Made by a program: the position numbers and the translations under genes. Shown in pieces: positions 1-64,000 of a DNA stretch of 64,000 nt (position 1 is the first letter of the stretch; every line of letters begins with the position of its first letter). The stretch is from Roseivivax isoporae LMG 25204. GTDB lineage: Bacteria; Pseudomonadota; Alphaproteobacteria; Rhodobacterales; Rhodobacteraceae. Under the pieces are notes generated by a model. That model ran no database searches, was not told the DNA's origin, and worked only from the letters and a program-made list of their open reading frames with translations. The stretch lies in assembly GCF_000521865.1 (NCBI RefSeq), contig NZ_JAME01000005.1, positions 62,001 through 126,000 on the forward strand, in the 5' to 3' direction.

Positions 1-1
1 G

Positions 2-1006
2 CCGATGCCGTGGCTCCTCGGCAGCCTCGCAGTGACCGCGGTGGCCGTCGGCACGCTGCGGGCGCCGCCCCTCGCCGCCTACCGCTTTCCGCAGGAAATC
101 CGCGCGGCCTTCGTCGCGCTCATCGGCGTGATGATCGGCACGCAGGTGACCCCGGAGCTGTTCCGCGATCTCGCCACGCTGCCTTACACGCTCGTGGCGC
201 TCGCCCTCTTCGTGGTGCTGGCCCATGCGGGAAACACGCTGATCTTCCAGCGGATCGGCGGCTATGACCGCGCCACCGCGTTCTATTCGGGCACGCCCGG
301 CGGGCTCATGGAAAGCATCGCCTTCGGCGAGGGCGCGGGCGCCGACGTGCGGCTCCTGACGATGCAGCAATTCCTGCGGATCATCCTCGTCATCACGCTC
401 GTGCCGACGGCGGTGTCGATCTGGACGGGCGGGCCCGTGGGCAGCGCGGCGGGCGTCGTGCCGGGGGCCGAACTCGGCCCGGTCGAGGTGCAGGACCTCG
501 CCGTGATCGTCGCGGCGGCGGCGGCCGGGCTCTGGATCGCGCGGTTCATCCACCTCCCGGCGGCGCAGATCATGGGGCCGCTCCTGCTGTCCGCGGTCCT
601 CACGCTCACCGGCCGGGTCGACCTGCACCTGCCGTTCTGGCTGATCGCCACCGCGCAGGCGGTGATCGGCGTCGGCCTCGGCATGCGGTTCGCCGGGGTG
701 ACGGCGCGCATGGTGGGCCGCTGCCTGTGGCTGTCGATCCTGTCGGTGGCGTTCATGCTGGCGCTCGGCTCGGCGCTCGCGATGGCGCTCTGGCAGCTGA
801 CCGGCATGGGGCTCCTGCAGCTGCTCCTGAGCTTCGCGCCGGGCGGCGTGACCGAGATGTCGGTGATCGCGCTCGGGCTCTCGGCCAGCCCCGCGCTCGT
901 CAGCCTGCACCACGTGCTGCGGATCCTGATGACCGTGGCCGAGCTTAGCGTCGCCTCGCGGCTTCTCGGCCTGCGCGGACCCGAGGCCCGGGAAGAAGCC
1001 GACTGA
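2..1006 (+). CDS. AbrB-family integral membrane protein (5' partial)
   Basis: Very hydrophobic protein of about ten membrane segments, built as two similar halves. Each half has the conserved pattern of a short Pro-rich start, PWLLG or PAAQIMGP, followed by helices. This matches the AbrB/COG3180 duplication family, known in E. coli as a regulator of aidB expression but of unclear biochemical role. The reading frame is open to the window edge. The first visible residues (PMPWLLG) align to roughly residue 25-30 of family members, so the N-terminus lies outside the window. The ATG at 5 is probably internal. A strong hairpin follows the stop codon. Family call is good; function is unknown. Confidence 0.75.
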   Translation, partial: PMPWLLGSLAVTAVAVGTLRAPPLAAYRFPQEIRAAFVALIGVMIGTQVTPELFRDLATLPYTLVALALFVVLAHAGNTLIFQRIGGYDRATAFYSGTPGGLMESIAFGEGAGADVRLLTMQQFLRIILVITLVPTAVSIWTGGPVGSAAGVVPGAELGPVEVQDLAVIVAAAAAGLWIARFIHLPAAQIMGPLLLSAVLTLTGRVDLHLPFWLIATAQAVIGVGLGMRFAGVTARMVGRCLWLSILSVAFMLALGSALAMALWQLTGMGLLQLLLSFAPGGVTEMSVIALGLSASPALVSLHHVLRILMTVAELSVASRLLGLRGPEAREEAD

Positions 1007-1026
1007 CACTATCCCCCGGATGCGGA

Positions 1027-1056
1027 AACGCCCCCGCGGCAACCCGCGGGGGCGTT
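1027..1056. terminator. Bidirectional hairpin terminator
   Basis: Perfect 13-bp inverted repeat (arms 1027-1039 and 1044-1056, 4-nt loop) lying between two convergent genes. Because it is symmetric it can end transcripts from both sides. There is no long T tract, as is usual in very GC-rich genomes. Confidence 0.8.
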
Positions 1057-1083
1057 CCTGTTCCGTCCGATCCGGCCGAAAGC

Positions 1084-1329
1084 TCAGCCCTGACCCTTCT
1101 CCAGCGCGTCGAGGCGCGCCTTCAGCGCGTCGTTCTCCTCGCGCGCCTTCTGGGCCATGGCGCGGACCGCGTCGAATTCCTCGCGCGTGACGAAGTCGCG
1201 GTCGGCGAGCCAGCGGTCGATCATGCCCTTCATCGCCGTCTCGGCCTCGGCGCGGGCCCCCTGCGCCACGCCCATCGCGTTGGTCATGAGCTGGCTCAGG
1301 TCGTCGAATACCCGGTTGCGCGTCTGCAT
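1084..1329 (-). CDS. ubiK: UbiK/BMFP family coiled-coil accessory protein
   Basis: 81-residue protein. The N-terminal amphipathic part (about 1-40) is followed by a C-terminal coiled coil (about 45-78) with heptad-like leucines and many Glu/Lys/Arg. The segment DFVTREEFDAVRAMAQKARE is typical of the BMFP/UbiK family (YqiC in Salmonella, UbiK in E. coli). That family trimerises, binds lipid and supports aerobic ubiquinone synthesis. It is divergent from lgt, an arrangement common in Rhodobacterales. A direct role in ubiquinone synthesis is inferred from the family. Confidence 0.8.
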   Translation of the reverse strand: MQTRNRVFDDLSQLMTNAMGVAQGARAEAETAMKGMIDRWLADRDFVTREEFDAVRAMAQKAREENDALKARLDALEKGQG

Positions 1330-1415
1330 GGCGGTCTCCGTTGTGTTACCTCGGTCTATATGGCCCCTCGGCCCGCCGCTCTCAAGGTTGACTTCCCCCC
1401 GCGACCGCCACAGAC

Positions 1416-2327
1416 ATGCCGTCGATGCTTGCCGCGATCCCGTTCCCGCCCCTCTCTCCCGAGCTCTTCACCGTCTCGATCGGCGGCCTGGAGTTCGCGC
1501 TGCGCTGGTATGCGCTGGCCTACATCGCCGGCATCCTGATCGGCTGGGCGCTGGCCGTGCGCGCGGTGCGCCGCCCGACGCTCTGGCGGAACGACACCGC
1601 GCCCATGCGCCCCGAGGATGTCGAGGCGCTGATGACCTGGGTGGTGCTCGGGGTGATCGTCGGCGGGCGGCTCGGCTTCGTTCTGTTCTACCAGCCGGCC
1701 TACTACCTCGCCAATCCGTGGCAAATCCCGATGATTTGGCAGGGCGGCATGGCCTTCCATGGCGGGCTCATCGGCGTCACGGTCGCTTTCCTGCTGTTCT
1801 GCCGCCGGATCGGCGCGCCGGTCCTGCCGACCGCCGACATGATGGCGCTGGCAACGCCGCCGGGGCTCCTGCTCGGGCGGCTCGCGAACTTCGTCAACGC
1901 CGAGCTCTGGGGCCGGCCGACCGACCTGCCCTGGGGCGTGATCTTTCCGGGCGACCTCGCGCAGGCCTGCGGCCAGGCCGCGGGCACGCTCTGCGCGCGT
2001 CATCCCTCGCAGCTCTACGAGGCGGCGCTCGAGGGGCTGCTGCTCGGGGGCGTGATCCTCTACCTCGTCTTCGCCCGCGGCGCGCTGAAGCGGCCGGGGC
2101 TGGTGACCGGCGTCTTCGCGGCGGGCTACGGGCTCGCGCGGTTCCTGGTCGAGTTCGTGCGCCAGCCCGACATGCAGTTCCAGGAGCCGGGCAACCCGCT
2201 GGGGCTGGCCTGGCACGTGAACGGCTGGGGACTGACCATGGGCCAGATCCTGTCGCTGCCGATGATCGCGCTCGGGCTCTGGCTGATCCTGCGGGCCCGC
2301 CGCGGGTCGCGCCCGCAGGCGGCATGA
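1416..2327 (+). CDS. lgt: Phosphatidylglycerol:prolipoprotein diacylglyceryl transferase
   Basis: Inner-membrane enzyme that moves diacylglycerol from phosphatidylglycerol to the lipobox cysteine of prolipoproteins, the first step of lipoprotein maturation. The 303 residues contain about seven hydrophobic segments. The Lgt signature [14 protein letters not shown] sits near residue 150, the family HGGLIG motif (FHGGLIG) near 112, and [11 protein letters not shown] near the start. The stop codon overlaps the next ATG (ATGA), so it is co-translated with the midA-like gene. There is no clear Shine-Dalgarno at 1416, and the ATG at 1425 is an equally plausible start. Confidence 0.95.
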
Positions 2328-3388
2328 CGGCGCTCGCCGCGCATCTCTCGCGACAGATCCGCGCCAGCGGGCCCATCAGCGTCGCCGACTACATGGCGGC
2401 CTGCCTCCTGCATCCCGACCACGGTTATTACGCAACCCGCGATCCGCTTGGGCGCGCCGGCGACTTCGTGACCGCGCCCGAGATCAGCCAGATGTTCGGA
2501 GAGCTGATCGGCCTCTGTCTCGCGCAGGCATGGCGCGACCAGGGATCGCCCGGCGAAATCGTGCTGGCCGAGCTCGGCCCCGGCCGCGGCACGCTCATGG
2601 CCGACGCGCTGCGCGCGGGCGCGCGCGCGCCGGGCTTCGCCGAGGCCGCCCGCCTGCACCTCGTCGAGGCGTCACCCGCCCTGCGCGCGGTCCAGGCCGA
2701 CACGCTCGCGGCGGCCGGTCCCACCTGGCACGACCGCGTCGACACGCTGCCCGACGGTCCGCTCTTCCTCGTGGCGAACGAATTCCTCGACGCGCTGCCC
2801 GTGCGCCAGTTCCAGCGCGACGGTGCAGGCTGGCGGGAACGGGTCGTGGGCCTCGACGGCGACCGGCTGGTGCCCGGGCTGTCCGGCGCCCTGCCCCGAC
2901 CCGAGCTCGCGCACAGGCTTCAGGACACGCGGGACGGCGACGTGGTCGAAACCTGCGCGCCCGCCGCCGCCGTCGCGGCCGCGATCGGCGCCCGGATCGC
3001 GCGGCACGGCGGCGCCGCGCTCTTCATCGACTACGGCGACTGGCGCAGTCTCGGCGACACGCTGCAGGCGCTCGCGGGCCACGCCTATGCCGATCCCTTC
3101 GCCGCGCCCGGCGCGGCCGACCTGACCGCCCACGTGGATTTCGAACCGGTCGCGGCCGCGGCCCGGCCCGCGACACACACCCGCCTCACGCCGCAGGGCG
3201 TGTTCCTCGAACGGCTGGGCATCACCCAGCGCGCGCAGGCGCTTGCGCGCGGACTGGACGGTTCCGCCCTCGACGCGCATGTGGCGGCGCATCGCCGGTT
3301 GACCCATCCGGACGAAATGGGGACGCTCTTCAAGGTCCTCGGATTCGTGCCCGAGGGCGCCGAACCGCCGCCCGGACTGGACGCATGA
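2324..3388 (+). CDS. SAM-dependent methyltransferase, MidA/NDUFAF7 family
   Basis: 354-residue class I methyltransferase. The AdoMet-binding glycine loop is [14 protein letters not shown] (about residues 80-93). The N-terminus with [20 protein letters not shown] and [17 protein letters not shown] is diagnostic for the DUF185/MidA family. The mitochondrial member NDUFAF7 dimethylates an arginine of NDUFS2 during complex I assembly, and bacterial members are presumed to act similarly. The start is the ATG overlapping the lgt stop (ATGA), and its own stop overlaps the pgeF start the same way. The lgt-midA-pgeF order is common in this group. Confidence 0.88.
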
Positions 3389-4140
3389 CGCTCGAAGTGA
3401 TCACCGCGACCGCGCTGCAGCCGCTGCGCCACGGGTTCTTCACCCGCCGCGGCGGGGCGTCCTCGGGCGTCTTCGCCGGGCTCAACTGCGGCACCGGCTC
3501 GACCGACCAGCGCGAGATGGTGTCGATCAACCGCGCGCGCGTGGCCGATGCCATGGGCGTGTCGCCCGACAACCTCGTGACGCTGCACCAGGTGCATTCT
3601 GCCGAGGTCGTGACCCTGTCCGCCCCCCTCAACGGAGCGCGTCCGCGGGCCGACGGGCTCGTGACGGCGACGCCCGAGATCGCGCTGGCCGTGCTGACCG
3701 CCGATTGCCAGCCGGTCCTCTTCGCCGATGCCGAGGCGGGCGTGATCGGGGCAGCCCATGCGGGCTGGCGCGGCGCGCTCGACGGCGTGCTCGAGGCGGT
3801 CGTCGAGGCGATGATCCGGCTCGGCGCGCGGCGCGAGGCCATCCGCGCGGTGGTCGGCCCCTCGATCAGCCAGCGCGCCTACGAGGTGGGCCCGGAATTC
3901 TTCGACACGTTCCTCGCCGAGGATGCCGCGAACGCCCGGTTCTTCGCCAATGGCAGTGGCGATCGGCTGCATTTCGACCTTCCGGGCTTCGGCGTCGACC
4001 GGCTGAGGCGGGCGGGCGTGCACGCGGAATGGACGCGCCACTGCACCTACGAGGATGCCGGGCGGTTCTTTTCCTACCGCCGGGCGACCCATGCGCGCGA
4101 GGCCGATTACGGCCGCCTGATCTCCGCCATCCGGCTCTGA
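3385..4140 (+). CDS. pgeF: Peptidoglycan editing factor PgeF (laccase-domain family)
   Basis: 251 residues, usual for the YfiH/PgeF (DUF152, formerly polyphenol oxidase) family. The metal and catalytic residues are visible: HQVHS near 70, ADC near 111 and AAHAGWRG near 127. In E. coli the protein removes wrongly incorporated L-Ser (in place of L-Ala) from UDP-MurNAc precursors. Human FAMIN and some bacterial homologues act on purine nucleosides, so the substrate here is not certain. It is third in the lgt operon, with an ATGA overlap at its start. Confidence 0.88.
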   Translation: MTLEVITATALQPLRHGFFTRRGGASSGVFAGLNCGTGSTDQREMVSINRARVADAMGVSPDNLVTLHQVHSAEVVTLSAPLNGARPRADGLVTATPEIALAVLTADCQPVLFADAEAGVIGAAHAGWRGALDGVLEAVVEAMIRLGARREAIRAVVGPSISQRAYEVGPEFFDTFLAEDAANARFFANGSGDRLHFDLPGFGVDRLRRAGVHAEWTRHCTYEDAGRFFSYRRATHAREADYGRLISAIRL

Positions 4141-4425
4141 ACGCGCGGGCCGCTGCGCACGCGTCCCCGCGAATTGTGACAGCCCGGCAGGCCCGGCGCC
4201 TCGATTCGGCGGGGCCGTCTGCCGGAATGTGGCAGGATCGGTGCCGCGCCGCCGACAATGCCGCCCCCGAGGCCCGCATTGGCCGGCATCGGCCGCCAAT
4301 CCCGCGCGGATTTTGACAGTCTCCACGGTTTGCCGCCAATTCTCGCATCACGCAGCCGCAATGTCCGTCTGTCGTTGTTGGTGGGGGCCAACACGGATGT
4401 GACCAAACCTTCGGGAGAGGATCAC
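4141..4425. other. Intergenic region upstream of first Hint gene
   Basis: 285 bases with no convincing gene. A TTGACA hexamer at 4313-4318 with AT-richer sequence about 17-20 bases downstream may be the promoter of the Hint gene, but the -10 is poor. A good Shine-Dalgarno (GGGAGAGG, 4412-4419) precedes the ATG at 4426 and decides that start over in-frame upstream ATGs. Confidence 0.4.
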
Positions 4426-5217
4426 ATGACCATCACAGCAACCGTACGGTCGGATATCGGCGCCGCGCTGTCTCCGTCGGGTCAGCCGGGCCTTCTTGGT
4501 CGCCCGGAGGGGCGGCCTCGTCGCGCACCTTCTCTCATGCGTCGCTACGAGGCCGCCGCGCTCATGCCCGACCTCGGCGTGGCCTGGAGCACCCACACCG
4601 CCCCCGCCATTCCCGCCTTCGAGGAGGCGACCTCGGCCTTCGCGCGCGGCACCCTCGTCCAGACGGTGGGCGGCCCCGTGGCGATCGAGGACCTCCTGCC
4701 CGGCGACTATGTCGAGACTGCCCGCGGCCCGGAACCCGTCATCTGGATCGGGTCGACCACCTTCGTGCCGAACGCGCCCGCGGGCGAGACCATGCTGACC
4801 GGCCTCACCCGGGTCCTGAGCGAGGGTTTCGGCGCGGCGCGGCCCGCGGCCGACATCGTGCTCGGCCCTGCCGCGCGCATGGTGGTCGAGAACGGCCGCC
4901 TCAGGACCCTGATCGGCCAGAGCCGCGTGCTGGTGCCGGTGTCGCATTACGCCGACGGCGACCGGCTCCTGCCCATCACTCCTGCGGGATCGGTCCAGCT
5001 CTATCACCTGATGCTGCGCCGGCACGGCACCATCCGCGTCTCGGGCATCGAGGTCGAGACCTACCATCCCGGCACCGCCATCAAGCGGCAGCTGGGCGAC
5101 GCGCTGGCCGACCGGTTCCTTGCGATGTTTCCGAACGTCGAGCGGTTCGACGATTTCGGCGACCTGTCCCTGCCGCGCACCACCCGCGAGGTGCTGGACG
5201 GCCTGTCGCTGCGCTGA
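4426..5217 (+). CDS. Degenerate Hint-domain protein
   Basis: 263 residues with no signal peptide or membrane helix. Residues about 70-225 follow the Hint (Hedgehog/intein) fold pattern common in Rhodobacterales, with FARGTLVQTVGGPVAIEDLLPGDYV followed by a WIG turn. The first residue of the Hint block, normally Cys (CFxxGT), is Ala here (AFARGT). The usual SPQHR-type block reads GPAARM, so its His is lost too. The protein therefore looks unable to self-cleave by the N-S acyl shift. The C-terminal 35 residues carry the family's usual FPNVERFDDFG-like tail. Function unknown; a second, intact Hint protein lies at 35007. Confidence 0.75.
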   Translation: MTITATVRSDIGAALSPSGQPGLLGRPEGRPRRAPSLMRRYEAAALMPDLGVAWSTHTAPAIPAFEEATSAFARGTLVQTVGGPVAIEDLLPGDYVETARGPEPVIWIGSTTFVPNAPAGETMLTGLTRVLSEGFGAARPAADIVLGPAARMVVENGRLRTLIGQSRVLVPVSHYADGDRLLPITPAGSVQLYHLMLRRHGTIRVSGIEVETYHPGTAIKRQLGDALADRFLAMFPNVERFDDFGDLSLPRTTREVLDGLSLR

Positions 5218-5232
5218 TCCCCGCGGCAGCCC

Positions 5233-5733
5233 TCAGGCCGACCGCGACAGCCGTTCCTCCAGCACCTCGAAGGGCACGCCCGGCTCGTCCTTGGCGCCCC
5301 GGATCACCAGCGACGTCTTGACCGAGCCGACATTCGGCGCGGTCAAAAGCTCGGACGTGAGGAAGGTCTGGAACGTCGAGAGATCGGGCGCCACGCATTT
5401 CAGGATGAAGTCGACCTCGCCGTTCAGCATGTGGCACTCGCGCACGAGCGGCCAGTTGCGGCAGCGGGTCTCGAAGGCCGAGAGATCCGCCTCGGCCTGG
5501 CTCTGCAGGCCTACCATGGCGAAGACCTGCACCTCGAAGCCCAGTTCGCGCGGGTCGACGTCCGCATGGTAGCCGCGGATGAAACCCTGCTCCTCGAGCG
5601 CGCGCACGCGGCGCAGGCAGGGCGGCGCCGAGATGCCGACCCGCTTTGCGAGTTCGACATTCGTCATGCGACCGTCCTCTTGCAGTTCGGCGAGAATCTT
5701 GCGATCGATCGGGTCGAGGCGATGTCCCGGCAT
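5233..5733 (-). CDS. Lrp/AsnC-family transcriptional regulator
   Basis: 166 residues. The N-terminal winged helix-turn-helix (about 5-60) has [20 protein letters not shown] and the recognition-helix stretch [16 protein letters not shown]. The C-terminal RAM/ligand domain (about 70-150) has the GEVDFILKC pattern. The start is the ATG at 5733, placed by a strong AAGGAG ribosome site; longer in-frame starts reach into the AT-rich operator region. It is divergent from trxB, an arrangement seen often in this lineage, and may control itself and trxB. Ligand unknown. Confidence 0.9.
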
Positions 5734-5796
5734 CTGCGTCTCCTTGGCATGCGTTCGGATACTTACTTCGCAGCGCAGGGAGACGCAATAAAGTTT

Positions 5797-5817
5797 CAAC
5801 ACAATATAACAATGTTG
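5797..5817. promoter_or_regulatory. AT-rich palindrome, candidate Lrp operator
   Basis: Arms CAACA and TGTTG flank an 11-base AT-rich core in the lrp/trxB divergent intergenic region. About 35 surrounding bases are AT-rich in a genome of roughly 70% GC. Lrp-family proteins bind such AT-rich imperfect palindromes. Assignment is inference. Confidence 0.45.
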
Positions 5818-5954
5818 CGGCACGATGCCGTATCGCGCAGCAACGTGCAGCCGCACCGCGGTCGCATGGCCGCCCTGCCCCGGCTGCACGGCCCTTCCAC
5901 CTGCGCGCTTTGTCGCCTATATGCGTCCGACACCCGAAACGGAGGACGCCGCCC

Positions 5955-6962
5955 ATGTCCGACACGCGCCGCACCAAGGTTCTCATCATCGGCTCCGGCC
6001 CCGCGGGCTACACCGCGGGCATCTACGCGAGCCGCGCCATGCTGGAACCGATCCTCGTGCAGGGGATCGAGCCCGGCGGACAGCTGACCACCACGACCGA
6101 AGTCGAGAACTGGCCCGGCGACACCGAGGTCCAGGGCCCCGACCTCATGGTCCGGATGGAGGCGCATGCCCGCGCCATGGGCACCGAGATCATCGGCGAC
6201 TACATCACCTCGCTCGACCTCGACAGCCGCCCCTTCAAGGCGCAGGGCGACAGCGGCACGACCTACGAGGCCGACGCGATCATCCTCGCCACCGGCGCCC
6301 GCGCCAAGTGGCTGGGACTGCCGTCCGAGGAGAAGTTCAAGGGTTTCGGCGTCTCTGCCTGCGCGACCTGCGACGGCTTCTTCTACCGCGGCCAGGAGAT
6401 CGTCGTCGTGGGCGGCGGCAACACCGCTGTCGAGGAGGCGCTGTTCCTGACGAACTTCGCCTCCAAGGTGACGCTGGTCCACCGCCGCGACGAGCTGCGG
6501 GCCGAGAAGATCCTGCAGGACCGTCTGTTCAAGAACCCCAAGATCGAGACGCTGTGGCACCACGCGCTCGAGGAGGTGGTGGGCACCGAGAGCCCGCTCG
6601 GGGTCGAGGGCGTGCGCGTGAAGGACGTGCGCACCGGCGAGATCACCGAGATCGCCGCCAAGGGCGTGTTCATCGCGATCGGCCACGCGCCGGCGAGCGA
6701 GCTCGTCGCCGACAAGCTCGAGACCCACATGGGCGGCTACGTCAAGACGAAGCCCGATTCGACCGAAACGTCGATCCCGGGCGTCTTCGCCGCGGGCGAC
6801 CTCACCGACCACAAGTACCGCCAGGCCGTCACCAGCGCCGGCATGGGCTGCATGGCCGCGCTCGAGGCCGAGCGCTGGCTCGCAGAACAGGGTCTCGACG
6901 AGGGCAAGGACGAGACCGAGCCCTTGGGCTACGGCGCCCCGGTCGACGCGGCGGCCGAGTAG
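5955..6962 (+). CDS. trxB: Thioredoxin-disulfide reductase
   Basis: 335-residue FAD/NADPH flavoprotein that keeps thioredoxin reduced. The FAD-binding Rossmann motif [18 protein letters not shown] lies at about 11-28. The redox CATC centre ([10 protein letters not shown]) lies near 137 and the NADPH Rossmann motif [12 protein letters not shown] near 155. The C-terminal FAD motif [16 protein letters not shown] lies near 280. The start is the ATG at 5955, which follows a GGAGGACGCC ribosome site. Divergent from the Lrp regulator. Confidence 0.97.
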
Positions 6963-7041
6963 GCCCGCCGCGCCCGGGCATGCGGCACCGGGTGACTCTT
7001 GCCGTTGCTGCAACGCAGCAATTCGCTCACGACAAGGCAGA

Positions 7042-7078
7042 CCCGCCGCTATTCCCTTGAAACGTGTATCGCGGCGGG
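7042..7078. repeat. Inverted repeat between trxB and sat-cysC
   Basis: Perfect 8-bp arms (7042-7049 and 7071-7078) with a 21-base loop, 80 bases after the trxB stop and 64 bases before the sat start. It could be a weak terminator or a leader structure for the sulfate gene. No known riboswitch consensus is visible. Confidence 0.3.
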
Positions 7079-7141
7079 GCTAAAGGCCGCGACAACGGCG
7101 CCCTGCGCCGTCCTGCTGCCCCTTGCGTAGAGAGCCATTGC

Positions 7142-8857
7142 ATGACCTTCCAGAACCTCGCGCCCATCCCGGAACTCTTCGTCTCGTTCGAGAGCGCCCA
7201 GAAGCTGAAGGTCGAGGCGGGGAACCTGACCTCGCATGACCTGACGCCGCGCCAGATCTGCGACCTCGAGCTCCTGATGAACGGCGGGTTCCACCCGCTG
7301 AAGGGCTTCCTCTCCGAAGCCGACTACGACAGCGTGGTCGAGAAGATGCGGCTGTCCGACGGCACGCTCTGGCCGATGCCGATCACGCTCGACGTGACCG
7401 AGAAGTTCGCCGAGGGGATCGAGGTCGGCCAGGACATCGCGCTCCGCGACCAGGAGGGCGTCATCCTCGCCACCATGACGGTCACCGACAAGTGGGTGCC
7501 GAACAAGGTGCGCGAGGCCGAGAAGGTGTTCGGCGCCGACGACAGCGCGCACCCGGCTGTGAACTACCTGCACAACACCGCCGGCAAGGTCTATCTCGGC
7601 GGCCCGATCACGGGCATCCAGCAGCCGGTCCACTACGACTTCCGCGCCCGGCGCGATACGCCGAACGAGCTGCGCGCGCGCTTCCGCAAGCTCGGCTGGC
7701 GCAAGGTCGTGGCCTTCCAGACCCGCAACCCGCTGCACCGCGCACACCAGGAACTGACCTTCCGTGCCGCGCGCGAAAGCCAGGCGAACCTGCTCATCCA
7801 TCCCGTGGTCGGCATGACGAAACCCGGCGACGTGGATCACTTCACCCGCGTGCGCTGCTACGAGGCTGTGCTCGACAAGTACCCTGGCTCGACCACGACC
7901 ATGAGCCTGCTGAACCTCGCCATGCGCATGGCGGGCCCGCGCGAGGCGGTCTGGCACGGCCTCATCCGCAAGAACCACGGCTGCACGCACTTCATCGTCG
8001 GCCGTGACCATGCCGGCCCGGGCAAGAACAGCCAGGGCGAGGATTTCTACGGTCCCTACGACGCGCAGGACCTGTTCAAGGAATACCAGGACGAGATCGG
8101 CATCGAGATGGTGCCCTTCAAGCACATGGTCTACGTCCAGGAACGCGCCCAGTACGAGCCCAACGACGAGATCGCCGACAAGGATGACGTCACCATCCTG
8201 AACATCTCGGGCACCGAGCTGCGCCGCCGCCTGCAGGAGGGTCTCGAGATCCCCGAATGGTTCTCGTTCCCCGAGGTGGTCGCCGAACTGCGCAAGACCA
8301 AGCCGCCGCGCTCGCAGCAGGGCTTCACCGTGTTCTTCACCGGCTTTTCCGGCTCGGGCAAGTCGACCATCGCCAACGCTCTGATGGTCAAGCTGATGGA
8401 GATGGGCGGCCGCCCGGTGACGCTGCTCGACGGTGACATCGTCCGGAAGAACCTGTCCTCCGAGCTCGGCTTCTCGAAGGAGCACCGCGACCTCAACATC
8501 CGGCGCATCGGCTACGTTGCGTCCGAGATCACCAAGAACGGCGGCATCGCCATCTGCGCGCCGATCGCGCCCTACGCGGCCACCCGCCGCGCCGTGCGCG
8601 AGGAGATCGAACAGTACGGCGCCTTCGTCGAAGTGCACGTGGCGACCTCGCTCGAGGAATGCGAGCGCCGCGATCGCAAGGGGCTCTACAAGCTCGCCCG
8701 CGAGGGCAAGATCAAGGAGTTCACCGGCATCTCCGACCCCTACGACGTGCCGCAGAACCCCGAGCTCAGCGTCGACACCGAAGGCCAGGAGGTCGACAAC
8801 TGCGCCCACCAGGTGGTGCTGAAGCTCGAATCGATGGGTCTGATCGCCGGCATGTGA
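7142..8857 (+). CDS. Bifunctional sulfate adenylyltransferase / adenylylsulfate kinase
   Basis: 571-residue fusion for the first two steps of sulfate assimilation. Residues about 1-390 form a monomeric (Sat-type) ATP sulfurylase with the HxxH active-site motif in RNPLHRAHQEL and the GRDHAGPG loop. Residues about 391-571 form an APS kinase with the P-loop GFSGSGKST and the DGDIVRKNLSSELGFS motif. Sat-type fusions of this length are typical of Rhodobacterales and differ from the enterobacterial CysDN/CysC system. The start is the ATG at 7142. It stands alone, with a terminator downstream. Confidence 0.95.
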   Translation: MTFQNLAPIPELFVSFESAQKLKVEAGNLTSHDLTPRQICDLELLMNGGFHPLKGFLSEADYDSVVEKMRLSDGTLWPMPITLDVTEKFAEGIEVGQDIALRDQEGVILATMTVTDKWVPNKVREAEKVFGADDSAHPAVNYLHNTAGKVYLGGPITGIQQPVHYDFRARRDTPNELRARFRKLGWRKVVAFQTRNPLHRAHQELTFRAARESQANLLIHPVVGMTKPGDVDHFTRVRCYEAVLDKYPGSTTTMSLLNLAMRMAGPREAVWHGLIRKNHGCTHFIVGRDHAGPGKNSQGEDFYGPYDAQDLFKEYQDEIGIEMVPFKHMVYVQERAQYEPNDEIADKDDVTILNISGTELRRRLQEGLEIPEWFSFPEVVAELRKTKPPRSQQGFTVFFTGFSGSGKSTIANALMVKLMEMGGRPVTLLDGDIVRKNLSSELGFSKEHRDLNIRRIGYVASEITKNGGIAICAPIAPYAATRRAVREEIEQYGAFVEVHVATSLEECERRDRKGLYKLAREGKIKEFTGISDPYDVPQNPELSVDTEGQEVDNCAHQVVLKLESMGLIAGM

Positions 8858-8906
8858 TCTCGGCCCGCCAGGATCGCTTCGAGCCAGCCCGAACCCGACG
8901 CATCGT

Positions 8907-8934
8907 GCGCCCTCGCAGCCAGCTGCGGGGGCGC
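8907..8934. terminator. Hairpin terminator between convergent genes
   Basis: 12-bp stem with one T-G pair (arms 8907-8918 and 8923-8934, 4-nt loop), 50 bases after the sat-cysC stop and before the convergent DUF1150 gene. Confidence 0.7.
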
Positions 8935-9015
8935 CGTGCTGTCCGGCGGCGGACATGTCGGCAGTGAACTGCGGGACCCGGCCGGCCCGTCAGACGGCCA
9001 AGGTCACACCGGAGG

Positions 9016-9243
9016 TCAGTGGACCGTGACGGGCGCGAGGTCGTTCTGGCGCGCCAGCACGAAGGCGAGGCTGCGATCCTTCACGAGCGCGAGCCGCTCG
9101 CCGTCCGCGCGGTGCACTGCGTAGATCGTGTCGAGACCCGCGGCCTGCGTCCTGACGTCGTCGGGCAGGTCGGCCACGGCAACGGGACGGACATAGACGG
9201 TCCGGCCCTCGTCGAGCACCTTGAAATCAACCTTGGTCTGCAT
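9016..9243 (-). CDS. DUF1150 family small protein
   Basis: 75-residue soluble protein. The pattern VDEGRTVYVRPV-like start, ADLPDDVR and YAVHRADGERLALVKDRSLAF, ending near a hydrophobic/charged tail, fits DUF1150, a family found almost only in alphaproteobacteria. It begins 5 bases after the hsp20 stop, so it is almost certainly co-expressed with the small heat-shock protein. Its function is not known; a role in proteostasis is suggested only by this linkage. Confidence 0.75.
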   Translation of the reverse strand: MQTKVDFKVLDEGRTVYVRPVAVADLPDDVRTQAAGLDTIYAVHRADGERLALVKDRSLAFVLARQNDLAPVTVH

Positions 9244-9248
9244 GGTCC

Positions 9249-9662
9249 TTACCCCTTCCTGATCTGGATCGTCTGCACCACCGTCTCGGGACGGCTCAGC
9301 TTGAGGTCGACGTGCAGAAGTCCGTTCTCCATCATCGCCTCGCTGACCTCGACCCCGTCCGCCAGCACGAAGCTGCGCTGGAACTGGCGCGCCGCGATGC
9401 CGCGGTGCAGGAACACCCGCTCCTCGCCGTCCTCGGCCTGCCGTCCGCGGATCACCAGCTGGCGATCCTCGACGGTGATCGAAAGGTCGGATTCGGAGAA
9501 CCCCGCCACGGCCAGCGTGATGCGGTACGACACTTCCGATGTCTGTTCGATATTGTAGGGCGGGTAGCCTTCGTTGCCAGATTTCGCCGTCCTCTCGAGA
9601 AGGCGCTCCAGCTGTTCGAACCCCAGCAGGTGGGGATGCGACCCCAGGGTAAGCTTCGTCAT
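9249..9662 (-). CDS. Small heat-shock protein, Hsp20/IbpA family
   Basis: 137 residues with an alpha-crystallin domain at about 30-130. The family signature is visible: YPPYNIEQ near 34, YRITLAVAGFSESDL near 46 and VFLHRGIAARQFQRSFVLADGVEV near 82. It holds unfolding proteins for DnaK/ClpB. The start at 9662 (MTKLTL) is preceded by a GAGGA ribosome site; the longer frame upstream crosses the promoter. It is first gene of the hsp20-DUF1150 operon, with a heat-shock promoter at 9728-9756. Confidence 0.93.
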   Translation of the reverse strand: MTKLTLGSHPHLLGFEQLERLLERTAKSGNEGYPPYNIEQTSEVSYRITLAVAGFSESDLSITVEDRQLVIRGRQAEDGEERVFLHRGIAARQFQRSFVLADGVEVSEAMMENGLLHVDLKLSRPETVVQTIQIRKG

Positions 9663-9727
9663 CGACACGTCCTCTAATGCAAGCGACCGTGACACGGCGT
9701 CCCGTTGCGGCGACCCGTTCGGAGACA

Positions 9728-9756
9728 AATATGGGTCGCGCGCGAGCACCGCGCAA
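9728..9756 (-). promoter_or_regulatory. Probable sigma-32 promoter of hsp20
   Basis: On the minus strand CTTGCGC (-35) is followed at suitable spacing by CCCATATTT (-10). This closely fits the RpoH consensus CTTGAAA / CCCCATNT. It lies about 65 bases before the hsp20 start. Confidence 0.6.
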
Positions 9757-9769
9757 GTGCCGCAAGTCT

Positions 9770-9797
9770 TTGCGCAGGCACGGCAAGCCGCTATATT
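9770..9797 (+). promoter_or_regulatory. Probable sigma-70 promoter of the YdcH gene
   Basis: TTGCGC and TATATT separated by 16 bases, 33 bases upstream of the ATG at 9830. Confidence 0.45.
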
Positions 9798-9829
9798 GCG
9801 TGGGCCACCCAGCCGGAGAGACGCCCGCG

Positions 9830-10054
9830 ATGAACGCCCCCACCGACCTTTCGATGAAGACCGACGAGGTTCTGAGGGTCGAGCTCGAGGTCTTCCGACG
9901 CGAACACCGCGACCTCGACGAGGCGATCCGCGCCCTGCAGGAACGCGGCACCTCGGACGCGCTGACGATGCAGCGGCTCAAGAAGAAGAAGCTGCAGCTC
10001 AAGGACCGCATCGCGCTGATCGAGGACCGGCTCCTGCCCGACATCATCGCCTGA
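9830..10054 (+). CDS. YdcH family protein (DUF465)
   Basis: 74 residues, mostly one charged coiled coil. The central VFRREHRDLDEAIRAL and the basic run LKKKKLQLKDRI are the hallmark of DUF465/YdcH. Small proteins of this family are widespread and have no settled function. The start is the ATG at 9830, after the probable promoter TTGCGC-TATATT. It is 75 bases before purE and may be part of the same transcript. Confidence 0.85.
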   Translation: MNAPTDLSMKTDEVLRVELEVFRREHRDLDEAIRALQERGTSDALTMQRLKKKKLQLKDRIALIEDRLLPDIIA

Positions 10055-10129
10055 GCCGGCGTCGCGCCGCCATTGCCTCGCGCGGGTGACAGGGTATAAC
10101 GCGGGCGCGACGGGATAGGGATAACGATC

Positions 10130-10627
10130 ATGGCGGAGGCGACCGCACCGAGGGTCGGCATCATCATGGGAAGCCAGTCCGACTGGCCCACCCTGCAGGA
10201 GGCCGCGGCGATGCTCGACGCGCTCGAGGTGCCGCACGAGACCCGTATCGTGTCGGCCCACCGCACACCCGACCGGCTCTGGGACTATGCGACGACCGCC
10301 GCCGATCGCGGCCTGTCGGTCATCGTGGCGGGGGCCGGCGGGGCCGCGCACCTGCCCGGCATGGTCGCGTCCAAGACCCGCCTCCCGGTGATCGGCGTGC
10401 CGGTGCAGACCAAGGCGCTCGGCGGGGTCGACAGCCTCTATTCCATCGTGCAGATGCCGCGCGGCTTTCCCGTGGCCACGATGGCGATCGGCGCGGCCGG
10501 GGCGGCCAATGCGGGCCTCATGGCCGCGCAGATCCTCGCGCTCACCGATCCCGCGCTCGACGGCCGCATCGCGGCGTGGCGCAAGGCGCTTTCCGACGCG
10601 ATCCCCGACGCGCCCAAGCGGGACTGA
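10130..10627 (+). CDS. purE: N5-carboxyaminoimidazole ribonucleotide mutase
   Basis: 165 residues, the usual size of class I PurE. It converts N5-CAIR to CAIR in de novo purine synthesis. Motifs seen: the substrate-binding [12 protein letters not shown] near 12, [12 protein letters not shown] near 42, and the glycine-rich [14 protein letters not shown] near 70. It is 50 bases upstream of purK, its obligate partner enzyme in bacteria with class I PurE. Confidence 0.97.
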
Positions 10628-10677
10628 ACGCTCCCTTTCCCTGCACGCACGCCTCCGCCCGCGAAAGGTCCGGACCC

Positions 10678-11745
10678 ATGACAGCGCCCCTCCCCCCCGG
10701 CAGCACCCTCGGCATTCTCGGCGGCGGCCAGCTCGGCCGCATGATCGCGGTCGCGGCCGGGCGGCTCGGGCTGCAGGCCCATGTCTACGATCCGGCCGAG
10801 GCGCCGCCCGCGGGTCAGCTCGCCGCGCGCACCACCACCGCCGCCTGGGACGACGAGGCGGCCCTCGCCGCCTTCGCCGACGCGGTCGACGTCATCACCT
10901 ACGAGTTCGAGAACGTGCCGACCGCGTCGCTCGACCTGCTCGGCGCGCGCCGCCCGATCCGCCCGGGCCGCGAGGCCCTGCGCGTGAGCCAGGACCGGCT
11001 GACGGAAAAGGAATTCCTGTCCGGGCTCGGCCTGTCGGTCGCGCCCTTCGCGGCAGTCCACGACGCGGCCTCGCTGGCCGAGGCGATGGCCCGCATCGGC
11101 ACCCCCGCGATCCTCAAGACCCGCCGGTTCGGCTATGACGGCAAGGGCCAGGCACGCATCGCCGCCCCCGGCGACGCCCAGGCCGCCCTCGACGCGGTGC
11201 AGGGAGCGCCCGCGATCCTCGAAGGCTTCGTCGCTTTCCGCCGCGAGGTGTCGGTGATCGCCGCGCGCGGGCTCGACGGGTCGGTGGCCTGCTTCGACCC
11301 GGGCGAGAACGTGCACGAGGACGGTATCCTGCGCACCACCTCGGTGCCGGCGCGACTGACCGCGACGCAGCGCACCGACGCGGTCCTCCTGGCGGCGCGC
11401 ATCCTCAACGCGCTCGACTACGTGGGCGTCCTGGGGGTCGAGCTCTTCGTGACCGACGCGGGCCTCGTGGTGAACGAGATCGCGCCCCGGGTCCACAATT
11501 CCGGCCACTGGACGCAGAACGGCTGCGCCGTCGACCAGTTCGAACAGCACGTGCGCGCGGTGGCGGGCTGGCCGCTCGGCGACGGCGCGCGACACGCGGA
11601 CGTGGTCATGGAGAACCTCATCGGCGATGACGTGGACCGCGTGCCCGAGATCGCCCGCGAGGCGGACACCGCGATCCACCTCTACGGCAAGGATGCCGCG
11701 CGCCCGGGCCGCAAGATGGGCCACGTGAACCGCATCCTGCGCTGA
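10678..11745 (+). CDS. purK: 5-(carboxyamino)imidazole ribonucleotide synthase
   Basis: 355-residue ATP-grasp enzyme that makes N5-CAIR from AIR, bicarbonate and ATP. The N-terminal GILGGGQLGRM motif opens the pre-ATP-grasp domain. KTRRFGYDGKGQ near 143 and VNEIAPRVHNSGHWT near 265 are PurK signatures. The start is the ATG at 10678. It ends 8 bases from the convergent phnM stop. Confidence 0.96.
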   Translation: MTAPLPPGSTLGILGGGQLGRMIAVAAGRLGLQAHVYDPAEAPPAGQLAARTTTAAWDDEAALAAFADAVDVITYEFENVPTASLDLLGARRPIRPGREALRVSQDRLTEKEFLSGLGLSVAPFAAVHDAASLAEAMARIGTPAILKTRRFGYDGKGQARIAAPGDAQAALDAVQGAPAILEGFVAFRREVSVIAARGLDGSVACFDPGENVHEDGILRTTSVPARLTATQRTDAVLLAARILNALDYVGVLGVELFVTDAGLVVNEIAPRVHNSGHWTQNGCAVDQFEQHVRAVAGWPLGDGARHADVVMENLIGDDVDRVPEIAREADTAIHLYGKDAARPGRKMGHVNRILR

Positions 11746-11753
11746 CGCGCCTC

Positions 11754-12896
11754 TCAGGCGAGGAAGCGCGCCGCGACGGCGCCCTGCATGTGGCTGACGA
11801 CGCCGCCCGCGATCGTCGCGCCGATCCGGTCGTCCGAGTCGAGCACGACGAGGTCGGCGCGCAGGCCCGGCGCGATCCGACCCCGGTCCGCGAGCCCCAG
11901 CACCCGCGCCGGCCCCTCGGACACGAGCCGCCACGCGGCCTGCCAGTCGAGGACGCCGTCCGCCACCAGCCGCCGCACCGCCCAGAGGAGCGCGGGGTAG
12001 TGGTAGTCGGAGGCCAGCGCGTCGCAGAGACCGGCCGCCACGAGGTCGCGCGCCGACACGTTGCCCTTGTGCGAATTGCCCCGCACCACGTTCGGTGCAC
12101 CCATGACCACCGCGTCGCCCGCCGCGCGCGCCGCCTCGGCCGCGACGCGGGTTTCGGGGAACTCGGCGATGGCGGCACCGCGGGCACGCCACGCGGCGCG
12201 GGTGTCGGTGTCGCGGTCGTCGTGGCTCCCGAGCCGCACGCCCGCCGAGACGAGCCGTTCCGACAGGGCCGCGACCGCCCCCGGCACCTCGGCGTCGCGT
12301 GCGTGCAGCCCGCGCATGAACGCCAGATGCGACTCGGGGCTGCGGCCGCTCTTCAGCGCCTGGCCGGTATATTGCCTGGGCGCCCGCCCCGCCGCGAGCC
12401 GCGCATGGTCGAGATGGTCGTTCCAGACCACGTAGCCGATCCCGTGCCGTGCGACGAGCGCCTCGGCCCGGGCGTGTTCGTCGAGGAGGTGCGTCTCGAT
12501 GCGCAGCTGCACACGCAGGTCCGTCGCCACCCGGGGCTGCAGCTCGGCGATGCCGGCGATCACCCGCTCGGCGAAATCCGGGCCGCGCAGGCCGCCCTCC
12601 CAGCTCCAGAACTGGGCAAGGACGGCGGTGGTGATGCCGTTCGCGGCGAGCTCGGCGTCGGTGTTCAGAAGGCCCGGCCGCACGTCGTCGAGGATGCCGC
12701 GCCGCGGCGCAACGTGCCGCTCGAACCCGTCGCCGTGCAGGTCCACGATTCCGGGAAGCACGCGGAAGCCGTCGAGGTCGACACTGCGGCCGGCGGGCGC
12801 GTCCGCGATCCGGCCCCCGGCCAGGTGCACGGGCATGTCCGTCCAGCCGTCGGGTCCCAGCACACGGGCGCCGGTCAGGGTCAGGGACGGCCTCAT
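11754..12896 (-). CDS. phnM: PhnM-like alpha-D-ribose 1-methylphosphonate 5-triphosphate diphosphatase
   Basis: 380-residue amidohydrolase-superfamily protein. Seen: the metal site VDLHGDGFERH near 52, GITTAVLAQFWSWEGG near 92, HDDRDTDT near 225, and the PhnM-like VMGAPNVVRGNSHKGNVSARDL near 268. In C-P lyase operons PhnM removes pyrophosphate from the ribosyl-triphosphate intermediate of phosphonate breakdown. No other phn gene is in the window, so it is either a remote part of a split cluster or has another substrate. It is last in a GNAT-DMT-phnM run; its start overlaps the transporter stop (ATGA). Confidence 0.8.
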   Translation of the reverse strand: MRPSLTLTGARVLGPDGWTDMPVHLAGGRIADAPAGRSVDLDGFRVLPGIVDLHGDGFERHVAPRRGILDDVRPGLLNTDAELAANGITTAVLAQFWSWEGGLRGPDFAERVIAGIAELQPRVATDLRVQLRIETHLLDEHARAEALVARHGIGYVVWNDHLDHARLAAGRAPRQYTGQALKSGRSPESHLAFMRGLHARDAEVPGAVAALSERLVSAGVRLGSHDDRDTDTRAAWRARGAAIAEFPETRVAAEAARAAGDAVVMGAPNVVRGNSHKGNVSARDLVAAGLCDALASDYHYPALLWAVRRLVADGVLDWQAAWRLVSEGPARVLGLADRGRIAPGLRADLVVLDSDDRIGATIAGGVVSHMQGAVAARFLA

Positions 12897-13744
12897 CTCC
12901 GGCGCCCCGTGACCGACAGCGCGACGCCGCCCAGCACCAGCGCCGCGGCGCCCGCGAAGGTCGGCGTCAGGGCCTCGCCCAGGAACAGCATCCCGCCCGC
13001 CATGGCGATCACCGGGACGGTCAGCTGCGCCACGGCCGCAACGCTGGCCTCGAGCCGCGGCAGCACGCTGTACCAGAGCGCGTAGCCGAGCCCCGATGTC
13101 ACCGCGCCCGACAGGATCGCAAGCGCCACGCCATAGGCGTCCGGCACCGCCACGCCGCCGCCGCTGCCGGCCATCAGGAGCCCCGCGACGAGGCCGAGCG
13201 GCGCGGCGAGGAGGAAATTCGCGGCCGTCGTCACCAGCGGGTCGCCCGCGCCGCGTCCCGCCAGCGAGTAGACGCCCCAGCCGACGCCCGCCGCCGCCAT
13301 CAGCGCGCCGTGCGGCAGGCTCACCTGCGCCCCTGCGCCGGGCCAGAGCAGCCACGCGAGGCCGCCGAGCGCCAGCGCGGCTCCGGTCCAGCGCCGGACG
13401 GGCAGCGCCTCGCCCGCGGCGAGCGCGCCGCCGAACATGGTGATCTGCACCACACCGAAGAGGATCAGCGCCCCGAGGCCCGCGTCGAGCGACAGGTAGG
13501 CGGCGGAGAAGCCGTAGATGTAGACGAGCAGCGACAGCACGCCCATGGCGCGCCGCGGCCCGCCCAGCGCCAGTCCGCCGCGCAGCACGAGGCAGAGGAT
13601 CGCCAGCATCGCCGCGCCCGCGACCAGCCGGACGGTGCCGAAGGTCGCCGCGTCGATGGCACCGTCGGCCAGCGCCATGCGGTTCAGCACGGAGTTCGCC
13701 GCGAAGGCGGTCATCGTCAGCACGGTCAGCAGGACGACGCGCAT
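12893..13744 (-). CDS. DMT-superfamily (EamA) transporter
   Basis: 283 residues with ten predicted membrane segments in two EamA repeats (about 1-135 and 140-280). The second repeat has the typical SGLGYALWYSVLPRLEASVAA stretch followed by TVPVIAMAGGMLFLGE. These carriers export or import small metabolites; the substrate cannot be read from the sequence. It overlaps the upstream GNAT gene by one base (TGATG) and the downstream phnM by four, so the three are co-translated. Confidence 0.88.
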   Translation of the reverse strand: MRVVLLTVLTMTAFAANSVLNRMALADGAIDAATFGTVRLVAGAAMLAILCLVLRGGLALGGPRRAMGVLSLLVYIYGFSAAYLSLDAGLGALILFGVVQITMFGGALAAGEALPVRRWTGAALALGGLAWLLWPGAGAQVSLPHGALMAAAGVGWGVYSLAGRGAGDPLVTTAANFLLAAPLGLVAGLLMAGSGGGVAVPDAYGVALAILSGAVTSGLGYALWYSVLPRLEASVAAVAQLTVPVIAMAGGMLFLGEALTPTFAGAAALVLGGVALSVTGRRR

Positions 13745-14226
13745 CAGCCCGCGAATGCCTCAGGGTAGACCAGCGTGTCGGTCGGCGTGTCCTCGCCCGG
13801 CCGCGCGATCAGCGTGTGGCTGATCGGATAGGGCGAGACCAGCCCCTGTGCCCGCGCGCCCGAGAACCCCGCGCGGCGGTAGAAGGCCGGGTCGCCCAGC
13901 ACGACCACCGTCTGTCCGGCCGCGACCGCCCAGGCGGTGACGAGGCCCACGGCGCGGCGGCCGATGCCCCGCCGCTGGCTGTCGGGTTCCACCGCCACCG
14001 GCGCGAGGCAGAGCCAGCCCGAGGGCGCGCGCATGGACGACAGCGCGAGATAGGCAAGCGGCGCGGTCTCGCCCGGCACCACGCATTCGCCCGCGATGTC
14101 GCCCGCGCGGCGCAGGCGCCGCACCAGCGTCGCCTCGTCGGCGCCCCCGAAGGCCCGGCGCAGGAGCGCGTCGACCGCGTCCTCCTCGCCCGCGCGCATT
14201 TCCCGCAGGAACCGGCTCTGGAACAT
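13744..14226 (-). CDS. GNAT family N-acetyltransferase (YhbS-like)
   Basis: 160 residues. The acetyl-CoA pyrophosphate loop is near 85-92 (DSQRRGIGRRAV), after the beta strand LCLAPVAVEP. The following VVLGDPAFYRRAGF is typical of YhbS-type acetyltransferases. Substrate unknown. First gene of the operon with the DMT carrier and phnM. PhnO of phosphonate operons is also a GNAT protein, but nothing specific links this one to PhnO. Confidence 0.85.
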   Translation of the reverse strand: MFQSRFLREMRAGEEDAVDALLRRAFGGADEATLVRRLRRAGDIAGECVVPGETAPLAYLALSSMRAPSGWLCLAPVAVEPDSQRRGIGRRAVGLVTAWAVAAGQTVVVLGDPAFYRRAGFSGARAQGLVSPYPISHTLIARPGEDTPTDTLVYPEAFAG

Positions 14227-14322
14227 GGGCTTCCCTCTCTTGCCGCGCAGGCCGCGGCCGATGCCGGACTAGCACGCGGCGTGGCCGGGTGCATCCCCGC
14301 ACGCCGCGCCCCCGCAACGGAA

Positions 14323-14350
14323 AACGGCCCGCGCGGATGCGCGGGCCGTT
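14323..14350 (-). terminator. groEL terminator
   Basis: Perfect 12-bp hairpin (arms 14323-14334 and 14339-14350) followed on the minus strand by TTTTCC, 30 bases after the groEL stop. Confidence 0.82.
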
Positions 14351-14379
14351 CCCTGTCTGACCGTCGGTCAGGCGGATGA

Positions 14380-16020
<1,641 letters not shown>

Positions 16021-16074
16021 CTATTCACTCCTGCTTCAGGAAAAATTTCGGGATGATCGGGAAGGCGGCGGCGC

Positions 16075-16386
16075 TCAGGCGGCCTTTGCGGCCTTCGCGT
16101 CCTCGATGATGCCGAGGATGTCGGATTCCTTCATGATCAGCAGCTCTTCGCCGTCGATCGTCACTTCCGTGCCCGACCACTTGCCGAAGAGGATGCGATC
16201 ACCGGCCTTCACGGCCATGTCGATCAGCTCGCCCGAATCCTTGCGCGCGCCATCGCCACACGCAACGACCACGCCCTCAGCCGGCTTTTCCTTCGCGCTG
16301 TCGGGAATGATCAGACCGCCCTTGGTCTTCTCGTCACTCTCGACGCGGCGGACCAGGACGCGGTCATGAAGCGGTTTGAATGCCAT
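16075..16386 (-). CDS. groS: Co-chaperonin GroES (Hsp10)
   Basis: 103 residues. The mobile loop lies in [17 protein letters not shown] (about 15-31). [12 protein letters not shown] at the start and [14 protein letters not shown] near 64 are typical. The start is the ATG at 16386 after a weak GGAG-like site; the longer frame upstream would run towards the CIRCE operator and is rejected. The C-terminus is a few residues longer (AKAAKAA) than in many homologues. Confidence 0.98.
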
Positions 16387-16442
16387 CTTCGAGTCTCCTA
16401 GCTCAAAGTGTTCCGTCGATGTCCCCCCATCGGGCGGACACG

Positions 16443-16469
16443 TTAGCACTCACCTTGGTCGAGTGCTAA
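16443..16469. promoter_or_regulatory. CIRCE operator (HrcA site) of groESL
   Basis: Perfect TTAGCACTC-N9-GAGTGCTAA, the exact consensus for the heat-sensitive repressor HrcA. It sits between the promoter and the groES start. hrcA itself is not in the window. Confidence 0.98.
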
Positions 16470-16476
16470 CGCTCGG

Positions 16477-16505
16477 GATTTAGGAAAAGCTCACGCGGCT
16501 GTCAA
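16477..16505 (-). promoter_or_regulatory. groESL promoter
   Basis: On the minus strand TTGACA (16500-16505) and TAAATC (16477-16482) are 17 bases apart, directly upstream of CIRCE. A bound HrcA would block the start of transcription. Confidence 0.75.
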
Positions 16506-16594
16506 CGCTCTTGTGGGGTAAATCTGGGGGCTGCCGTGCCGTCTTGCGACCCGAGGCGCCACATCCCGGCAACGACCTGCCGACCGCTGCCGGA

Positions 16595-17266
16595 TCAGCG
16601 GACCCCGGCGCGCGCGGTCCAGTCGGCGAGCCCCGCATGTCCCGCATCGGTCAGCGCGTAGACCCCGCGGCTGACGCGCTCGAACCAGCCGTAATGGTTG
16701 TCGGACAGGATGCCGCCCGCGCGGGCGATGCCCGTCGCGGCGCGGACGTCCCGGGGACTGGCGGTGCCGGTCTCCGCCAGGTGCGCGGCACAGGCAAGCG
16801 CGTCCTGCCGGTAGGCGGTGACGATGCCGCGCCGCGTGGCGCCCCCGGCGTTCGGATCGCCCCGCAGCGTCTCGAATTCCCGCAGGAGCCGGGCGGCACC
16901 GCGCGCATTGCGCCGCGGGGCGCCCGCCCCCGGATCGCAGAGCACCTCGGGCCTCCCCTCAGCATCGACGACGATCAGGCCGAGCCCGATCCGCCGGCAG
17001 AGATGCAGGTTCTCGGTCAGCCGCCGACGCCCGCTGCGTCCTCCGGGCCGCAGAATGGCGACGTAGACGTGATCGGCGACCGACAGCCGCGCCACCGCCT
17101 GCAGGTAGAGCCTGAGCGACGGCACGAGCTTCAGCTCGACCACCACGGGCGGCTCGTCGCCGCGCCGCGCCACGAGATCCGCCGCGCCCACCTCGCCCTT
17201 CACGACGTAGCCCTGCCGCTCGAACAGCGCCTTGACGGGCAGATAGAGGTCGCTTTCGCGGGTCAT
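16595..17266 (-). CDS. DUF2161 protein with PD-(D/E)XK nuclease-like fold
   Basis: 223 residues. Residues about 1-120 carry a restriction-nuclease-like core. A short acidic loop AADLVAR is followed by VVVELKL, giving the D-x(n)-ExK arrangement, then RLYLQAVARLSVADHVYVAI. The C-terminal half (about 125-223) has GIVTAYRQDALACAAHL and a winged-helix-like repeat ending in DNHYGWFERVSRGVYALT. This is the DUF2161 family. Nuclease activity is predicted from motifs only, and no partner gene is adjacent. The start is the ATG at 17266. Confidence 0.75.
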   Translation of the reverse strand: MTRESDLYLPVKALFERQGYVVKGEVGAADLVARRGDEPPVVVELKLVPSLRLYLQAVARLSVADHVYVAILRPGGRSGRRRLTENLHLCRRIGLGLIVVDAEGRPEVLCDPGAGAPRRNARGAARLLREFETLRGDPNAGGATRRGIVTAYRQDALACAAHLAETGTASPRDVRAATGIARAGGILSDNHYGWFERVSRGVYALTDAGHAGLADWTARAGVR

Positions 17267-17353
17267 GGCCGCGCTTTTCGCCCCGGCGCTTGAGCTTGGC
17301 AAGCCGGTCCCCTACCCTCCGGTGCGATCCCGCAACGCGGAAAGCCTCCCCCC

Positions 17354-18337
17354 ATGCGCCTCATCGCCTCTCTCGTCGTCCTTGCCCTGTCGGCGGTCCC
17401 GGCCCTTTCCGAATGTGCCGGCCGCGACCTCCGCGCCACCATGAACGCGGCCGAACGCGCCGAACTCGACGAGGTGCTGGCGGACACGCCCTATGCCGAG
17501 GGCAACCACTGGATCGCGCGGCGCGACGACACGGTCATCCACCTCGTGGGCACCGTGCATCTTCCCGATCCGCGGCTCGAGAGCGTGGCCGAGACGCTGC
17601 GCCCGATCGTCGAGAGGGCGGGAAAGCTCCTGCTCGAGATGACGCCGCGCGACCGCGCGGAACTCGAGGCGCGGATCGGCGACGACCCGGACCTTCTCGT
17701 GCTCGAGGACACCTCGCTGCCGGAGCTGATGGACGAGGACAGCTGGCAGACGCTCGCCGCGGCCGCCGAGGCGCGCGGCATCCCGGCGATCGTCGCGGCC
17801 AAGATGAAGCCCTGGTATCTCTCGACCATCCTCGCCCTGCCGCCCTGCGCGGTCGCGGGCCTGCGCGACGGCAACGGGCTCGACGCGCAGCTGCAGGCGG
17901 CGGCAGAGGAGGCCGGCGTGCCGATGGCGCCGCTCGAGGATTTCGACACGATCTTCCGGCTCTTCGGCAGCGCCTCGCTGGCCACGCAGGTGCGCATGCT
18001 CGAATCCTCGCTGATCGACCCCGAGGACAGCGAGGACATGTTCGCGACGCTCCTCGCCGCCTATTTCGACGAGAAGCCCGCCGAGAGCTGGGAGGCCACG
18101 CGCATCCTGTCGCGCCGCATGTCGCCGCTGCCGCCCAGCATCGCCGACACCGCCTTCGACCAGATGGAGGCGACCCTGCTCGTGCGCCGCAACCGCGACT
18201 GGCTGCCGGTGATCCTTGCCGCCGCGGGGTCCGATCCGATCGTGGTCGCCGCCGGCGCCGCGCATCTGCAGGGCGCCGACGGCCTCGCCCGCATGCTCGC
18301 GGACGAGGGCTTCACGCTGGAGCGGGCGCCGTTCTGA
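17354..18337 (+). CDS. TraB/GumN family secreted protein
   Basis: 327 residues with a Sec signal peptide (about 1-19, ending VPALS). The TraB/GumN pattern is present: HWIARRDDTVIHLVGTVHLP near 55 (GTxH motif), LLLEMTPRD near 94, and the C-terminal VVAAGAAHLQGADGLARML with a second conserved His. The fold relates to erythromycin-esterase/ChaN/Tiki proteins, and Tiki members are metalloproteases. The role in bacteria is unsettled. It ends 10 bases from the convergent M3 peptidase gene. Confidence 0.85.
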   Translation: MRLIASLVVLALSAVPALSECAGRDLRATMNAAERAELDEVLADTPYAEGNHWIARRDDTVIHLVGTVHLPDPRLESVAETLRPIVERAGKLLLEMTPRDRAELEARIGDDPDLLVLEDTSLPELMDEDSWQTLAAAAEARGIPAIVAAKMKPWYLSTILALPPCAVAGLRDGNGLDAQLQAAAEEAGVPMAPLEDFDTIFRLFGSASLATQVRMLESSLIDPEDSEDMFATLLAAYFDEKPAESWEATRILSRRMSPLPPSIADTAFDQMEATLLVRRNRDWLPVILAAAGSDPIVVAAGAAHLQGADGLARMLADEGFTLERAPF

Positions 18338-18347
18338 CGCGCCCCGT

Positions 18348-20369
18348 TCAGGCCGCGAGGCCGCGCCCGCGCAACAGCGCCTCGATGCCCGGCATCCGCC
18401 CGCGGAACGCGGTGTAGAGGTCCTCCGCCTCGGCCGAGCCGCCGCGCGACAGCACATTGTCGGAGAGCCGCCGCGCCACCTCGGGATCGAAGGCGTTGCC
18501 CGCCTCCTCGAACGCGGCGAAGGCGTCGGCATCCATGACCTCGGACCACATGTAGCTGTAATAGCCCGAGGAATAGCCGTCGCCGGCGAAGACATGGGCG
18601 AAATGCGGCGTGGCGTGGCGCATGGCGATCGCCTCGGGCATGCCGATCGAGGCCAGCACCTCGGCCTGCCGCGCCATCGGATCGGCGGGCGGCGGGCCGT
18701 CGTGGAACTCGAGGTCGACCAGCGCCGAGGCCACGTATTCCACCGTCTGGAATCCCTGGTCGAAGGTCGCGGCCGCGAGCACCCGCTCCAGCATCGCGGG
18801 CGGCATGGGCTCGCCGGTCTGCACGTGCGTCGCATGCCGCCGCAGCACCTCCGGCACCTCGAGCCAGTGCTCGAAGAGCTGGGACGGCAGCTCGACGAAG
18901 TCGCGGGCGACGCTGGTGCCCGCCACCGACGCGAAGTCCACGTCGGACAGGAGGTTGTGCAGCGCGTGCCCGAACTCGTGGAAGAGCGTGCGCGCGTCGT
19001 CGTAGGACAGGAGCGCCGCCTGCCCCGCCGGCGGTTTCGAGAAGTTGCAGACGTTCACGGTCACGGGCGAGCGCGCCTCGGGTCGCCGCGCCTGGCTGCG
19101 GAGCGCCGAGCACCACGCGCCCGACCGCTTCGACGCCCGGGCAAAGTAGTCGCCGATGAAGACGCCCACATGCGCGCCGTCTCGCATCACCTCCCACGCG
19201 CGGCAATCGGGGTGGTAGAGCGCCACGTCGAGCGGCGCGAAGTCGAGCCCGAACAGCCGGTGCGCGCAATCCATCGCCGCCTCGATCATGCGGTCGAGCT
19301 GCAGGTACGGCTTCAGCGCCGTCTCGTCGAGATCCTGCTCCTCGCGCCGACGCGCCTCGGAATAGTAGTGCCAGTCCCACGGCATGAGCGGGCCGTTCAC
19401 CCCGTCCGCCTGCATCCGCGCCTCGAGCGCCGCGGCATCCTCAAGCGCGCGGGCGCGCGCCGGTGTCCAGACGTCCATCAGGAGGTCGCGCACCCGGTCC
19501 GGGCTGCCCGCCATCTCGGTCTCGAGCTTGTAGGCGGCGAAATTCGCGTATCCGAGGAGCTGCGCGCGCTCCGCGCGGAGTTCCAGCACCTCGCCCGCGA
19601 TGGCACGGTTGTCGGTCTCGCCGCCATTCGCCCCACGCGCGGTCCAGGCCCGCCACGCCCGCTCCCGCAGGTCCCGGCGCGGCGAGAACTGCAGGAACGG
19701 CACGATCAGCGACCGCGACAGCGTCACCACGGGACCGCCGGCACCGCGCTCCTCGCCCGCCGCGCGGGCCGCATCGGCGAGGAAATCGGGCAGCCCCTCG
19801 AGATCGGCCTCTGCGAGGTCCATCTGCCAGCCGGCCTCGTCGGCGAGCAGGTTCTGGGTGAACTGCGTGCCGAGGACCGACAGGCGCGACTTGATCGCGC
19901 GCATGCGTTCAGCCTCCGCCCCCTCGAGCGCCGCGCCTGCCCGGACGAACGACCGGTGCGTCAGCATCAGGACGCGCGCCTCCTCTTTCGACAGGTCGAG
20001 GTCGGCGCGGGCCTCCCACAGCGTCCGGATGCGGTCGAAGAGCGCGCGGTTCGCGAAGATCGCCGAGGAATGGTCGGCGAGCTTGGGCGAGAACTCTCGC
20101 TGCAGCGCCTGCCGGCGGTCGTTGGTGTGCGCCCCGGCAAGCGAGAAGAACACCGACAGGACGCGGTCGAGCGCCCGGCCCGCGCCCTCGAGCGCGACGA
20201 TGGTGTTCTCGAAATCGGCGGGCGCTGGGTTCCGCGCGATCGCCTCGATCTCGGCCAGGTGCTCGGCGCGCGCGGCCTCGAAGGCGGGCGCGAAATGCGC
20301 GTCGTCGATGGCGTCGAAGGGCGGCAGGCCGAACGGCGTGTCCCACGGCGCCAGAAGCGGATTGGTCAT
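18348..20369 (-). CDS. M3 family oligopeptidase (OpdA/Dcp type)
   Basis: 673-residue cytosolic zinc metallopeptidase of the thimet oligopeptidase family, which degrades peptides. The zinc motif HEFGH lies in the DDARTLFHEFGHALH stretch near residue 465, with the downstream Glu in a typical helix. The N-terminus MTNPLLAPWDTPFGLPPFDAI matches family members. Two starts compete: ATG 20369 has a GGAG site, and ATG 20384 overlaps the upstream stop (TGATG) but adds only five residues. I chose 20369. Confidence 0.92.
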   Translation of the reverse strand: MTNPLLAPWDTPFGLPPFDAIDDAHFAPAFEAARAEHLAEIEAIARNPAPADFENTIVALEGAGRALDRVLSVFFSLAGAHTNDRRQALQREFSPKLADHSSAIFANRALFDRIRTLWEARADLDLSKEEARVLMLTHRSFVRAGAALEGAEAERMRAIKSRLSVLGTQFTQNLLADEAGWQMDLAEADLEGLPDFLADAARAAGEERGAGGPVVTLSRSLIVPFLQFSPRRDLRERAWRAWTARGANGGETDNRAIAGEVLELRAERAQLLGYANFAAYKLETEMAGSPDRVRDLLMDVWTPARARALEDAAALEARMQADGVNGPLMPWDWHYYSEARRREEQDLDETALKPYLQLDRMIEAAMDCAHRLFGLDFAPLDVALYHPDCRAWEVMRDGAHVGVFIGDYFARASKRSGAWCSALRSQARRPEARSPVTVNVCNFSKPPAGQAALLSYDDARTLFHEFGHALHNLLSDVDFASVAGTSVARDFVELPSQLFEHWLEVPEVLRRHATHVQTGEPMPPAMLERVLAAATFDQGFQTVEYVASALVDLEFHDGPPPADPMARQAEVLASIGMPEAIAMRHATPHFAHVFAGDGYSSGYYSYMWSEVMDADAFAAFEEAGNAFDPEVARRLSDNVLSRGGSAEAEDLYTAFRGRMPGIEALLRGRGLAA

Positions 20370-20383
20370 CTCTCGCGTCTCCA

Positions 20384-21475
20384 TCACTGGTCCGACCGCG
20401 GCGCGGGCGCGTGCCCGCCGCAGACCGGACAACCTTCCCTGCGGGCGAGCGCGATGGTCCGCGTCTCGCCCCAGAGCGCGTCGTAGATCATCATCTGCCC
20501 GCGCAGCGCCTGTCCCGCGCCGGTCAGGACCTTGACCGCCTCGACCGCCATCATCGACCCCACGACGCCGGGCAGCGGCCCGAGGACCCCCGCCTCGGCA
20601 CAGGACGGCGCGAGGCCCGCGGCGGGCGCCTCCGGGAAGATGCAGGCATAGCAGGGCGCACCCCGCGCGGGATCGAACACCGACAGCTGCCCCTCCCACT
20701 GGCTGAGCGCGCCCGACACGAGCGGCTTTCCGGTCGCCACCGCGGCGGCGTTCGCGGCGTAGCGCGTGGCGAAGTTGTCCGAACCGTCGAGGATCACGTC
20801 GAAATCGGCGAAGAGATCGGCCGCGATGTCGTCGGTCAGGCGCCGGTTGTAGGGCCGCACGGTGACGAAGGGGTTCTGCGCGCGCATCGCCGCCTCGGCC
20901 GAGAACACCTTGGGCATGCCGATATCGGCGTCGCGGTGGATCACCTGCCGCTGCAGGTTCGCGTTGTCCACCACGTCGTCGTCGATCACGCCGATCGTGC
21001 CCGTGCCGCAGGCCGCGAGGTATTGCAGCGCCGGCGCGCCGAGCCCGCCCGCACCGATCACCAGCACGCGGCCCTCGCGCAGGGCCTTCTGCCCCGGTCC
21101 GCCGATCTCGCGCAGGACGATGTGGCGGGCATAGCGTTCGAGCTCGGTGTCGCTCAGGGATCCGGGGGCCGCGGTCGGCGCCGCGTCGGCCCGTTCCCGG
21201 GCCACGGCCGCCTCGTTCCGCTCCGCGCGGCGCCGCACGCGTCCGAGGGCCGCCCGGTAGGCCAGCACCAGTGCCACGAGACCCGCCAGCACCAGCCAGA
21301 GCGCGGCGCTGCCGCCCGTGGCCTCGCGCAGCGGGTGGCCCGCGGGCAGCACCACCTGCAGCATGAGCACGGCCACGAAGAGAAGCCCCAGCATGTAGGC
21401 GCGCGCGGCCCGCGGGGCCCCCATCAGGTGGCCGAGCCCCCAGAGCGTCGCCGCGATGAGCAGCACGAGGATCAT
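20384..21475 (-). CDS. moeB: MoeB/HesA/ThiF family adenylyltransferase with N-terminal membrane helices
   Basis: 363 residues. About 100 N-terminal residues hold two to three hydrophobic segments (near 1-15, 26-45 and 57-75) and a charged linker. They are followed by a complete E1-like domain: LSDTELERYARHIVLREIGG, the ATP-site VIGAGGLGAPALQYLAACG near 140, and DGSDNFATRY near 226. Both zinc CxxC pairs (CYAC and CPVC) are present. MoeB adenylates the C-terminus of MoaD for molybdopterin synthesis. The membrane anchor is not part of classical MoeB, so the sulfur-carrier partner is uncertain. It lies between dut and the M3 peptidase. Confidence 0.88.
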   Translation of the reverse strand: MILVLLIAATLWGLGHLMGAPRAARAYMLGLLFVAVLMLQVVLPAGHPLREATGGSAALWLVLAGLVALVLAYRAALGRVRRRAERNEAAVARERADAAPTAAPGSLSDTELERYARHIVLREIGGPGQKALREGRVLVIGAGGLGAPALQYLAACGTGTIGVIDDDVVDNANLQRQVIHRDADIGMPKVFSAEAAMRAQNPFVTVRPYNRRLTDDIAADLFADFDVILDGSDNFATRYAANAAAVATGKPLVSGALSQWEGQLSVFDPARGAPCYACIFPEAPAAGLAPSCAEAGVLGPLPGVVGSMMAVEAVKVLTGAGQALRGQMMIYDALWGETRTIALARREGCPVCGGHAPAPRSDQ

Positions 21476-21493
21476 GCGCGCTCCCCTTTCCTG

Positions 21494-21955
21494 TCAGGAC
21501 CGGCCGGTGGACCCGAAGCCGCCCGCGCCGCGCGCGGTGTCGTCGAGCGTGGCAACCTCGGCGAAGGCCGCGCGCACCACCGGCGCCACCACGAGCTGCG
21601 CGATCCGGTCGCCGTGGTCGATGCGGAACGCCGCGTCGCCCGAGTTCATGACGATCACGCCGAGCGGACCGCGGTAGTCGCTGTCGATCGTCGCAGGCGC
21701 GTTGGGCAGCATGATCCCGTGCCGCAGCGCGAGCCCCGACCGCGCGCGCAGCTGCACCTCGTAGCCGTCGGGGATGGCGAGCCTGAGGCCGGTCGGCACC
21801 AGTGCCCGCGCGCCGGGGGAGAGGTCGATGCCGCCCCGGTCGGCGAAGTTCGCGCGCAGGTCCGCGCCCGCGGCGCCCGCGCTCGCATAGGCGGGCAGGC
21901 CCAACGCGCGGTCCGCGTCCTCCTCCCACGCGAAGGCGACAGTCACGGGGGTCAT
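21494..21955 (-). CDS. dut: dUTP diphosphatase
   Basis: 153-residue trimeric dUTPase, which hydrolyses dUTP to dUMP and pyrophosphate. Family motifs are in order: AGADLRANF near 29, ARSGLAL near 69, [15 protein letters not shown] near 88, HGDRIAQLV near 113, and the C-terminal [11 protein letters not shown] that closes over the active site. The start ATG overlaps the coaBC stop (ATGA). The coaBC-dut linkage is widespread. Confidence 0.97.
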
Positions 21956-23151
21956 TCCGCCTCCAGCGCGTCGGCGAGGCGGTGCGCGAGGCGCGCGGCC
22001 ACGGCGTCCTTGCCGGCGCGGTCCCAGGTCTCGGATCCCTCTGCGGTGATCAGCGTCACGGCGTTCTCGGTCCCGCCCATGATGCCGGTCGCGGGCGACA
22101 CGTCGTTGGCGAGGATCCAGTCGCAGCCCTTGCGCGCGCGCTTGGCCGTCGCGTTGGCGATGACGTCGTCGGTCTCGGCGGCAAAGCCGACGACGAGGCG
22201 CGGGCGCCCCGAGTCGAGCTGCGCGATCTCGGCCAGGATGTCCGGGTTTTCCTCGAAGGCCAGCGCCGGCAGGGTGCCCGCTGTCTTCTTGAGCTTCGAC
22301 GCGCTCTCGTGCGTCACGCGCCAGTCGGCGACCGCCGCGGCAAAGATCGCCGCGTCCGCCGGCAGCGCCGCGAGGACGGCGGCACGCATCTCGCGCGCGG
22401 TCTCGACCCGGTGCACCTGCACACCCAAGGGCGGCGGCACGGCGGCGGGCCCGGTCACGAACACCACCTCGGCGCCAAGATCGGCGAGGGCGCGGCCGAT
22501 GGCGTTGCCCTGCGCGCCCGAGGACCGGTTGGCGATGTAGCGCACGGGGTCGATCGGCTCGTGCGTCGGGCCCGAGGTCATCACGATCCGCCGCCCCGAC
22601 AGCCTGCCGCCGCCAAGCGCGCCCTCGATCGCCGCGACGATCTCGGCCGGCTCGGCCATGCGGCCCGGCCCGAACTCGCCGCACGCCATGTCGCCGTCGT
22701 TGGGCCCCACGACCCGCACGCCGTCCGCCCGGAGCGTGTCAGCGTTGCGCCGCGTCGCGGGATGCGTCCACATCCGCACGTTCATCGCGGGCGCGACCAG
22801 CACCGGCGTGTCGGTCGCCATGAGCAGCGTCGAGGCGAGGTCGTCCGCATGGCCCTGCGCCATCTTCGCCATCAGGTCCGCCGTCGCGGGCGCGACCACG
22901 ACGAGGTCGGCAACCCGCGACAGCTGGATGTGGCCCATCCGGGCCTCCTTGGTGAGGTCGAAGAGATCGGCATGCACCTCCTCGCCCGCCAGCGCCGCCA
23001 CCGACAGGGGCGTCACGAATTCCGCCGCCGCGCGCGTCATGACCGGGGTCACCGCGACGCCGCGCTCGCGCAGCCGCCGGATCAGCTCCAGCGCCTTGTA
23101 GGCGGCGATGCCGCCGCCGATGATCAGAAGGATGCGCTTGCCCGCCAGCAT
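21952..23151 (-). CDS. coaBC: Bifunctional phosphopantothenoylcysteine decarboxylase / phosphopantothenate-cysteine ligase
   Basis: 399 residues. It makes 4'-phosphopantetheine for coenzyme A in two steps. The N-terminal flavoprotein (CoaC, about 1-180) has [30 protein letters not shown] and the PAMNVRMW motif. The C-terminal ligase (CoaB, about 185-399) has [21 protein letters not shown] and the lysine-rich KLKK strap. It is first gene of the run coaBC-dut-moeB-M3 peptidase. Confidence 0.97.
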
Positions 23152-23243
23152 GACCTGCCGTCCGTACCTCGGCCGCGCACCTGCGCCGCGGCCCTGTCGG
23201 ACCAGAGCCTAGGCCGCGCGCCGGGGGAGGACAAGCAGCCCCC

Positions 23244-24059
23244 TCAGCGGGTGGCGAAGCTGTCGCAGGGGTCGCCGCGGTCCACGTCCGGGCCGATCTC
23301 GACCGCGTCGAACCCGCCCTTGGGCGCGCCGTGCGAGGCCTCGCCCTGCCCGAGCGTCGCCACGGGAACGTCGGGTGCGACGCGCGCGAGGAACGCGGGC
23401 GCGCCCCAGTCGCGGCGCGCGTGGCCGTTGCCGGTGATGACGACGACCGGACCGCCGGTCTCGTCCAGCGCCGCAAGCGCGGCGCGCGCGAGGAAGGCGT
23501 CGCGCAAGCGCTGGACCTCCACCATGCCGGGCAGCATCTCGACCGGCAGGACGTCGCAATGGGCGGCGGCCTGCAGCGCCTCGCGCGCCTCCTGCTGGTC
23601 GGCGGGCAGGGGCACGGTCAGGCCGTAGCGGTCCGCCTCCGCGCCGAACACGTCGGCGGCCGCACCTTCCATCACCTGCCGCGCCTCGGCACGGGGCAGC
23701 GCCGCGCCGTAGACCGCGGCGCCGGGAGCCGCGGCAAAGATGGGATGGTACATCGCGAAGTCCGGCCAGCCGCTGTCGGCCCAGCCGAGCGCCGCCTCGA
23801 GCGCGGCGCGGTCCGCGACGAGGGCCGGCGTGACCGCGCCCGCCTGCGCCTCGGTCAGCATCTCGAAGACGAGTGCCGCGGGCGCAAGGTCCGCCACCAG
23901 TTCCGCCTGCCGGGCATGGTGCGCGGGATTGTCGTGCTGTTCGCCCAGGAACACGATCCGGGCGTCTTCGAGCATGCGCAGGGTCTCGGCCGGATGCAGT
24001 TCGCCCCCGTCGGCGAAAGCCGCGGGGGCGCAGAGCAGAACGGCGGCGAGCGCTCTCAG
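23244..24059 (-). CDS. ChaN family heme/iron-related protein, probable CTG start
   Basis: About 271 residues with a secretory leader (LRALAAVLLCAPAAFA). The ChaN-like pattern is RIVFLGEQHDNPAHHARQ near 34 and VVVITGNGHARRDWG near 215, similar in fold to TraB/EreA proteins. Campylobacter ChaN binds heme. No ATG, GTG or TTG precedes the signal peptide in frame. The only start that keeps it is CTG at 24059, which overlaps the rpoH stop (CTGA), implying coupled translation. Without it the leader would be lost. The exact start is therefore uncertain. Confidence 0.78.
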   Translation of the reverse strand: MRALAAVLLCAPAAFADGGELHPAETLRMLEDARIVFLGEQHDNPAHHARQAELVADLAPAALVFEMLTEAQAGAVTPALVADRAALEAALGWADSGWPDFAMYHPIFAAAPGAAVYGAALPRAEARQVMEGAAADVFGAEADRYGLTVPLPADQQEAREALQAAAHCDVLPVEMLPGMVEVQRLRDAFLARAALAALDETGGPVVVITGNGHARRDWGAPAFLARVAPDVPVATLGQGEASHGAPKGGFDAVEIGPDVDRGDPCDSFATR

Positions 24060-24934
24060 GACAGGAATGCGTGCACCTCGCGCGACTGCGATTCGAGCGA
24101 CTTGCGCATCTTGGTGAAGGCCGCCGCCTCGAGCTGGCGCACGCGCTCCTTCGACAGCCCGAGCTCGTTGCCGAGGCTCTCGAGGGTGCGGGCGTCGTCG
24201 CGCAGCTTGCGCTCGCGCACGATGAACCTCTCGCGGTCGTTGAGCGCCGCCATGGCCGCCAGCAGCCATTCCCGCAATTGCGCGGTGTCGTGGCTGTTCT
24301 CGACCAGTTCGGAGGCCTGCGCGCCCTCGTCCTCGAGGGCGTCGATCCACTCGCGGCCCTCGTCCTCGACCGACTGGGTCGCGTTCAGCGAATAGTCGGA
24401 CCCCGACAGCCGGCCCTCCATCATCTCGACGTCGTGCAGCGGCACGCCGATCTCGGTCGAGATGAGCTGGCGCAGCTGGTGACGGTCGAGCGACTGGCCC
24501 GATGCCGCGGCTTCGCGTTCCAGCCGCGCCTGGACGCGGCGCATGTTGAAGAAGAGCGATTTCTGCGAGGACGTGGACCCGGTCCGCACCATCGACCAGT
24601 TGCGCATCACGTAGTCCTGGATCGACGCCTTGATCCACCAGACCGCATAGGTCGAGAAGCGGACCCCGCGGTCGGGATCGAACTTGTCGGCCGCCTTCAT
24701 GAGGCCGAGCCCGGCCTCCTGGATCAGGTCGTTCATGGGCGCGCCGTAACGCTTGAACTTGGACGCCATCGAGATGGCGAGCCGCATGTAGGCGGTGATC
24801 AGCCGGTGGAGCGCTGCCTCGTCGCGATCATCGCGCCAGGCATAGGCCAGTTTGAGTTCGGTTTCGGCATCCAGAAGCTCGGCCTTCATGGCCCGGCGGG
24901 ACAGGCTTTGGTCGTTGAAAGTCTCAAGTGCCAT
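24056..24934 (-). CDS. rpoH: RNA polymerase sigma factor RpoH (RpoHII-like)
   Basis: 292-residue sigma-32 family factor. Region 2 has DLIQEAGLGLMKAADKFDPDRGVRFSTYAVWWIKASIQDYVMR. The RpoH box QKSLFFNMRR follows near 131, and region 4 ends in LGLSKERVRQLEAAAFTKMR. The wording of region 2 resembles the second heat-shock sigma (RpoHII) of Rhodobacter, which serves the singlet-oxygen response, rather than RpoHI. The start is the ATG at 24934 with a GGGGAG ribosome site. An RpoE-like promoter precedes it. Confidence 0.93.
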   Translation of the reverse strand: MALETFNDQSLSRRAMKAELLDAETELKLAYAWRDDRDEAALHRLITAYMRLAISMASKFKRYGAPMNDLIQEAGLGLMKAADKFDPDRGVRFSTYAVWWIKASIQDYVMRNWSMVRTGSTSSQKSLFFNMRRVQARLEREAAASGQSLDRHQLRQLISTEIGVPLHDVEMMEGRLSGSDYSLNATQSVEDEGREWIDALEDEGAQASELVENSHDTAQLREWLLAAMAALNDRERFIVRERKLRDDARTLESLGNELGLSKERVRQLEAAAFTKMRKSLESQSREVHAFLS

Positions 24935-24984
24935 AATCGCTCCCCGTGTCAGGTACGCTGGTCTTCGTGTTTGGCCCTCGTACC

Positions 24985-25014
24985 TCTCTACGGTGCTTGA
25001 ACGCCTGTGGATCA
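24985..25014 (-). promoter_or_regulatory. RpoE-type promoter of rpoH
   Basis: On the minus strand TGATCC (25009-25014), an 18-base spacer, then TAGAGA (24985-24990). The TGATCC -35 and TAAGA-like -10 match the published RpoE (sigma-E/ChrR) promoters of Rhodobacter sphaeroides. It lies about 50 bases upstream of the rpoH start. Confidence 0.6.
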
Positions 25015-25161
25015 CCCGGGGTTGCATAAAAATTTCGGCCAGCCTCGACTTTTCGCCAGAAAAACATAAGGGCCCGCGATGGCCCGGCGCACCAATCGCG
25101 ATTTATTTCCGCACGGGAAAGCACTTAGGATCGTCGACGATCGCATGCCGGAAGGGGCGTC

Positions 25162-26028
25162 ATGGACAGGCTTTTTGTCGGGGATTTTACCTATTCGAGC
25201 TGGTCGCTGCGCGGCTGGCTGATTTTCGCCGCCTTCGGCCTGCCGGTCGAGCTGGTGCCGGTACGCATCTACGACGGCGACATCGCCGCGGGGCTCGCCC
25301 CGGTGGCGCCGGCCCGCCTCGTGCCCGCTCTCCTGACGGCGGAGGGCGAGCCGCTGGGCGAGACGCTGGCCATCGCCGAGACCATGGCCGAGCGGCACCC
25401 CGAGGCCGGGCACTGGCCCCGGGACCCGGCCGCGCGGATGCGGGCGCGCTGGCTCGTGTCCGAGATGCATGCGGGCTTCGGCGCCTTGCGGGGCGCCTGT
25501 CCCATGGACGTCTCGCGCGCCTACGCGGGGTTCGAGCCGCCCGAGGGGGTGCTGGCCGATCTCGCGCGGCTCGACCTGATCTGGTCCGCGGCGCGCGCGC
25601 GGTTCGGCGGGAACGGCCCTTGGCTCTGCGGCGCATACTCGCTGGCCGACGCGTTCTTCGCGCCCGTGGCCACGCGCATCGCCACCTACGGCCTGCCTGT
25701 GGGAGGGGAGGCCGCGGCCTACGTCGCCGCGCATCTTGCGCACGCGCCGTTCCGGCAATGGCGCGCCATGGCGATGGCGGAGACGCGCGCGGCCTCGCCC
25801 TACGACCGCGACCTGCCGCTGGTGGACTGGCCGGGACCCGCCCCGCTCCCGGCACACGCGCTGGCGGAGGGCACGCCCGAGAACGCCGCCTGCCCGTTCA
25901 CCGGGGCCGCGCCCGTGCATCTGGCCGAGATCGGGGGGCGCACCCTGGGCTTCGCCGACGCCGTCGCGCGCGACAAGGCGGTGGCCGATCCCGAGGCCTG
26001 GCCGGAGGTCGCGGCGCTCCTGCGCTGA
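25162..26028 (+). CDS. Glutathione S-transferase family protein
   Basis: 288 residues. The N-terminal thioredoxin-like domain (about 1-80) begins DFTYSSWSLRGWLIFAAFGL, with the family Ser/Tyr near residue 12-14 and the cis-Pro region APARLVPAL. It is followed by the ETLAIAETMAER glutathione-site strand. The helical C-terminal domain (about 90-200) includes GAYSLADAFFAPVATRI. The C-terminal 80 residues are an extension beyond normal GST length. Substrate unknown. It is divergent from rpoH and convergent with hisG. Confidence 0.85.
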   Translation: MDRLFVGDFTYSSWSLRGWLIFAAFGLPVELVPVRIYDGDIAAGLAPVAPARLVPALLTAEGEPLGETLAIAETMAERHPEAGHWPRDPAARMRARWLVSEMHAGFGALRGACPMDVSRAYAGFEPPEGVLADLARLDLIWSAARARFGGNGPWLCGAYSLADAFFAPVATRIATYGLPVGGEAAAYVAAHLAHAPFRQWRAMAMAETRAASPYDRDLPLVDWPGPAPLPAHALAEGTPENAACPFTGAAPVHLAEIGGRTLGFADAVARDKAVADPEAWPEVAALLR

Positions 26029-26038
26029 GCGCCGGGGA

Positions 26039-26731
26039 TCAGAGGCCGAGCCGCGCCACCAGTGCCGAGAGTGCCGCGCGCGTCGCCTCGTCCCGCGCCG
26101 CGCCGCGCGCGCGGTAGAGCGTCGCCTGGCTGCGCAGGACCGGCGGCTCGTCCAGCACCTTGAGGTGGTTCGCGCGCAGCGTCTCGCCCGTCGAGGTGAT
26201 GTCGGCGATGGCCTCGGCGGTCAGGTTCTTCACGGTGCCCTCGGTCGCGCCCTGGCTGTCCACGAGCTGGTAGTCGGCGACGCCGCCCATCCGCAGGTAG
26301 TCGCGCACCAGCCGGTGATACTTGGTCGCGATCCGGAGCCGGTGGCCGTGCCGCGCCCGGAACGCCGCCGCCGCCGCGTCGAGATCGTCGAGCGTGTCGA
26401 CATCGACCCAGGCCATGGGCACCGCCACGATCAGGTCCGCATGGCCGAAGCCCAGCTCTGCCAGCGGCTCGACCTTCTGGTCCCACTGGACGAGCTTTTC
26501 CTGCACGAGGTCCGTGCCGGTGACGCCGAGATGGATGCGCCCCGCCGCCAGCTCTCGCGGGATCTCGCCCGCCGACAGCAGGACGAGCGACACGCCCTCG
26601 ACGCCGTCGACCCGGCCGGCATATTCGCGGTCCGACCCGGTGCGTGATAGCGACACGCCCCGCGCGCCGAACCAGTCGAAGGTCTTTTCCATCAGCCGGC
26701 CCTTCGAGGGCACGCCCAGCTTCACGCTCAT
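26039..26731 (-). CDS. hisG: ATP phosphoribosyltransferase, short form
   Basis: 230 residues. Catalyses the first step of histidine synthesis. It has the short-form length, lacking the C-terminal regulatory domain, and so needs HisZ, which is encoded just upstream with an ATGA overlap. Motifs: KLGVPSKGRLME at the start and the PRPP-binding stretch AIADITSTGETLRANHL near 178. Confidence 0.97.
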   Translation of the reverse strand: MSVKLGVPSKGRLMEKTFDWFGARGVSLSRTGSDREYAGRVDGVEGVSLVLLSAGEIPRELAAGRIHLGVTGTDLVQEKLVQWDQKVEPLAELGFGHADLIVAVPMAWVDVDTLDDLDAAAAAFRARHGHRLRIATKYHRLVRDYLRMGGVADYQLVDSQGATEGTVKNLTAEAIADITSTGETLRANHLKVLDEPPVLRSQATLYRARGAARDEATRAALSALVARLGL

Positions 26732-27813
26732 GCCGCGCCCTCCCGCACCGCCAGGAGGACGTCGGGCCGGATAACGCCGCCCACTGCCGGGATGCTCGCC
26801 CCGTCGCCGAGACGCGCGGTCAGGGCGTCGTAGCGCCCGCCCGTGGCCACCGCCGGCAGGTCGGGCCGCGCCTCGGCGTAGAAGCCGAAGACGAAGCCGT
26901 CGTAATATTCCATGGACGTGCGCCCGTAGGAGGCCTCGAAATCGAGCGCCGCCACATCGATGCCGCGCGCCTCGAGCCGGTCGCAGCGCCGGGCGAAGCG
27001 GTCGACGGCCGCGTCCATGCCCGGCAGGTCCATCGAGATGTCACGCAGCCGCTCGAGCGCGAAAGGGCAGGTCTCGGACACCCTGAGCACCGCGTCGATC
27101 AGCGCGACCTGGCCTGCCGACAGCGGCGGTTCCGCAGCGTCCTCGCGCAGGGCGGCGATGCGCGCGCGGATCTCGTCCGCGTCGCGCAGGCCGATCAGGG
27201 GTCCCGCGGCGGCCATCGGGTCGGCGGCGGCGAGCAGCGCCGCACGTGTCGGCGGCACCGGCGTGCGCCCGGAAAAGCGGTCGATCAGCGCCTTGAACCG
27301 CCGCGGCCGCCAGATGTGCCGAAGGAGCGCCGCGCGCCGGCGTTCCGAGGTGTCGAGCGCCTGCACCGCCGCCGTCAGGATGCCGATGTCACCCGTGGCC
27401 GCGCGCAGCCCTTCGGGCGCGAGGACGTCCGAGAAGAGCGCGAAAACCTCGGCATCCGCCGCCTCGGGATCCGCGCGGTCGAACACCTCGTAACCCACCT
27501 GCAGGTATTCCGACGCCCGCTCCGGCCGGTCCTCCTGACGGCGAAAGACCTCGCCGTGATAGGTGTAGCGCGCGGGCTCGGCGCCGTTTTCCATGTGCAT
27601 CTGCACGACCGGGACGGTGAAGTCCGGCCGCAGCATCCGTTCGCCCAGCGCCGGGTCCTGCGTGACGTAGGCGCGCGCGCGGATGTCCTCGCCGTAGAGA
27701 TCGAGCAGCGTTCCCGCGGATTGCAGGATCGCGCAGTCGAGCGGCATGGCACCCGCCTCCTCGAACGCCGCGGCGTAGCGTGCGGCAAGCGCGCGCGCCT
27801 CGGCCCGGCTCAT
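26728..27813 (-). CDS. hisZ: ATP phosphoribosyltransferase regulatory subunit
   Basis: 361-residue paralogue of histidyl-tRNA synthetase that lacks aminoacylation function and activates short HisG. The class II synthetase core is visible in [15 protein letters not shown] and [12 protein letters not shown] near 70-95, and in [16 protein letters not shown] near 325. The start overlaps the hisS stop and the stop overlaps the hisG start, so hisS-hisZ-hisG form one operon. Confidence 0.95.
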
Positions 27814-29294
27814 GGCGTGCCGTCCAGGATCTCTCTGAGGGTCGCGACGAGGTCGCCGCGCGGCACCTCGACCTGGCTCGGGCGTTCCTTCCACTCCTCG
27901 AGCGTCGCGTTCTCGGCGATCTTCGCGCCGAGGATCAGGTCCTTGACCTGGACCATGCCGCGCTGGAACTCGTCCTCGCCCGCGATCACCGCCGCGGGGG
28001 ATCCCCGCCGGTCGGCGTATTTCAGCTGGTTGCCGAAGTTCTTGGGATTGCCGAGGTAGACCTCGGCGCGGATGCCCGCGGCGCGCAGTTCGCCCACCAT
28101 CGCCTGGTAGTCGGCCATGCGGGCGCGATCCATGACCGTCACCACCACCGGGCCCTGCGCCTCGGCGCCCGCCTGCCCCTTGGCCGCGAGCGCAGCCAGC
28201 AGCCGATCGACCCCGATCGAGACGCCCGTCGCCGGAACAGCCTGTCCCGTGAAGCGCTTGACGAGGTCGTCGTAGCGCCCGCCGCCCGCGACGCTTCCGA
28301 ACTGCCGCGGCCGCCCCTTCTCGTCGGTGATCTCGAAGGTCAGCTCGGCCTCGAAGACCGGGCCGGTATAGTAGCCGAGGCCGCGCACCACGGAGGGGTC
28401 GATCACCACGCGGTCGGGCCCGTAGCCCTGCGCCTCGAGCAGCGTTGCGATCTCGGCCAGCTCGTCCGCCCCTTCGGCCCCGGTGGCGGACGCGCCCACC
28501 GCCCCGCGCAGGTTCGAGAGCGTCGCGGCATTGTCCGCACCCTTCGAGGTCAGGAAGGCGAGCACCGGCTCCGCCTGACCGTCCGACAGCCCCACCCCGT
28601 CGATATAGGCGCCCGACGCGTCGAGCCGGCCCTTGCCCAGAAGCGCGCGCACGCCCGCCTCGCCGACCTTGTCGAACTTGTCGATGGTCCGCAGGACCGC
28701 GTCGCGCTGCGCGTCGTCCGGGAGGCCCATCGCCTCGAGCACGCCGTTCAGGACCTTGCGGTTGTTGACCCGGATCACGTAGTCGCCGCGCGCGATGCCG
28801 ACCGCCTCGAGCGTGTCGGCGAGCATCGCGCAGATCTCGGCATCGGCGGCGACCGAGGGCGCGCCGACGGTGTCCGCGTCGCACTGGTAGAACTGGCGGA
28901 AACGCCCCGGTCCGGGCTTCTCGTTGCGCCAGACGGGACCCATGGCGTAGCGGCGATAGGGCGTGGGCAGGTCGTTGCGGTGCTGCGCGTAGACCCGCGC
29001 GAGCGGCGCGGTCAGGTCGTAGCGCAGCGCCAGCCAGTCGCCGCGTCCGTCCTCCTCGCCCTCCTGCCAGGCAAAGACGCCCTCGTTCGGGCGGTCCACG
29101 TCGGGCAGGAACTTGCCCAGTGCCTCGACCGTCTCGACCGCCGAGCTTTCCAGCGCGTCGAAGCCGTAGCGATGGTAGACCCGCGCGATGACGGCGAGCA
29201 TCTCAGCGCGCCGCGTCACCTCCGCGCCGAAATAGTCGCGGAAGCCCTTCGGCGTCTCGGCACGCGGCCGGGGCTGTTTCTTCGGCTTGGCCAT
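27810..29294 (-). CDS. hisS: Histidyl-tRNA synthetase
   Basis: 494-residue class II synthetase. Motif 2 reads [30 protein letters not shown] in outline, near residue 125-150. The histidine-specific motifs [11 protein letters not shown] near 305 and [11 protein letters not shown] near 330 are present. A basic N-terminal extension ([15 protein letters not shown]) is typical of this lineage. The start is the ATG at 29294; the frame is open further upstream but without homology. Confidence 0.96.
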
Positions 29295-29426
29295 CGTCGG
29301 ACCCGTCTGCGGCGGAATGCGCGGCCCCTTTAGCCGCTCCGCCGGGGCGGGGCAAGGCGGGCGCGGCCGTTGCGTGCGCCCCGCCCCCGCGGTAAGCCGG
29401 AACGACCCAGCCGCGGGAGCCCGCCC

Positions 29427-29630
29427 ATGCCCGACACCCCCGACCTCGAGGAACGCCTCGCGCACCTGATCCGCCAGGTCGACGACCTGTCGGACGTGGT
29501 CGCGCGGCAGGACACCGAGATCGCGCGCCTGACCGCACGGGTCGCCCGTCTGATGCAGCGGGAGGCCGAACGCGAGGCTGATGGGTCGGGCGGCCACGTC
29601 TACGGCGACGAACGCCCGCCCCACTACTAG
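29427..29630 (+). CDS. slyX: SlyX family protein
   Basis: 67 residues with a coiled coil (about 4-48: [22 protein letters not shown]). It ends with the conserved RPPHY tail, which is diagnostic for SlyX. Function is unknown; in E. coli it lies next to slyD. Divergent from hisS and 10 bases from the convergent beta-lactamase stop. Confidence 0.85.
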
Positions 29631-29639
29631 GCACGCGCC

Positions 29640-30524
29640 TCAGCGCGCCGCGATGACCGCAACGACCGCGGCGGAAAGCTCGGACAACGCGGCGTTGCGG
29701 GTGGCGAAGTCGACCTCCGCCTCGGACAGGTAGATCGCGACGAGGTGGGGCGCGGCCCCCGGCGGCGTGACCATCCCGACGATGTTGCGCGTCACGCGGC
29801 CGGCGCCGGACTTGTCGGCCACGTGCCATCCCTCGGGCGTGTGCGCGCGCAGCAGGGCCCCGGTCACGCTGCCGGGTGTCATCCACCCGGTCAGGCGCGC
29901 CCGCGCGGCGGCGGACAGCGCATCGCCCAGCAGCAGCCGCTCCAGCGTTGCGACCATCGCCGCGGGCGTCGTGGTGTCGCGCGGATCTCCCGCGGCATAG
30001 GTGTTCAGCCCGGGCTCGGTCCGGTCGAGCCGGGTGGTGCCGTCACCGATGCCGCGCAGGAAGGACGTGAAGCCCTCCGGCCCGCCGACGTGGTCGAGCA
30101 CGATGTTCGCGGCCGGGTTGTCGCTCATGTCCACCGCCGCGCGGCAGAGGGCGTCGAGCGTCATGGTCGCGCCGATCCGCGTCTCGGTGACGGGCGCGTG
30201 GTCGACCATGTCCGCGGCCGTCACCGGCAGCGCCGTGTCGAGCGTCGTCTCGCCCGCATCCACGCGGGCGAGGAGCGCCCCGCAGAGCGGCGCCTTGAAC
30301 GTGCTGTTCATCAGGAACCGCTCGTCCGCCCTGTGGCCCCAGGACCAGCCGGTGGCACTGTCGCGGACGACCACGCCCACGCGCGCATCGAGCCTGTCCT
30401 CGATCTGCCGGACCGTCAGGGCGAGCCGGTCGGCGGCGTCGTCGGCGCGGGCGGGGGTGATCGCAAGCATGCAAAGGGCGAGACCTGCCGCGACACGCGG
30501 CAGGACGGACAGGTGGAAAAGCAT
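29640..30524 (-). CDS. bla: Class A beta-lactamase
   Basis: 294-residue periplasmic serine beta-lactamase with a Sec signal peptide (about 1-27, ending PARA). All class A catalytic elements are present: S74-T-F-K77 (Ambler S70xxK), S134-D-N (S130DN), E170 in EPGLN (E166xxLN), and K238-S-G (K234TG with Ser for Thr). It is therefore expected to hydrolyse penicillins. The KSG variant and context recall the chromosomal class A enzyme of Rhodobacter capsulatus. The start is the ATG at 30524 with a GAGG site. Divergent from an AmpR-type regulator, so probably inducible. Confidence 0.94.
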   Translation of the reverse strand: MLFHLSVLPRVAAGLALCMLAITPARADDAADRLALTVRQIEDRLDARVGVVVRDSATGWSWGHRADERFLMNSTFKAPLCGALLARVDAGETTLDTALPVTAADMVDHAPVTETRIGATMTLDALCRAAVDMSDNPAANIVLDHVGGPEGFTSFLRGIGDGTTRLDRTEPGLNTYAAGDPRDTTTPAAMVATLERLLLGDALSAAARARLTGWMTPGSVTGALLRAHTPEGWHVADKSGAGRVTRNIVGMVTPPGAAPHLVAIYLSEAEVDFATRNAALSELSAAVVAVIAAR

Positions 30525-30711
30525 TCGGGATACCTCGGTCTTGGGCGCGCGGCACGGCACGGGCCGGGCGGCGCCGTCTGCGCCGCCGCGGACCCTGGCC
30601 GGCCCGGCGATTTCCTGCGGGACACGCATCGGAGGATGCGCCCCAGAGACCTAGATACTGGACGCGGGCCGCACAAACGAGAAATCCTCAGGCGGGCCAT
30701 CAGCCAGGGTA
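30525..30711. promoter_or_regulatory. bla/ampR divergent control region
   Basis: 187 bases between the two start codons. An imperfect dyad GAG-N5-CTC lies at 30679-30689 in a locally AT-richer patch close to ampR, a possible AmpR binding site. A perfect 8-bp hairpin (30567-30574 with 30580-30587) lies in the bla leader. Site identities are inference. Confidence 0.4.
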
Positions 30712-31590
30712 ATGAGCGTGGATCGACCGGACATCCCCTTGAACGCGCTGCGTGTCTTCGAGGTCGCCATGCGGCAGGGCAGCTTCACCCGCGCGGCGAT
30801 CGAGCTGCGCGTCACGCAGGCCGCGGTCAGCCACCAGATCGGCCGGCTCGAGGACCTGCTCGGCACGAAGCTGTTCCTCAGGACCTCGGGCGGGCTCGTG
30901 CCCACCGACGAGGGCAAGGCGCTCTTCCCGGTGCTCGAGGCGGGCTTCGACGCGATGGCGCGCACGCTCGACGCGGTGACCGGCCGCCGGCAGGTCGAGG
31001 TCCTGCACGTGGGCGTCGTCACGACCTTCGCCGTGGGCTGGCTGCTGCCGCGCCTCGACGATTTCCGCCGCCGGTTCCCCCTGGTCGACCTCCGGATCTC
31101 GACCAACAACAACCGGGTCGAGATCCTGCGCGAGGGGCTCGACATGGCGATCCGGTTCGGGCGCGGCCGCTGGGACGGGCTCGCCTCGGAACCGCTGACC
31201 GAGGCGCCGCTGGCCCCGCTCTGCGCACCGTCTGTCGCGGCGCGGCTCGGACGCCCCGACGACCTCGCGGGCGAGGAGCTCCTGCGCAGCTACCGCTCGG
31301 ACGAGTGGCCGCGCTGGTTCGCGGAGGCCGGCGCCGCCTGCCCGCGCCTCGCCGGTCCGGTCTTCGATTCCTCGATCGCGCTGGCCGAGGTCGCGGCGGA
31401 CGGCCTCGGCGTGGCGCTCCTGCCCGTCGCCATGTTCGGATCGCGGATCCGCGCGGGCCGGCTGGTCGCGCCCTTCGACACCGCGGTCGACGCGGGCGGC
31501 TACCACGCGACCTGGCCCGCGGACCGGCCGCCGACGTCCGCCCAGGCGGATTTCCTGGACTGGCTCAGGGTGGCCGCCGCCGCGGCGTGA
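30712..31590 (+). CDS. ampR: AmpR-type LysR transcriptional regulator
   Basis: 292 residues. The N-terminal helix-turn-helix (about 10-65) has PLNALRVFEVAMRQGSFTRA and VTQAAVSHQIGRLEDLLG. The effector domain matches AmpR closely: GVVTTFAVGWLLPRLDDFRRRFP near 103, STNNNRVEILREGLDMAIRFG near 128, APLAPLC near 165, and LRSYRSDEW near 192. AmpR senses muropeptides and switches a divergent beta-lactamase gene; bla is divergent here. The start at 30712 has a CAGGG site. LysR membership is certain, AmpR subtype likely. Confidence 0.88.
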   Translation: MSVDRPDIPLNALRVFEVAMRQGSFTRAAIELRVTQAAVSHQIGRLEDLLGTKLFLRTSGGLVPTDEGKALFPVLEAGFDAMARTLDAVTGRRQVEVLHVGVVTTFAVGWLLPRLDDFRRRFPLVDLRISTNNNRVEILREGLDMAIRFGRGRWDGLASEPLTEAPLAPLCAPSVAARLGRPDDLAGEELLRSYRSDEWPRWFAEAGAACPRLAGPVFDSSIALAEVAADGLGVALLPVAMFGSRIRAGRLVAPFDTAVDAGGYHATWPADRPPTSAQADFLDWLRVAAAAA

Positions 31591-31611
31591 GACCCCCGCG
31601 GCAAGTCGGGC

Positions 31612-31950
31612 TCACGATAGGCGTGCGGTCCCGTCCCGGACCTCGCCCGCCCCCGCCGCCGCGACCGCGACGCCCGGCGGCGGATGCCCAGTGAAACCCG
31701 CCATCTGGTCGGCGAGCGCCTGCCGGAATGCCGGGCGCGCCGTCCCGCGGGAGACGTAGGACACGCAGGATACGAGGTTCGGATGCGCGGCGAGCAGTGC
31801 CGACCCCTCGATCGCCAGCAGGACCGAGATCATCATCAGGTCGCCCGCGGTGAAGCTGCCGGTGAACCACTCGGCATCCCCCAGACGCGCCGACGCCTCG
31901 GCGACCCGCGCCTCGACGGCGGGCAGGCGCAGCGCGGACCACGACACGCC
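31612..31950 (-). pseudogene. 5'-truncated glutathione S-transferase remnant
   Basis: Only the C-terminal helical domain of a GST survives, about 113 residues. The stretches LRLPAVEARVAEASARLGD and AEWFTGSFTAGDLMMISVL are the usual second-domain pattern, followed by HPNLVSCVSYVSRGTARPAF and QALADQMAGFTG. The thioredoxin-like N-terminal half and start codon are missing. Homology stops at about 31950, where a truncated HxlR-type gene begins on the other strand. The frame runs on to 32109 but into unrelated antisense sequence. Confidence 0.7.
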
Positions 31951-32561
31951 GGCCTCGAGGTCGTGGGCGAGCGCTGGTCGCTGCTGGTCGTGCGCGAGCT
32001 GATGTTCGGGCCGCGCCGCTTCTCCGAAATCCGCACGAGCCTGCCCGGGATCAGCGCGAAGTTGCTGACCGAGCGGCTCGGCGTTCTCGAGGCGCGCGGC
32101 GTGGTGCACCGCTCGACCGCGCCGGAGCCCGCGCTCGCGCAGCTCTACGGGCTGACGGAGTGGGGGCTACGCGGCCGAACCCATCCCCTCGAGATCGGCC
32201 GCTGGGCGGCCGCGTTACCACGCCACGACCCGACGCTGCCGCTGTCGGCGGTCTCGTTCATGCTGTCCCTGCGCACGATGCTCGACGCCGCAGGGACACG
32301 CGCCCTGCGCTGCGACGCGGCCTTCGCCATCGGCACCGCACGCTTCGCCGCAGGCGTTTCCGACGGCGTCCTCACCGTCACGCGCGGCATCCCCCCGAGG
32401 CCCCGGACCTCGCCTTCGACGCCCCGTGCGCTCCGCCGCTCGCCGCCCTGCTCTACGGCGGCGCCGAGCCGGAGGCCGCAGGCGTGCGCGTCACCGGCGA
32501 GCACCAGGCGCTCCGCACCTTCCTTGGCCTCTTCCACCTTCCGGAAAAGCACGAGGCCTAG
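31951..32561 (+). pseudogene. Truncated, frameshifted HxlR-type regulator remnant
   Basis: Begins abruptly inside the HxlR helix-turn-helix at LEVVGERWSLLVVRELMFGP and continues through RRFSEIRTSLPGISAKLLTE. The first 20 or so residues and the start codon are absent. In the C-terminal part the frame must change at the C6 run 32391-32396: the next frame reads PEAPDLAFDAP and ends LGLFHLPEKHEA at 32561. A second local shift near 32160-32200 garbles the expected WGYAAEP. The frameshifts sit in homopolymers, so some could be sequencing error, but the missing 5' end cannot. Confidence 0.72.
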
Positions 32562-32588
32562 GGTCGAACGGGGATGCTGCGCAGGAAA

Positions 32589-32665
32589 TGGTGACCCCGG
32601 CAGGATTCGAACCTGCAACCTGCCCCTTAGGAGGGGGCTGCTCTATCCAGTTGAGCCACGGGGCC
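32589..32665 (-). tRNA. tRNA-Arg (anticodon CCT)
   Basis: 77 bases including an encoded 3' CCA. The acceptor stem GGCCCCG pairs with CGGGGTC (one G-T pair). The anticodon stem GCCCC/GGGGC encloses loop CTCCTAA, giving anticodon CCU, which reads AGG. The T-loop GGTTCGAATCC is canonical. Confidence 0.97.
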
Positions 32666-32730
32666 GCCGAGCCGGGTCCTAGCAAAGCCGCGCGGGGATG
32701 TCTCGGGAAAATCGCCCGCGCGGGTCCCGC

Positions 32731-34695
32731 TCAGAGCCGGATGCGGAAGCGGGCGAAGCCGTCGATCGTCTCGCCGGTCTCCTCGATGTCGACGCCCTTC
32801 ACGTCGGAAAGGTAGCCCGCCGCGGCGGGGCCGGTGTCGAAGAGGACGGTGGTGTCCGGCATCGGGGCGAAGCGCCAGTTCGCGTCGGCCGAGGGCGTGA
32901 TCGTCCCCTGCTCGACGATGTAGCGCACGATCACGTCGCGGTTGGTGTCCGGCGCCTCGAAGATCGTGGTCTCGGGCGACGCGCCGGGAAAGCTGCCGCC
33001 GCCGCCCGCGCGGTAGTTGTTGGTGGCCACGACGAAGTCCTGCGCGGGATCGATCGGCGCGCCGTCGAAGGTGAGGTCGACGATCCGGTGCGCCTCGGGC
33101 GCGACCAGCGCGCCGTCCGAATCGTAGCGGGCGGCCTGCGACAGGTCGATGCGGTAGGCGACGCCGTCCATCACGTCGAAATTGTAGGACGGGAAGTCCG
33201 GGTTGACGAGCGTCGCGTCCACCGCGCCGGGCGCGATGCGGTTGAACATGCCGGCCGACCGTTCGAGCCACTCGCGCACCTGCGCGCCGGTGATGCGCAC
33301 CGCCCGCACCGTGTTGGGATAGAGGTAGAGGTCTGCGACGTTGCGGATCGCCACGTCCCCCGCGGGCACGTCGGTGTAGTAGTCCGGGCCGCCGCGGCCG
33401 CCGGCCTTGAACGGGGCCGCCGCCGACAGGATCGGCAGGCCCGCATGTTCCGTGCCCTGCATCATCCGGTCGATGTACCAGCGCTGCGCGTTCGCCACGA
33501 TCTGCACCGAGGGGTCGTCCGCCACCAGCGCGAAATAGGAATGGAGCGGCGCGGTGCTCTGCCCCACCGGCCGGCGCACATAGGCGAGCGTCGCCGCGTG
33601 CGCCTCCTCGGCGCTTACCAGCACCTCCGGCACGCCGTCGACGAGCGGTGTCACGGCCCGGTCCTCGCCGCGCTCGTAGATCGGGCGCACGCTGCTCTCG
33701 CTCGAGGCCACGCGCCATCCCTCGCCGTCGCGCTCGAGCATCAGGTCGATGACGCCCAGATGGCTGCCCCAGAAGCCTGCCATGACCGCCGGCGTGCCGA
33801 GCAGCGTGCCGGCCGCGACATCGACGCCCTGTAACCCCTCGAAATCGGCCGAGGGAAAGACGAGGTGGCTGTGCCCGGTCATGATCGCGTCGATCCCGTC
33901 GAGACCCGCGAGCGGGACGGAGGCGTTCTCCATCCCCTCCTCGTGCCCGGCCGCGCCGATGCCTGAATGGGACAGCGCGAGGACGATGTCGGCGCCCTCG
34001 GCGCGCATCTGCGGCACGAGGGCGCGCGCGGCCTTGAGGATGTCGCGCGTCACGACCCGGCCCTCGAGGTGCTGACGGTCCCAGTTCATGATCTGCGGCG
34101 GCACGAAGCCGATGACGCCGATTCGGATCCGGTGCGTCTCGCCCGCGCCGTCGGTCAGGTCGCGCTCGAGGATCACGTAGGGCGGCACCAGGGTCGTGTC
34201 GGCGGTGGGATCGGCGCCCCTGTCGGTCACCACATTGGCCGACACGACCGGGAACTCCGCGCCGGCCAGCGTGCGCTCGAGGAAGTCGAGCCCGTAGTTG
34301 AACTCGTGGTTGCCGAGCGTGCCCGCGTCGTAGCCCACGGCGTTCATGGCCGCGACGACCGGGTGCATCTCGCCGGTGTCCATCCCCCGCTCGTAGGCGA
34401 TGTAGTCGCCCATCGGGTTGCCCTGCAGGAAATCGCCGTTGTCGAAGAGCAGCGCGTTCGTCGCCTCGGACCGGATCGCCGCCACGTGCGCCGCCGTCCG
34501 CGCGAGACCCACCGTGTCGAGCGGCCGGTCGGCGTAGTAGTCGTAGGGGTAGACGTGCACGTGCAGGTCCGTGGTCTCCATCAGGCGCAGGTGCACCTGC
34601 CCGGCCTGCGCGCGGGCCGAATAGGGATGCAGCAGGGCAAGCGCCGCCGTGCCTGCGCCGGTGCCAAGGAACGTGCGTCGGGTGAACCGGGACAT
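32731..34695 (-). CDS. cpdB: Bifunctional 2',3'-cyclic-nucleotide 2'-phosphodiesterase / 3'-nucleotidase
   Basis: 654-residue periplasmic enzyme that salvages nucleotides by releasing nucleoside and phosphate. A twin-arginine signal ([18 protein letters not shown], cleaved near ARAQA) marks Tat export. The metallophosphoesterase domain (about 35-370) has [15 protein letters not shown], a GDFLQGNP-type loop ([12 protein letters not shown]), GNHEF and MTGHSHL. The 5'-nucleotidase C-terminal domain (about 390-654) has [15 protein letters not shown]. The start at 34695 has a strong AAGGAGG site. Soluble Tat export fits folding with metals in the cytoplasm. Confidence 0.93.
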
Positions 34696-35006
34696 CTCGG
34701 ACCTCCTTGTGGTGGGGCCATTCCGATACCGCCCGCCGGGCGGTGTCAACGCCGCGGTTCCCCCTGCCCCGGGCATCGACCGTTCGCGGCCGCGAAACGC
34801 CGCAGTTCCACCACGGAGACACCCCAGATCGGCCGCGCTGACGCGCGAGGATGACGGCGTCCGCGATGGTGTGCGGACGGGCGGCCGGCCATGTGGGACC
34901 GGAGCCGCCAGTGGGTGCAAGGGGCGGACGCCTTCCTCGTGGGTGTCACCCGGGTGCGTGACGGTCCGGAACTGGGCCGCGCGTGGTGTGTGTTCGGGGG
35001 ATGCCG
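34696..35006. other. Intergenic region between cpdB and second Hint gene
   Basis: 311 bases between divergent genes with no supported coding sequence. It holds a perfect 7-bp inverted repeat with 3-base centre (34728-34744, ACCGCCC/GGGCGGT) 33 bases upstream of the cpdB start, possibly an operator. A GGGGG ribosome site at 34996-35000 precedes the Hint gene. No clear promoter hexamers are seen. Confidence 0.4.
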
Positions 35007-35753
35007 ATGTGTGCGGCGCAGGAACTTGACGGGATGGACGACCGGCCGGCCGGGTCCGGGGGCGAGGTCGCCCGCGACGGGTCCGCGATCACGTTCACCG
35101 AGACGACGGCCGAGGGGACAGCCACGCGCGGCGTGGCACCGCGCACGCGGATCATGTGCTTCACCCCCGGCACGGGCATCAAGACCGCGCGCGGCACGGT
35201 CCCGGTCGAGGACATCGCCGCGGACGACCGCGTCCTGACCCGCGACCACGGCTTCCAGGCGGTGCGATGGACGGGCGCGCGCCGTCTCGATGCCGCCGCG
35301 ACGGTGGCCGAGCCGGATCTCCGCCCCGTGCACATCGCCCGCGACGCCTTCGGCCCGGGAAGGCCCAGCCGCGACATGCAGGTCTCGCCGCAGCACCGGG
35401 TGCTCGTCGGCGGCGCGGACACGCAGCTCCTCTTCGGCGAGACCGAGATGCTGGTGCCGGCGCTGCACCTCGTCGGCCGGCGGGGCGTGAGCCGCGCGCC
35501 CGCCGGGCCGGTGCGCTACGTGCACTTCATGTTCGAGCGCCACGAGGTGGTGATGAGCGACGACCTCTGGACCGAGAGCTTCCAGCCGGGCGACCGCGCG
35601 CTCGGCGCGCTCGCGGATGCGCAGCGGCGCGAGCTCCTCGCGATCTTTCCCGAGCTTGCCACAGCGGCGGGCCGCGCCGCGCATGCCAGCGCGCGGCCCA
35701 CGCTGCGGCGGCACGAGGCGCGGCTGCTCGCCGCGCCCGGTGCCCGCGCCTAG
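35007..35753 (+). CDS. Hint (Hedgehog/intein) domain protein
   Basis: 248 residues, with no signal peptide. The Hint block starts at [20 protein letters not shown] near 49, with the nucleophile-type Cys intact. It continues with [16 protein letters not shown] and the [10 protein letters not shown] block near 132, whose His is the expected second catalytic residue. The C-terminal [22 protein letters not shown] and LLAIFPEL are standard for the Rhodobacterales Hint family, often found near secreted or calcium-binding proteins. Function unknown. Start is uncertain: ATG 35007 has the best-spaced GGGGG, with alternatives at 35001 and 34983 (GTG). Its stop codon shares CTAG with the convergent gene. 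Confidence 0.8.
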
Positions 35754-37423
35754 CTGCCGCCGCGCAGCTTCGCGATGGTCGCGCGCGTCGAGATCCGCTC
35801 GGGGTCGGTGACGAGCTCGATCAGCGTCGGGCGATCCTCGGCCATCGCCGCCTCGAGGGCCGGCGCGAACTCCGCCGTCGCGGCGACCCGCGCATAGGCC
35901 GCCCCGTAGCCCGCGGCGAGCGCGCCGAAATCCGGGTTGCGCAGGGCGGTGCCCGAGACGCGGCCAGGGTGCTCGCGCTCCTGGTGCATGCGGATCGTGC
36001 CGTAGGTCGCGTTGTTGAAGACGAGCACGATGGGCCGCGCGCCGTGTTGCGCCGCGGTGGCGAGCTCCGCCCCGCTCATCATGAAGCCGCCGTCGCCCAC
36101 GCAGGCGATGACGGTGCGCGCGGGGTCCTCGAGCGAGGCCGCGACCGCCGCCGGCACCGCGTAGCCCATGGCCCCGCAGGTCGAGCCGAGCTGCCGACCC
36201 GGCCGCCCGAAGGCGAGGAAGCGCTGTGGCCAGCCGGTATGGTTGCCGGCATCGAGCGTCACCACCGCGTCGCGCGGCAGCGCCTCGCGCAGCCACGCCA
36301 TCGCGGCGCCCATGTCGAGCGGGAAATCATGCTCGGGCGGGCGGATGTCCTCGAGATGCGCGTCGCGCAGCCGGGCGCACCAGTCGGGCTCGGCATCGGG
36401 GGCGAGCCGGTGCGCCGACAGCGCCGCCACCGCCGACGGCGCATGTGCCGCGACGCCCAGCGCCGGCGCGTAGACGCGGCCGATCTCGTCGGCGTCGGCG
36501 TGCACGTGCACGATCCGCTGGGCGGGCGTCGGCGCCGAGAGGGTCGTGTAGGTGCGCGTCGTGATCTCGCCCAGCCGCGCGCCGAGGACCAGCAGCACGT
36601 CGGCCTCGGCCACCGCGGCCACGAGCGAGGGCGCGACGCCGGTGCCGAACTCGCCCACGTAACTGTCCGACCGGTGGTCCATCGCGTCCTGCCGCCGGAA
36701 CGACACCGCCACCGGCAGGCCGTTCGCCTCGGCCAGCGCGCGCAGCGCCTCGGCGTCGGCATCCGCCCAGCCGGGCCCGCCCGCGATGACGAGCGGGCGC
36801 CGGGCGTCGCGCAGCGCCGCCGCGACGGCCTTGGCCTGCGCCGCATCCATGGCGGGCCGCGCGGGAACCGCCGGCGCCGCGTCGGCCACCGCCACGCGGT
36901 CGGTCAGCATGTCCTCGGGCAGCGCCAGCACCACCGGGCCCGGCCGGCCCGACATGGCGACGCGGAACGCCCGCGCGATGTATTCGGGGACGCGCCGCGC
37001 ATCGTCGATCTCGGCCACCCACTTGGCGATGGACCCGAACATCGCCCGGTAGTCGATCTCCTGAAAGCTCTCGCGGTCGCGGGTGTCGCGCCCGACCTGC
37101 CCCACGAAGAGGATCATGGGCGTCGAATCCTGCTGCGCGATGTGCACGCCGATGGCCGCATGGCAGGCCCCGGGCCCCCGCGTGACGAAGGCGATGCCGG
37201 GCTGCCCGGTCAGCTTGCCGTAGGCCTCGGCCATGTCGGCGGCACCCGCCTCGTGCCGCGCGTTGTAGAGCCGGAAGCGGTCCGAGACGTCGTAGAGCGC
37301 GTCGAGCACCTCGAGATAGCTCTCGCCCGGCACGCAGTAGCCGCAGCGCGCGCCATGGACCAGCAGCTGGTCCACGAGGATGCGTCCGCCGCTTCTGGTC
37401 GCCGCCGTCTTCGATCCGTCCAT
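35750..37423 (-). CDS. Thiamine-diphosphate enzyme, acetolactate synthase large-subunit-like
   Basis: 557 residues with the three-domain POX/AHAS layout. The N-terminal Pyr domain has the catalytic Glu in NARHEAGAADMAEAYGKL near 56. The middle domain holds RRPLVIAGGPGW. The C-terminal PP domain has the ThDP motif GDGGFMMSGAELATA to NNATYGT near 445-472. No small subunit gene (ilvN) is adjacent, and the protein differs from biosynthetic IlvB, so the substrate is open: acetolactate synthase, or a 2-oxoacid or oxalyl-CoA-type decarboxylase. It is divergent from the paa genes, which hints at, but does not prove, an aromatic 2-oxoacid substrate. Confidence 0.78.
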   Translation of the reverse strand: MDGSKTAATRSGGRILVDQLLVHGARCGYCVPGESYLEVLDALYDVSDRFRLYNARHEAGAADMAEAYGKLTGQPGIAFVTRGPGACHAAIGVHIAQQDSTPMILFVGQVGRDTRDRESFQEIDYRAMFGSIAKWVAEIDDARRVPEYIARAFRVAMSGRPGPVVLALPEDMLTDRVAVADAAPAVPARPAMDAAQAKAVAAALRDARRPLVIAGGPGWADADAEALRALAEANGLPVAVSFRRQDAMDHRSDSYVGEFGTGVAPSLVAAVAEADVLLVLGARLGEITTRTYTTLSAPTPAQRIVHVHADADEIGRVYAPALGVAAHAPSAVAALSAHRLAPDAEPDWCARLRDAHLEDIRPPEHDFPLDMGAAMAWLREALPRDAVVTLDAGNHTGWPQRFLAFGRPGRQLGSTCGAMGYAVPAAVAASLEDPARTVIACVGDGGFMMSGAELATAAQHGARPIVLVFNNATYGTIRMHQEREHPGRVSGTALRNPDFGALAAGYGAAYARVAATAEFAPALEAAMAEDRPTLIELVTDPERISTRATIAKLRGGS

Positions 37424-37533
37424 CTCGATCGCTCCCGTCTCTGTCCTGCGCAGTGCCGCGCCAGCCTAGACGCTCCGCCGCCGGACAGGAACCTGTCCTG
37501 CGCGGGCGGACGCGCAAAGGTTGCAAATTCATT

Positions 37534-37549
37534 GACCGACCGGACGGTC
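37534..37549. promoter_or_regulatory. PaaR-like TetR operator upstream of paaG
   Basis: 16-base imperfect palindrome GACCGACC/GGACGGTC (7 of 8 positions match). It resembles ACCGACCGGTCGGT-type boxes reported for TetR-family PaaR regulators. A TetR gene ends the same cluster. Role inferred. Confidence 0.55.
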
Positions 37550-37563
37550 TATGCGATCCAATT

Positions 37564-37585
37564 CCCGTTCCGGCACCGGAACGGG
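37564..37585. repeat. Perfect palindrome in paaG leader
   Basis: 10-bp arms with a 2-base centre (CCCGTTCCGG, CA, CCGGAACGGG), ending immediately before the paaG ribosome site. It may be a second operator or an RNA hairpin limiting ribosome access. Confidence 0.6.
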
Positions 37586-37593
37586 AGGAGACA

Positions 37594-38382
37594 ATGACCG
37601 ACACGGTTCTATGCGCGTTCGCGGACGGCGTCCTGACGCTGACGCTCAACCGCCCCGAAAAGCTCAACGCCTTCGACGAGGACATGCACGTCGCGCTGCG
37701 TGCCGGGTTCGACCGCGCGGCCACCGACGACGGCGTGCGCGCGGTCCTGGTGACCGGCGCCGGGCGCGGCTTCTGTGCCGGGCAGGACCTCGGCAACCGC
37801 GACCCGCGAAAGTGGACCGAGCCGCCGAACCTCGGCCGGACACTCGACACCTACTACAACCCGCTCCTGAAACGCATCCGCGGCCTGGCGAAGCCCGTCA
37901 TCTGCGCGGTGAACGGAGTGGCCGCCGGTGCGGGCGCCAACGTCGCCATCGCCTGCGACCTCGTGCTCGCGGCGCGGTCGGCGCGGTTCATCGAGGCGTT
38001 CGCCAAGATCGGCCTCGTGCCCGACGCGGGCGGCACCTGGACGCTGCCCCACCTCGTGGGCGAGGCGCGCGCCAAGGCGCTGGCGCTGACGGGCGAGCCG
38101 ATCTCGGCCGAGGATGCGGCCCGGTGGGGCCTGATCTGGAAGGTCGTGGACGACGACGCGCTCATGGACGAGGCGCGCGCGCTCGCCGCGCGGCTCGCCG
38201 CCGGCCCGACGCTCGGGCTCGGCCTGACCAAGAAACTGATCCAGGAGGCACCGGGCCGCAGCCTAGAGGCGCAGCTCGACGCCGAGCGGGACGCGCAGGC
38301 GCGCGCCGGGCGCAGCGCCGACTATGCCGAGGGCGTGACCGCCTTCCTCGAGAAGCGCCCGGCGCGCTTTGTCGGGCGCTGA
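37594..38382 (+). CDS. paaG: 2-(1,2-epoxy-1,2-dihydrophenyl)acetyl-CoA isomerase (PaaG)
   Basis: 262-residue crotonase-fold enzyme. Oxyanion-hole motifs: GRGFCAGQDLGNRDP near 56 and NGVAAGAGANVAIACD near 105. KIGLVPDAGGTWTLPHLVG near 134 has the Asp that PaaG uses for isomerisation. In the phenylacetate pathway it turns the epoxide into an oxepin-CoA. The start is the ATG at 37594 with a GGGAGGAG site. Linkage to paaI, paaK and a TetR regulator supports PaaG rather than a generic enoyl-CoA hydratase. Confidence 0.88.
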   Translation: MTDTVLCAFADGVLTLTLNRPEKLNAFDEDMHVALRAGFDRAATDDGVRAVLVTGAGRGFCAGQDLGNRDPRKWTEPPNLGRTLDTYYNPLLKRIRGLAKPVICAVNGVAAGAGANVAIACDLVLAARSARFIEAFAKIGLVPDAGGTWTLPHLVGEARAKALALTGEPISAEDAARWGLIWKVVDDDALMDEARALAARLAAGPTLGLGLTKKLIQEAPGRSLEAQLDAERDAQARAGRSADYAEGVTAFLEKRPARFVGR

Positions 38383-38384
38383 GC

Positions 38385-38828
38385 GTGGACCGGCCGGCAG
38401 ACGACCCTCAGGCGCTGGCCGAGGCGTGCGCCGCCGCCATGTGGGCCGACGACCGCGCCAGCCGCGCGCTCGGGATGGCCCTCGTTTCGGTGACGCCCGG
38501 TCAGGCGGTGCTGACCATGGCGGTCGGGCCCGACATGGCGAACGGGCACGGCATGTGCCACGGCGGATACATCTTCACGCTGGCCGATTCGGCCTTCGCG
38601 TTCGCCTGCAACACCTACGGCAAGGTGACGGTCGCGCAGTCGAACAGCATCACCTACCTGCGCCCCGGTGCGGTGGGCGACATCCTGACGGCGACGGCGC
38701 GCGAGGTCGCGCGCGCGGGCCGGTCGGGCCTCTACGACGTGCGCGTCTCCCGGGAGGACGGAACCCCGCTGGCGGAGTTCCGCGGGCAGTCGCGCAGCCT
38801 CGACAAGGACATCCTGCCCGGAGGCTGA
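38385..38828 (+). CDS. paaI: Hydroxyphenylacetyl-CoA thioesterase PaaI
   Basis: 147-residue hotdog-fold thioesterase. The signature NGHGMCHGGYIFTLADSAFAFACN lies near residue 48-71; its Asp/Gly/His elements form the active site. PaaI releases CoA from dead-end hydroxyphenylacetyl-CoA products, protecting the CoA pool. The start is GTG at 38385, two bases after the paaG stop; no in-frame ATG precedes the conserved region. Confidence 0.92.
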   Translation: MDRPADDPQALAEACAAAMWADDRASRALGMALVSVTPGQAVLTMAVGPDMANGHGMCHGGYIFTLADSAFAFACNTYGKVTVAQSNSITYLRPGAVGDILTATAREVARAGRSGLYDVRVSREDGTPLAEFRGQSRSLDKDILPGG

Positions 38829-38854
38829 GCCGGGTTCGCAAGGGAGGAGACAGC

Positions 38855-40162
38855 ATGAAGGACCTGACGCCGCCGCGCGACAGCCTCGACCCGATCGAGG
38901 TCGCGAGCCGGGACGAGATCGCGGCGCTGCAGCTCGAGCGCATGCAGCGCTCGCTGCGCCACGCCTACGACAACGTGCCGTTCTACCGCGACAGCTTCGA
39001 CGCGGCGGGCGTGCACCCGGACCACCTGACGACGCTGTCAGATCTCGCGAAGTTCCCCTTCACCACCAAGCAGGACCTGCGCGACAGTTATCCGTTCGGC
39101 ATGTTCGCGGTCCCGCGCGAGCGCATCGCGCGGATCCATGCCTCGTCCGGCACGACCGGCAAGCCGACGGTCGTGGGCTACACCGCCGCCGATGTCGAGA
39201 TGTGGGCGAGCATGGTCGCGCGCTCGATCCGCGCGAGCGGCGGTCGCCCCGGCGACATCGTGCACGTCTCCTACGGCTACGGGCTCTTCACCGGGGGGCT
39301 CGGCGCGCATTACGGCGCCGAGAAGCTCGGCTGCACCGTGGTGCCGGTCTCGGGCGGCATGACCGAGCGGCAGGTCACCCTGATCGAGGACTTCCGCCCC
39401 GACATCATCATGGTGACGCCCTCCTACATGCTGTCGATCCTCGACGAGTACCGCCGACAGGGCCGCAACCCGCGCGCCAGCTCGCTGAAGGTCGGCATTT
39501 TCGGCGCCGAGCCCTGGACCAACGCCATGCGGTCCGAGATCGAGCAGGCCTTCGACATGCACGCGGTCGACATCTACGGCCTGTCCGAGGTCATGGGCCC
39601 CGGCGTCGCCAACGAATGCGTCGAGACGAAGGACGGCCTGCACATCTGGGAAGACCACTTCTACCCCGAGGTGATCGACCCCGAGACCGGCGCCGTGCTG
39701 CCCGACGGCGAACTGGGCGAGCTCGTGTTCACCACGCTCACCAAGGAAGGCATGCCGGTCGTGCGTTACCGCACCCGCGACCTGACGCGCCTGCATCCGG
39801 GCACCGCACGCTCCATGCGGCGGATGGAGAAGGTCACCGGGCGGTCGGACGACATGATCATCCTGCGCGGCGTGAACGTCTTTCCGACCCAGATCGAGGA
39901 GCAGCTGCTGAAATGCGCGGGACTGGCGCCGCATTTCCAGATCGAGCTCACGCGCGAGGGCCGCATGGACGCGATGTGCGTGCATGTCGAGTGCCTTGGG
40001 ACGCACGGCGCGGAGGATGCCCGTGCGGCGTCTGCGCGCGAGCTCGCGCACCACGTGAAATCCGTGGTGGGCGTCACGACGCGCGTGGTGGTTCACGACC
40101 CGGGCGGAGTCGCGCGGTCCGAGGGCAAGGCCAGGCGCGTCGTCGACAACCGCGGCAGCTGA
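38855..40162 (+). CDS. paaK: Phenylacetate-CoA ligase
   Basis: 435-residue ANL-family ligase that activates phenylacetate with ATP and CoA. The P-loop-like motif ASSGTTGKPTVVGYT lies near 95. The YGLSEVMGPGVANEC motif lies near 236, the VRYRTRDLTRL hinge near 305, and GRSDDMIILRGVNVFPTQIE near 330. The start at 38855 is preceded by AGGGAGGAG. The family-typical N-terminus (SRDEIAALQLERMQRSLRHAYDN in outline) is complete. Confidence 0.96.
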   Translation: MKDLTPPRDSLDPIEVASRDEIAALQLERMQRSLRHAYDNVPFYRDSFDAAGVHPDHLTTLSDLAKFPFTTKQDLRDSYPFGMFAVPRERIARIHASSGTTGKPTVVGYTAADVEMWASMVARSIRASGGRPGDIVHVSYGYGLFTGGLGAHYGAEKLGCTVVPVSGGMTERQVTLIEDFRPDIIMVTPSYMLSILDEYRRQGRNPRASSLKVGIFGAEPWTNAMRSEIEQAFDMHAVDIYGLSEVMGPGVANECVETKDGLHIWEDHFYPEVIDPETGAVLPDGELGELVFTTLTKEGMPVVRYRTRDLTRLHPGTARSMRRMEKVTGRSDDMIILRGVNVFPTQIEEQLLKCAGLAPHFQIELTREGRMDAMCVHVECLGTHGAEDARAASARELAHHVKSVVGVTTRVVVHDPGGVARSEGKARRVVDNRGS

Positions 40163-40168
40163 CGGCCC

Positions 40169-40768
40169 ATGGCCCGCACCCGCGCCTCGGATTTCGAGAC
40201 AAAGCGCCACGGGCTCCTGCTCGATGCGGCCCGCGTCTTTGCCACGCAAGGCATGGACAAGGCGTCCATGTCCCAGATCGCGGCGGCGGCGGGCGTGTCG
40301 AAGTCGCTTCTCTACCACTACTACCCGTCGAAGGACGCGCTGATCTACGCGGTCATCGCGACCCATCTCGAGGCGCTAGACACCGCGCTGGTGCGGGCCG
40401 ACGACCCGGACCTGCCGCCGCGGCAGCGGCTGCGGGCGCTCGTCATGACCGTGCTCGACGCGTACCGGGGAGCCGACGACCAGCACAAGGTCCAGCTGAA
40501 CGCCGGGACCGCGCTGACCGACGCCCAGCAGGCCGCGCTGACCGCGATCGAGCGGCGCATCGTGCGCCGCTTCGCCGACTGCATCGGCACGATCCGGCCG
40601 GCACTCGGCGCGGACAGCCGGCACCTCCTGATGCCCGTGACCATGTCGCTGTTCGGCATGCTGAACTGGGTCTACATGTGGTTCCGCGACGACGGCCCGG
40701 TCAGCCGCGAGGACTATGCCGACCTCGCCACCGCGCTCATCCTCGACGGGGTGGGCGGCGTCGGCTGA
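40169..40768 (+). CDS. TetR/AcrR family regulator, probably PaaR
   Basis: 199 residues. The N-terminal TetR helix-turn-helix (about 10-55) includes [28 protein letters not shown]. The C-terminal ligand domain is all-helical. It starts 7 bases after paaK, so it is in the paa operon, and a TetR-type palindrome lies before paaG. By context it is the phenylacetyl-CoA-responsive repressor PaaR. Confidence 0.85.
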
Positions 40769-40835
40769 CCGCCCCCTTGGCGCATGGCGCGGCGGGCGTT
40801 ATCACGGCGTCTCCGGGACAGAAGGAGACGCGCGC

Positions 40836-43178
<2,343 letters not shown>

Positions 43179-43215
43179 GCCTCTCGCGGGACGTTTCGCT
43201 GCGGAACCGTTGCAC

Positions 43216-43246
43216 TTTGCGGCGTTTTCTGGAATTTTGCGGCGTT
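43216..43246. repeat. Direct repeat in the leader of the CHAD-ParA-CYTH operon
   Basis: The 11-mer TTTGCGGCGTT occurs at 43216-43226 and 43236-43246, exactly 20 bases apart (two helical turns), about 80 bases before the CHAD start. Such spacing suits cooperative binding of a regulator on one DNA face. It is not a recognisable PhoB box. Confidence 0.5.
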
Positions 43247-43317
43247 CTGAACCGCCTCCGTCGGAGCGCGGATTCCGGGCAAGGGACCACGCGGGACATG
43301 TTTCACGGGATCGCCAC

Positions 43318-44817
43318 ATGAGCGAGACGTTCATCACCGATGGCGCCGGGGGCGCGGCGCTCCGCCGCGTCGGCGTCGGCAAGGCGCGGGTGGTGCCGCG
43401 CGGCGACGAGGAGCGCGCGCCGGCCACGCTGCACGACACGTTTGACGGGGCGCTGGCGGCGGCCGGCCTCCTGCTCGTCGCAGCCGGCGACGGGCTCTGG
43501 CTCGTGGGCCTGCCCGAAGGGCCGGTGCACCAGGCGGACGCGGAGCCGGGCTTCGTGCAGGACATGAACGAGGGTCCGGTCACCGCCGCGCTCAGACCCC
43601 GGGTGCCGGCACTGCGCCGGCTGATCCCAGTGGCCGACGCGACGCTCGCGCGGCAGGCCATGGCGCTGATCGACGACGAGGGAAAGACGCTGGTCCGCGT
43701 CGCGGTCTGCGCCGTCTCCACCGGGCATGGCAGCGCGACCGTCCTGACGCTGTCGCCGCTGCGCGGCTACGACCGCCCCCATGCCCGGCTGCGCGCGGCA
43801 CTCGACCCTCTGGGCGATCCCGAGGCGGCGCTGACGGCGCTGCGGCCTCCCGCGATGCGCTACACCGCCAAGCCTCCGGTCGACATCGCCGCCGACATGC
43901 CCGCGCGCAAGGCGGCGACGCTTCTCGCCCGCACCCACCTGTCCGTGGCCCGCGCCAACGAGCGCGGCATCGTGGCCGACCATGACACCGAGTTCCTGCA
44001 CGATTACCGGGTGAACCTGCGCAAGGTCCGCTCGGTCGTGTCGCTCTTCACGGGCGTCTGGTCCGAGAAGGACACCACGCGGCTCAAGGACCGCTTCCGC
44101 GCCCTGATGGCGCCGACGGGCCCGCTCAGGGACCTGGACGTGCACCTCCTCGACCGCGACCGGTACATGGAGATGGTGCCCGAGGCGCTGCGCCCGGGGA
44201 TCGTCGCGCTCTTCGACGACTTCGCCAAGGAACGCGCGGCGGCGCAGGCGGCGCTCGCCCGCCACCTCGAGAGCGACGACTACGCGCGCGAGGCGGCGGC
44301 GCTCGAGGCGCTCCTCGCGAGCGCGAAGCGGCTGAAGCCCGGCCCGGCGGCAGATGTGCCCGTCGCGCCCTTCGCGCAGGACCTGATCTGGAGCCGCTAC
44401 CGCAAGGTCTGCAAGCGCGCCGCGCGCATCGACGACGCGACGCCGGACGAAGAGGTGCACGCGCTGCGCATCCACTGCAAGAAGCTGCGCTACCTCATGG
44501 AATTCTTCGCGCCCGTCTTCGGCCCGTCCGAGGTCAAGCCGCTGGTCAAGGCGCTGAAGGGGCTGCAGGACACGCTCGGCGCCTTCAACGACGCCGCGGT
44601 CCAGCAGGACGCGCTGCGGGCGGTCCTCGAGAGGCTTCCCCGCCGCGGCGCGGCGCGGATCGAGATCGCGACCAGCATCGGCGCGCTTCTGACCGTCCTC
44701 GCCCAGCGTCAGGCCGAAGGGCGCGCGCGCGTCGCGTCGAGTTTCGCCGCCTTCGACAGCCCCGAGACCCGGGCGGGCTTTGCCGACCTGTTCCACCGCG
44801 GAAAGGAAGCAGCATGA
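43318..44817 (+). CDS. CHAD-domain protein with degenerate CYTH-like N-terminus
   Basis: 499 residues. Residues about 1-190 resemble a worn CYTH fold: HDTFDGALAAAGLLL, then LRRLIPVADATLARQ, a DDEGKTLVRVAV strand and LSPLRGYD. The EXEXK catalytic motif is missing. Residues about 205-495 form a CHAD domain with conserved histidines and basic residues: HDTEFLHDYRVNLRKVRSVV and EEVHALRIHCKKLRYLMEFF. CHAD domains bind polyphosphate and locate to polyphosphate granules. It is first gene of a three-gene operon; its stop overlaps the ParA start (ATGA). Confidence 0.88.
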   Translation: MSETFITDGAGGAALRRVGVGKARVVPRGDEERAPATLHDTFDGALAAAGLLLVAAGDGLWLVGLPEGPVHQADAEPGFVQDMNEGPVTAALRPRVPALRRLIPVADATLARQAMALIDDEGKTLVRVAVCAVSTGHGSATVLTLSPLRGYDRPHARLRAALDPLGDPEAALTALRPPAMRYTAKPPVDIAADMPARKAATLLARTHLSVARANERGIVADHDTEFLHDYRVNLRKVRSVVSLFTGVWSEKDTTRLKDRFRALMAPTGPLRDLDVHLLDRDRYMEMVPEALRPGIVALFDDFAKERAAAQAALARHLESDDYAREAAALEALLASAKRLKPGPAADVPVAPFAQDLIWSRYRKVCKRAARIDDATPDEEVHALRIHCKKLRYLMEFFAPVFGPSEVKPLVKALKGLQDTLGAFNDAAVQQDALRAVLERLPRRGAARIEIATSIGALLTVLAQRQAEGRARVASSFAAFDSPETRAGFADLFHRGKEAA

Positions 44818-45557
44818 AGATCGTGGCCTGCTATTCGAACAAGGGCGGCGTCGGCAAGACGGCGACCTCGGTCAACCTCGCGCACGCGCTGGCGCGCGCC
44901 GGGCGGCGGGTGCTCCTGTGCGACCTCGACCCCCAAGGCGCGTCGGGCTTCTACTTCCGCGTGAAGCCGTCGAAGAAGCTCGGCGACGACCGCTTCTTCA
45001 CCGACGTGAAACGCTTCACCGACGCGATCCGGGGCAGCGATTTCGACGGCCTCGACATCCTGCCCGCGAACATGAGCTTCCGCGACTTCGACATCTTCCT
45101 GTCGCGGATGAAGAACTCGCGCTCGCGCCTCAAGAAGGCGCTGAAGGCGGCGCAGGGCGATTACGACGTCGTCCTGCTCGACTGCCCGCCCAACATCTCG
45201 GCGCTGTCAGAGAACGTGTTCCGCGCCTCGGATGCCGTCGTCGTGCCGGTGATCCCGACGACCCTGTCCGAGCGCACCTTCGAGCAGCTCGTCGACTTCT
45301 TCCGCGACGAGAAGCTGCCGCGCAAGAAGATCGTCGCCTTCTTCTCCATGGCGCAGGCGACCAAGAAGCTGCACGCCGAGACCGCGGAACGGCTGCGCAA
45401 GGCGCATCCCAAGCGCTTCGTCGACGTCACGGTGCCGTTCTCGACCGAGGTCGAGAAGATGGGCGTGCACCGCGCCCCGGTGGCGACCTTCGCCAAGTCC
45501 TCGCCCGCGACCGAGGCCTACGACGCGCTCTGGCGCGCGGTGGCGGAGCGGCTCTGA
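44814..45557 (+). CDS. ParA/Soj-like ATPase (orphan)
   Basis: 247-residue deviant-Walker ATPase. The deviant Walker A is NKGGVGKTATSVNLAHALA near residue 9. Walker A' is LLCDLDPQGASGFYF near 34, and Walker B is DVVLLDCPPN near 119. It has no ParB partner and no N-terminal helix-turn-helix, as in small ATPases that position cargo on the nucleoid. Here it sits between two polyphosphate-related genes (CHAD and CYTH) and is coupled to both by stop/start overlaps. The cargo is presumably the CHAD-bound material; this is inference. Confidence 0.87.
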   Translation: MKIVACYSNKGGVGKTATSVNLAHALARAGRRVLLCDLDPQGASGFYFRVKPSKKLGDDRFFTDVKRFTDAIRGSDFDGLDILPANMSFRDFDIFLSRMKNSRSRLKKALKAAQGDYDVVLLDCPPNISALSENVFRASDAVVVPVIPTTLSERTFEQLVDFFRDEKLPRKKIVAFFSMAQATKKLHAETAERLRKAHPKRFVDVTVPFSTEVEKMGVHRAPVATFAKSSPATEAYDALWRAVAERL

Positions 45558-46030
45558 TGGCCGTGGAGATCGAGCGCAAGTTCCGCGTGGCCCGGATGCC
45601 CGACCTCTCCGGCGCGAGAGCGGTGCCGATCCGGCAGGGCTACCTGACGCTGCCCACGGATTCGGTCGACCTGAGGCTCAGGGCCAAGGGCGACAAGCGG
45701 CTCCTGACGCTGAAGCGCGGCGGCGCGGGGCTCGCCCGCGAGGAACGCGAGACCCTGATCGACGCGCAGGCCTTCGACACGCTCTGGCCCGCGACCGAGG
45801 GCCGGCGGATCGAGAAGACGCGCTGGACCGGCACGCTGCCCTGCGGGACGACCTTCGAGCTCGACGTGTTCGAGGGCCGTCACGCACCGCTCGTGCTGGT
45901 CGAGGTCGAGTTCGACGACCTCGACGCCGCGCGCGCCTTCGTCCCGCCCGACTGGTTCGGCGCCGACGTCACCGAGGACGCGGCCTACGGCAACCGCGTC
46001 ATGGCGCTCGACGGCCCGCCGCAGGGCTGA
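45557..46030 (+). CDS. CYTH-domain triphosphatase-like protein
   Basis: 157 residues forming one CYTH tunnel fold. The metal motif ExExK is intact at the start (VEIERKF). Basic substrate residues follow in RQGYLTL, DLRLRAKGDKRLLTLKRG and EERETLI. The acidic C-terminal strands are VLVEVEFDD and VTEDAAYGN. Family members hydrolyse inorganic triphosphate or thiamine triphosphate, or make cAMP. Next to CHAD, triphosphate or short polyphosphate is the more likely substrate. The start ATG overlaps the ParA stop (TGATG). Confidence 0.9.
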   Translation: MAVEIERKFRVARMPDLSGARAVPIRQGYLTLPTDSVDLRLRAKGDKRLLTLKRGGAGLAREERETLIDAQAFDTLWPATEGRRIEKTRWTGTLPCGTTFELDVFEGRHAPLVLVEVEFDDLDAARAFVPPDWFGADVTEDAAYGNRVMALDGPPQG

Positions 46031-46033
46031 ACG

Positions 46034-48202
46034 TCAGGCGAAGCCGTCCGCGAACGCGATCCGGTCGAGCCAGTCCGGCCGGTCGATCAGCGGGTTGCGG
46101 TTGCCCTGCACCTCGGCGATCCAGAAGTTCCGGTGCCGCTCGTGCCGCGAGGGCGGCTCGGCCCGCGCCCAGTCGAGCAGGATCGGCAGGTCGGATTTCA
46201 GGAATTCCCGCCGGCTGCCGGACTTCACGTCGCCGACGATGCCCGGATAGCGCAGCACGAAGTAGAGTGTCGCGCGCGCCACCGCGCCCTTGCCCGCCGC
46301 AGGCTCGAACCTCCGCCCGTCCCTCAGTCCGCACATCGGGCGGACGGCCTCGACGGTCGGATCGCGCAGCGCCTCGAGGGCCCCCGCGGCCGAGGTGGCG
46401 ATCCTGCGCTCCTCTTCCTCGGTGAACTCGGAATAGGGGATGTTCGAGCGGAAGCTGTTGCACTCGGGCTCGCAGGCGAAGAGGTGGTGCAGGTCGGATT
46501 TCTGCGCCCGCGCCTCGGCGGCGCCCTCGAACCACGATTGCGGCACCACGTGTTCGGCGTTGAAGGTCATCGTCGCCTCGAGCGCGGCATCCGCGGCCTC
46601 GAGCGAGGCTGCGCCCAGCGCCTCGACCTGCGTGCCTTCCGCCCGTGCCGTGCGGACAAGCGCCGCGCGCAGCGCCATGCGCTCGGCCACGAACAGCTCC
46701 TCGGGCATCGGCGCGTCGGAATAGACCGAACGCAACGCCCGGTCCTCGTGCCGGTCGATCCACGGGTAGAGGTGGTCATGTCGCGCCGCGGCGTAGGACA
46801 GGACGTGGGTGTGCGTCTGCCGCAGCCGGTCGTGCAGCGCCGCGAACAGCGCGGACGGGCCCGCCTCGGGATCGATGCCGGCATAGTAGGCCGCAGCCGC
46901 CGCGGCGTCGGCCCCCTCGTCGAGGTAGGGGCCGCGCGGATCGAACAGGCTCTCCGCGGATGGCTCCGGCGCGCGCGCGGGCGGCAACGGCGCGGCGGGG
47001 ACGCCGGACGCGGGGCCGAGGCGCACTTCCAGCGTCCAGCGCACGGCACCGTCGGGGCCGATCGCGGGTGACCCGCCCACGACCGGCGCGAGGCCGCCCG
47101 CGGGGACACCCGACAGCGACGCCGGCGCGACGCCGCCCAGCACGCCCGACAGGAGCTCGGCGAGCGGAGCGGGGCGCTTGGCCGCCTCGAACATGGCGCG
47201 GTGTCCGGCCGGAAGGTCGCGCGCCTCCATCTCTGCGACGATCCTGCTGACGCGGATGCCGCGGTTGGCGACGTAGCGGATGGACTCGGGATCGTCGATG
47301 CCCTCGCGGTAGAGCTGCCCGTCGCGGCGCACCTCGACGCCGTCGCGCATCTCGGCCACGCCGGCATGGTGCAGCGCGGCAAGCTGCCACTGGTCGTTGA
47401 GCGCGGGCGCCCCGGACGATCCACGCCGCGTGTCGGTCGAGTAGACCAGGAAATCGTCCTCGGCCCGCACCACGCGGTTCTCGCGGATGGCGATCTGCTG
47501 CCGCTCGCCGCCCGGATGCTGGATGATGTTGATGGGCTCGCCGACGATCGCCTTGCCCGATTCCGCGATGAGGTGGATCCACCCGCGCGAGGCTAGCGCG
47601 ACGCCGTCATCGTTCACCGGCTCGACCGCGACGAGCGTGAAATCGAGCGTTCTGGCCGTCTCGAAGAACCGCCCGGGCTGGAACCGGAACCGCAGGCTCG
47701 GCATCGGCTGGCCGTCGAGACCCAGCGCATGATCGAACTCGATCACGCTCTGCAGCGCGCTCTGCGCGTCGGGAAGCACGTGGTGGTTGGTCATCAGGAG
47801 TTCGGAGGACACCATGAACCCGGTGCCGTAATCGCGCGCACGCCCTGCCCCGTCGCGGACGACGACGCGGCCCACGGCGCGGCTCGCGATCATGCCGCGG
47901 GCGAAGAAGGCGACCGCCATCAGTTCGTTCTGCTCGATCACCCGCTCGAGCACCGAGCGCTCGGGCGGTGTGTCGCGCCCGGCTTCCCGCACCACGTCGG
48001 CGGCAAGGTCGGGCCGGCCGAGCTGCACGAGCCGGGTCACGTAGCGCGGCAGGTCGTCGAGCGCGTTGAGCCGCGCCGGATCGCCACCGGCCGCGGCTGC
48101 CTCGACCTCCTTCACGTCGGCGACGAAGCGGCAGACCGTCTCGCCGGAGGGGTCCGGCCCGCAGACGACCGTGGTGCCGCGCGTGTCCCCCACATGTCCC
48201 AT
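46034..48202 (-). CDS. Trypsin-like serine protease fused to endonuclease I
   Basis: 722 residues with two enzymes in one chain. Residues about 95-330 are a chymotrypsin-fold protease with the full triad in sequence: H141 in TNHHVL, D187 in TLDFTLV and S263 in RRGSSGAPAL. Residues about 438-722 are an endonuclease I (EndA/Dns, PF04231-type) domain. It starts YYAGIDPEAG and LSYAAARHDHLY, with the active-site FNAEHVVPQSWF (E550, H551), SDLHHLFACEPECNSFRSN, and the C-terminal RNFWIAEVQGNRNPLIDRPDW. A Pro/Ala-rich linker (about 350-430) joins them. Residues 1-90 are helical and unassigned. There is no signal peptide, although free endonuclease I is normally exported. The start at 48202 has a GGGAGG site. 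Function unknown. Confidence 0.85.
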   Translation of the reverse strand: MGHVGDTRGTTVVCGPDPSGETVCRFVADVKEVEAAAAGGDPARLNALDDLPRYVTRLVQLGRPDLAADVVREAGRDTPPERSVLERVIEQNELMAVAFFARGMIASRAVGRVVVRDGAGRARDYGTGFMVSSELLMTNHHVLPDAQSALQSVIEFDHALGLDGQPMPSLRFRFQPGRFFETARTLDFTLVAVEPVNDDGVALASRGWIHLIAESGKAIVGEPINIIQHPGGERQQIAIRENRVVRAEDDFLVYSTDTRRGSSGAPALNDQWQLAALHHAGVAEMRDGVEVRRDGQLYREGIDDPESIRYVANRGIRVSRIVAEMEARDLPAGHRAMFEAAKRPAPLAELLSGVLGGVAPASLSGVPAGGLAPVVGGSPAIGPDGAVRWTLEVRLGPASGVPAAPLPPARAPEPSAESLFDPRGPYLDEGADAAAAAAYYAGIDPEAGPSALFAALHDRLRQTHTHVLSYAAARHDHLYPWIDRHEDRALRSVYSDAPMPEELFVAERMALRAALVRTARAEGTQVEALGAASLEAADAALEATMTFNAEHVVPQSWFEGAAEARAQKSDLHHLFACEPECNSFRSNIPYSEFTEEEERRIATSAAGALEALRDPTVEAVRPMCGLRDGRRFEPAAGKGAVARATLYFVLRYPGIVGDVKSGSRREFLKSDLPILLDWARAEPPSRHERHRNFWIAEVQGNRNPLIDRPDWLDRIAFADGFA

Positions 48203-48465
48203 GGCGCGCCCTCCCGTCAGCAGGGCCGCGCGCGGGGCGGCGCGGGGCGGAGGGACCGGACAGATGGCGGTGCAGTGGTCGCTGCGAAGCGCATGGCTGG
48301 AAATCCCGTGTGTGAAAATGATCGGTCGGCTCTTCAATGGGGTCCAGCATGCCAGCCCGCCGCCAAAAGACCAGTCCGGATTGCATGACCCCCGGGGCCG
48401 TCCCGCGGCGCGTGTGCGCACGCCCCCTTGATGCGGTGCGGCGGCGACGTTACGTTTCCCCTCAC
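48203..48465. other. Divergent intergenic region before the thi riboswitch
   Basis: 263 bases between the protease-nuclease start and the riboswitch. No gene is supported. It must contain the promoters for both directions, but no convincing -35/-10 pair stands out. GTGTGAAAATGATCGG near 48309-48324 is AT-richer than its surroundings. Confidence 0.4.
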
Positions 48466-48551
48466 TTCCGTTGGGGTGCCCGTGAGGGGCTGAGAGGCGC
48501 GACGCCAACCCATCGAACCTGATCCGGGCAATGCCGGCGTAGGGAACGGAG
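48466..48551 (+). ncRNA. TPP riboswitch (THI element)
   Basis: The conserved order is complete: TTGGGGTGCC, then GGGGCTGAGA, ACCCATCGAACCTGATCCGG, and CAATGCCGGCGTAGGGAA. Helix P1 is formed by TCCGTT (48467-48472) and AACGGA (48545-48550). It lies 79 bases before thiD and should reduce expression of the whole thi operon when thiamine diphosphate is plentiful. Confidence 0.97.
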
Positions 48552-48629
48552 ACCGATCCGGCGCATGCCCATCGCGCCAGACCCTTCCCCGCCCCGGCAC
48601 GTGCCCCGCAACCGAGGAACGCCGACGGC

Positions 48630-49433
48630 ATGGGCGGGATCGCGAAACTCCTGATCGTCGCGGGCAGCGACAGCGGCGGCGGCGCCGGCATCCAGGCCGA
48701 CATCAAGTCGGCCTCGGCGATGGGCGTCTACGCCTCCACGGCCATCACCGCGGTGACCGCGCAGAACACGCTCGGCGTGCAGGCGGTCGCGGCGCTCGCG
48801 CCCGCGCTTGTCGCGGCACAGATCGCATCCGTCCTCGACGACATCGGTGCGGGCGCGGTCAAGATCGGCATGCTCGCCGATGACGCGATCGTCGCGGCGG
48901 TGGCGGACGCGCTGGACCGCTTCGCTGGGCCGATCGTGCTCGACCCGGTCATGGTGGCAAAGTCGGGTGACGCGCTTCTCTCGGACGACGCGGTCGCGGC
49001 CCTGGCCGACCGGCTCCTGCCCCGCGCCGCGCTCCTGACACCGAACCTGCCCGAAGCCGCGCGGCTCCTCGGCACCGCGCCTGCGCGCACCGCCGACGAG
49101 GCGGCGGCGCAGGGCCGCGCGCTCTGCGCGCTCGGGCCGCGCGCGGTGCTGATGAAGGGCGGGCACGGCGCGGGCGCGCGGTGCGCCGACCTTCTCGTGA
49201 CCCGGGACGGCGTCGCCACCTTCGAGGCGCCGCGCCTTGCGACCCGCAACACCCACGGCACCGGCTGTTCGCTGTCTTCCGCCATCGCAGCCAACATGGC
49301 GCGGGGCAGTTCGCCGCACGCCGCCGTCGCGCGGGCGCATCGCTGGCTGCACGGCGCGATCGCCGCCGCGGACCGGCTCGAGGTGGGCAGCGGCCACGGT
49401 CCGGTGCACCATTTCCACGAGGTCTGGACATGA
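48630..49433 (+). CDS. thiD: Hydroxymethylpyrimidine / phosphomethylpyrimidine kinase
   Basis: 267-residue ribokinase-family enzyme that phosphorylates HMP twice. SGGGAGIQADIKSASAMGVY near 13, KIGMLAD near 78 and the C-terminal NTHGTGCSLSSAIAANMA near 206 (anion hole and catalytic Asp region, with Gly-Thr-Gly-Cys) are canonical. First gene after the TPP riboswitch; its stop overlaps the thiO start. Confidence 0.97.
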   Translation: MGGIAKLLIVAGSDSGGGAGIQADIKSASAMGVYASTAITAVTAQNTLGVQAVAALAPALVAAQIASVLDDIGAGAVKIGMLADDAIVAAVADALDRFAGPIVLDPVMVAKSGDALLSDDAVAALADRLLPRAALLTPNLPEAARLLGTAPARTADEAAAQGRALCALGPRAVLMKGGHGAGARCADLLVTRDGVATFEAPRLATRNTHGTGCSLSSAIAANMARGSSPHAAVARAHRWLHGAIAAADRLEVGSGHGPVHHFHEVWT

Positions 49434-50413
49434 GCACGGTCACCATTCTCGGCGCGGGCGTCGCGGGTCTTTGCGTGGCGACCGAACTTGTGGCGCGGGA
49501 CGTGCCCGTGCGCGTGGTCGATCCCGCGGGCGGGCCCGGCGCGCATGGCTGCTCGTGGTGGGCCGGCGGCATGCTCGCGCCCTTCTGCGAGGGCGAGACC
49601 GCCGAGGCGACGGTCGTGGCCATGGGTCAGGAGGCCGCGGAATGGTGGACGCGGGCCGGCGCCGAAGTGACGTGCAACGGCTCGCTCGTGGTGGCGCTCG
49701 GCCGCGACCGGCAGGAACTCGACCGCTTCGGCCGGCGCACGGAGGGCCACGCGGCGCTCGACCGGGCGGGGCTCGCAACGCTCGAACCGCAGGTCGCCGA
49801 GCGCTTCGACCGCGCGCTGCACTTCCGCACGGAGGCGCATCTCGACCCGCGCCGGGCGCTGCGGGCGCTGGTCGAGGGCCTCGCCCGCCGCGGGGTCACC
49901 ATCGCGCGCGAGGGCACGCCGGGGCCCCGGGTGATCGATTGCCGCGGGCTCGCCGCCCGGGACGCGCTGCCCGACCTGCGCGGCGTGCGGGGCGAGATGG
50001 CGGTCCTGCGCGCGCCCGAGGTGAGCCTGTCGCGGCCGGTGCGGCTCCTCCATCCGCGGCACCCGCTCTACGTGGTGCCGCGCGGCGACGGCGTGTTCAT
50101 GCTGGGCGCCACGCAGATCGAGAGCGGCGCGCGCGGCCCCGTGCGCCTGCGTTCGGCGGTGGAGCTTCTCGGCGCGGCCTACGCGCTCGACCCGGCCTTC
50201 GGCGAGGCCGAGGTCCTCGAGCTCGGCGCCGATGCGCGCCCCGCCTTCCCCGACAACCTGCCCCGCGTCGTCGCGCGGGGCGACACGATCCATGTGAACG
50301 GCCTCTTCCGGCACGGTTTCCTGCTCGCGCCCGCGCTCGCGCGGCGTGCGGCGGACCACGTGACCGGGCAGGCCGCGACGGAGAGGATGCATGAGAATCA
50401 CGCTGAACGGTGA
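49430..50413 (+). CDS. thiO: Glycine oxidase ThiO (FAD-dependent)
   Basis: 327 residues. ThiO oxidises glycine to iminoglycine (dehydroglycine), a building block for the thiazole ring. The N-terminal FAD motif TILGAGVAGLCVATELVARD is complete. GCSWWAGGMLAPFCEGE near 38 and the C-terminal FRHGFLLAPALAR near 287 are typical of ThiO. It overlaps thiD by 4 bases and thiS by 23 bases, showing a tight operon. The presence of ThiO rather than ThiH fits an aerobic lineage. Confidence 0.93.
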   Translation: MSTVTILGAGVAGLCVATELVARDVPVRVVDPAGGPGAHGCSWWAGGMLAPFCEGETAEATVVAMGQEAAEWWTRAGAEVTCNGSLVVALGRDRQELDRFGRRTEGHAALDRAGLATLEPQVAERFDRALHFRTEAHLDPRRALRALVEGLARRGVTIAREGTPGPRVIDCRGLAARDALPDLRGVRGEMAVLRAPEVSLSRPVRLLHPRHPLYVVPRGDGVFMLGATQIESGARGPVRLRSAVELLGAAYALDPAFGEAEVLELGADARPAFPDNLPRVVARGDTIHVNGLFRHGFLLAPALARRAADHVTGQAATERMHENHAER

Positions 50414-50588
50414 GCCGCGCGAGATCGTGGCAGAGACGCTGGGCCCGGCGCTGGACGAGCTCGGCTATGGCGGCGCGCGCGTCGCGACGGCGGTGAACGA
50501 GACCTTCGTACCCGCCCCGGCCCGCGCCGGCCACGCGCTGCGCGACGGCGACCGGATCGAGGTGCTGGCGCCCCGGCAGGGAGGCTGA
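50391..50588 (+). CDS. thiS: Sulfur carrier protein ThiS
   Basis: 65-residue ubiquitin-like protein ending in the required Gly-Gly (LAPRQGG). The C-terminal glycine is adenylated by ThiF and then carries the sulfur as thiocarboxylate for ThiG. It starts inside the 3' end of thiO (23-base overlap) with no separate leader. Confidence 0.95.
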
Positions 50589-50589
50589 G

Positions 50590-51363
50590 ATGCCCGAATT
50601 CTACGGAACCCACGTCGCCTCGCGCCTGATGCTCGGCACGGCGCAATATCCCTCGCCCCGCGTGCTCGAGGACGCGTTCCGCCGCTCGGGCGCGGGCATC
50701 GCGACGGTGTCGCTGCGCCGCGAGGCCGGCGGCGAGGGCGCGGGCACCGCGTTCTGGGAGATGATCCGCGCTCTGGGCCTGCCGGTCCTGCCCAATACCG
50801 CCGGATGCCATTCCGTGCGCGAGGCGGTGACCACGGCCCATATGGCGCGCGAGCTGTTCGACACCGACTGGATCAAGCTCGAGGTGATCGGCCACGCCGA
50901 CACGCTGCAGCCCGACCCGTTCGGGCTGGTCGAGGCCGCGCGCATCCTGACCGAGGACGGCTTTCGCGTCTTTCCCTACACGACCGAGGACGGCGTGCTG
51001 GGCGGGCGGCTGCTCGAGGCCGGCTGCGAGGTGCTGATGCCCTGGGGCGCGCCCATCGGCACCGGCCGCGGGCTGAACAACGTCTACGGCCTGCGCACGT
51101 TGCGCGCGCAGTTCCCCGACGTGCCCATGGTGATCGACGCGGGGCTGGGCCTGCCGAGCCACGCAGCGCAGGCGATGGAGCTGGGCTTCGACGCGGTGCT
51201 CCTCAACACCGCGGTCGCGCGGGCCGGCGATCCGGCCGCGATGGCCGAAGGCTTCGCCCGCGCGCTCGAGGCCGGCCGCCTCGCCCGCGAGGCCGACCCG
51301 ATGGAGCCGCGCGACATGGCGGCCCCCTCGACCCCGGTTCTGGGACTGGCGGTGCTCGGATGA
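50590..51363 (+). CDS. thiG: Thiazole synthase
   Basis: 257-residue TIM-barrel enzyme that builds the thiazole phosphate from DXP, dehydroglycine and ThiS thiocarboxylate. Seen: [20 protein letters not shown] at the start, [14 protein letters not shown] near 67, the Schiff-base Lys in [11 protein letters not shown] near 96, and [13 protein letters not shown] near 147. One base separates it from thiS. Confidence 0.97.
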
Positions 51364-51956
51364 GGCTCGACCGGTTCTACCCGATCTTCGACCACCCCGA
51401 CTGGCTGCGCCGCGCCCTGCCGCTCGGGGTCACGCTCGTGCAGCTGCGCATCAAGGACGCGGACGGGGACGCGCTGCGCGCCCAGCTGGCCGAGGCGCGC
51501 GACCTCTGCCGCGCGGCGGGCGCGACACTCGTCGTGAACGACCACTGGCGGCTCGCCATCGAGCTCGGCTGCGACTGGGTGCACCTGGGGCAGGAGGACC
51601 TCGACACCGCGGACGTGGACGCCATCCGCGCCGCGGGGCTGCGGCTCGGCCTCTCGACCCACGACGCGGCCGAGCTCGACCGGGCGCTGGCGCTCTCGCC
51701 GGACTACGTGGCGCTCGGCCCTGTCTGGCCCACCATCCTCAAGGAGATGAAGTGGGACCCCCAGGGCCTCGACCGGGTGGCCGACTGGAAGGCCCGCGTG
51801 GGCGACATCCCCCTCGTGGCCATCGGCGGGCTCAGCGTCGAACGCGCGCCCGCGGCCTTTGCCGCCGGCGCCGACATCGTGTCGGTGGTGACCGACATCA
51901 CCCGCGCCCGCGACCCCGAGCTGCGCATCCGGCAATGGATGGGGGTCACGCGATGA
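51360..51956 (+). CDS. thiE: Thiamine phosphate synthase
   Basis: 198-residue TIM barrel that joins HMP diphosphate to thiazole phosphate. Visible: [13 protein letters not shown] near 24, [25 protein letters not shown] near 58, [10 protein letters not shown] near 115 and VAIGGLS near 153. ATGA overlaps link it to thiG and thiF. Confidence 0.95.
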
Positions 51957-52951
51957 CGCGGCACGCCCGCCAGCTTCGGGTACCGGGCTTCGGCGCGGAG
52001 GGGCAGGCACGGCTTGCCGCCGCGCGCGTGCTCGTGGTCGGCGCGGGCGGCCTGGCCGCGCCGGTCCTGCAATACCTCGTCGGTGCCGGCGCGGGCGCGA
52101 TCACCCTCGTCGACGACGACCGCGTCGCGGAAAGCAACCTGCACCGCCAGACGCTGTTCCGCATGGACGACATCGGCACGCCCAAGGCCACCGCGGCGGC
52201 CGCGACGCTGGCGCGGCTCGACCCCGCCGTCCGCATCGACCCGGTGGTGACGCGCCTCGACCCGGCAAATGCCGCGGCGCTGGCCCGCGAGGCGGACCTC
52301 GTCCTCGACTGCGCCGACAGCTTCGCCGCGAGCTACACGCTTTCCGACCTCTGCGCGGCGCGCGGCCTACCCCTGATCCACGCCTCGGTGATCGGGCTCG
52401 AGGGCTATGCCGGCGGGTTCTGCGGCGGGGCGCCGTCGCTCCGCGCGGTCTTTCCCGACCTGCCGCAGCGGATGGGCTCCTGCGCCGAGGACGGTGTCCT
52501 GGGTCCCGTCGTGGGCGTGATCGGCGCATTGCAGGCGCAGATGGCGGTGGCGGCGCTCGCCGGCATGGCGCCCTCGCCCCTTGGCCGGCTGGTGAGCTAC
52601 GACGCCGCCGCGCATCGCTTCGGCGGCTTCGGCTTCGCGGGCGCCGAGGAACCCGCGCGCCGCCACGGCTTCATCGCCGCGGCCGACATCCGCGCGGACG
52701 ACGTGGTCGTCGACCTGCGCCGGCCCGACGAGGGGCCGCTCGCGCATCCCGGCGCCCTGCGCCTCGAGGTCGCGCGCGTCGCGGAGGGCCTCGCCCCCTG
52801 CGACGCGCGCGCCGTCCTCTGCTGCCGCAGCGGGCTGCGCGCCTGGCAGGCGGCCGAACGCCTCGCGCCGCACTGGCCGGGCGAGATCGTCCTCGTCGCG
52901 CTGGGCGACGCGGGTCCCCAAGAAGACACCCCCCAAGGAGACGCGCCATGA
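51953..52951 (+). CDS. thiF: ThiF-type adenylyltransferase fused to a rhodanese-like domain
   Basis: 332 residues. The E1-like domain (about 1-235) has [20 protein letters not shown], the ATP-site LVVGAGGLAAPVLQYLVGAG and DCADSFAASYTLSDLC. Neither zinc CxxC pair of MoeB/ThiF is present. The C-terminal about 90 residues form a rhodanese-like domain with VVVDLRRPDEGPLAHPGA and the active-site loop VLCCRSGLRA. The fusion could adenylate ThiS and also deliver the sulfur, replacing the rhodanese part of ThiI. It sits between thiE and thiY with overlaps on both sides. Confidence 0.92.
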   Translation: MTRHARQLRVPGFGAEGQARLAAARVLVVGAGGLAAPVLQYLVGAGAGAITLVDDDRVAESNLHRQTLFRMDDIGTPKATAAAATLARLDPAVRIDPVVTRLDPANAAALAREADLVLDCADSFAASYTLSDLCAARGLPLIHASVIGLEGYAGGFCGGAPSLRAVFPDLPQRMGSCAEDGVLGPVVGVIGALQAQMAVAALAGMAPSPLGRLVSYDAAAHRFGGFGFAGAEEPARRHGFIAAADIRADDVVVDLRRPDEGPLAHPGALRLEVARVAEGLAPCDARAVLCCRSGLRAWQAAERLAPHWPGEIVLVALGDAGPQEDTPQGDAP

Positions 52952-53889
52952 AACGTGCCGCCGCCGCCCTGATCCTCGCCCTTGCCGCCGCTCCGGCGGC
53001 CGCGCAGGACGAGATGACCCTGATCCTCGACTGGTTTGTGAACCCGGACCACGGCCCCATCGTCCTTGCCGAGGAACTCGGCTATTTCGAGGAGGCGGGT
53101 CTCGACGTCGAGGTGATCGCGCCCGCCGATCCGGCCGATCCCCCCAAGATGGCCGCCGCGGGGCGCGCCGACCTCGCGGTGTCCTACCAGCCGCAGCTGC
53201 ACCTGCAGGTGGCCGAGGGCCTGCCCCTGAAACGGGTGGGCACGCTCATCGCCTCGCCGCTGAACTGCCTGCTCGTGCTCGACGACGGCCCGGTCCGGGA
53301 GGTCGCCGACCTCGCGGGCCGCAGCATCGGCTATTCCGTGGCGGGCGTCGAGGAGGCGATGCTGTCGGCGCTCCTCGACCATGCGGGGCTGTCGCTCGAC
53401 GACGTGGACCTCGTGAACGTCAACTGGTCGCTCTCGCCCGCCCTGATGTCCGGGCAGGTCGATGCGGTGATCGGTGCGTACCGCAACTTCGAGCTGAACC
53501 AGATGGCGATCGAGGGCGTGCCGGGCCGCTGCTTCTATGTCGAGGAAGAGGGCCTGCCGACCTATGACGAGCTGATCTACGTGGCCAATCCCGACACCAT
53601 GGACGCGGACAAGATCGCCCGCTTCCTCGCCGCGACGGAGCGCGCAACGCAGTACATCGTGAACCATCCCGACGAATCGTGGGACATCTTCGCCGCGACC
53701 TCGACCGAACTCGACGACGAGCTGAACGCGCGCGCCTGGCACGACACGATCCCGCGCTTCGCGCTCCGGCCGGCGGCGCTCGACCACGGCCGCTACGCCC
53801 GGTTCGGCGCGTTCCTGCAGGCGGCGGGCCTCATCCCCGAGGAACGCCCGGTGTCGGACCTGGCCCTCGACCTCGGCGACGCGCCATGA
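52948..53889 (+). CDS. thiY: ThiY: periplasmic pyrimidine-binding protein of ThiXYZ
   Basis: 313 residues with a Sec signal peptide (about 1-21, ending APAAAQ). NMT1/THI5-like binding fold: LILDWFVNPDHGPIVLAEELGYF near 28, the AAAGRADLAVSYQPQL loop near 71, and PDEGxx-like aromatic sites. ThiY binds formylaminopyrimidine precursors of the thiamine pyrimidine for import by ThiXZ, whose genes follow after tenA. Confidence 0.93.
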   Translation: MKRAAAALILALAAAPAAAQDEMTLILDWFVNPDHGPIVLAEELGYFEEAGLDVEVIAPADPADPPKMAAAGRADLAVSYQPQLHLQVAEGLPLKRVGTLIASPLNCLLVLDDGPVREVADLAGRSIGYSVAGVEEAMLSALLDHAGLSLDDVDLVNVNWSLSPALMSGQVDAVIGAYRNFELNQMAIEGVPGRCFYVEEEGLPTYDELIYVANPDTMDADKIARFLAATERATQYIVNHPDESWDIFAATSTELDDELNARAWHDTIPRFALRPAALDHGRYARFGAFLQAAGLIPEERPVSDLALDLGDAP

Positions 53890-54557
53890 GCTACGGCCGC
53901 GTCTTTCCCGCCTGGCGCGCCGCCGCCGCGCCGCACTGGGACGCCTATGTGCGCCACGCCTTCGTGGAGGGGCTGCGGGACGGGTCGCTGCCGCGGGCGG
54001 CGTTCCTGCACTACCTCGTGCAGGACTACCTGTTCCTCGTGCACTTCGCCCGCGCCTGGGCGCTCGCCGTGACCAAGGCCGCGACGATCGAGGAGATGCG
54101 CATCTGCGCGGGCACGGTGCACGCGCTCATCGACGACGAGATGCGGCTGCACGTGGCCACCTGCGCCGAAGCGGGCATCGACGCGGCGACGCTCGCCGCG
54201 GCCGAGGAACGGCCCGAGAACCTCGCCTATACCCGCTATGTGCTCGATGCGGGACATTCCGGCGATTTCCTCGACCTGCTCGCGGCGCTCGCGCCGTGCG
54301 TCCTGGGCTACGGCGAGATCGGCGCACGGCTCGCGCCGGCGGCCCCCGGCGCGTCCTACGGGGCGTGGATCGACACCTATGCGGGCACGGACTACCAGCA
54401 GGTCTGCGCCGACGTGGGCGCGCTCATCGACGGGGCGGCGGCTCGCGCGCTCGGCCCCGATCCCGCGGCAAGCCCGCGCTGGGAGAGGCTCTGCGCGACC
54501 TTCCGCACCGCCACGCGGCTCGAGGTCGGGTTCTGGGACATGGGGCTTGCCCCGTGA
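53886..54557 (+). CDS. tenA: Aminopyrimidine aminohydrolase TenA
   Basis: 223-residue helical TenA/THI-4 protein. The catalytic Cys lies in LAPCVLGYGEIG near 138. FLHYLVQDYLFLVHFARAWALA near 39 and the C-terminal ATRLEVGFWDMGL with the acidic residue are typical. It hydrolyses aminomethyl-pyrimidine from degraded thiamine to HMP. Between thiY and thiZ, it completes the base-degraded thiamine salvage route. Confidence 0.94.
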   Translation: MSYGRVFPAWRAAAAPHWDAYVRHAFVEGLRDGSLPRAAFLHYLVQDYLFLVHFARAWALAVTKAATIEEMRICAGTVHALIDDEMRLHVATCAEAGIDAATLAAAEERPENLAYTRYVLDAGHSGDFLDLLAALAPCVLGYGEIGARLAPAAPGASYGAWIDTYAGTDYQQVCADVGALIDGAAARALGPDPAASPRWERLCATFRTATRLEVGFWDMGLAP

Positions 54558-55279
54558 CCGCCCCGGGCCTCGTCCTCGAGGGCAGCGCGCGGATCGGCGG
54601 CGGGCGCGTCTTCGGGCCGCTGTCGCTCGAGGCGCCCGCGGGCGGCTGGACCTGCCTTCTCGGCCCCTCGGGCGTCGGCAAGTCCACCATCCTGCACCTC
54701 TTCGCGGGCATCGCGGACGCCGTCGACCTCGACGGCCGGGCCGAGGCCACGGACGGCGCGCCGCTCGCGGGCCGCGTCGCGCTCATGGCGCAATCTGACC
54801 TCCTCCTGCCCTGGCTCGACGTGGCCGGGAACGCCGCGCTCGGCGCCCGGCTGCGCGGCGAGCGGGCCGATCCCGCGCGCGTCGCCGCCGTCCTCGACCA
54901 GGTCGGCCTCTCCGCGCTCGCCCACCGCAAGCCCGGCGCGCTGTCGGGCGGCCAGCGCCAGCGCGCCGCCCTCGCCCGCACGCTGGTCGAGGACCGGCCC
55001 GTCGTGCTGCTCGACGAGCCGTTCTCGGCGCTCGACGCGGCGACGCGGGCGCGCATGCAGGACCTCGCCGCGCTCCGGCTCGCCGGGCGCACGGTCCTGC
55101 ACGTGACGCACGACGCCGCCGAGGCCGCGCGCCTCGGCACCCGCATCCTCGTGATGACCGGGGCGGGCATCCACCCGGTCGCCCCGCCCGAGGCGCCCGC
55201 CCCCCGCGCCCCCGACGCGCCCGAGACGCTGGCCGCGACCGGCCGCCTGACGCGCCTCCTTCTCGACGGTGCGGCATGA
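54554..55279 (+). CDS. thiZ: ThiZ: ABC transporter ATPase
   Basis: 241 residues. Walker A GPSGVGKST near 37, signature LSGGQRQRAALARTL near 132, Walker B VVLLDEPFSALD near 152 and the switch His in LHVTHD near 183. Energises import of the ThiY ligand. The start is GTG at 54554, overlapping the tenA stop (GTGA). Confidence 0.93.
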   Translation: MTAPGLVLEGSARIGGGRVFGPLSLEAPAGGWTCLLGPSGVGKSTILHLFAGIADAVDLDGRAEATDGAPLAGRVALMAQSDLLLPWLDVAGNAALGARLRGERADPARVAAVLDQVGLSALAHRKPGALSGGQRQRAALARTLVEDRPVVLLDEPFSALDAATRARMQDLAALRLAGRTVLHVTHDAAEAARLGTRILVMTGAGIHPVAPPEAPAPRAPDAPETLAATGRLTRLLLDGAA

Positions 55280-56013
55280 ACGCGCTGCGCCTCCTCGTGC
55301 CGGCGGCGCTGATGCTGCTGATCTGGCAGGGCGTGGTGACGGCGTTCGCCATGCCGAACTTCATCCTTCCCGCGCCCGCGCGCGTCGCCAGCACGCTCTG
55401 GGAAAGCCGCGCGCTCATCGCCGAGAACGCGCTCGTCACCATCACCGAGGTGCTCGCGGGGCTCGTGCTCGGCGCGGCGCTCGGCTGGATCTCGGCCGTG
55501 GGGCTCGCCGCCAGCGCCTGGGCGCGCCGGACGCTGCGCCCGATCCTCGTCTTCAGCCAGGCGGTGCCGGTCTTCGCGCTCGCCCCGATCCTCACGCTCT
55601 GGTTCGGCTACGGGCTCGGCTCGAAGATCGCCATGGCGCTCCTCATCATCTACTTCCCGGTGACGTCGAGCTTCTTCGACGCGCTCATGCGCACCCCCGA
55701 GGGCTGGGACCGCCTTGCCCGCGTCATGGGCGGGGGCAAGTGGCGCACGCTCTGGCACCTGCGCATCCCCGCGGCGCTGCCGGGCTTCCTGTCGGGCCTG
55801 CGCCTCGCCGCGGTCTACGCCCCCATCGGCGCGATCATCGGCGAATGGGTCGGCGCGTCGAAAGGGCTCGGCTACCTCATGCTGCTGGCCAACGGGCGCG
55901 CCAAGATCGACCTGATGTTCGCGGCCCTGGCCGTGCTCGCCGTCTTCACGCTGGCGCTGCACCGGGCGGTGGACCTCGGCGCCGACTGGCTGCTCAGGCG
56001 ACGCGAACGCTGA
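55276..56013 (+). CDS. thiX: ThiX: ABC transporter permease
   Basis: 245 residues with six predicted membrane segments of the BPD_transp_1 type. The EAA-like loop is near 140 (AHVMGGGKWRTLWHLRIPAALPG in outline). Last gene of the thi operon, with an ATGA overlap with thiZ. It should form the channel of the HMP-precursor importer. Confidence 0.93.
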   Translation: MNALRLLVPAALMLLIWQGVVTAFAMPNFILPAPARVASTLWESRALIAENALVTITEVLAGLVLGAALGWISAVGLAASAWARRTLRPILVFSQAVPVFALAPILTLWFGYGLGSKIAMALLIIYFPVTSSFFDALMRTPEGWDRLARVMGGGKWRTLWHLRIPAALPGFLSGLRLAAVYAPIGAIIGEWVGASKGLGYLMLLANGRAKIDLMFAALAVLAVFTLALHRAVDLGADWLLRRRER

Positions 56014-56117
56014 GCCGCCTTGCGCATGGACTCCCCCAGCCGTCCGCCCCCAAGGTGCCCGCCGAGGGGACCCGCATGTCGCGGGCCCCGCAGACCCAGA
56101 CGAGGACGACACCGCCC

Positions 56118-56879
56118 ATGGACCTTCCCCGCAACGCCTTCAAGGCCGCGCTCGCCGCAGGCCGGCGCCAGATCGGCCTCTGGTGCACCATCCCCGACCC
56201 CGCCGTGATCGAGATGCATGCGGGCGCGGGCCTCGACTGGATCGTGATCGACACCGAGCACACGCCCCTCGATGCCGAGCGTGTGATGCCGCTCCTGCAG
56301 GCCGCGTCCGCCTACCCGGTCTCGGCCTGCGTGCGCCCGGGCGCCAACGACTCCACCGAGATCAAGAAGCTGATGGATGCGGGCGCCCAGACGGTGATCG
56401 TGCCCTACGTCCAGTCGGGCGCCGAGGCCGAGGCGGCGGTCGCCGCCATGCACTACCCGCCCCGCGGCATGCGCGGCGTGGGCGGCGCGACGCGGTCGAG
56501 CGGGTTCGGCCGCATCCCCGGCTACGTCTCCCGCGCGGGCGCCGAGATCTGCGCCATCGTGCAGGTCGAGACGGTCGCGGGGCTCGACGCGCTCGACGAC
56601 ATCCTCGCGGTGCCGGATCTCGACGGCGTCTTCATCGGACCCGCGGACCTTTCGACCTCCATGGGCCATCCCGACGATCTGACCGCGCCGCCGGTGCGCG
56701 CGGCCATCCTCGACGCCACGCGCCGCATCCGCGCGGCCGGCAAGGCGCCCGGCATCCTGAGCCACGACCGCGGCATGCTGGCCGATGCCGAGGCGGCGGG
56801 CGCCCTGTTCCTCGCGGTGGGGGTCGACCTCGTGCTCCTGCGCGAGGCCGTGGCAGCCGCCCGCACCGCGCGCGGCTGA
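56118..56879 (+). CDS. HpcH/HpaI family aldolase
   Basis: 253-residue TIM-barrel class II aldolase. GLWCTIPDPAVIEMHAGAGLDWIVIDTEHTP in outline near 20-50 gives the metal and substrate region. It is followed by VPYVQSGAEAEAAVAAMHYPPRGMRGVG near 93-120 and the metal ligands in IVQVETVAGLDALDD and FIGPADLSTSMG. Members cleave 4-hydroxy-2-oxoheptanedioate or similar 2-oxo acids to pyruvate. No aromatic-degradation genes adjoin it, so the substrate is open. It is about 100 bases after thiX and may have its own promoter. Confidence 0.9.
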   Translation: MDLPRNAFKAALAAGRRQIGLWCTIPDPAVIEMHAGAGLDWIVIDTEHTPLDAERVMPLLQAASAYPVSACVRPGANDSTEIKKLMDAGAQTVIVPYVQSGAEAEAAVAAMHYPPRGMRGVGGATRSSGFGRIPGYVSRAGAEICAIVQVETVAGLDALDDILAVPDLDGVFIGPADLSTSMGHPDDLTAPPVRAAILDATRRIRAAGKAPGILSHDRGMLADAEAAGALFLAVGVDLVLLREAVAAARTARG

Positions 56880-56893
56880 CCCGAGGCGGGGCC

Positions 56894-56920
56894 GCCGGCC
56901 CCCGGAACACGGGGACCGGC
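56894..56920. terminator. Bidirectional hairpin between convergent genes
   Basis: 11-bp arms with a single C-A mismatch (56894-56904 and 56910-56920, 5-nt loop) between the aldolase and the ABC binding-protein gene. Confidence 0.55.
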
Positions 56921-56934
56921 GCCCCCCCCGGGGG

Positions 56935-57939
56935 TCACGATCCGCCGTTCAGCGCCTCGTCGCTGATCACGTGCGTCCAGGCGCCCTCGGGCTCCTCGGT
57001 GATCGCCGGGTTCTCCTCCGAGATCGCCGAGAGCAGCGTGTCGACCGTCTGCTGGTAGTCGTCGGGATCGAGCGCGCCGTCCGACCCGGCCGTCAGCTTC
57101 GCGACCTCGCTCATCATGTAGGTCTGGTGGTCGAGCGTCTGCGCGCCGGTCATGTCGTTGTCGACGACGATCTGCGCGGCCTCCTCGGGGTTCTCCTCGG
57201 CATATTTCCAGCCCTTCATCGAGGCCCGGACAAAGCGAACCATCCGGTCGCGGAACGCCGCGTCCTCGAGGTCGTCCTCCATCACGTAGAGCCCGTCCTC
57301 CAGCATCCCGATGCCTTCCTCGAGATAGTTGAAGTTCACGAGCTCCTCGGGCGCGTAGCCCGCGTCGAGCACCTGACCGTACTCGTTGTAGGTCATGGTC
57401 GAGATGCAGTCGGCCTGCCCCTGCAGCAGCGGGTCGACGTTGAACGCCTGCTTCAGCACCGTGACGCCGTCCTCGTCCGCCCCGTCGGTGCCCACGCCGA
57501 GCTGCGCCATCCAGGCGTAGAACGGGTACTCGTTGCCGAAGAACCAGACCCCGAGCGTGCGGCCCGGGAAGTCCTCGGGCGTCTCGACCCCGGCCTCCTT
57601 GAGGCAGGTCAGCTGCAGGCCGCCGGTGGCGAAGGGCTGCGCGATGTTGACGAGCGGCACGCCGCGTTCCCGTGCCGCGAGCGCCGCCGCCATCCACGTC
57701 ACGATCACGTCGGCGCCGCCGCCCGCGATCACCTGCTCGGGCGCGATGTCGGGGCCCCCGGCCTTGATGGTGACATCGAGGTTCTCCTCGTCGTAGAAGC
57801 CCTTGTCCTCGGCCACGTAATAGCCCGCGAACTGCGCCTGCGTGACCCACTTGAGCTGCAGCGTCACCGCGTCCTGCGCGAAGGCGGCCGGCGCGCCCAG
57901 CGCCAGGGCCACGGTCGCCCCGATGATCGTCGTCTTCAT
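56935..57939 (-). CDS. ABC transporter substrate-binding protein (NMT1/SsuA type)
   Basis: 334 residues with a signal peptide (about 1-21, ending PAAFA). The binding fold starts LQLKWVTQAQFAGYYVAEDKGFYDEE, with IAGGGADVIVTWMAAALAARERG near 71. The fold is shared with thiamine-pyrimidine and sulfonate binding proteins. As the last gene of the operon headed by dihydropyrimidinase, it most likely binds a pyrimidine or hydantoin rather than thiamine precursors, but the ligand cannot be read directly. Confidence 0.85.
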   Translation of the reverse strand: MKTTIIGATVALALGAPAAFAQDAVTLQLKWVTQAQFAGYYVAEDKGFYDEENLDVTIKAGGPDIAPEQVIAGGGADVIVTWMAAALAARERGVPLVNIAQPFATGGLQLTCLKEAGVETPEDFPGRTLGVWFFGNEYPFYAWMAQLGVGTDGADEDGVTVLKQAFNVDPLLQGQADCISTMTYNEYGQVLDAGYAPEELVNFNYLEEGIGMLEDGLYVMEDDLEDAAFRDRMVRFVRASMKGWKYAEENPEEAAQIVVDNDMTGAQTLDHQTYMMSEVAKLTAGSDGALDPDDYQQTVDTLLSAISEENPAITEEPEGAWTHVISDEALNGGS

Positions 57940-57982
57940 GTCATACCTCTCCTTGTCGGTTCCGTCTTCTCGCCCGGCCCTC

Positions 57983-58828
57983 TCAGGAGCGGTGCGACGG
58001 GTGCCAGAACGTGACCCGTTTCTCGAGCGCGGCGATCGCGCCGTAGAAGAGCGTGCCGGCGATCGCGGCGACCGCGATCTCGGCCCAGACCATGTCGAGC
58101 GCGAGCTGCCCGACCGAGGTCGAGATGCGGAAGCCCACGCCGCGGATGGGCGAGCCGAAGAACTCGGCGACGATGGCGCCGATCAGCGCCAGCGTGGTGC
58201 AGATCTTGAGCCCGTTGAAGATGAACGGCATCGCCGCCGGCAGCCGCAGCTTCACGAGCGTCTGCAGGTAGCCCGCGCCGTAGGTGCGCATGAGGTCGCG
58301 CTGCATGGACCCGGTATCGGCCAGCCCCGCTACCGTGTTCACGAGCATGGGAAAGAACACCATCACCACCACGACCGCCGCCTTCGACTGCCAGTCGAAA
58401 CCGAACCACATCACGAGGATCGGCGCCGTGCCGACGATGGGCAGCGCCGCCATGAAGTTGCCCACGGGCAGAAGACCCCTGCGCAGGAACGCGAAGCGGT
58501 CGGCGACAATGGCGACCGCGACCGCCGCCGCGCAGCCGATCACGTAGCCCGACAGCGCCCCCTTGAGGAAGGTCTGCACGAAATCCTCCCAGAGCGTCGG
58601 CAGCCGGCCCGCGAAGGTCGCGGCGATCACCGAGGGCGCGGGCAGGATGACCATGGGCACGTCGAGCCCGCGCACCCCGAGTTCCCAGAGCGCGAGCAGC
58701 GTCGCGCCGAAGATCAGCGGCACCGCCGCCCGGACCGCGGCGCTGTCGCGGGCGGGCCCGGTGGCGAGGCGCGCGTTCATCCACCACGCCCCCGCCCAGA
58801 GCACCAGCGCGAGGCTCACGAGCAGCAT
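57983..58828 (-). CDS. ABC transporter permease (hydantoin/pyrimidine importer, subunit 1)
   Basis: 281 residues with about seven membrane segments and a BPD_transp_1 core (about 85-275). Typical stretches: LPIVGTAPILVMWFGFDWQSKA and the cytoplasmic TYGAGYLQTLVKLRLPAAMPFIF (EAA-type loop). The start is the ATG at 58828 with AAGGAGGAG. It is separated from the upstream permease by 97 bases holding a nested hairpin. Confidence 0.9.
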   Translation of the reverse strand: MLLVSLALVLWAGAWWMNARLATGPARDSAAVRAAVPLIFGATLLALWELGVRGLDVPMVILPAPSVIAATFAGRLPTLWEDFVQTFLKGALSGYVIGCAAAVAVAIVADRFAFLRRGLLPVGNFMAALPIVGTAPILVMWFGFDWQSKAAVVVVMVFFPMLVNTVAGLADTGSMQRDLMRTYGAGYLQTLVKLRLPAAMPFIFNGLKICTTLALIGAIVAEFFGSPIRGVGFRISTSVGQLALDMVWAEIAVAAIAGTLFYGAIAALEKRVTFWHPSHRS

Positions 58829-58863
58829 GCCGCTCCTCCTTCTTCTTGGCGGAAATATCCCGC

Positions 58864-58902
58864 GGGGGGCTGCCGCAGGCAGCGGGGGGCGCGCAGCCCC
58901 CC
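58864..58902. repeat. Nested inverted repeat between the two permease genes
   Basis: Outer 9-bp arms (58864-58872, 58894-58902) enclose an inner CTGCC-GCA-GGCAG hairpin (58870-58882) that competes with them. On the minus strand it follows the first permease and may cut or protect the transcript before the second permease and binding protein. Confidence 0.45.
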
Positions 58903-58925
58903 TCGGGCGCCGGGCAGGCGCGCCC

Positions 58926-59927
58926 TCATGTCCGCATCCCCATCCGCCCGAGGAGCACACGCTCCACCGCGCCGAGCGCGCCGACGCAGGCGGCGGCCAG
59001 CACCGTCGCGGCGAGCAGCGCGGCCCAGATCTGCTCGGTCTGTCCGTAGTAGCTGCCCGCCAGCAGCCGCGCGCCAAGCCCGGCCGAGGCGCCGGTCGGC
59101 AGCTCCCCCACGATGGCGCCGACCAGCGAGGCGGCGATGCCGATCTTCAGCGAGGCGAAGAGGTAGGGCATCGAGGCCGGCAGGCGCAGCTTGAAGAAGA
59201 CCTGCCGCGCCGAGGCCCCGTAGGTCGACAGCAGGTCGAGCTGCATGGCGTCGGGGCTCCGCAGTCCCTTCACCATGCCGACCACCACGGGAAAGAACGA
59301 CAGGTAGGCCGAGATGATCGCCTTCGGCACGATGCCCTGGATGCCCACCGAGTAGAGCACGACGATGATCATCGGCGCGATGGCGATGATCGGCACCGTC
59401 TGGCTGACGATGGCCCAGGGCATCACGCTCATGTCCATCACCCGGCTGTGCACGATCCCCACCGCCAGCGCGATCCCGAGCCCGGTGCCGAAGACGAAGC
59501 CGAGCAGCGTCGCCGACAGCGTCACCCAGGCATGGTAGACGAGACTGCGGTTCGAGGTCACGGACTGTCCGGCGACGCCCGACCAGAGCTCCGCCGCCAC
59601 CTGGTGCGGCGCGGGCAGCCGCGCGCGCTCCTGCCCGAAGGCGCCGGCGACCGCCACGCCCGGGTTCCTGAGCGCGAGGGCGAGCCCGCCCATCTGCCGC
59701 CGCTCCGCCGCGCTCTCGGGGCTGACCGCGATGTCGGCGCGCGCGGCCTGCTGGACCGCCGCGCCGGCATTCATCGGGATGCAGGCGAGGTACCAGAACG
59801 CGACCAGCACCGCGACCACGGTCAGCACCGGCACCAGCGCGCGGCGCATGCCGCGGGCCCAGAGCGCGACCCGCCCCGACCGTCCGATGCCGGCGCCCTG
59901 GGCGGCCAGCGGCGTCGTGTCGCTCAT
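58926..59927 (-). CDS. ABC transporter permease (hydantoin/pyrimidine importer, subunit 2)
   Basis: 333 residues. One N-terminal membrane helix (near 30-52) is followed by a periplasmic stretch of about 55 residues, then the six-helix BPD_transp_1 core (about 125-330). The EAA-type loop TYGASARQVFFKLRLPASMPYLF is near 238. The start is the ATG at 59927, which overlaps the GNAT stop (ATGA); a GTG at 59936 is also possible. Paralogue of the permease downstream, giving a heterodimeric channel. Confidence 0.9.
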   Translation of the reverse strand: MSDTTPLAAQGAGIGRSGRVALWARGMRRALVPVLTVVAVLVAFWYLACIPMNAGAAVQQAARADIAVSPESAAERRQMGGLALALRNPGVAVAGAFGQERARLPAPHQVAAELWSGVAGQSVTSNRSLVYHAWVTLSATLLGFVFGTGLGIALAVGIVHSRVMDMSVMPWAIVSQTVPIIAIAPMIIVVLYSVGIQGIVPKAIISAYLSFFPVVVGMVKGLRSPDAMQLDLLSTYGASARQVFFKLRLPASMPYLFASLKIGIAASLVGAIVGELPTGASAGLGARLLAGSYYGQTEQIWAALLAATVLAAACVGALGAVERVLLGRMGMRT

Positions 59928-60343
59928 CGTCGCCACTCCATGCGCAGCTCCGGCACGCCGTCGCTTCCCGCGCGGTCGGTCTCGATCACGCGGAAGCCCT
60001 CGCGCGCGTAGAACCGGTGCGCGTCGCGGTTCGGCACATGGGTGTCGAGGGTGATCCGGTCGCGCCCCTCCTTCGCCCGGTCAAGCAGCGCGCGGCCGAT
60101 CCCGGCGCCGGGCCGCCCCACATAGAGCCCACGGACGTGCGACGTGCCCGGATCGAAGGACAGGTAGCCCTCGGCCGGATCGCCCACGACCCAGACCTCG
60201 CGCTCGGCGAAGGCCGCGCGCATCGCCTCCTCGAGCGTGCGCAGGTCCGGCCCCTCGGGCATCCAGTCGGTCCGGTCGAGCCACGCCCGCACGATCGCGG
60301 CGCAGGCCGGCGCGTCGTCCGGGCAAGCGCGGCGCGGGGTCAT
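59924..60343 (-). CDS. GNAT family N-acetyltransferase inside the ABC operon
   Basis: 139 residues. Acetyl-CoA loop near 78-90 (VGRPGAGIGRALLDRA) after the strand HVRGLYVG. The C-terminal NRDAHRFYAREGFRVIETDR is a classic GNAT end. It is locked into the operon by overlaps on both sides (ATGA with the ATPase gene and with the permease gene). The substrate is unknown; an amine released in pyrimidine or hydantoin breakdown is one possibility. Confidence 0.85.
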   Translation of the reverse strand: MTPRRACPDDAPACAAIVRAWLDRTDWMPEGPDLRTLEEAMRAAFAEREVWVVGDPAEGYLSFDPGTSHVRGLYVGRPGAGIGRALLDRAKEGRDRITLDTHVPNRDAHRFYAREGFRVIETDRAGSDGVPELRMEWRR

Positions 60344-61116
60344 GCCGCCTCCATGCCCGCGCGCAGGCCCTCGCGGACGCGGTGCGCGATCTCGATGAAC
60401 GCGCGGCTGTCGCGGATGTCGAGCGGGCGCTCGCGCGGCAGCGGACTCTCGATCACGTCGGAGATCCGGCCGGGCCGCGGGCTCATCACCACGATGCGGG
60501 TCGAGAGATAGACCGCCTCGGGGATCGAGTGGGTGACGAAGAGCATGGTCTTGCCGGTCCGCGCCCAGAGCGACAGCAGTTCCTCGTTCAGCCGGTCGCG
60601 CACGATCTCGTCGAGCGCGCCGAAGGGCTCGTCCATCAGCAGGATGCCCGCATCGAAGCTCAGCGCGCGCGCGATCGAGGCGCGCTGCTGCATGCCGCCC
60701 GAGAGCTGCCAGGGATATTTCTTCTCGAAGCCCTCGAGGTCGACAAGCGCCAGCGTGTCGCGCACACGCTTGCGCTTCTCCTCCTCCGGGAAGCCCATGA
60801 TCTCGAGCGGCAAGCGGATGTTGCCGCCGATGGTGCGCCACGGGTAGAGCCCCGCAGCCTGGAACACGTAGCCGTAGGCGCGCGCGCGCCGCGCGGCGTC
60901 GGGGCTCATCCCGTTGACCTGCAGCGTGCCGCCCGTGGGCGTCTCGAGCCCCGCGACGCAGCGCAGGAACGTGGTCTTGCCGCAACCCGAGGGGCCGATG
61001 AAGGACACGAACTCGCCGGGGCCGATGTCGAGGTCCACGTCCTTGAGCGCGTGCACCGGGCCGTCGTTCGTCCGGAAGGTCAGGTTCAGCCCCCTGGCCG
61101 AGATCACCGGGTCCAT
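60340..61116 (-). CDS. ABC transporter ATP-binding protein
   Basis: 258 residues of the nitrate/sulfonate/NMT1-type ATPase class. Walker A GPSGCGKTT near 42, Q-loop YVFQAAGLYPW near 83, signature LSGGMQQRASIARAL near 140, Walker B ILLMDEPFGALDE near 160 and switch His in FVTHSIPEAVYL near 193. It energises the importer encoded downstream. Confidence 0.93.
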   Translation of the reverse strand: MDPVISARGLNLTFRTNDGPVHALKDVDLDIGPGEFVSFIGPSGCGKTTFLRCVAGLETPTGGTLQVNGMSPDAARRARAYGYVFQAAGLYPWRTIGGNIRLPLEIMGFPEEEKRKRVRDTLALVDLEGFEKKYPWQLSGGMQQRASIARALSFDAGILLMDEPFGALDEIVRDRLNEELLSLWARTGKTMLFVTHSIPEAVYLSTRIVVMSPRPGRISDVIESPLPRERPLDIRDSRAFIEIAHRVREGLRAGMEAA

Positions 61117-61171
61117 GTGCCGGCCTCCTTCGTCTGTGCGCCGCGGATGCGGCGCGGCATGTGGCGGACGG

Positions 61172-61519
61172 TCACTCGCACGGGTAGAGCACCTCGGTGC
61201 CGCCGCCCTCGGGCAGGGTCAGGACGACACCGCCGTCCGGGCTCGGCGCGATGCCGAGGACGGCGCGGAACCGCCCGCTCATGTCGCCGTTGCAGCTCGC
61301 GATCATGGTGCCGGTCTGCACGCCCTGGATCTGGCAGGTCGCATCCCGCAGCGTCAGGTGCCCGTGCAGGAGCGCGTAGCGGTCCTCGACGGCACTCTCG
61401 CGCCCCTCCACGAAGGCGCAGCCGGCCTCGGTCCCGAGCACGGCCTGCGCCTCGGCCGCGGAGGCGGCGGCGCCGGACGCGAGCACGACGGACAAGACGT
61501 GGGCCCGCACGCCGCTCAT
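61172..61519 (-). CDS. Small secreted four-cysteine protein, unrecognised family
   Basis: 115 residues with a probable Sec signal peptide (about 1-24: RAHVLSVVLASGAAASAAEA). The mature part is about 90 residues with four cysteines (GCAF, ATCQ, ASCN, YPCE), which suggests two disulfide bonds in the periplasm. The start ATG at 61519 overlaps the dihydropyrimidinase stop (ATGA), so the two are co-translated. I do not recognise the family. A periplasmic role in the uptake system is possible from context only. Confidence 0.65.
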   Translation of the reverse strand: MSGVRAHVLSVVLASGAAASAAEAQAVLGTEAGCAFVEGRESAVEDRYALLHGHLTLRDATCQIQGVQTGTMIASCNGDMSGRFRAVLGIAPSPDGGVVLTLPEGGGTEVLYPCE

Positions 61520-62979
61520 ACCCCGGCCGGGATGTTGAGCGGGTCGCGGTGGATCATCTTGGGCGCGGTCAGCGCCTTCCACTTCGACAGCGCCGCGTGG
61601 GCGGAAGGAAAGGCCGGCCGGGGCACGTAGCGGCCGCGCCCGGGCTGCGGCTGGCTGTTCTGCCCCCAGGCCCAGATCACGTCGCCGCGGCTCAGCGTGT
61701 AGCGCGGCTGCGCCACCACCTCGAACCCCTCGAAGACATTGTAGTCGAGGATCGAATGGTGGTTCGACGCGCTGATGGTCTTCCGGATCGAGGGGTCCCA
61801 GACCACGATGTCGGCATCGGCGCCTTCGACGATCGCACCCTTCTGCGGGTAGATGTTGAGGATCTTGGCGATGTTCGACGAGGTCACGGCGACGAACTCG
61901 TTCATCGTCAGCCGCCCGGTCTCGACCCCGTGGGTCCAGAGGACGGCGAGGCGTTCCTCGAGCCCGTTCGACCCGTTGGGGATGCGCGTGAAGTCGCCCA
62001 CGCCCATGCGCTTCTGCTCGGTCGAGAAGGCGGCATGGTCGGTCGCCACCACCTGCAGCGATCCCGCCTGGAGGCCCGCCCAGAGCGATTCCTGGTGGTC
62101 CTTCGACCGGAAGGGCGGCGACATCACGCGCCGCGCGGCGTGGTCCCAGTCCTTGTTGAAGTACTCGCTCTCGTCGAGGGTCAGGAACTGCGCGAGCGGC
62201 TCGCCGTAGACGCGCATGCCCTTCTGTCGCGCGCGGCGGATCGCCTCGTGCGCCTGCTCGCAGGAGACGTGCACGATGTAGAGCGGCACGCCGGCGGCAT
62301 CGGCGATGGTGATCGCGCGGTTCGCGGCCTCGCCCTCGAACTCGGGCGGGCGGGAATAGGCGTGGCCCTCGGGGCCGGTGATTCCCTGCTCGAGCATCTG
62401 CTGCTGCATGTCGGCGACGAGGTCGCCGTTCTCGGCATGCACCATGGGCAGCGCGCCCAGCTCCTTGCAGCGCTTGAACGAGGCGAACATCTCGTCGTCC
62501 TCGATCATCAGCGCGCCCTTGTAGGCCATGAAGTGCTTGAACGAGTTGACGCCCATCTCGACGGCGTCCTTCATCTCGTCGAAGATGGTCTCGTTCCAGC
62601 CCGTGATCGCGCAGTGAAAGCCGATGTCGGAACAGATCTGGTGGCCGGACTTGCGGTGCCAGTCGTTGATCGCGTTCTTGATCGACCCGTCGGCTCCCGG
62701 CAGCACGAAGTCGACGAGCATCGTGGTGCCGCCGCAGGCCGCCGCCCAGGTGCCGGTCTCGAACGTCTCGGCGGCGGTGGTGCCCATGAACGGCATCTCG
62801 AGATGCGTGTGGGGGTCGATGCCGCCCGGGATCACGTAGGCGCCCTCGGCGTCGATGGTCTCGTCGCCCCTGAGGTCGGGACCGATCGACTTGATCGTCT
62901 CCCCCTCGATCAGCACGTCGGCCTTCCAGGTCCGGTCGGCGGTGACGATGGTGCCGTTCTTGATGACCTTGGTGGACAT
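61516..62979 (-). CDS. hydA: Dihydropyrimidinase (D-hydantoinase)
   Basis: 487-residue cyclic amidase, the second step of reductive pyrimidine breakdown (dihydrouracil to N-carbamoyl-beta-alanine). Metal motif GIDPHTHLEMPF near 55. The carboxylated Lys is in MAYKGALMIEDD near 152. Metal His/Asp follow in VHAENGDLV, VHVSCEQAHEAI and ATDHAAFS. Strong GGGGAGG ribosome site. It heads an operon with a complete ABC importer. preA/preT (dihydropyrimidine dehydrogenase) and the N-carbamoyl amidohydrolase are not in the window. Confidence 0.95.
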   Translation of the reverse strand: MSTKVIKNGTIVTADRTWKADVLIEGETIKSIGPDLRGDETIDAEGAYVIPGGIDPHTHLEMPFMGTTAAETFETGTWAAACGGTTMLVDFVLPGADGSIKNAINDWHRKSGHQICSDIGFHCAITGWNETIFDEMKDAVEMGVNSFKHFMAYKGALMIEDDEMFASFKRCKELGALPMVHAENGDLVADMQQQMLEQGITGPEGHAYSRPPEFEGEAANRAITIADAAGVPLYIVHVSCEQAHEAIRRARQKGMRVYGEPLAQFLTLDESEYFNKDWDHAARRVMSPPFRSKDHQESLWAGLQAGSLQVVATDHAAFSTEQKRMGVGDFTRIPNGSNGLEERLAVLWTHGVETGRLTMNEFVAVTSSNIAKILNIYPQKGAIVEGADADIVVWDPSIRKTISASNHHSILDYNVFEGFEVVAQPRYTLSRGDVIWAWGQNSQPQPGRGRYVPRPAFPSAHAALSKWKALTAPKMIHRDPLNIPAGV

Positions 62980-63090
62980 GATCAGCCTCCCCTGGTTCTG
63001 CGATATCCGGTCTCTGCCGGGCTGGGCCGCGGCGCGCGCCGTCGGTCCGGTTGAACGGTGATGCGGGGCACGGGCCGGTGTCCTCCCCCG

Positions 63091-63327
63091 CTAGGTGCCG
63101 TCGGGCACGCAGACGGGCGCGCCGTCGGCGTCGGTCACCGGTTCGGCCACGGTCGAGCCCTCGGGCACGACCGACTGACAGCCGTTCTCGTCGATCACGA
63201 GCGTCGCGCCCTCGGCATCCTCGACCAGCGTCGTGCCGCCCACCTGGCGGATGCCCGTGGGGGTGCCCGACGCCGCACAGCCCGCAAGCGCGCCGCAGGC
63301 GATCAGCAGGATCGCGGTCCGCCTCAT
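63091..63327 (-). CDS. Small lipoprotein
   Basis: 78 residues. Signal peptide with lipobox LAGC (cleavage before Cys17): RRTAILLIACGALAGC. The mature part is acidic and contains a repeated hydrophobic/acidic motif (TLVEDAEGATLVIDENG) and two more cysteines. GGAGG precedes the start. Function and family unknown; an outer- or inner-membrane anchored protein in the cell envelope. Confidence 0.65.
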   Translation of the reverse strand: MRRTAILLIACGALAGCAASGTPTGIRQVGGTTLVEDAEGATLVIDENGCQSVVPEGSTVAEPVTDADGAPVCVPDGT

Positions 63328-63370
63328 GGCCGTGCCTCCGTTTCGGGTGCCGGCCCGATGGCCGGCGCGG

Positions 63371-64000
63371 TCAGGCGCTGGGCTGCGTGGCCGGCGGCGG
63401 CCGGCCCGCGAACGCGCGCAGGAGCGGCCGTTCCACCAGCACGTGCGCCACGGCCCCCGCAGTGACCCCGGTCGCCACCAGCAGGGCCAGCATGAGCGCG
63501 GGCGGCACGCCCTCCTGCAGGCCGAGCTTCGCCACCACCAGCGTTGCCGCGCTCATGACCGGGACGTGCACGAGATAGATCGCGTAGGACGCGTCCCCGA
63601 GGAAGGACAGCCAGCGCGGTACCGGCGGCCGGCCCGAGGCAAGCCCCGCGACCATCAGCGCCGCGCCGATCCCGTAGAGCAGCGTCCGCGCGCCGCGATG
63701 CCATGCGAGCTCCGTCCACTGCTCGATCAGTCCCACGCCGAAGAAGAGGACCGCGCCCGCGGCGAAGAGCGCCCACGCCACCGGCACCGACAGGCGTCCC
63801 GTCGCGTGGGCCGCGACCATGCCGAAGAGGAACAGGAGGTTGTAGGGCGAGAGCAGGAAGGCCAGCGGCAGCGCCTCGATCCCGAACGGCACCGCCACGA
63901 GGCAGGCCAGCATCCAGCCGCCGAACAGCGCGACGCCCGCCCGCGCGCTCAGGATCATGGTCACGAAGACGAGGTAGAACAGCATCTCGTGCTGCAGCGT
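63371..64000 (-). CDS. OafA/YrhL-type acyltransferase (5' partial)
   Basis: About 209 C-terminal residues of a multi-pass membrane acyltransferase (Acyl_transf_3). The frame continues to the window edge: TLQHEMLFY, the conserved W/SLxxExxFY-type motif, lies exactly at the boundary. The rest has about seven membrane segments and WLSFLGDASYAIYLVHVPVM, diagnostic for the family. Such enzymes O-acetylate surface polysaccharide or other cell-envelope sugars. The N-terminal half, with the catalytic His, is outside the window. Confidence 0.88.
   Translation of the reverse strand, partial: TLQHEMLFYLVFVTMILSARAGVALFGGWMLACLVAVPFGIEALPLAFLLSPYNLLFLFGMVAAHATGRLSVPVAWALFAAGAVLFFGVGLIEQWTELAWHRGARTLLYGIGAALMVAGLASGRPPVPRWLSFLGDASYAIYLVHVPVMSAATLVVAKLGLQEGVPPALMLALLVATGVTAGAVAHVLVERPLLRAFAGRPPPATQPSA

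What the first reader, a model, noticed from the sequence alone, without database searches (positions are those of the whole stretch)
46034..48202. Cytosolic fusion of a trypsin-like protease and endonuclease I
Seen: one 722-residue chain carries a full serine-protease triad (H141, D187, S263) and an endonuclease I domain with its active-site EHVVP and downstream motifs. There is no signal peptide. Known: endonuclease I (EndA/Dns/Vvn) is normally a small exported enzyme, and trypsin-like proteases joined to effectors occur in bacterial conflict systems. Inference: this is a protease-gated intracellular nuclease, perhaps a self-cleaving defence or cell-death effector. The Pro/Ala linker between the domains is a natural cleavage site, and the N-terminal 90 residues could be a sensor or adaptor. 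It stands alone, so sensing may be built in.
Basis: partly seen in the sequence, partly recalled or inferred. Interest (0 to 1): 0.82.

Follow-up and report, generated by a model that had tools for sequence, protein, structure and literature searches.

The report
Protease–nuclease fusion, likely self-destruct effector
A bacterium carries one protein that joins a protein-cutting enzyme to a DNA-cutting enzyme, apparently kept inside the cell; it looks like a new version of known bacterial self-destruct or anti-virus effectors, in which the protease probably controls the nuclease.

Summary
On the minus strand (48202 to 46034) a 722-residue chain joins a trypsin-like protease (H141, D187, S263) to a complete endonuclease I (E550, H551, N582), with no signal-like N-terminus. 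The architecture recurs at 36-56% identity in Thalassovita, Shimia, an acidobacterial MAG and a Streptomyces plasmid; a Mesorhizobium protein adds a second nuclease. It is accessory: 1 of 9 same-genus genomes.

The protease module belongs to a modular family whose sisters carry NucA, EEP-nuclease or lipase. Published counterparts are 'NucA-trypsin' (Kaur 2020) and Caulobacter LypC. I found endonuclease I in that slot in no paper listed.

The strongest new fact: this EndoI subclade (C[E/D]xxCN motif) is protease-linked in 6 of 6 inspected plasmid copies that are intact or nearly so: fused to trypsin in 2, directly behind a subtilisin gene in 4 (two near-copies). Six ordinary plasmid EndoI genes had no such neighbour. 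One decayed Nostoc copy is unlinked. Two unrelated proteases partnering one nuclease argues for functional coupling.

Cleavage, trigger and killing are untested; in LypC the protease was required for lysis and the nuclease dispensable. Verdict: new variant of a known kind.

The parts
46034..48202 (-). whole gene, 722 codons plus stop: trypsin-like protease + endonuclease I fusion
   Evidence: full-length relatives
48209..48215 (-). probable ribosome-binding site (GGGAGGG) before ATG
   Evidence: sequence printed; inference
47951..48202 (-). N-terminal region, residues 1-84, probably helical, no family match; role unknown
   Evidence: helices in a low-confidence model only
47234..47950 (-). protease module shared by the modular family, residues 85-323 (starts at LERVIEQ)
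   Evidence: profile boundaries; alignment
47372..47827 (-). Trypsin_2 domain, residues 126-277; triad H141 (47780-47782), D187 (47642-47644), S263 (47414-47416); D257 (47432-47434) six residues before the serine
46928..47233 (-). Pro/Ala/Gly-rich linker, residues 324-425, not conserved in sequence
47015..47044 (-). short strand-like motif in the linker, VRWTLEVRLG, residues 387-396; counterpart of xVxxPLxIxxSxG in several sister proteins
   Evidence: function unknown
46037..46927 (-). endonuclease I domain, residues 426-722; E550 (46553-46555), H551 (46550-46552), N582 (46457-46459); clade cysteines C577 and C581 (C[E/D]xxCN) and C624
46556..46720 (-). segment between the YS motif and the catalytic EH (residues 495-549), longer than in ten other EndoI; candidate gating insertion

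Best explanation
It is a laterally acquired, cytosolic protease-nuclease effector of the LypC / NucA-trypsin kind with endonuclease I in the nuclease slot. Most likely it is kept quiet in healthy cells. On phage infection, or another intracellular trigger sensed by the N-terminal region or by an unlinked partner, the protease becomes active. It then cleaves its own chain (in cis or between copies) and probably other proteins, and this frees or un-gates the endonuclease I, which degrades cellular and phage DNA and kills or dismantles the cell. SHOWN here: domain order, conserved catalytic residues, lack of a signal-like N-terminus, patchy distribution, exchange of partners on the protease module, and repeated linkage of this EndoI subclade to two unrelated serine proteases. 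INFERRED: lateral acquisition, cleavage, gating, trigger, killing and defence.
For: Both active sites are conserved. No hydrophobic N-terminus in the six fusions or three free-standing nucleases (highest 0.77). When only the nuclease was searched against plasmids (20 records) five records matched over at least 80%, and a sixth (Lysinibacillus MHQ-1, pieces over 50% there, 89% with query P0007) is a near-copy of one of them. Two are fused to the trypsin module and four lie directly behind an S8 gene on the same strand; the junction runs from a 13-base gap to an 8-base overlap in the three annotated ones. The Lysinibacillus S8 matches 'Major intracellular serine protease' at E 6.9e-128. Six other EndoI genes from the same searches (no C[E/D]xxCN; 5 of 6 with a clear signal-like N-terminus) have no annotated protease within about 4 kb and no tblastn match to five protease queries: 6 of 6 against 0 of 6, Fisher p 0.002, not corrected for shared ancestry; PLSDB gene tables are incomplete. 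The protease module is joined to NucA, EEP, lipase or EndoI in sister proteins. Accessory: 1 of 9 same-genus genomes, and none of the other 294 family genomes sampled shows matches to both domains (as a rule only three candidate places per genome were scored). Plasmid or, by eye, relaxase context in Streptomyces, Mesorhizobium and Shimia. Precedent: HamM and the AVAST nuclease are pro-enzymes opened by a partner trypsin-like protease (PMC12799240; abstract, Results part 1, Discussion and passages seen).
Against: In Caulobacter LypC the nuclease residues H471/N505 were dispensable for lysis while protease S296 was required (PMC13236601 section 9). No LypA/LypB, EAD or defence neighbour is seen. 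Nucleases with signal-like N-termini sit beside relatives: an EEP protein (by eye) after an 82-base gap in Shimia and S1/P1 in Rhizobium sp. 007, which suits a secreted-enzyme reading. No conserved cleavage site was found. The candidate gating insertion (50-56 residues in fusions, 35-55 in free-standing) overlaps the range of ten other EndoI (18-42); ten further EndoI frames could not be measured. The AlphaFold model was too poor to show gating (mean pLDDT 46). Nostoc HK-01 has a decayed subclade copy with no protease found nearby. Gloeothece verrucosa also reached 80% coverage with query P0007, at 31.7% identity, and is an ordinary, unlinked EndoI.
Confidence: 0.45

Rival explanations
1. Protease-led version, as in LypC: the protease is the death or lysis signal, acting on other cell proteins, and the fused nuclease is an accessory that cleans up DNA or stabilises the protein. 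The protease does not gate the nuclease.
For: LypC S296A abolished lysis while H471A and N505A did not, and deleting the nuclease domain destabilised LypC (PMC13236601 section 9). Partners of the protease module are swapped or absent in relatives, which suits an add-on.
Against: The EndoI subclade keeps a protease partner even when the protease fold changes from trypsin to subtilisin, which an independent add-on need not do.
Confidence: 0.3
2. A degradative enzyme for use outside the cell, released by lysis, vesicles or an unrecognised export route, for feeding or for clearing debris.
For: Relatives stand beside nucleases with signal-like N-termini or beside genes annotated as murein-degrading; sister proteins carry lipase domains and, by eye, SGNH- and lysozyme-like regions.
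Against: No hydrophobic N-terminus in 9 of 9 clade proteins scored; the Bacillaceae partners include an intracellular-serine-protease relative; ordinary EndoI and several distant trypsin relatives in the same searches do have signal-like N-termini.
Confidence: 0.17
3. A barrier against incoming plasmid or phage DNA in which the nuclease acts continuously and the protease removes bound proteins or the nuclease itself (turnover control).
For: Plasmid carriage of several relatives; both active sites conserved.
Against: A constantly active non-specific cytosolic DNase should be toxic to its host; no antitoxin-like neighbour was noticed, by eye.
Confidence: 0.06

Closest known systems
LypC of Caulobacter crescentus (LypABC, CARD-NLR-like system; PMC13236601, section 9 and passages read)
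   Same: N-terminal trypsin-like protease, linker, C-terminal endonuclease; alphaproteobacterial
   Different: Endonuclease I here, while LypC's residues H471/N505 suggest another nuclease type (inference); no lypA/lypB neighbours here; the LypC sequence itself could not be compared
NucA-trypsin system ('System 3'; Kaur et al. 2020, PMC7159879, section 32 and passages read)
   Same: Trypsin-like peptidase fused to or in an operon with a nuclease; mostly alphaproteobacteria; the same protease module occurs with NucA in P0013 and L011; subtilisin (S8) domains can also flank NucA in that system
   Different: Nuclease is endonuclease I instead of NucA; no EAD1 detected; single gene
Gated MBL nuclease-protease pairs in Hachiman, AVAST, Lamassu, DRT and canu (PMC12799240; abstract, Results part 1 of 2, Discussion, passages read)
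   Same: A DNase paired with a trypsin-like or other protease; recurrent acquisition; extra segment near the nuclease active site
   Different: Unrelated nuclease fold; nuclease separate there, fused here; no helicase or STAND partner seen here
Endonuclease I (EndA/Dns/Vvn, PF04231)
   Same: Nuclease domain and catalytic residues
   Different: No signal-like N-terminus; C[E/D]xxCN cysteines; protease-linked; longer segment before the catalytic EH
S8 protease + EndoI gene pair of Bacillaceae plasmids (seen here)
   Same: Same EndoI subclade (36-40% identity), no signal-like N-terminus
   Different: Protease is subtilisin-type, in part intracellular-serine-protease-like, and a separate adjacent gene

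Membership tests
Trypsin-like (Trypsin_2) serine protease | Domain match with intact H-D-S triad | tested here: met
Endonuclease I (PF04231) | Domain above curated cut-off with catalytic E-H and N | tested here: met
   (98.3 bits, cut-off 25); residue roles recalled
Exported EndA/Dns/Vvn-type endonuclease I | Signal peptide | tested here: not met
   hydropathy only; no trained predictor available
NucA-trypsin system (System 3) | Trypsin-like peptidase fused to or in an operon with the nuclease | tested here: met
   same protease module with NucA in relatives
NucA-trypsin system (System 3) | Nuclease is NucA (Endonuclease_NS) | tested here: not met
   Endonuclease_1, no Endonuclease_NS match
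NucA-trypsin system (System 3) | EAD1 in a subset | tested here: inconclusive
   no EAD1 in own genome but no control rang; no Pfam EAD in P0001 at E up to 1
LypC / CARD-NLR system | Protease-linker-endonuclease architecture | tested here: met
   against PMC13236601 section 9
LypC / CARD-NLR system | Operon with CARD-trypsin-ATPase (LypA) and NLR (LypB) | tested here: not met
   no such neighbour by eye; of 9 Trypsin_2 matches in the genome, the 8 others show no LypA layout by eye; LypB tested only indirectly
LypC / CARD-NLR system | Sequence relationship to LypC | not testable with these tools
   LypC sequence was not found under a name in the collections used
Gated pro-nuclease of a protease pair | Protease linkage across genomes | tested here: met
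   6 of 6 plasmid records of the subclade inspected, two of them near-copies; one decayed Nostoc copy unlinked
Gated pro-nuclease of a protease pair | Insertion blocking the active site | tested here: inconclusive
   longer segment in fusions, ranges overlap; model too poor
Gated pro-nuclease of a protease pair | Proteolytic activation of DNase | not testable with these tools
   needs biochemistry

The most novel reading that the evidence does not exclude
This EndoI subclade is a further fold of protease-gated pro-nuclease, after the MBL type and possibly NucA. It has been coupled to two unrelated cytosolic serine proteases: trypsin in one chain in Proteobacteria, Acidobacteria and Actinobacteria, and intracellular-type subtilisin in two-gene pairs in Bacillaceae. 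In the fused form sensor, activator and executioner sit in one self-processing polypeptide, a one-gene inflammasome-like suicide switch.
Probability: 0.25. Interest if true: 0.75.

Novelty: new variant of a known kind. Interest (0 to 1): 0.5.

Why it matters
If true, it shows that protease-nuclease coupling arose with yet another nuclease fold and with a separate subtilisin-type partner, so proteolytic control of DNases would be a general design in bacterial conflict rather than a feature of a few lineages. The Bacillaceae pairs would give a simple, genetically tractable two-gene system in which the question 'does the protease switch on the nuclease?' can be answered directly, and would suggest a specific role for plasmid-borne intracellular serine proteases.

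Tried and rejected

Death-fold (CARD/EAD) N-terminus: no Pfam hit in P0001; EAD1 search had no ringing control. Not claimed either way.

Phage carriage: no relative in IMG/VR with the fusion, nuclease or nuclease-alignment queries; an alignment of the whole fusion (A1), whose patterns came from the protease, gave 3 weak loci that I did not read; GenBank phages gave only part-length EndoI hits, 2 and 4 records. Not supported as a phage gene.

Insertion-site proof: in three relatives the thi genes are conserved but the genes on the other side of the fusion are not found beside them, so no clean empty site could be shown. Composition gives no hint of recent import (GC 0.71-0.74 over the gene, 0.68-0.77 around it).

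LypB in the own genome: AAA_16 has 50 matches; the best looks like a MalT/LuxR-type regulator by eye and L105 like a ClpA-type ATPase by eye; the others were not examined.

Single origin of the EndoI-trypsin fusion: the protease tree needs 3 changes and 0% of 200 bootstrap trees make it one clade, but well-supported branches force only 1, so independent origins are suggested, not shown. L020 has a very long branch in that tree.

S1-pocket specificity: Asp six residues before the serine was found by pattern in 25 of 28 modules; one had no pattern match, one matched at another place, and L020 has Asn. Arg/Lys preference is only a guess.

More Bacillota genomes could not be reached, so the subtilisin pair rests on four plasmid records. 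Of the 20 records, 13 were inspected: six of the subclade (H43-H48), six ordinary ones (H51, H52 seen as H69, H53, H55, H59, H61) and the Nostoc fragment (H62 seen as H71). Seven were not (H49, H50, H54, H56, H57, H58, H60).

Dropped rows: 20 other EndoI frames were found; 9 had no EH motif by my pattern and 1 no upstream Y, leaving 10 for the spacing comparison. In one search all 28 modules entered the tree.

Full report
WHAT IS THERE. The open frame is on the minus strand, 48202 to 46034, 722 residues. Pfam finds Trypsin_2 (126-277) and Endonuclease_1 (544-709), both well above cut-off. The nuclease is complete: alignment with three free-standing relatives places its start near residue 426, and profile comparison with solved EndoI chains (2g7e, 1ouo, 2vnd, 1oup, 2pu3) aligns the catalytic half. 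The triad H141-D187-S263 is invariant in the seven aligned proteins; the EH pair is E550-H551. The N-terminus is not hydrophobic.

SURROUNDINGS. Downstream on the other strand lie thiD, thiO, thiG and further thiamine genes; on the other side a Tex-like RNA-binding protein, CHAD, ParA and CYTH genes (names by eye; positions used). I noticed no defence, mobile or secretion gene next to it, by eye. PADLOC gives only weak matches to RT-Protease_XI over the protease. The genome has one EndoI and nine Trypsin_2 matches: three look like HtrA/Deg proteins, and of the eight besides P0001 none shows the LypA layout, by eye. The host belongs to the same family as a genome with a contig of 382,321 bases, the exact length of a Qingshengfaniella plasmid, so it is probably a member of the Rhodobacterales; this is an inference.

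DISTRIBUTION. The fusion is accessory. One of 9 same-genus genomes has it, the window's own. In the family sample 35 of 295 genomes match somewhere at E up to 0.001, but only the window's shows matches to both domains; one other genome (G292) matches the nuclease alone (as a rule three candidate places per genome were scored). The EndoI profile matched 2 of 240 genomes of the class, the window's own included, and 3 of 247 in the phylum of the acidobacterial relative, that relative included; the two extra hits there lack the cysteine motif and have signal-like starts by eye. Named full-length relatives: Thalassovita autumnalis, Shimia sp. (12.6 kb contig with a relaxase-like gene by eye), a Pyrinomonadaceae MAG, a Streptomyces europaeiscabiei plasmid and, with an extra EEP nuclease between protease and EndoI, a Mesorhizobium plasmid.

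A MODULAR FAMILY. The protease module (85-323) recurs with different partners: NucA by Pfam in a Planctomyces MAG and in L011, NucA by annotation on Rhizobium, Paenibacillus, Nostoc and Sinorhizobium plasmids, EEP nuclease in L018 and EEP plus EndoI in Mesorhizobium, LCAT-type lipase in L008, or nothing in short proteins (L016, L017). L013 (NucA), L019 (EEP), L009 and L010 (lipase) were assigned by likeness, not scanned. SGNH- and lysozyme-like regions in L011-L013 and Geminocystis are by eye only; Pfam did not report them for L011 and L012. In the protease tree the three Rhodobacterales fusions form a supported group; the EndoI label needs three changes and never forms one clade in 200 bootstrap trees, though supported branches force only one.

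THE NUCLEASE SUBCLADE IS PROTEASE-LINKED. I searched plasmids with the nuclease alone. Of 20 matching records five match over at least 80%; a sixth, Lysinibacillus MHQ-1, matches in pieces (50%; 89% with query P0007). Two of the six are fused to the trypsin module and four are separate genes directly behind an S8 gene on the same strand. The two Lysinibacillus loci are near-copies (protease 97% identical), and the MHQ-1 nuclease reads in several frames and is not annotated. The L. fusiformis protease matches solved intracellular serine proteases (E 6.9e-128); the P. megaterium one is 55% identical to it; the P. filamentosa one directly before the nuclease is more distant (30%), with an ISP-like gene (56%) about 3 kb further upstream. 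The nine aligned subclade proteins share C[E/D]xxCN and a CG cysteine and have no hydrophobic N-terminus. Six ordinary EndoI genes from the plasmid searches lack that motif, five of six have clearly hydrophobic N-termini, and none has a protease nearby by annotation or by tblastn with five protease queries. Fisher's test gives p 0.002 with or without the near-copy, uncorrected for shared ancestry. One of the six, Gloeothece verrucosa, reached 80% coverage with query P0007 at 31.7% identity. A Nostoc HK-01 remnant belongs to the subclade by sequence, is decayed, and has no such protease nearby. Seven of the 20 records were not inspected.

HOW IT PROBABLY WORKS. Because the nuclease keeps a protease partner while the protease fold and the gene arrangement change, the two activities are probably coupled. 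The simplest coupling, with a direct precedent, is proteolytic activation: HamM and the AVAST nuclease are pro-enzymes cut by a trypsin-like protease, in HamM at two inserted loops over the active site (PMC12799240). Here the segment before the catalytic EH is 50-56 residues in the six fusions and 35-55 in the three free-standing ones, against 18-42 in ten other EndoI, which is suggestive but overlapping. The trigger is unknown: the first 84 residues match no family. The counter-example is LypC, whose protease but not nuclease was needed for lysis (PMC13236601), so a protease-led mechanism is a serious rival.

WHAT SPEAKS AGAINST. Nucleases with signal-like N-termini adjoin two relatives (Shimia; Rhizobium sp. 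007); a secreted-cocktail reading cannot be excluded. There is no conserved cleavage site, no good structure, and no defence island or partner gene that I could see.

NOVELTY. In the open-licence library no listed title or abstract start pointed to a trypsin-EndoI fusion or an S8-EndoI pair; the protease-nuclease paper has no occurrence of 'endonuclease I', 'subtilisin' or 'NucA'. Subscription papers, including the original CARD-NLR paper, were not seen. The kind (protease-nuclease effector) is known, and subtilisin domains beside NucA are already described (PMC7159879, section 32). The EndoI version and its two-gene pairing with an intracellular-type subtilisin are the new parts.

Noticed in passing
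L039:5964-7735, L040:5614-7756, L042:5779-7687, L063:5662-7437: Bacillaceae plasmids pair an S8 protease gene (intracellular-serine-protease type in L039, L042 and L063) with an EndoI gene lacking a signal-like start; the nuclease in L063 reads in several frames.
   Followed up: partly
L098:647-8214: Rhizobium sp. 007 plasmid carries a same-strand cassette: LCAT-type lipase, two proteins without Pfam match (by eye a metalloprotease with HETTH and an MBL hydrolase with THEHMDH), S1/P1 nuclease with a signal-like start, trypsin-like protease and NucA: a compact degradation kit.
   Followed up: partly
window:47015-47044 and linkers of P0012, P0013, P0014, L008-L010: A short strand-like motif (xVxxPLxIxxSxG or similar) lies between protease and partner, or near the C-terminus in the lipase-protease proteins; meaning unknown.
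   Followed up: partly
L094:1468-7431: Geminocystis plasmid: the protease nearest in the tree to the Rhodobacterales fusions carries an SGNH-like region by eye and is followed by GH19, TPR, amidase and murein endopeptidase genes as annotated.
   Followed up: no
L038:8650-11421: Mesorhizobium protein joins trypsin, EEP nuclease and EndoI in one 923-residue chain (two nucleases, one protease).
   Followed up: partly
L012:130-3606: A very long frame (at least 1159 codons, runs off the locus) with a trypsin domain between regions that look SGNH-like and lysozyme-like by eye; Pfam reports only the trypsin domain.
   Followed up: no
L113:3886-4237: Nostoc sp. HK-01 plasmid holds a decayed, mostly unannotated copy of the protease-linked EndoI subclade with no matching protease found nearby.
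   Followed up: partly
window:43312-46030: CHAD, ParA-like and CYTH genes adjoin each other, which might link polyphosphate granules to a partitioning ATPase (names and idea by eye and from memory).
   Followed up: no
L002:6539-7456: An EEP-family protein (by eye) with a signal-like N-terminus follows the Shimia fusion gene after an 82-base gap.
   Followed up: no
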